This document shows positions 1-20,988 of a stretch of 20,988 bases of DNA, one piece after another. This DNA comes from a virus. Position numbers and translations under genes: made by a program. A model generated the notes under the pieces. It was not told where the DNA came from. It made no database searches and was given only the letters and a program-made list of their open reading frames with translations. Position 1 is the stretch's first letter; the number at the start of each line of letters is the position of its first letter. Location of the stretch: IMG/VR virus record IMGVR_UViG_3300035698_007967, positions 1-20,988 of that record; one strand, given 5' to 3'.

Positions 1-647
1 ACCTTATCCCCTGCACAAAACGGTACTAAACTTATAGTGAATCCGCTCTCTACAACTTTATTAATTACATGAGTAGCATATTCAACCATCTTAGGGGTGT
101 CCTCATGCCCCACTTCTCTTACACAAATAGCGCAATGTTTTTTACTTCTATTAAATGTTATATTGCTATCGCTTGTAATATCTATTGCCATATCAGTCAT
201 TGCTGTTGCTTTTGCACCTAAATATTCTGCATTTTTAATAGAATCTTGGTCTCTTACGTATATTAAATCACAAGATTTCAAAACACAACTTGCCAAATCT
301 TTTATGCTATCTTGTATCCAAGCATCGTTTAAACTCATACTCATCATTACTATTTTTGCTTTATGTAATTTTGCAAATCCTAATAAATTCCAACCAAATC
401 CAATTCCTAAATCTCCACCACCTATTACAAATAAGTCTGTTTTGACTAATTTGCCTCGGTCTAATGCTGATACGTAATATACATCTTCCATCCTCCAAGT
501 TCCAAATTTATTAGCTCCCACATAGATTATGCTATCAGGAAGTCTATACCTTATATTCTTAACAAAATTCCTAAGCATTGCCTCATCGCCACTATTTCCT
601 GCTCCATAAAACCCTGTAATCATTACAACTGGTCTGTCACCTTTCAT
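1..647 (-). CDS. Polysaccharide pyruvyltransferase family protein (CsaB-like), C-terminus cut by the window edge
   Basis: The reading frame is open from an ATG at 647 to the window edge, giving 215 visible residues. The N-terminus carries the glycine-rich signature of the polysaccharide pyruvyltransferase family (GFYGAGNSGDEAML, residues 12-25). Further on come a GGGDLGIG segment near residue 75, a VRDQDSI segment, and a later stretch (AICVREVG, then LVPFCAGD) that matches the second domain of that family. Members transfer a ketal pyruvate from phosphoenolpyruvate to a sugar of a cell-surface polymer; CsaB is the best-known example. An AAAAGGAGA ribosome site lies just upstream of the ATG. 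It follows the glycosyltransferase gene on the same strand, which suggests that the two act on one glycan. The family assignment is firm; the substrate is unknown. The small plus-strand open frame inside it is a shadow. Confidence 0.85.
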   Translation of the reverse strand, partial: MKGDRPVVMITGFYGAGNSGDEAMLRNFVKNIRYRLPDSIIYVGANKFGTWRMEDVYYVSALDRGKLVKTDLFVIGGGDLGIGFGWNLLGFAKLHKAKIVMMSMSLNDAWIQDSIKDLASCVLKSCDLIYVRDQDSIKNAEYLGAKATAMTDMAIDITSDSNITFNRSKKHCAICVREVGHEDTPKMVEYATHVINKVVESGFTISLVPFCAGDK

Positions 648-720
648 ACATCTCTCCTTTTTTAGTTTTTAATTTTGAATATTATATTAAAACTAATAAC
701 AAATCAAAAACTAAATAGAC
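648..720 (-). promoter_or_regulatory. Intergenic gap with AT-rich inverted repeat and possible -10 box
   Basis: This gap separates the glycosyltransferase stop from the pyruvyltransferase start. A perfect 10-bp inverted repeat, TTTAGTTTTT at 661-670 and AAAAACTAAA at 706-715, encloses a 35-base loop. On the minus strand the loop holds TATAAT, preceded at a short 15-base spacing by TTGATT. This could be a weak promoter framed by an operator-like repeat, or simply chance in AT-rich DNA. The stem has almost no G-C pairs, so it is unlikely to be a strong terminator. Confidence 0.25.
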
Positions 721-1830
721 TTATTTATTAAAAATCTTATAATATTCCCAAGTTTGGTCTGCTACTATAGGCCAAGAGGTTGCTTGTGTGTATTTTAAAC
801 AATTCTCAGATAATTGCTGTCTTAAATTACCATCATTTAATAATTTTCGTAACTGATCTGTCATACCTTGAACATCTCTAATCTCATATTTTAAGCTTCT
901 CGTTTCGTCTAAATCAGATAATATTCTTGCTCTTGAGGATATTGAAGGAAGGCCATAGCTCATTACAAGATGACTCATGCCGGAAATTGAATCTTGAGTG
1001 TCATAATAATTTTCTATTACTACATCAGAGGCACCAGCGTACCAATCAAGCTCTGATTCTTCTATATATTTTGGGATAATTCTAATCTTATCAAATGCGT
1101 CTATTGTAGCAACTCGCTTATAGAGCTTTAAACAATATTCTAAATTAGCAAAATGCTTTCCATGTACAATCGGAAAACCTACTATGATAAGTAATATATT
1201 GTTATCAAATTCTTCTTCTAATCTTATCACTGTTGAAACATTATCCATTGCCCCCTTAGTAGGAGTGATAAACCCCATAGTAAGGCAAACAATTTTATCT
1301 TGTGGAATTGATAAGTATTTTCTTGCTTCTTCTTTTGGTTTTTTAGTTCTTAAAACAGAAGCATGTGGGAGCACTACGGTCTTTCCCAAAACACCTAAAT
1401 CCCCTTTGAATTGTTCGTGATGAACTATAAATATGTCTACATAAGGAGCGCATCTTGTGATATTGATATTGCGACTTTTATCTAAAAATATTGTATGTAG
1501 TGTTATTAATATTCCGATATCATGAGATTTTAACTCTTTTAGCATTTCTAAAAAAGCTTGATGATTTTGAAACAGCCCAAATTCATGTTGGAAATGAACA
1601 CACTGGACACCACTTTTAATTATTTCCTGCGTAAGTTGCTTTAAATCGTCTACTCCTCTGTCCCAACATCTTATAATAGGATGTTTTAAACAACTTTTTG
1701 TGTCTGACATAACTCCCAAATTGTTTCCAAAAATTATCACTTCATCTTCTGGGAATTGTTCTACTAAATGTTCTGTGTATGTACTAATCCCGCATTGACA
1801 ATTCATCGTACTTACTATTCCTATTTTCAT
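721..1830 (-). CDS. Glycosyltransferase, GT-B fold, GT4-like
   Basis: The product is 369 residues, a normal length for a GT4-type glycosyltransferase. The N-terminal Rossmann half opens MKIGIVSTMNCQCGISTYTEHL, with the small-residue loop followed by GISTYTEHL that is common in GT4 enzymes. FQHEFGLF follows near residues 80-87, a segment recurrent in this group. The C-terminal nucleotide-sugar-binding half shows LTMGFITPTKG (183-193), then YIEESELDWYAGASDVVIE (255-273) and a Ser-Gly motif followed by YGLPSISSR (292-300). No signal peptide or membrane segment is visible, so it should act in the cytoplasm. The ribosome site AAAAAGGAGAATTAAA precedes the ATG. It lies between fibre-type genes and the pyruvyltransferase gene. 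Host surface glycan or a virion protein are both possible acceptors; the sugar donor cannot be told. Confidence 0.88.
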   Translation of the reverse strand: MKIGIVSTMNCQCGISTYTEHLVEQFPEDEVIIFGNNLGVMSDTKSCLKHPIIRCWDRGVDDLKQLTQEIIKSGVQCVHFQHEFGLFQNHQAFLEMLKELKSHDIGILITLHTIFLDKSRNINITRCAPYVDIFIVHHEQFKGDLGVLGKTVVLPHASVLRTKKPKEEARKYLSIPQDKIVCLTMGFITPTKGAMDNVSTVIRLEEEFDNNILLIIVGFPIVHGKHFANLEYCLKLYKRVATIDAFDKIRIIPKYIEESELDWYAGASDVVIENYYDTQDSISGMSHLVMSYGLPSISSRARILSDLDETRSLKYEIRDVQGMTDQLRKLLNDGNLRQQLSENCLKYTQATSWPIVADQTWEYYKIFNK

Positions 1831-1860
1831 TTTAATTCTCCTTTTTATTTGTATTTTTTT

Positions 1861-2328
1861 TTAAAAAGCTAAATCTAAAGCTACCCTTCCCCAAGTGTTA
1901 TCTGCCACACATTGATATAAATACCAAATTCCACCATCTTGACCATAAGTTAACTCGCCTTGTACTCCTGCACTTGCTGATGTTAAAATGGCTTCCTCTC
2001 TCATTCTTATTCCACCAATAGTTACATCGATATATCCAGCTACTATAATATTCCCATCAGCTGTAATGGTTACTCCATACCCGCCATAACCATAACCGCC
2101 ACCAATATATAAAGCCCCTGTTATATAGCCACTACCACCAAGGTAGAAATCTTGATTAATTATTATATCATAAATAACAGTTATATAATCAAATATTCCT
2201 AGTCTTTCACCGGATAAAGCTTCGTCTATTAACTCCGAAAGTCTAACCTTATAAGCCCAAGGAGTGTATTTATCTAATAAATCTATTTGATATGGTGTTA
2301 AGCATACATAATCATAATTACTAGCCAT
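1861..2328 (-). CDS. Small virion/tail-fibre-type protein with Gly/Tyr-rich centre
   Basis: The product is 155 residues. Residues 1-60 look helical and acidic. The middle (about 60-105) is glycine- and tyrosine-rich (ALYIGGGYGYGGYGVTI), suggesting stacked beta strands of a fibre or adhesin. The C-terminus ends LYQCVADNTWGRVALDLAF, preceded by SASAGVQGELTYGQDG. This resembles a short terminal module of many phage head, neck and tail proteins, in which a (Y/V)xCVAxNTWKRVAL-type motif closes the chain. This is family knowledge, not a computed match. The ribosome site AAAAGGAGCAACCAA is strong. The position after the glycine-rich fibre supports a role as a fibre accessory or small decoration protein. 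The exact function is unknown. Confidence 0.65.
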   Translation of the reverse strand: MASNYDYVCLTPYQIDLLDKYTPWAYKVRLSELIDEALSGERLGIFDYITVIYDIIINQDFYLGGSGYITGALYIGGGYGYGGYGVTITADGNIIVAGYIDVTIGGIRMREEAILTSASAGVQGELTYGQDGGIWYLYQCVADNTWGRVALDLAF

Positions 2329-2341
2329 TTGGTTGCTCCTT

Positions 2342-2698
2342 TTATTTCGTTAAACTTGCCAATATACATATTCCTAATAAAACAAATGGAATAAATCTTG
2401 TAATTAAATCAGATTTAAAATCTAAAAATTGAGAATTAGCCTCTGTTTTGTTTAATATCCTTTTTAAGTGCCCATCAATAATAAGTTCTTTATAAAAAAT
2501 TTGAACAATAAGGCCTAAATTCATAAATAAAAAATATTTTGAGATAACTAAAGATAAAATATTTATAAAAAGCCCCCAAGTTAAATAAAAACTTATATGA
2601 TAATAAGCGTCTTCACAGTTAAAATTTGTAACTTCAGGATATCTTTCTTTAAGTGTTTTACTTATTTTATATGCTAATTTAAACAAAATCTTTGTCAT
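2342..2698 (-). CDS. Small predicted membrane protein, function unknown
   Basis: The product is 118 residues with a basic N-terminus (KILFKLAYKISKTLKER). Hydrophobic stretches lie at about 33-54, possibly 55-68, and 102-116, so two or three membrane segments are likely. Between them is a charged linker (YKELIIDGHLKRILNKTE) followed by DFKSDLITRF just before the last segment. A holin or another inner-membrane phage protein is possible because fibre and lysis genes are often neighbours. No endolysin gene adjoins it, however, so a holin call would be a guess. The ribosome site is AAAGAGG upstream of the ATG. The gap to the fibre gene is 10 bases, consistent with one late operon. Confidence 0.6.
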   Translation of the reverse strand: MTKILFKLAYKISKTLKERYPEVTNFNCEDAYYHISFYLTWGLFINILSLVISKYFLFMNLGLIVQIFYKELIIDGHLKRILNKTEANSQFLDFKSDLITRFIPFVLLGICILASLTK

Positions 2699-2708
2699 TA
2701 AAACCTCT

Positions 2709-4028
2709 TTAATACATTATAACAATTAATCCTTCACCTCCAGCGCCCCCATCCCCAGGACTATGACCATCACCAGTAGGCGATCCTGCCCCTCCACCGC
2801 CTCCACCGCCAGCCCCCCAACCCCCTGTTCCTGGAACTTGAGTTGCACCTGATGTTTGATGCCCATTAGAGCCACGATGGATTGCCGTAAAATGAGAAGC
2901 TTCGCCAGAGCCACCATTCCCCCCACTAAAAGGGGCAACCCCATTTTCCCCATAACATTCATAATAAGAATTTTGTTCCTCTAAATTATTTATATATGTT
3001 AAAGAATAAATAAAGCCCCCTAGAATACCAATTCCAGCGCCACCATTTGCGCCACCCCCATTACCGCCTCCACCCCCATTACCACCGCCTTGAAATAATC
3101 CACCAAAACTTGTTGTTCCGCCAAGTCCACCAGCAACACCAGCTGAACCAGGGATTACCCCAGCAGCGCCAGCAGCGCCACCGGCACCAATCGAATAAGC
3201 AATAGCCAATCCAGGAGTTACACTTATATTTCTCCAATAGAATTTATGTAGAAAAGCACCGCCTCCACCACCTCCATTACAACTATTCCCATCATTACCG
3301 CCTCCACCTCCACCGCCTCCACCGCCAATTAAACAAACTTTTATAGAATAAACTCTTGCTGGAACAACCCAATTCCCTGCTCCAGTAATAATACTAGTAA
3401 TTGCACCTCCAGTAGGAGTTACAACTAAAGAATCCACATATCCTTTTGTTGTTAAAGTTAAAGCGTTATCAGGCGCAACTGTTGCAATACCACGAACCTT
3501 GCCCGTAAAAGCTCTAGTCCCATCTATTAGCGAAAATGCTGATTCTAATAGACTTCCTAAATATTGAGAATTCAAATTGGTGTTTAAAACACCATTACTA
3601 ACAGGAATATTTCCAGTAGCATTGCCCGCTTGATACCCGTCATGTAAATCGGCATTTAAGTTGCCTACTAATGTTGTTGAAACTACAGTAAATGGAGGAG
3701 AGCCAATTGCCTGTTGAAATGCTGGCTGACATCCATTTTGAAATGTTACAGAACTACCACTTGCAAAGGTGGCCGCACTGCCAGCTTGCCAAGTTAATGT
3801 ACCATAAATACTATCACCATTAATTCTATCAGTAAACGTATAGCCTAATGTTGCTATGGCTTGTGTTAAGCTATCAGTATTACCAATAGTGTGAATAACA
3901 CTTGGGAATACCAATGTATTATAATCAGGTGCTGATGTTGCTTCATTTGGTGCACCTTGATATGCTAAATTCTGTGTAGTTAGTGGAGTAGTAAGTTGTC
4001 CACTCTCGCCATCATCCAATCTCAACAT
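2709..4028 (-). CDS. Tail fibre / adhesin with glycine-rich C-terminal domain
   Basis: The product is 439 residues. Residues about 110-165 contain VVSTTLVGNLNADLHDGYQAG and NLNSQYLGS, motifs typical of phage fibre shafts. The segment around 168-200 (DGTRAFTGKVRG, ALTLTTKGYVDSL) is another common fibre repeat. From about residue 217 (GNWVVPARVYSIKVCLIGG) it enters a region dominated by polyglycine tracts at 235-244, 252-257, 314-330 and 407-413, ending GGAGGEGLIVIMY. That layout matches glycine-rich receptor-binding domains such as T-even gp38-type adhesins, where polyglycine II helices pack and the loops between them bind the receptor. The non-glycine loops (for example 336-365 and 372-398) are the likely specificity regions. 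The ribosome site AAAGGAG precedes the ATG. The assignment as fibre/adhesin is strong; the receptor is unknown. Confidence 0.82.
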   Translation of the reverse strand: MLRLDDGESGQLTTPLTTQNLAYQGAPNEATSAPDYNTLVFPSVIHTIGNTDSLTQAIATLGYTFTDRINGDSIYGTLTWQAGSAATFASGSSVTFQNGCQPAFQQAIGSPPFTVVSTTLVGNLNADLHDGYQAGNATGNIPVSNGVLNTNLNSQYLGSLLESAFSLIDGTRAFTGKVRGIATVAPDNALTLTTKGYVDSLVVTPTGGAITSIITGAGNWVVPARVYSIKVCLIGGGGGGGGGGNDGNSCNGGGGGGAFLHKFYWRNISVTPGLAIAYSIGAGGAAGAAGVIPGSAGVAGGLGGTTSFGGLFQGGGNGGGGGNGGGANGGAGIGILGGFIYSLTYINNLEEQNSYYECYGENGVAPFSGGNGGSGEASHFTAIHRGSNGHQTSGATQVPGTGGWGAGGGGGGGAGSPTGDGHSPGDGGAGGEGLIVIMY

Positions 4029-4043
4029 ATTAATTCTCCTTTA

Positions 4044-5126
4044 TTATTCTATACCTACATAAGCAGTATTAGCAATTCGTCTTGCTATTATAAATCTATC
4101 TACTGCTGGAGTGTACGCCGCTGAAGCTACCACCGTAACAGGTAAATTGGCTGAAGCCGTTCTATCTACATCAACATAAGCAACGTCTCCAGCATTAACT
4201 AACACTATTGGAGACGACACTGCAAATTGAATTGCATTTATAAAAGCTGTCCCTGGAATTAAAATTGTAGCATCTGCTGTAAACGATAAACTTGTAGTCC
4301 CTAAATTCCAACCCCAAATTCCACCACCTGTTAAGCAAATATCTAAACTTGATAATGTGCTTGGTGTTGGTGCATACCAAACTGCTCCAAGCCCTGTAGC
4401 TGTTCCCCATTTCATTTCTTTTATCACTGAAGTAATAGCGTCAAAGGCTTCTTTTAAATTAACAAGTTGCTTATCTCCCCCTGTAAATATTGCAGGAGTA
4501 GCCCCTGTAATTCCAGGTTCTGTTCTACCAGAAGTCCAAGGATAAATATTGTCTAAATCTGGAGTAGCCCCACCCTCGCCTAATCTAAAAAGCAATTGCC
4601 TATTGTCTGTAAAACTTGTTATTGCTCCAGCAGCGGCAAGTGTAGTACAAAGATGAATAACATTCCCACCAACGGGAAATCCTCCATTATTGCTCTGTAA
4701 TGTAACAATCAATCTCTGCTCTGTATTAACTGCTTGGTTAAACTCCGCCCCAGCCCCACTCATTAAAGATGGGTCCCAAAAAGTTCTAACTTCGTTTTGC
4801 CCATCTACTGTATCTAATTCTAACCACCAATAAGTAAGAGCCCCATCAGTAGCCACACCTGATAATGCTGGTTCCGCTGAAAGAGCATAATATAAAGAAC
4901 CGTTATGTTGCCCATGAATTACTACCGAATTAGCCACTGCCACTTGAATTGTTAATGGACCAGTCTGACTAACCGTAAACCCTCTTATAATATAAGTATT
5001 TAATCCAGTGACCAAACCTTGTTGCATTAATTGAAAATCTTCTTCTGTAAAATCTTGAAGAGAATTAAAATCTGGGAGATCTAGCCTTTCTTGTGAATAT
5101 GCTAAAAGTTTTACTTGCTGTGACAT
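4044..5126 (-). CDS. Tail fibre or baseplate-fibre connector protein
   Basis: The product is 360 residues. The first 45 residues (AYSQERLDLPDFNSLQDFTEEDF, then NTYIIRGFTV) read like the N-terminal attachment part of phage baseplate or fibre proteins. A beta-rich middle follows (LTYWWLELDTVDGQNEVRTFWDP and GAEFNQAVNTEQRLIVTLQ). Then comes a helical linker (LVNLKEAFDAITSVIKEMKWG, about 225-245) and a second beta-rich half ending FIIARRIANTAYVGIE. It sits between the gpI-like baseplate gene and the glycine-rich fibre, exactly where a fibre connector is expected. The ATG has a good ribosome site, AAGGAGATATT, which lies inside the 3' end of the upstream GIY-YIG gene; the two frames overlap by 16 bases. 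The structural role is well supported by context. A precise family name is not claimed. Confidence 0.65.
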   Translation of the reverse strand: MSQQVKLLAYSQERLDLPDFNSLQDFTEEDFQLMQQGLVTGLNTYIIRGFTVSQTGPLTIQVAVANSVVIHGQHNGSLYYALSAEPALSGVATDGALTYWWLELDTVDGQNEVRTFWDPSLMSGAGAEFNQAVNTEQRLIVTLQSNNGGFPVGGNVIHLCTTLAAAGAITSFTDNRQLLFRLGEGGATPDLDNIYPWTSGRTEPGITGATPAIFTGGDKQLVNLKEAFDAITSVIKEMKWGTATGLGAVWYAPTPSTLSSLDICLTGGGIWGWNLGTTSLSFTADATILIPGTAFINAIQFAVSSPIVLVNAGDVAYVDVDRTASANLPVTVVASAAYTPAVDRFIIARRIANTAYVGIE

Positions 5127-5359
5127 AATATCTCCTTATCGACATTTTCTATTTCTTTTTTTCTTGCTATTGTATTATTCTCCGTTGTATCTATAATTTC
5201 TCTTGTAAAACTATCTATTCCATAACTCTTTATTGCATCTCTGATTCCTCTTCCACTACCATAATAATTACTACTTAAAAACAAATATGGTGCAATTTGA
5301 CGCTTGCCTACATATATTTTCCCACTAATTTTATTCGTTATTTTATAAATAACTCCCAT
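5111..5359 (-). CDS. GIY-YIG endonuclease, short and probably C-terminally truncated
   Basis: The product is 82 residues. The GIY-YIG core is clear: GVIYKITN at 2-9, KIYVGKR at 14-20, then YYGSGRGIRDAIKSYG at 32-47, typical of free-standing phage GIY-YIG proteins, and a KKEIE segment holding the expected acidic residue near 69. The usual continuation after that glutamate (helix, conserved Asn and a DNA-binding C-terminal domain) is missing. The last codons run into the ribosome site and start of the next gene, so the 3' end has probably been lost. It may be inactive or minimal. The ribosome site AAGGAGTT precedes the ATG. The family is firm; activity is doubtful. Confidence 0.8.
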   Translation of the reverse strand: MGVIYKITNKISGKIYVGKRQIAPYLFLSSNYYGSGRGIRDAIKSYGIDSFTREIIDTTENNTIARKKEIENVDKEILCHSK

Positions 5360-5433
5360 TAATTCTAACTCCTTATTAACTATCTATTATAAAATAAAAA
5401 TATTAAAATTTTTATTGTATTCATCATTTTTAT
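5360..5433 (-). other. AT-only gap with hairpin between gpI-like and GIY-YIG genes
   Basis: This is one of the longer gaps in an otherwise tightly packed operon. It contains a perfect 9-bp inverted repeat, AATAAAAAT at 5393-5401 and ATTTTTATT at 5408-5416, with a 6-base loop. On the minus strand it is followed by TTATAATAG, which contains a possible -10 box (TATAAT). No good -35 lies at the proper spacing. The stem is A-T only, so termination would be weak. The gap may be leader DNA that came in with the endonuclease gene. Confidence 0.3.
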
Positions 5434-6690
5434 TTATTCATCAATCAAATACCACCTCACAATTATTCCTGCGGCCTTAAGAAGCAATATAAATTGTGCA
5501 ACTAATTCTTGCGCCACTTCTGTATCTGTAAAAAATATAGGATAATCATCTCCTGTAATTACTGGAACTACTGGGGTGTTTGTACAATAATGAACCTGAG
5601 ACCCAGGTGCATGTGTATATTGAAACATATGTGTTGCGTCTAATAACAACTGAGTGTTAGAAGGCCTTAATCGATATCTTACCACCTCTTGTGTTGATAA
5701 ACCAAAATCAAACACTACATATCCGCCACCTCCAGGGAATTGCGAACTATTTATTACATTTATCACCCCGTAAGTAATCCCTGCTGTAAGAATTTGATTC
5801 GTTGTTGTTTGAGTAGAACTTAAACCAACACTCGTACCACTCGGTACATCATAAAAAAATGAACCAGGCCAATATGGATTAGCACTATCTATTATTGGCC
5901 TACTATCTATTATCGTTGCATCTGGATGGAATCTATGCGACCATTTTAATGTGTCTAAGTTAAATATAATCTTTTTAGGTATTCTCACGACTAACTCGTT
6001 GGGGTTTAATTCATGTAAACTTACCTTTGTATCTTGATGTTTATCTGTATCGAACCCTAAAGCTACATTAGCTGTACCCCCTGTTATTTGAACCGAACCT
6101 GCTAATCCAAAAGTATTTGTACTTATTTTAACAGTAGTATCTCCGCTAATAGCATCAAAAAAAGTATAAGCTACTACATAATCTGGCAACCAAGCATTTA
6201 TTCTCGCTACTACCTCTGCCGCTGTTGCTGCTCCTGGAACTGCAAAATCTTCAGCTAAAAATGTCACCCCGATAATATTAGTTTCGTCCACTACTAATGT
6301 TAAATTTTCCCCACCAATAAGATTAAATGGCTCTCCCACACTTGTTGTAGTAGAATGTAAATATTCTGTAGTCCAAAGCAATTCCAAACATTTATAAATC
6401 GAATGTTTAACCTGTTTCGGCCAAAACGATAATACAGGAATAAGCTCCCTAAACTTAGCATCAATAAAATGAATTAATGTAGGTCTTTGTACATCTAAAT
6501 TACTTGCCAGATAATCCAAATAAATATTAACTGCTGTTTTTATAAATATTTGCTCTCTAGCATTATCTATTGAAACAGAAGCCGCATCGTCTTCTTGACC
6601 AATAGCCGTTAATAGCCCAAGCATAATAGGGTTGCTTGCTGGCTTATAAAAACTCGGTATAAATCTTTGAAGTCTTTCTAGTCTATTCAT
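5434..6690 (-). CDS. Baseplate wedge protein, P2 gpI-like, with inserted hook-IN-like module
   Basis: The product is 418 residues. The N-terminal 85 residues (RLERLQRFIPSFYKPAS, then IFIKTAVNIYLDYLASNLDVQRP) match the helical start of phage tail protein I family members: a Pro-containing lead, an A/G-x-x-LD segment and an Arg-Pro ending. Members of that family join the J protein to the tail fibres. Residues 119-213 form a module closely resembling one in the J protein (EPF at its start, VPGAATAAEVVARIN in the middle, GGTANVALGF at the end). Residues about 312-370 look like a further small barrel (FPGGGGYVVFDFG). The C-terminus (DTEVAQELVAQFILLLKAAGI) is helical again. The start overlaps the stop of the endonuclease gene as ATGA, and an AGGGG ribosome site lies inside that gene. 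The gpI-like call rests on the N-terminal pattern and gene order. Confidence 0.72.
   Translation of the reverse strand: MNRLERLQRFIPSFYKPASNPIMLGLLTAIGQEDDAASVSIDNAREQIFIKTAVNIYLDYLASNLDVQRPTLIHFIDAKFRELIPVLSFWPKQVKHSIYKCLELLWTTEYLHSTTTSVGEPFNLIGGENLTLVVDETNIIGVTFLAEDFAVPGAATAAEVVARINAWLPDYVVAYTFFDAISGDTTVKISTNTFGLAGSVQITGGTANVALGFDTDKHQDTKVSLHELNPNELVVRIPKKIIFNLDTLKWSHRFHPDATIIDSRPIIDSANPYWPGSFFYDVPSGTSVGLSSTQTTTNQILTAGITYGVINVINSSQFPGGGGYVVFDFGLSTQEVVRYRLRPSNTQLLLDATHMFQYTHAPGSQVHYCTNTPVVPVITGDDYPIFFTDTEVAQELVAQFILLLKAAGIIVRWYLIDE
6052..6336 (-). repeat. Hook-IN-like module shared with the J protein
   Basis: This encodes residues 119-213 of the gpI-like protein. It parallels residues 375-462 of the J protein along its whole length: both begin EPF, both contain VPGAATA(A/E)EVV followed by an Ile/Met-Asn helix end, and both finish with GG(T/D)ANVALGF. 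The layout resembles the flagellin hook IN motif of flagellar hook-associated proteins, but this is recognised by eye only. Confidence 0.7.
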
Positions 6691-7568
6691 AAAACAGCCC
6701 CTATATTTTTTAAATCTCGAAAAGATATAATTTGAAATTTTAAATTAGGATTACTTTTTCTTATATCTTCGAATTTTGTTTGACTATTATTTATTAACCA
6801 ATCATTTTTTACATCAATGTACACGTTTTCCTTTATTAAATAAAAATCAGGATAATATTTTCTTTTTCTATTATATTCATGGCTGAAATACTCAACACCA
6901 CTAGGATGACAAATAAAAGAAATATTATTAGAATCTAACCATTTTATATAAGCATATTCATAACTTCCTTGAACTTTATATTCTTTCCCCTTTTTATTTC
7001 TATACTTTTTCCATCTTATTCCTATTGGGTGTGTTTGGTTATAATTACAAAAACTATTTAAAGGATAACAATTTTCTTTAGACCTTAATTTTTTAATATG
7101 ACAATTTTCACACTTTTTAGCATAAACACTTTTTTCCCTCCCACAAACACATTTTTTCCCCTTTATATAGACTCCCCCCTTCCAATTACTATTTTTATTT
7201 TTAACTCTAGGATTCTTTTTTTTAGTTTCGCTTATATACTTATAAGAACATTTTCTGCAATGTTTTGCACTAAAACTTTTTTTTCCATCACAATCGGGAC
7301 ATATTAATTTTAATTTTGTAAGCCCACCTTGCCATGCTGGATTATTTTCTCCTTGATGCCCTTTAATACTTGAATGATTGTTTTTATTTAATCCTTTATT
7401 CCAAGGAATCCTACCTTTAGTAGACAAACTAATTTTTAAAGAAATTTCTTCTTGTTTACATTCTCTACAAAAAGGATGTTTTTGGGAATAAGATTCTTCT
7501 GCTGTTTTCCCATTTAACCTAATTTTACCACATTTTTTGCATATTACTATTGGCATAAAATTATCCAC
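6687..7568 (-). CDS. Homing-endonuclease-type protein: zinc ribbons plus PD-(D/E)XK nuclease domain
   Basis: The product is 293 residues and very basic. The N-terminal half has three cysteine clusters resembling zinc ribbons: C10/C13 with C34/C37, C90/C93 with C104/C107, and C140/C142 with C153/C156. Between them are WNKGL (56-60), NPAWQGG (76-82) and NSNWKGG (126-132), like the NUMOD-type DNA-binding motifs of homing endonucleases. The C-terminal domain carries SYEYAYIKWLDSN (E204), YYPDFYLI (D241) and VYIDVKND (D252, K254), a complete PD-(D/E)XK catalytic set. The frame opens at GTG 7568 inside the 3' end of the J gene, with GAGG about 12 bases upstream; an in-frame ATG four codons later has no better ribosome site. 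It ends in ATGA overlap with the gpI-like gene. It is free-standing; no intron boundaries are evident. Confidence 0.8.
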   Translation of the reverse strand: MDNFMPIVICKKCGKIRLNGKTAEESYSQKHPFCRECKQEEISLKISLSTKGRIPWNKGLNKNNHSSIKGHQGENNPAWQGGLTKLKLICPDCDGKKSFSAKHCRKCSYKYISETKKKNPRVKNKNSNWKGGVYIKGKKCVCGREKSVYAKKCENCHIKKLRSKENCYPLNSFCNYNQTHPIGIRWKKYRNKKGKEYKVQGSYEYAYIKWLDSNNISFICHPSGVEYFSHEYNRKRKYYPDFYLIKENVYIDVKNDWLINNSQTKFEDIRKSNPNLKFQIISFRDLKNIGAVL

Positions 7569-10500
7569 ATATTATATCATCCTCAAGCACTCTAGCCAAC
7601 TCGTTGGCTTCTATACTAATATTCACCGTAGGAACAAGGATTAAACAATCTGTAATTCCTTCAATATCCATAACTGCTGCTATTATCTTACTTAAGACAG
7701 CATCCTGTCCTACTCCTAAATTATTTATATATGTGCTAACAGCTGATTTAACATCGTTAGACACCAAGTTAAGAGTGACTCCAGCTGATGTACTAATATC
7801 CAATTGTAAACCTTCAACATAATGAACTACTGGAGCTTTTATTTCTATTTGCACCCCTGCTGCTTTTACTCCTGGATAATTAACAACATCTGTATCTTTA
7901 CCGTCTATTATCCACTGACATTTTTGCACTAAACCAGTATAATATTTATAACCATCAACTCCTTCAGAAGGAATTAATGTAAATTCAAATTGATTCCTAT
8001 CTTCTAAAAACGCACCATTAGTTGTAAAATACATACTGACATCTGTTCCGGCCCCATCTACAGATACCGTAACAATTGTACCTGCTATATCTGTAATAGT
8101 TACGTCGGCAGGTCCACTAAAACCATCATCATTTATAACTAATGGCAATCCAATACTTAAACCTTCTGTTGAACTTACAGTAAAATGGCCTAAAATATCC
8201 CCATCTGTAAGTAATGGAATTGTAAAATTATTCGCTGAACCTCCAGCACATCTTACGCTCCCTGCTGTTCCTCTTGTCTTGGTTGATATTTGAACATGCC
8301 TACCATTACTGCTTTGTTCAACATAACAATATGTTGTTAAATTTGTAAAATTACTATTATTAAATAATCCTACTACATTGGCGCAAGTAATAGGAACTAT
8401 GTCATATAAATCACCAGGTACAGGCGGAACTGGCCATGCAACTCCTACCGATATTAACCCAGTTAAAGGGTCATAATCTGTAATATTCCTAATTTGATTT
8501 CTTAAAGCAACTGTAGGGGTTGTGCTTCTAAATTTAATCCTCATGCCAATAAAAAACTCATCAATAGTATAAAGAGGCATTAATGCTGTATCTCTAAAAT
8601 CACTTGCATCTATAGCATTTGTTACCGTACCACCAACTTGCATAGTAATATCTAATGTTTTGTATGTTGCATCGTTATCTATAATTAGTAATAAATGTTG
8701 ACCTGTTCCAAAAGTAAAATCCTCTCCATTATCACTTTCTATATAACCATAATTACTTTCTTGAGCTTCTCCCAATATTCCCGATTCAATCCCCAACCCT
8801 GTAATAGCTGTAGTCATTGTACTTGCTGGATGAATATAAATCGCCCCATCATCAACTTGAGTATTACTTTGTATTCTTAAATATCTGTTTAAGTTTTTTT
8901 GTTTTCCATAAAAACTAATGCCTTCAAAATGAGGTGTAATTATCGGGTCTATTTGATCTGCGGTATAAAAACCAGCATCAGCTAATGCCGCTGTCCAAAT
9001 TTGTACTATTTCATAAGTATCTGCTACTTGGGGAATTACCGGAAACGCTGCTGTTGTAATTTGTCCTGTTGTAGCATCATAAGCTGAAATTAATCTAGCC
9101 ACTCCCTGTAAGGCTGCTGTTCCCGTTGTATTTGTAAATCTCACATATTTATTTACAAAATAATTATCTATCGTATAATCTGCTATTAAAGAAGCGTCTA
9201 CAAAATTACTAGCGTCTACAAGACCACTTACTGCACTATTTACAATATCGTCTGCTTGTAATATTAAAATCGAACCATTTACAATTTCATAAGGAGTAGG
9301 GGATAATAAAACATTCTCCGCGAATTCAGATTCTAAATATGCTCCGGTATTATCGCTCCCTACTGTTATTTCATCTTCGGCATCTAAAACAGTTTCCAAT
9401 TCAATTTGGCCATTATATTTGTTTAAAGCATAATCTCTAGCTGACCCCGATTGAATAGTTATTGGAAATTGCAATATTGCATTTGCCGTATCAAGCCCTA
9501 TACCTGGAATTTGAATTGCAGAACTCCCAGGAACAGGATTCGTTGATGTAATTCTTATGAAATTACTAGTAGAAGTTGTTACTACCGTTGCAATCGCTCC
9601 AACTATTTGAGTATTTATTGTTGCAGCTATTTGTTCAGCTGTAGTCTCTATTGTAAAATCTATGGTTTGTGGATTTACAATTACATTGTCTACTATTAAT
9701 ATTAATACAGCTAATGGCGGCAAAGCATAACCACCAGGAGGTTCTGCTATAGATGTTGCAAATCCATTTACACCATCTTTTCTCATTAAGACATCGTTTT
9801 TATAAAGCTTTAACGTATGAATATCCACACCTTGCTTAAATCCCAATGCTACATTAGCGTCCCCACCTACTACTTGGATTTCTTCGTTAACATTGACTTT
9901 TGCTTCTATAGCTACTTTAGTTCTATTCTCTGCGGTTCTTGCCTCTATGGTTGTCATATTATTATTCATAGCTTTTACAACTTCTTCAGCGGTAGCAGCT
10001 CCTGGAACTTCAAACATATCAGCTCCACCAAAAGTCATTATTTCCGGCACACCACTTACATTAACTATTAAATGATCTCCCGCTGTAATTCCAAAAGGTT
10101 CTTCATTAAGAGTTACTAATGTTGCTTTCATTACTGGTGTTTTATCTGTATCTAATTGTAAAAATTTCTCTCCACCTTCTGCAACTTCTATTAAATCTTG
10201 ATAAGCTTCTGATTCAAACCAAGGTTCTAATCCGTTACCATCATCTATATAAAGAAAGTTTAATTCGTTCAAAGTAGTGGCTTCTACAAACCTCGATGAT
10301 ACCACCTTATTGTTTTGAGTTGGAGAAACCACATCATTAGCTGCTGTTACTAAGGATACGATTGTTCCCCTACTTAAACTCTGAATATGACCTCTAATTC
10401 TTTCTCTTAATTCAGAATCCGTTTCTATATCTCTACCACTTGTAAACGAACCAGGATTCGTTACTTCTGCTGTAGCAAACGGCAAACTACTAAAGTCTCG

Positions 10501-11223
10501 TATTGCTCCTATATTAATATTCCCAACCGTGCCCGTCTCTGAACAAATAACTAAATTATTTAAAATTTCTTCTTCGCCATCTAAAATAATTGTATCTGTT
10601 TGTAACACATAGTTTATTTGGTTGCTTAAATCAGATTCTGGAGCATAAACTATTGTACCTGCGGGGATTAATCTATCTCCACCTTGAGCATAAATTACTG
10701 TCTCATCCGTTCCATGATCTTTTGTAAGCGGAGCCGCTAAGTTTAGCCTATAGTATGTTCCCATATTAGTTATAGAAGCATACGGAACTGTCTCAACATT
10801 ATTAGTACCTCTGCCTACAATAGCGTTACCACCTACCGCACTAAATCCAGTAGAGTCGGTAATGTTTACAATAACACTTCCAGCACTAGGGCCTAACAAT
10901 CCAGTATAAATTGTCGTTTGTACTTTACTAAAAGCACTATCACTAAATGAGACATACGATGAAGATGAGTTTGCGATTAATCTTACTAATCCATATTCAT
11001 ACGCTCTGTCATCTAAATCATCACCAGTTACCGTATCTAAATTAAAAGCCCTTATAATATTAAGCATTTGGATATAAGTGTTAGCGTCTTCTGTTGATAT
11101 TGCCTCCAATAAAGTAATCAACACAGACCCTGGATTAACATCAGTTAAAGGAGTGTTTGCCCCTACTGCTGCTATTAAATCACTTAATATTTCCTGAACG
11201 GATTTAAGACTAAATTCAGCCAT
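7561..11223 (-). CDS. Giant baseplate J-like (gp6-like) wedge protein with inserted repeat modules
   Basis: The product is 1220 residues, several times the usual length of the baseplate J family. The J-type ends are clear. The N-terminus has VNPGSVLITLLEAIS (29-43) and DLDDRAYEYGLVR (69-81), a TSGRDIETDSELRERIRGHI segment (261-280) and SRGTIVSLVTAANDV (284-298). The C-terminus has PGVKAAGVQIEIKAP and LGVGQDAVLSKIIAAVMDIEGITDCLI (1169-1195), typical of the family. Between them lie a small barrel (117-180), hook-IN-like modules (375-462, 504-587) and two copies of a composite repeat (about 646-811 and 840-1004). J-type proteins form the wedge ring that switches on sheath contraction. The extra modules probably decorate the baseplate periphery. 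The ribosome site AAGGAGAATATAT precedes the ATG. The family call is firm; the roles of the inserts are unknown. Confidence 0.9.
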   Translation of the reverse strand: MAEFSLKSVQEILSDLIAAVGANTPLTDVNPGSVLITLLEAISTEDANTYIQMLNIIRAFNLDTVTGDDLDDRAYEYGLVRLIANSSSSYVSFSDSAFSKVQTTIYTGLLGPSAGSVIVNITDSTGFSAVGGNAIVGRGTNNVETVPYASITNMGTYYRLNLAAPLTKDHGTDETVIYAQGGDRLIPAGTIVYAPESDLSNQINYVLQTDTIILDGEEEILNNLVICSETGTVGNINIGAIRDFSSLPFATAEVTNPGSFTSGRDIETDSELRERIRGHIQSLSRGTIVSLVTAANDVVSPTQNNKVVSSRFVEATTLNELNFLYIDDGNGLEPWFESEAYQDLIEVAEGGEKFLQLDTDKTPVMKATLVTLNEEPFGITAGDHLIVNVSGVPEIMTFGGADMFEVPGAATAEEVVKAMNNNMTTIEARTAENRTKVAIEAKVNVNEEIQVVGGDANVALGFKQGVDIHTLKLYKNDVLMRKDGVNGFATSIAEPPGGYALPPLAVLILIVDNVIVNPQTIDFTIETTAEQIAATINTQIVGAIATVVTTSTSNFIRITSTNPVPGSSAIQIPGIGLDTANAILQFPITIQSGSARDYALNKYNGQIELETVLDAEDEITVGSDNTGAYLESEFAENVLLSPTPYEIVNGSILILQADDIVNSAVSGLVDASNFVDASLIADYTIDNYFVNKYVRFTNTTGTAALQGVARLISAYDATTGQITTAAFPVIPQVADTYEIVQIWTAALADAGFYTADQIDPIITPHFEGISFYGKQKNLNRYLRIQSNTQVDDGAIYIHPASTMTTAITGLGIESGILGEAQESNYGYIESDNGEDFTFGTGQHLLLIIDNDATYKTLDITMQVGGTVTNAIDASDFRDTALMPLYTIDEFFIGMRIKFRSTTPTVALRNQIRNITDYDPLTGLISVGVAWPVPPVPGDLYDIVPITCANVVGLFNNSNFTNLTTYCYVEQSSNGRHVQISTKTRGTAGSVRCAGGSANNFTIPLLTDGDILGHFTVSSTEGLSIGLPLVINDDGFSGPADVTITDIAGTIVTVSVDGAGTDVSMYFTTNGAFLEDRNQFEFTLIPSEGVDGYKYYTGLVQKCQWIIDGKDTDVVNYPGVKAAGVQIEIKAPVVHYVEGLQLDISTSAGVTLNLVSNDVKSAVSTYINNLGVGQDAVLSKIIAAVMDIEGITDCLILVPTVNISIEANELARVLEDDIICG
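8212..8706 (-). repeat. Composite module, copy 2, in the J-like gene
   Basis: This encodes residues about 840-1004 of the J-like protein. A first half of a hook-IN-like module (LLLIIDNDATYKTLDITMQ) is interrupted by a domain of about 80 residues (DASDFRDTALMPLYTIDEFF to LYDIVPI). It then resumes with CANVVGLF through HVQISTKTRGTAGSV. It parallels copy 1, which is immediately N-terminal in the protein. Confidence 0.65.
8791..9288 (-). repeat. Composite module, copy 1, in the J-like gene
   Basis: This encodes residues about 646-811. The inserted domain (DASNFVDASLIADYTIDNYF to TYEIVQI) aligns with DASDFRDTALMPLYTIDEFF to LYDIVPI of copy 2. Both share YTID, an Arg-Phe/Ile-Lys strand, an A/D-Y-D-x-x-T-G turn and a final Y-(E/D)-I-V. 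After it, YLRIQSNTQVDDGAIYI parallels HVQISTKTRGTAGSVRC of copy 2. Confidence 0.65.
9463..9714 (-). repeat. Hook-IN-like module 2 in the J-like gene
   Basis: This encodes residues 504-587. A hydrophobic strand (LAVLILIVDNVIVN) is followed by ETTAEQIAATINTQI and then FIRITSTNPVPGSSAIQI, the same order of strand, TA-E-x-(I/V)-x-x-x-(I/M)-N helix and I-T-S strand as in module 1. It is more divergent than the copy in the gpI-like protein. Confidence 0.5.
9838..10101 (-). repeat. Hook-IN-like module 1 in the J-like gene
   Basis: This encodes residues 375-462: EPFGITAGDHLIVNV, then FEVPGAATAEEVVKAMN, then IQVVGGDANVALGF. It is the closest relative in this window of the module in the gpI-like protein (residues 119-213), sharing VPGAATA, EVV and ANVALGF in register. 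Confidence 0.7.
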
Positions 11224-11234
11224 ATATATTCTCC

Positions 11235-13064
11235 TTACTTAACATTCATTTGCAATGGCACAGGTTTATTATAACTCTTCATCATAACCTTTAAATTCAA
11301 CCTAACTGTGCTTTCTACTCTTTCTACGTCTATACTTTCTAAAGATACAAAACGCTTATCTGAAAGAACACTACTTTCTATCATCTCAACTATTTCTTCA
11401 GCGGTATAAACCATTTTTTGACCAACTTGAGCATCTACACCAATTTCAGGATGATATAATAAAGCTTCTTTTTTTAACTCTAACTTTATCTTTACTGCTT
11501 GTCCTGCGTTACCTAACCCGCCCAACAAATCTAAATCTAAAGTAGATTCGTTATATGCAATATCGTGATTGTTAGTTAATTGAAAGTCTACCCCTAAATT
11601 TCTTTCGAACAAATTTAAACTTTCTGTGATTTTACTATCCCCTTTTCTTAATACCGGCTGATTATCAGCTTTACCATAAAGAGGAATTAAAATAGTGTCG
11701 CCCGATGATTTTGTATTTTTACCAGCAATCACTGTCTCTGATAAATATGGAGGGTCTAAATTATTCAACAACACTATTTGATACCAAAGGTACGCTTGCC
11801 CACCCATCTCCCTATAAGCAATTCTTTCTAATGTATCTTCATATTGAATAGTTACTTCTTCTATAGAAGTAGGCTCTTTAAATTCTAAGACACCCCCAAA
11901 AGCTTCCATTAACGATTTATTAGAAGTGATTCTCTTGTCTTGCACTTCTTTACTATTAATCACTAATGCTTGATCTAAATCTGTGGAATAGCTACTTGTT
12001 ATGCCTGAGTTAGCCGCTGGACTAAAATCAATATTTGATGACAATATCTTATCTAAAGTAGAAACTGTTAACGATAACCCCTCTAAAGTCTTACCATCTT
12101 GTAATACAAAAACTTTCCTATCTGAAACAGGTGTCCTATTATAAGTTGTATTGTATCGAGTGTCTCCTTTGCCTATTAAATCTATAAAATTATCTCTAAC
12201 ATTTAATGCTGATACCCTTGCTTGTTCATAAAAAGATTTTGGTAAAGATGAAATAGTCGTTTTAGCATAAGCCATAGATTGAAAAACCGAAGCTATTTTA
12301 TCTATGGGATTTAATAGCGTAGACGCTATTTGATTGTTAATTCTCTTCAATGTTTCTGCGCTATTATGAATTATCTCCGAAGCCTGTTGAATCTTATCAG
12401 CCACATAATCTATATGATTTTCTACATTATCAATAACTTCTAAAGCATTATCTAAAACAGAAATTCCTGTTTTTGTATATTCGGAAGCTTCACCAACTAT
12501 AACCAATTGAATAGAATAATCATACAAGAAAGACCTATTTGCTGATCTTCTTAATGTTATTCCAGGCCCCATTGGCTCTACATACCAATGTTCATTGTCT
12601 TTTTTATTCCTAAAAATTAACCGTAAAGAATTATATTTAGGGTCTTTTTTAGCTTCTGCATAACTTCTAAAATAATTTCTTAAAAGTTGAAACTCTTCGT
12701 ATCCTGATCTTGGCTTATTAAGTGGTCGAAGCCCTGTAGTCCCTGAAATTGTAAGCTGCTTAACCACAAACCCTTGATGCTCTGCAATCACCCCTGTTTG
12801 ACAAGGAGTCACTGTTATCCCAAAATTCTCAGACTGCTGTAAATCTTGAGGATTAATTTGCAAATTAAACTTGCTAAAAGCAGAACTGCCTTCCACTTCA
12901 AATGAATACCCTAAATCGTATTTCCAATTCTTACTCTTAACATTATTAAGAGCATAAGCAATTCCTTCGGTAAGATATTGTTTCCCATCCAAAGGAGTGT
13001 TAAACAATCCTGTGGCATCGTTATAAAGGCCATACCCTTCACTTATTAAAGATGATAAACTCAT
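11235..13064 (-). CDS. Baseplate fusion: LysM/gp53-like segment plus gp25/gpW-like C-terminus
   Basis: The product is 609 residues. Residues about 50-195 form a beta-rich domain (NLQINPQDL, LTISGTTG, GYEEFQLLRNYF, LRLIFRNK, SFLYDYSIQLVIVGE) like the N-terminal part of LysM-bearing tail proteins. Residues about 200-270 look helical or coiled. Residues 402-462 (VTIQYEDTLERIAYREMGG, WYQIVLLNNLDPPYL, then GDTILIP) are LysM/gp53-like. Residues 485-600 (NLGVDFQL, DLDLLGGLGNAGQAVKIKL, ALLYHPEIG, SDKRFVSLESIDVERVESTVRLNLKVMM) fit the gp25/gpW family, including the hPExG motif and the strand pattern after SDKR. gp25 nucleates the sheath and gp53 clamps wedges; here both appear in one chain. The start overlaps the previous stop as ATGA. 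The assignment is by motif pattern; no separate gp25 gene lies elsewhere in the window. Confidence 0.72.
   Translation of the reverse strand: MSLSSLISEGYGLYNDATGLFNTPLDGKQYLTEGIAYALNNVKSKNWKYDLGYSFEVEGSSAFSKFNLQINPQDLQQSENFGITVTPCQTGVIAEHQGFVVKQLTISGTTGLRPLNKPRSGYEEFQLLRNYFRSYAEAKKDPKYNSLRLIFRNKKDNEHWYVEPMGPGITLRRSANRSFLYDYSIQLVIVGEASEYTKTGISVLDNALEVIDNVENHIDYVADKIQQASEIIHNSAETLKRINNQIASTLLNPIDKIASVFQSMAYAKTTISSLPKSFYEQARVSALNVRDNFIDLIGKGDTRYNTTYNRTPVSDRKVFVLQDGKTLEGLSLTVSTLDKILSSNIDFSPAANSGITSSYSTDLDQALVINSKEVQDKRITSNKSLMEAFGGVLEFKEPTSIEEVTIQYEDTLERIAYREMGGQAYLWYQIVLLNNLDPPYLSETVIAGKNTKSSGDTILIPLYGKADNQPVLRKGDSKITESLNLFERNLGVDFQLTNNHDIAYNESTLDLDLLGGLGNAGQAVKIKLELKKEALLYHPEIGVDAQVGQKMVYTAEEIVEMIESSVLSDKRFVSLESIDVERVESTVRLNLKVMMKSYNKPVPLQMNVK
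11265..11612 (-). other. gp25/gpW-like domain encoded at the 3' end of the fusion gene
   Basis: This encodes residues about 485-600 of the 609-residue protein. The order LGVDFQL, a DLDLLGG segment, a helix (NAGQAVKIKLELKKE), LLYHPEIG, a helix (EEIVEMIESSVLSD) and two closing strands is the layout of a gp25-type baseplate wedge protein. Such proteins are normally independent polypeptides of about 110-140 residues. Confidence 0.65.
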
Positions 13065-14602
13065 AATATCCTCAACGCTCTTGCTAGTTCTCGTGTAGTA
13101 TACGTTATCGGAACTGCAATATTTAATGTTAATATGTTACCACTTACGTTTTGTATTACAGCTAATACTTCAGCTACATCTTCTGATATTATATAAATAT
13201 TGTCCCCAAGATTAAACCCTGTAGAATCTTCTATCTCAAGTTGAATAGTTTCGTCTCCGTTACTTACGAATTTACTCGCTATCATTGCTATTTGATATTG
13301 AGCTAAACAAGCCGTATTATTATCCAAAATTGTTTGAATAGTTCCCTCACCTTGAGTAGCCCTATATGATTTCGAATACGTGCCAAAAGCTCTGCTAATT
13401 CTTACATTAATAAAGAAATATCTTTGATAATAAACACAAGTAGTGTCACCAGCTGCCGCTGCAAATGTTCCGTCACCGTTATCTACAACTCCCCCTAATG
13501 CCGTTATTATCTGACCTCCCCAAGTAGCAGTATCATTAGGGTCAACTATTGTTATCCTAACTGTTATTCTAGCATCTCTTGCGGCTGTTAGTGCTAATAT
13601 AGCTGCTAAAGGTACATCATCATATCTACCACCAACACCAACATCAGGCAATAATCCCCAAGTGGCAATTGCTATTTGAGCGTTATTACAATCTCCAATT
13701 TCAGCTGCATTATTCACTACTGGAACTACTCTAGGGTCATCATTTGCGGCTAATTGTGTGAGCTGATCTGTTAACAATCCGTCCCAAACCGTTAGAATTA
13801 AAGTAGTTAAAGAATTCGCCCCTACAGTAGTTAAGCTATTTAATATGTTTTGAAATGCTGGAACAGTTGCTACTAATGTCTGTCTCTCTGCTTGAGTAAA
13901 TCCTGCTAATACTTCCCCAACTCCACTAGCTCCAGGCAACGCTATATCAGGAGCACAAATTTCAAATACGTTTAAGCTCAAGCCTACAATTGCTGTAATT
14001 AAAAATACAGCGGATGTTCCACCACCTGCAACAACGATATATTGACCAGCAACAAACCCTACTGTTGCTGCCACTATCAAGACACCAGCTCCTGGAACAT
14101 AAGGGGCTGTTGTGTTTGTAGCAGCTCCACCAAAATTAAATCCGTTCTGTAATATATCTACAATTTGATCTATACCATTTCCAGTATTATCCGCTCCTAA
14201 TGGAGGATTATTTATAGTACCTCTTTCAAAAGGTATTACAGGATGGGTTGTATTGTTGCCATTAACTTCTGGAACTATCATAGGAATAGAATACATATTA
14301 TATGGTGGAACAGTTGGAAAAAACATATTTCCAGCCGCTTGTTGTCCACCTGATTGTATGTCTGCTTCTAAAATAGTTCCGCATTGCACACCTAATTTCA
14401 AAGCTATTTCGTTCTCATATCTATCTGTTAAATTAGAATAGTTCTCATAAAAAGCCCTATTGCCGTCATCAACTGCTAGAAATGTTGCAGCTGCATCGTT
14501 CATATTGGTAATAGCTTGACCAAAGGCAGTATTCTCTACTGGAATTTTCACTATTCTTCGAGAGATAGATTTTCTAGTTGTAACATCAAAAGTTATAGCC
14601 AT
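13061..14602 (-). CDS. Unknown baseplate-region structural protein
   Basis: The product is 513 residues. I do not recognise the whole protein. Residues 1-75 look helical (AFGQAITNMNDAAATFLAVDD, YENYSNLTDRYENEIALKLG). Residues 85-165 are rich in Pro, Asn and Gly. Residues about 168-220 look like a small barrel (PGAGVLIVAATVGFVAGQYIVV). A helical part follows (FTQAERQTLVATVPAFQNILNSL), then a mixed region with the paired-beta segment YYQRYFFINVRISRAFGTYSKSYRA. Residues 450-513 (IQLEIEDSTGFNLGDNIYI to YTTRELARALRIL) resemble the DSTGF module of the J protein (117-180). It lies between the spike and the gp53/gp25-like genes and overlaps the latter as ATGA, so a baseplate role is likely. The ribosome site is AAAGGAT. 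It has no visible transmembrane segment or signal peptide. Confidence 0.6.
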   Translation of the reverse strand: MAITFDVTTRKSISRRIVKIPVENTAFGQAITNMNDAAATFLAVDDGNRAFYENYSNLTDRYENEIALKLGVQCGTILEADIQSGGQQAAGNMFFPTVPPYNMYSIPMIVPEVNGNNTTHPVIPFERGTINNPPLGADNTGNGIDQIVDILQNGFNFGGAATNTTAPYVPGAGVLIVAATVGFVAGQYIVVAGGGTSAVFLITAIVGLSLNVFEICAPDIALPGASGVGEVLAGFTQAERQTLVATVPAFQNILNSLTTVGANSLTTLILTVWDGLLTDQLTQLAANDDPRVVPVVNNAAEIGDCNNAQIAIATWGLLPDVGVGGRYDDVPLAAILALTAARDARITVRITIVDPNDTATWGGQIITALGGVVDNGDGTFAAAAGDTTCVYYQRYFFINVRISRAFGTYSKSYRATQGEGTIQTILDNNTACLAQYQIAMIASKFVSNGDETIQLEIEDSTGFNLGDNIYIISEDVAEVLAVIQNVSGNILTLNIAVPITYTTRELARALRIL

Positions 14603-14605
14603 TGA

Positions 14606-14872
14606 TTATCCTTTTTTACTTACAAAGCCCATTTCAATGTAATTAACATTATGAGCTCCTTTTCGATATTTAGTCTTTACATTATATAATTTCGAAATAT
14701 CTTCCAAAACTAATTCTTTCGTATCACTATCTTTCTTAGCCTCTTTGCATTTTTCTAACTTAGGCATTATTGTAGCGATTATATCAAATTCTTCTTTTGT
14801 TATAGCTACCCTTTTGATTTCTTTGCCTTCTATATCTTTCACCACTATTAAAATAAATTCATCTTTTTTCAT
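14606..14872 (-). CDS. Small conserved-position hypothetical protein
   Basis: The product is 88 residues. It starts with two short strands (EFILIVVKDIEGKEIKRVAITKEEF), followed by a helix (DIIATIMPKLEKCKEAKK), a charged linker and a basic C-terminal segment (LYNVKTKYRKGAHNVNYIEMGF). There is no membrane segment. The ribosome site GGAGGG is strong and the gaps to both neighbours are two or three bases, so it is translated as part of the baseplate operon. Small proteins at this point in tail modules are sometimes assembly factors, but nothing in the sequence proves it. Confidence 0.6.
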   Translation of the reverse strand: MKKDEFILIVVKDIEGKEIKRVAITKEEFDIIATIMPKLEKCKEAKKDSDTKELVLEDISKLYNVKTKYRKGAHNVNYIEMGFVSKKG

Positions 14873-14874
14873 TA

Positions 14875-15789
14875 TTACCCTCCAATTAATACAGTAGAAC
14901 TACCCACCCCTACCCAAGCATTTATCGGCCTACCCTCTCCATCCGTTCCAAATACTTGATCATTCATTCGAGCCGCTTGCATCCCACCACCACCTAAATT
15001 AACTAACGCCCCATTTATATCACAGCTTCCACCTGCCGATAAATTGACATTCCCTGATACGGATAAATCCCAATTACCGCCACTACCAAATTCTACTCCA
15101 CCTGCTCCACCACTTAATGTAAGTTTCTTATTAGTTTTATCTATCGCAATTCCTGTGCCATCCGCATCTTGAATTGTGATATTTCCCGTTTTCCCAAAAG
15201 TTATAGTAGAACCTGCTGCTTGTTCGTCTGTTGGTTGCCCTTGATTATTTTTAGGCCCACCACCAAAACTTACCTCTAACTCACCATCTCTATTAATCCG
15301 GAAAACAACCCCGTTATACTCCCACTTAACCCTCTGGCCTTCTGCTCTTGTAGCTCCATCTGCTGATTTTGGGTGTTTTAGTGTCCCTAATATAACCGGA
15401 GCTTCATTAAGCCCATTCAATCTAGCAAGTAAAACTATTTCCCCGCCTGTTTTTGCATATGGTTTTGGCTTCCTCCCCGCTTTATCTTCATTAGTAAGCC
15501 CCTTATAAATCTTCTCCCCACTATCATATTGCCCGCCAGATAACGAAGTTGATATCGCATTAAATGCCCTCTTACCAATATCCCGACCACTTAAAATAGT
15601 GCAATTATATTGCACTTGTTTATTCTCTAAACCAAAAGTAGTATTCTTAGGATCATCAGTATAAAGAACATCATCAACCCTAGCTTTTACTATCTCATAA
15701 TTTCTATTCTTTCTTTCGTAAAAAGTCTTCTTACGAGCAACCCCGAAATTACTACTTATGATTGAACCATCTGATAAATGATGAGCCAT
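14875..15789 (-). CDS. Baseplate spike protein, gp5/gpV-like, with PAAR-like tip
   Basis: The product is 304 residues. Residues about 30-140 (NYEIVKARVDDVLYTDD to GEIVLLARLNGLNEAPVILGTLKHP) fit the OB-fold domain that seats the spike on the hub, including the conserved VILGTL ending. Residues about 150-265 consist of short repeated strands (VVFRINRDGELEVSFGG, ITFGKTGNITIQDADGTGI, LDLS/VNLSAGG-type turns), as in the triple-stranded beta-helix. The last 38 residues (QAARMNDQVFGTDGEG to GVGSSTVLIGG) resemble a PAAR-like tip, which usually comes from a separate gene in phages that have one. No lysozyme domain is inserted, unlike T4 gp5. It sits directly after the hub gene. The ribosome site is GAAGGA. 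Confidence 0.8.
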   Translation of the reverse strand: MAHHLSDGSIISSNFGVARKKTFYERKNRNYEIVKARVDDVLYTDDPKNTTFGLENKQVQYNCTILSGRDIGKRAFNAISTSLSGGQYDSGEKIYKGLTNEDKAGRKPKPYAKTGGEIVLLARLNGLNEAPVILGTLKHPKSADGATRAEGQRVKWEYNGVVFRINRDGELEVSFGGGPKNNQGQPTDEQAAGSTITFGKTGNITIQDADGTGIAIDKTNKKLTLSGGAGGVEFGSGGNWDLSVSGNVNLSAGGSCDINGALVNLGGGGMQAARMNDQVFGTDGEGRPINAWVGVGSSTVLIGG

Positions 15790-15799
15790 ATGTCCTTCT

Positions 15800-17350
15800 T
15801 TATGGTGCTTTCTTTACTGTTGTTAATCCAATTGAACCCTGATATCCTGCCATATCATAATAAAATTTTTCAGCACCATCTTTAATATACACACCTCTTG
15901 TCAAAGTTAAATGCTGTGTCCATAAATTCCCAAATGTCCAATTATCTGAATACCCCTCTATATAAAAACTTCTCTTTACACTTCCGGTATCATCATAATT
16001 AATCATAGGCCCCGACACCACATCTAACCTTTTACCAAGCCGAACATCTTTTCTTCCAGAAATAACAATAGTGCCACTCTGTAAATAAGGATTATCTTGA
16101 AACCAATGTTTTATAATCTTATTCCAAGACGTTAATAACTGATTATTTATCTGTCCACCGCTGGTTATCGTTAAATACGGTGTGGATAATTTATAAATAC
16201 TCAATCCATACCTTTTACATTCTGCTGCATTTATCCAAGGGAATTCAGGAGCGACCACTGTTGCTGAAATAGCTGAAGATGCCGGATCTTTATCTAAAAA
16301 CTCTGATGCCAGAAAGAACATTGTTCTTCTATCGTGTTCATTTACACCCACTGAGCTTGCTAAGATATCTTGTCCTCCAATTTGAACAACGTCTAAATCT
16401 AAAAAATATCCAATATTACTTAAAAGTGCATCAGAATAATTCTTAAAAGTAAAAGGAATCATCCTTAAATATATACTAGGTTTTTCGTCTTCATCTAATT
16501 CTACAAATAATTCGTTTATAGGGAAATTGCTATATTCTTTTAACATAGACCATAATGACCCCTGAATATCTAAATTCTTAATTAAACATCTGCCATCTAA
16601 CCCCTTTTGAATGTTTTTTAGATTTAAAATATCAAAAAACCTATTATCGGTTCCGCCATAACCACCAAATTTTTGTGCCAATTCGCTAGGCAAGAACCAT
16701 TGCTTCAATCCCTGTTGCCCTTCAAAACCCCCAAAAGCATCTATTTGCTTGCTTAAAAAAACTTGCAATAATGTCTTTATTGCCTCATCAGGAGATACAT
16801 CTAATAATGCTAAAATATTCTTTAAAACCACTTCATTAAAATCTGCTGTGCCTATCCAAGGGTTGATAAATATAAAATATTTATCCAATACTTTGCCAAA
16901 ATCTTGCCCACTAACTGTATACCTTACTGTTCTCGCTCCTGTCTCTGCTGAAATATCATCTGAAAAGTTAACAGAATCTACATTACCAAAACATCTTAAA
17001 TGATACTTATCTGTCTGCCCATTTGTTAAATAAATTAGAATCCAATCTCCTGGGGCAATCTCTGAAAACCAATTCTCTGTAGGCAAAAATGTCAATGTAA
17101 AATATCCAGAAGCGATATTATTTGCCTTTGTATAATTAAAAGCTATAACAGGGTTACTCTCAGAATTATGGTCATAAACAGTATGTTTAACTTGCATTAA
17201 CCCTTCTAAAAAATAATCCTTTTCTGGGTTTTGAACATTATAATGGAATATCTCAACCTTACATTTTGAACTATAAGATTTATATGTATTCTTTGGCATC
17301 TTCTGATGCTCAAACAATGGATTGTCTATTTTTATATCACCTAATGACAT
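15800..17350 (-). CDS. Baseplate hub protein, gp27/gpD-like
   Basis: The product is 516 residues. Residues about 75-160 (GYFTLTFLPTENWFSEIAPGDWILIYL, FGNVDSVNFSDD, ARTVRYTVSGQDFGKVL) match the first barrel of phage hub proteins, where a 'PGD' turn and a 'G-x-V/I' strand recur. The middle (170-320) is helical with aromatic-rich insertions (GLKQWFLPSELAQKFGGYGG), and IKNLDIQGSLWSMLKEYSNFPINELFVELDED marks the second barrel region. The C-terminal part (ITSGGQINNQLLTSWNKIIKHWFQ, RLGKRLDV, FYIEGYSDNW) fits the final hub barrel. The hub connects tail tube, tape measure and spike. The order tape measure, hub, spike supports the call. A TTGGAG ribosome site lies before the ATG, two bases downstream of the tape-measure stop region. 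Confidence 0.8.
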   Translation of the reverse strand: MSLGDIKIDNPLFEHQKMPKNTYKSYSSKCKVEIFHYNVQNPEKDYFLEGLMQVKHTVYDHNSESNPVIAFNYTKANNIASGYFTLTFLPTENWFSEIAPGDWILIYLTNGQTDKYHLRCFGNVDSVNFSDDISAETGARTVRYTVSGQDFGKVLDKYFIFINPWIGTADFNEVVLKNILALLDVSPDEAIKTLLQVFLSKQIDAFGGFEGQQGLKQWFLPSELAQKFGGYGGTDNRFFDILNLKNIQKGLDGRCLIKNLDIQGSLWSMLKEYSNFPINELFVELDEDEKPSIYLRMIPFTFKNYSDALLSNIGYFLDLDVVQIGGQDILASSVGVNEHDRRTMFFLASEFLDKDPASSAISATVVAPEFPWINAAECKRYGLSIYKLSTPYLTITSGGQINNQLLTSWNKIIKHWFQDNPYLQSGTIVISGRKDVRLGKRLDVVSGPMINYDDTGSVKRSFYIEGYSDNWTFGNLWTQHLTLTRGVYIKDGAEKFYYDMAGYQGSIGLTTVKKAP

Positions 17351-17352
17351 TT

Positions 17353-19512
17353 TTACTCCAAATATGAATCTAATTGATCTGGCCTAATTGTGCCCCCATT
17401 CCACATCGCGGGGTCTTTGCCAAAACCACTCCCTAAACTTAACCATAATCCTTGATATCTTGAAGGATTAACCAACCTTCCCCCTCTACTAACTTCTGTA
17501 TGTAAATGTGGCCCCGTACTAGGCCCTTCACTCCCTGAAGCCGCCCCACCACTAAGCCCTAACACTTGTTCAGGTGTAACTATATCCCCCTGTTTAACTG
17601 CAACTTTTGATAAATGCTTAAATGTTATATCAAAACCATAAGGGTCTTTTACTCCTACAGAATGTGGCCCTACACTTGAAACTCTACCCTGGAATGGTAC
17701 ACTAACAGGGCTACCGTACCCCATTTTTACATCCCACCCCGAATGAAAAGAACTAGCGCCTGCTGTTGGAGGAATTCTAGGTCCAAATTGAGAACTAAGC
17801 CCACTGCCTAACCCTAAAAATGTTCCAGCACCACCACTTTGCGCTCTTTCCATCCCATAAGCACCTCGCTTAAAAAAATTCTTTATTGCTCCAAAATAAC
17901 CAACATCCGCAATATCATCACCCACCCCTCCAGTTATTTGAGATAATTCTTTCTGAGCTTTTGTACCATATCTTTTTATTAAACCAGGAACTCCTAATGG
18001 GGTAAAATTAATTAATTTTACAAATGGCAAAACAAGCCCCTCTATTGTTAATAATGATTCTTTAATAGAAGTGATAGCTGGATAAAGTTCTCTTCCTAAT
18101 CTAACTTGATTCATCTCATTTAATGCTTTAACAACTGCTCCTTGTCCGGTTAAACTATCTTTAATTGCCGTTAAATTATCCTTCTCTCCTTCCATCAATT
18201 TTCCTAATTTATCCTTACTCTCTTCGTCTGTCATTTGGAATTGAGGATTCGTTAGATTCGAAATTAACCCTTCAGCTGCTATTGGACTTATCCCCAACTT
18301 TTTAGACCAAACACCAATCCCCTTGCCCCTTAATCCGCCCCCCATCTGTTGAGTTGATTGAGCAAAATTTCTTAATGTCCCCAATGCTCCGCCACCACCC
18401 TGATACGCCCCATACAACTGACTTAAATATTGAAAACCAGAAGTATTTGCCGCTGCTGATCCTGGAGCCGCCTGTATTAATTCACTTAAAGAACTTGGTG
18501 GGGTTAATCCAGAAGTTGTCATCATCATTAAATCCTCTGGAGTTACATTCATTCCACCTTGTTGTAAAGTCTGTTTCATTGACCTCAGCATTAACATTCC
18601 CATGCCACCTTGAGGATTTTGCAATATTTGATTAAACCCACGCACTGCATTAGCACTTACTTGTGGAGTAACCGCTCCACCTGTTCTAGTTAAAGTAGAC
18701 ATTAATGTTGATATTTGTGTGACTGAAGATCCCGCATATTTACCAACTGTTTCTTCCATTAAACTAGCAGTAGTTTGTAAATATTCTCCAATTCTACCTC
18801 TTTCTAGTCTTGTTGCTAATGCGTCTGCATAAACTTGTGCTTGTTGCTTAACTAAATTTTGCCCTCTTCCTCCGGCCTGAGTTCCAATTGCTGAAAATCT
18901 TGTTAGAACATCTGTACCAACTCCAGTCCCCCTACTCATTTCTTGTATATTTTGTAACAGTGCAGGGTTCATTTTACCTGTACCAGTTAATATGCCCTGC
19001 ATTGTTTGAGCTGTTTCCGTAGGGCCATAACCTAATGCTGCCCCCTTACCCATTGCTCCCCAATTTAATTTAGCCCCCATACCTTGCATTCTTAATATAT
19101 GAGGGGCCAACTGTTCGTAAGCACCATACCCCCCAAACACTCTCATTACTCCTGCTGCTGCTACGCCTGCTACGCCCGCGCCCCTTATCCCTATTTTAGA
19201 TAACGCACCTCTACCTGCCCCTGCCAATCCTGCTGCACCACCTACTCCGCCTACTCCGCCTGCCGCTCCTCCTATACCAGCCATCCCCCCACCCATAGGC
19301 CTACCATAAGCATCATATATTGTCGGCTTCTGCATCATCCGATTAACTTTATCTAATTCCTTGAAATAATTTCCCTTGATCATATCATCGTATTGTTTAG
19401 GGAAATCTAATCCAGATTTAAGAGGCTTTTTGAACTTTCTTGAAAATTGTTCATAAGCCCGTTCGGCTTGCTTAGTATCAGCTGTGATCTTTATTTCATG
19501 ACTATGTAGCAC
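17353..19512 (-). CDS. Tail tape-measure protein with C-terminal M23 peptidase
   Basis: The product is 719 residues. The N-terminus (HEIKITADTKQAERAYEQFSRKFKK) is typical of tape measures. A glycine/alanine-rich tract at about 73-130, long helical stretches and hydrophobic segments (for example 490-515) follow. Residues about 589-690 are an M23 metallopeptidase with all key residues visible: H590 and D594 in FHSGWD, H633 in FKHLS, and H669/H671 in GPHLHTE. It should set tail length and, once ejected, cut peptidoglycan cross-links. It opens with GTG at 19512, eleven bases inside the preceding gene, with GGGAG six bases upstream; no in-frame ATG lies nearby, so the GTG start is well supported. 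The length is short to medium for a contractile tail. Confidence 0.88.
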   Translation of the reverse strand: MLHSHEIKITADTKQAERAYEQFSRKFKKPLKSGLDFPKQYDDMIKGNYFKELDKVNRMMQKPTIYDAYGRPMGGGMAGIGGAAGGVGGVGGAAGLAGAGRGALSKIGIRGAGVAGVAAAGVMRVFGGYGAYEQLAPHILRMQGMGAKLNWGAMGKGAALGYGPTETAQTMQGILTGTGKMNPALLQNIQEMSRGTGVGTDVLTRFSAIGTQAGGRGQNLVKQQAQVYADALATRLERGRIGEYLQTTASLMEETVGKYAGSSVTQISTLMSTLTRTGGAVTPQVSANAVRGFNQILQNPQGGMGMLMLRSMKQTLQQGGMNVTPEDLMMMTTSGLTPPSSLSELIQAAPGSAAANTSGFQYLSQLYGAYQGGGGALGTLRNFAQSTQQMGGGLRGKGIGVWSKKLGISPIAAEGLISNLTNPQFQMTDEESKDKLGKLMEGEKDNLTAIKDSLTGQGAVVKALNEMNQVRLGRELYPAITSIKESLLTIEGLVLPFVKLINFTPLGVPGLIKRYGTKAQKELSQITGGVGDDIADVGYFGAIKNFFKRGAYGMERAQSGGAGTFLGLGSGLSSQFGPRIPPTAGASSFHSGWDVKMGYGSPVSVPFQGRVSSVGPHSVGVKDPYGFDITFKHLSKVAVKQGDIVTPEQVLGLSGGAASGSEGPSTGPHLHTEVSRGGRLVNPSRYQGLWLSLGSGFGKDPAMWNGGTIRPDQLDSYLE

Positions 19513-19879
19513 TACTATCTCCCTCTTTTAGTAACCCATTCATTTCATCAGCTGTTATATAATCATCACCCATTTCATCTTTCAGCCAGTCTTCATCACT
19601 CTCTTCTGTGTTTTCTATATATTCTTCTACTCTTGCCCTCTCTTTTTCTTTATCGTCTACAAAATATAAAACCTCAAAATACTCTAACAATAATTCTTCA
19701 AAAGTATACTCCAACAAAAGAGGGTCTTTATATGGCCTATTATATTTGAAACACCACCATCTTTTTAAATAATTTAACAAAGATTGTTCATCTTTAGGTG
19801 TTGCATCAACATTATCTAAAGCCATCTTTCGTATATCATTGATATAATTACTTTTCTGTTGTTTCTGTTTTTTTGTCAT
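19502..19879 (-). CDS. Probable second tail assembly chaperone (gpT/gp14-like position)
   Basis: The product is 125 residues if read from the ATG at 19879. It is strongly acidic overall with many Glu, Asp and aromatic residues (LLNYLKRWWCFKYNRPY, YTFEELLLEYFEVLYFVDD, then an acidic tail with EESDEDWLKDEMGDD). It sits between the first chaperone and the tape measure and overlaps the former by 32 bases, the classic layout of tail assembly chaperone pairs, whose second part is often made only as a frameshift fusion. No convincing ribosome site precedes its ATG (AAGAAAAACAAG only). It may therefore be expressed mainly by frameshift or by coupling. The function rests on position, not on a domain match. 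Confidence 0.62.
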   Translation of the reverse strand: MTKKQKQQKSNYINDIRKMALDNVDATPKDEQSLLNYLKRWWCFKYNRPYKDPLLLEYTFEELLLEYFEVLYFVDDKEKERARVEEYIENTEESDEDWLKDEMGDDYITADEMNGLLKEGDSSAT

Positions 19880-19895
19880 CTTGTTTTTCTTTTTT
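19848..19895 (-). promoter_or_regulatory. Candidate programmed-frameshift window in the chaperone overlap
   Basis: The first chaperone frame remains open to 19848, and the second frame is open from just after a TGA at 19895-19897. Inside this window are two A runs: A6 at 19890-19895 and A7 at 19868-19874. In the A7 run the first frame reads GAC AAA AAA ACA and the second reads ACA AAA AAA CAG. A lysine tRNA can re-pair perfectly after slipping back two bases or forward one base. A fused product would have roughly 245 residues. The shift direction differs from the common -1 type. Confidence 0.4.
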
Positions 19896-20249
19896 CACTT
19901 CTTCAGCAATATCGTTAAAAAACTTAGTTTCAAAATCCATAACATTATTATAAACTTCTACCACCACATTCAAATCATATAAATCTAACCCAAAATCACT
20001 TCCTTCCCACCACTTAGGGAAAGCTGAAATAGTGAACCTTAACTGAGATATCATATTATGAATAAATCCGGTTTCTTTTTCTATGTTAGATAATCCCCCA
20101 TCTAATCTTGCCTTAAATTTAGAAATTTCCGAAATTGTCCTTAAATTAGGCCGATTATAAGTGAATTCTCCACTAAATTTTTCTTTAGTTTGATCTCCAA
20201 CTACATCAATATAAAATGTATGCTGAAAATTAGGTAAATTCTTGTGCAT
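19848..20249 (-). CDS. Probable first tail assembly chaperone (gpG-like position)
   Basis: The product is 133 residues. Beta-rich residues 1-40 (HTFYIDVVGDQTKEKFSGEFTY) are followed by a helical body (LRTISEISKFKARLDGGL, GFIHNMISQLRFTISAFPKWWEG, LYDLNVVVEVYNNVMDFETKFF) and a Lys/Glu-rich tail encoded by A-rich codons. Size, position after the tail tube and before the tape measure, and overlap with the next small gene fit a tail assembly chaperone that coats the tape measure before tube assembly. The ribosome site AAAAGGAGA is strong, so this member of the pair should be made at a higher level than the second. No catalytic motif is visible. Confidence 0.65.
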   Translation of the reverse strand: MHKNLPNFQHTFYIDVVGDQTKEKFSGEFTYNRPNLRTISEISKFKARLDGGLSNIEKETGFIHNMISQLRFTISAFPKWWEGSDFGLDLYDLNVVVEVYNNVMDFETKFFNDIAEEVKKEKQDDKKTETTEK

Positions 20250-20263
20250 AATTATTCTCCTTT

Positions 20264-20271
20264 TATTTATA
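20264..20271 (-). promoter_or_regulatory. T4-late-like TATAAATA box before the chaperone operon
   Basis: TATAAATA, the octamer of T4-type late promoters, lies on the minus strand just upstream of AAAAGGAGA and the ATG at 20249. Transcription would start almost inside the ribosome site, which is unusually close. No -35 hexamer is visible at the normal distance. Similar AAATAAAAGGAG leaders occur before the genes ending at 1861 and 721, so this may simply be an AT-rich leader pattern. Confidence 0.25.
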
Positions 20272-20340
20272 TTGTTCTTTAAATTGTTTTTAGAAAAGAA
20301 ATGTATTTTAGGAAAGATTTTAATATTTTTAATTTATTTT

Positions 20341-20420
20341 AAAAAATAGGGAAGGAAAGGGAAACTATTTTACCTTTTACTTTTCAGGAGGGAGCATGAA
20401 AAAACTACCCCTTCCTTCCC
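20341..20420 (-). terminator. Intrinsic terminator after the tail tube gene
   Basis: On the minus strand GGGAAGGAAGGGG (20420-20408) pairs with CCCTTTCCTTCCC (20361-20349): 13 base pairs with one G-U. The 3' arm is followed by TATTTTTT. The loop is long (46 bases), but the G-C content of the stem stands out sharply from the surrounding AT-rich DNA. It begins five bases after the tube stop codon. It should cut transcription after the highly expressed tube gene and lower expression of the chaperone, tape measure and baseplate genes. Confidence 0.75.
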
Positions 20421-20425
20421 ATCAA

Positions 20426-20905
20426 TTATATTATATTCTGTACACCAGCTTCATCATAAGCCAACAACCCTACAAAATCAAGTGTTTCACTAGCGATATC
20501 TCTTGCCGCTACTGAACCAGACCTTGTAGTCATTTTTACTTCTTCTAATACCATAATATCTTGCTTTGTTGATTTATCATACAACCGAGCGGATATTGTT
20601 CCTTGTGTTAGCATATTCTGTAATTTTGATTGCCACCCTAAAGATACTGGCGAACCTGTGCCTGGTTTAGATTGATTCTTAGGAACTCTAAACCTAGTCA
20701 CACTAAAAGTTACTGTATAATCTGTTTCAGCATATTCTACTGGAGCTAATCTATCTATTGTATGAATAGGAACTAGCCCATGATTTATTGTGTAATTTAT
20801 TGCTGAGGCATATGCTACAGGGCTATTCCCTAAATAAAAAGTAACTTTTGCACCAGTTAACACAGAAGTAGGGTTAACACCTTCATCTACTCTATTTCCA
20901 GACAT
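20426..20905 (-). CDS. Tail tube protein
   Basis: The product is 159 residues, a usual size for the tail tube of a contractile phage. The sequence is beta-rich throughout: GAKVTFYLGNSPVAYASAINYTINHGLVPIHTI, then EYAETDYTVTFSVTRFRVP, then TISARLYDKSTKQDIMVLEEVKMTTRSGSVAARDIASETLDFVGLLAYDEAG. The ordering of hairpins, the ARLYD strand and the final SETLDFVG strand match the tube proteins of myoviruses related to the XkdM type, by eye. These proteins form hexameric rings stacked inside the sheath. A very strong ribosome site (AAAGGAGGATTAAT) precedes the ATG, and a terminator follows the gene, both fitting high output. It lies upstream of the chaperone pair and tape measure, the expected place. 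Confidence 0.8.
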   Translation of the reverse strand: MSGNRVDEGVNPTSVLTGAKVTFYLGNSPVAYASAINYTINHGLVPIHTIDRLAPVEYAETDYTVTFSVTRFRVPKNQSKPGTGSPVSLGWQSKLQNMLTQGTISARLYDKSTKQDIMVLEEVKMTTRSGSVAARDIASETLDFVGLLAYDEAGVQNII

Positions 20906-20928
20906 ATTAATCCTCCTTTAAAATTTAT

Positions 20929-20988
20929 TTACGAAGCAGTATCGTTAATCGCTGCTAATGTTACATTATTGAGAATAAAATCTACTCC
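20929..20988 (-). CDS. C-terminal fragment of an upstream gene (partial)
   Basis: Nineteen codons and a TAA stop are visible at the right edge (GVDFILNNVTLAAINDTAS). The frame continues beyond the window. In most contractile phages the gene before the tube encodes the sheath, so this could be the sheath C-terminus. The fragment is too short to identify by sequence. Confidence 0.5.
   Translation of the reverse strand, partial: GVDFILNNVTLAAINDTAS

Follow-up and report, generated by a model that had tools for sequence, protein, structure and literature searches.

How is the second of two overlapping tail genes translated when its start codon lies inside the first gene and is preceded by little that resembles a ribosome binding site? 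The question is raised by the window analysed here, a complete virus record of 20,988 bases that carries a contractile-tail module on its minus strand. Two genes, termed A and B, sit there between the tail tube and tape measure genes (Table 1). Overlapping starts are commonplace in this phage: judged by coordinates, 6 of the 17 pairs of neighbours among 18 scored genes overlap, the A/B pair included.

Table 1. Features of the A/B locus and its neighbours in the window.
Feature	Coordinates	Strand	Remarks
Tail tube protein	20426..20905	-	Upstream neighbour of A; phrog_985 and alignment to annotated tail tube records
Gene A, tail assembly chaperone	19848..20249	-	133 aa, ATG, strong SD, AAAAGGAGAATAATT
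Gene B, second chaperone	19502..19879	-	125 aa, conserved stretch near LKRWWCFKYNRPYKDPLLLEYTFEELLLEY
Tape measure protein, M23 peptidase domain	17353..19512	-	Downstream of B; 11-nt overlap with B; SD -8.5
A/B overlap, B frame open within A	19848..19894	-	47 nt; any fusing shift must enter the B frame here
A6 run, GTG AAA AAA GAA	19890..19895	-	In phase with lysine codons of A; +1 re-pairs AAA to AAG
A7 run, GAC AAA AAA ACA	19868..19874	-	In phase with lysine codons of A; slip site of the original prediction
B start codon ATG	19877..19879	-	No earlier start codon in the open B frame
Last sense codon of A (AAG) and stop TAA	19848..19853	-	-2 re-pairing of AAG to AAA possible, stop in the A site

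The original prediction, made from the sequence alone, took the two genes for a tail-chaperone pair, and this is borne out by the matches that A gives to phrog_25000 (E 8.4e-7) and phrog_1038 (E 7.6e-5), both of them families of tail assembly chaperones. Gene A also aligns with a profile of the Herelleviridae chaperone A over 78 columns (hhalign, probability 92.9%, E 3.6e-7). Gene B has no match in Pfam and no significant one in PHROG (best E 0.16), and profile comparison did not detect homology with B of the Herelleviridae (probability 0.4%); among six proteins tried by hmmsearch, the best was B of Myxococcus phage Mx1, a weak match of 8.0 bits. The B protein is conserved in seven other distinct loci, with 14 invariant columns in an alignment of eight rows. 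A and B are best explained as the tail-assembly chaperone pair of a distant SPO1-like contractile-tailed phage, in which A would play a role like that of lambda G and B, lying between A and the tape measure gene, one like that of T.

The coordinates confirm that B is read in the +1 (equivalently -2) frame relative to A, as originally stated, and that the overlap holds an A6 and an A7 run. The B frame is closed upstream by a TGA at 19895-19897. The -1 relation that is canonical for such pairs is absent, and a -1 shift was discarded for the window since the -1 frame stays open only 30 nt beyond the stop of A and is not the frame of B. On the A7 run the lysine tRNA can re-pair exactly after a +1 as well as a -2 shift, and slippage is thus possible there, as had been proposed. 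The predicted fusion would count about 248-249 residues by hand from the frames, which keeps the order of size first given (about 245) and corrects the figure slightly. The overlap shows no notable RNA structure, with a z of -0.53 across 121 nt and of -1.13 in its downstream part.

The ATG of B lies 32 nt before the end of A, whose TAA follows 29 nt downstream. Its pairing with the anti-Shine-Dalgarno (SD) sequence, -3.9 kcal/mol, is the weakest among the 18 scored genes, the other 17 ranging from -5.4 to -11.6 (A, -8.7) and the other five overlapping starts reaching -6.0 or better; the earlier remark that B lacks a proper ribosome site therefore holds. Such a weak site fits either low-level coupled initiation or frameshifting. 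We favour the former, and consider it somewhat more probable than all else together that its own ATG (19879) serves to produce B separately, at a low rate. Ribosomes could end A at its TAA and then re-initiate at the ATG of B, or initiate there directly but weakly; in that case the end of A, rich in lysine and glutamate, would have no role beyond being permissive. We infer from the evidence assembled below that translation of B starts at this ATG and that A and B are not joined into one protein.

Relatives with both genes were sought by scans of viral contigs and of a phage collection. Three of them, L002, L003 and L004, share the +1 relation; L004 is identical to L003 over the locus, and with the window there are three distinct +1 members. 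All three have an ATG for B in the overlap, 32, 26 and 20 nt before the end of A in the window, L002 and L003, respectively, and each has an AAA codon whose next base is A or G and after which the B frame stays open. The site itself is not shared. The overlap of L002 has an A6G run upstream of the ATG and is without A7, while L003 and L004 have an A7G run at another place than the window's A7. The SD pairing of B is weak in L003 (-3.8) and moderate in L002 (-5.8), where a GAGG of its own precedes the ATG. Compared with shuffled sequences, the overlaps of L002 and L003 fold somewhat more stably (z -1.67 and -1.70), which counts against separate initiation.

How much such features tell was gauged by keeping the amino acids of A and redrawing its last 25 codons from each phage's own codon usage (20,000 draws). 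The C-terminal tail of A is rich in lysine and glutamate, and AAA accounts for 171 of the 256 lysine codons in 14 window genes. An in-phase A7 usable for a shift appeared in 44.9%, 18.4% and 46.5% of the recodings of the window, L002 and L003, respectively, AAAAAA in 69.7%, 72.0% and 61.2%, a lysine codon capable of a +1 slip in 98.9%, 97.1% and 100%, and an ATG in the B frame in 86.5%, 93.7% and 82.4%. The coding strand of the window has 23 runs of at least A6 and seven of at least A7, and longer ones (A8, A8 and A9) stand elsewhere in it. Since both are frequent in synonymous recodings, neither the A run nor the B-frame ATG discriminates between mechanisms. We consequently rejected the A7 run, absent from that place in the relatives and expected by chance in 44.9% of recodings, as evidence for a selected slip site. 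Nor do we take the ATG of B to prove separate initiation, since chance alone provides one in 82-94% of the recoded tails of the three members. The single A7 run, on which the original prediction had relied and whose conservation it had proposed to check, carries little weight.

The A run could also act at the level of the message, RNA polymerase slipping on A7 and deleting one A in some transcripts, thereby joining A to B. The run is there, yet seven A's are short for slippage by bacterial RNA polymerase, the overlap of L002 offers only A6, and the window has longer runs outside the locus. We regard this as highly improbable.

In a tree of A, the window, L002, L003 and L012 group together (94/94) and L038 comes next (87/89), although no branch met the program's strict mark and the order within the four is left open. 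Among the lineages found, only the window's clade has the +1 relation. In L012, B is in the -1 frame with an ATGA stop-start overlap and is open for 10 nt within A; no re-pairing within this shared open frame conserves both the amino acid and the first two bases. In L038, a small extra ORF lies between A and B, and 260 nt separate A from the open B frame. That ORF (666-929, minus strand) encodes 87 residues, and its stretch LTGARAELWIDGK resembles by eye the start of a tail tube protein. In Mx1, whose B matches the B profile weakly, the two genes are 2 nt apart with TAAGGAG before a GTG, and their 7 nt of shared frame offer no such re-pairing either. Judged by sequence, a cognate slip would thus seem incapable of yielding a fusion in L012, L038 and Mx1. 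The SD pairing of B is poor in L012 and L038 (-0.9 each) and stronger in Mx1 (-8.6). L020 and L014, both with B in the -1 frame, also score better: the former (-6.9) has AGGAG-TCTAA-ATG before B, and the latter (-7.7) an 82-nt overlap in which B has an ATG. For SD scoring, A of L014 was taken from 2600, one codon before its ATG, which leaves the frame unaffected. The original prediction had named, as findings that would speak against it, related phages without the A run or with a strong ribosome site before B. Both kinds were found in part, the A7 run being absent from relatives and better sites standing before B in L020, L014 and Mx1; the gene inserted in L038 may be counted with them.

L013 points the other way. 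Its B is in the -1 frame and has no ATG, GTG or TTG ahead of its conserved part, so that this relative seems to need a fusion, which argues against separate initiation in the window. In the region at 2881-2929 and downstream, a C-CCC-CCT heptamer ends 12 nt ahead of where A ends, or 9 nt ahead of the stop codon. Some such heptamer is expected by chance in 18% of cases when any XXXYYY heptamer is counted, an overlapping A-AAC-CCC being met first. The downstream structure has a z of -2.64. A -1 frameshift is likely in L013, given the missing start codon and the structure, whereas the heptamer alone could be due to chance.

The nearest described systems are found in the Herelleviridae. Chaperone A of phage Eldridge matches 573 phage records. 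Twelve records were picked by hand (loci L026-L037): ten from 60 listed matches (K, A511, Maine, Lb338-1, LfeInf, Romulus, EFGrNG, Bromius, SIOphi and Goe17), with Eldridge and SPO1 added by accession. Maine and K have identical letters in the overlap shown. Troll (L023) was left out as the chaperone pair was not identified in it. B stands in the +1 frame relative to A in all 12 records read. In each of them the open overlap contains a TTT in the frame of A with a C after it, no more than 48 nt ahead of the stop of A (48 in SPO1). The phenylalanine tRNA could thus shift from UUU to UUC, and this UUU-C may be the slip site. Half of the records have some start codon for B in the overlap and the other half have none, and such a codon consequently fails to separate the types. 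The SPO1 record (gp10.2/gp11.1) is annotated with +1 ribosomal slippage, and Maine and LfeInf carry a joined CDS. Lb338-1 and Goe17 have B as a separate overlapping CDS, an annotation that favours neither mechanism. In Eldridge, K and A511, B is annotated from a downstream ATG rather than as a joined CDS.

The window resembles SPO1 and the Herelleviridae in gene order (tail tube, A, B, then tape measure or tail lysin), in an A that is homologous by profile and in a B in the +1 frame. It differs in that their overlaps have UUU-C whereas its own has lysine runs and an ATG, and in that its B has no homology to theirs detectable by profile. With lambda gpG/gpGT it shares two overlapping chaperone genes of the same role upstream of the tape measure gene, as described in part of a review (PMC5009743), but the frame relation is -1 in lambda. 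The ATG of B within A near its stop recalls ATGA coupling, of which L012 shows the classic form, although the ATG of the window lies farther, 32 nt, from where A ends and is preceded by little SD.

Could the clade then use a programmed +1 frameshift such as is annotated for SPO1? A few ribosomes would move one base ahead at a lysine AAA, either in A6G (19890-19895) or in A7 (19868-19874), where the lysine tRNA would pair anew with AAG or AAA; reading on into B, they would yield a fusion of some 248 residues. The +1 relation common to the three distinct clade members and the 12 Herelleviridae records is in keeping with this, as are the AAA codons followed by A or G with B open beyond and the weak SD of B. 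The relevant lines of the Moonbeam announcement call its +1 tail chaperone frameshift unusual (PMC4299906), and a review describes, in the passages used here, chaperone frameshifting as widespread in tailed phages, of -1, -2 or +1 type depending on the phage (PMC5009743). An excerpt of the PRFect preprint counts a joined frameshift gene in 2,476 of 3,679 SEA-PHAGES genomes (PMC10274946), and the consulted part of a Listeria paper holds no statement on frameshifting of its chaperone (PMC12282133). The type is not new: the original prediction had placed it among the rarer ones, yet phages like SPO1 are already known to have this arrangement, and among known kin the +1 relation is not rare.

Against a +1 shift stand several observations. 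Lysine codons capable of the slip are expected in 97-100% of recodings, and the UUU-C of the Herelleviridae is missing from the overlaps of the window, L002 and L003. Known +1 sites usually have a slow codon or a stop after the slip codon, whereas the codon after the A runs is an ordinary GAA or ACA. No structure accompanies the window overlap, and L012, L038 and Mx1 appear to manage without a fusion. We retain frameshifting as an explanation because of the SPO1 precedent, the weakness of the SD of B next to other overlapping starts and the apparent need of L013 for a fusion, but hold the +1 form to be a tentative alternative at best.

A programmed -2 frameshift would lead to the same frame, either at the A7 or A6 run or at the last sense codon of A (GAA AAG UAA). 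At that codon re-pairing is possible in 3/3 clade members, from AAG to AAA in the window and L002 and from ACT to ACA in L003. A -2 shift is known for phage Mu, here from a review passage (PMC5009743), with which the frame relation of the window is compatible. The last-codon re-pairing was noticed post hoc, however, and is not improbable given the amino acids: Glu-Lys needs only GAA, and Asp-Thr needs GAC, which makes up 16 of the 93 Asp codons in four L003 genes. No stimulator was seen. We consider a -2 shift in the clade unlikely. More doubtful still is the narrower conjecture that the clade shifts by -2 at the last sense codon of A with the stop in the A site (in L003, GAC ACU UAA), while its SPO1-type kin use +1 and other relatives -1 or no fusion. 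It would imply that the direction of the shift changed several times while the chaperone pair was kept.

Separate initiation of B remains our preferred explanation. L012 and L038, the nearest other lineages in the tree of A (with modest support), have a separate B; the B start of L012 is even poorer in SD than that of the window; and the window offers no shared or structured slip site. An ATG occurs in the overlap of all +1 members, overlapping starts abound in this phage, and some T4-like phages have, in the excerpt of the PRFect preprint, a short and a fused gene in place of frameshifting (PMC10274946). Weighing against it are the SD of B, the poorest of the 18 genes scored and below that of the five other overlapping starts, and the frame relation shared with the Herelleviridae, in which a +1 fusion is annotated.

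With this locus the tail-chaperone pairs gain an environmental lineage. The spread of A-B linkage among the relatives, from +1 overlap through -1 overlap that has a slippery heptamer and lacks a start codon, ATGA and separate genes to an inserted gene, is a more useful result than the A7 run, and the family may serve as a test case for when a fused chaperone is truly needed in tail-length control.

With A as the query, and likewise with the tail protein at 15803-17350, scans of viral contigs gave no matches. In the phage collection A matched only Mx1, A of L002 matched Mx1 and Salmonella phage SPFM8 (E 0.04), and B of the window and of L014 matched nothing. With the B profile one B was found in 8/9 records, the ninth ending at A, and one A was found in 9/9. 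L041, nearly identical to L012 (tube 99.4%, A 100%), was left out of the counts as its contig ends at A. In the genome contig L022 the DNA pattern of B matched by chance within a different gene, one that by eye looks acyltransferase-like, and L039, L040, L043 and L044, which matched the tail-tube DNA pattern, were dropped since they gave no tblastn match to the probes.

Other genes of these modules deserve mention. Upstream of A, L014 has two successive genes (1384-1926 and 1946-2530) that both match tail tube proteins by tblastn, and L020 has two successive ORFs (2734-3378 and 3388-3969) that are alike in kind by eye. Among the baseplate genes of the window, and overlapping their neighbours, lie a GIY-YIG (SegE-like) endonuclease ORF (5111-5359) and an ORF that by eye resembles a zinc-finger homing endonuclease, with a weak DUF7487 match (6687-7568). 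The tail module is closed by a polysaccharide pyruvyl transferase gene (PF04230) within 3-1830, where a glycosyltransferase-like gene scoring under Pfam's cut-off is also found.
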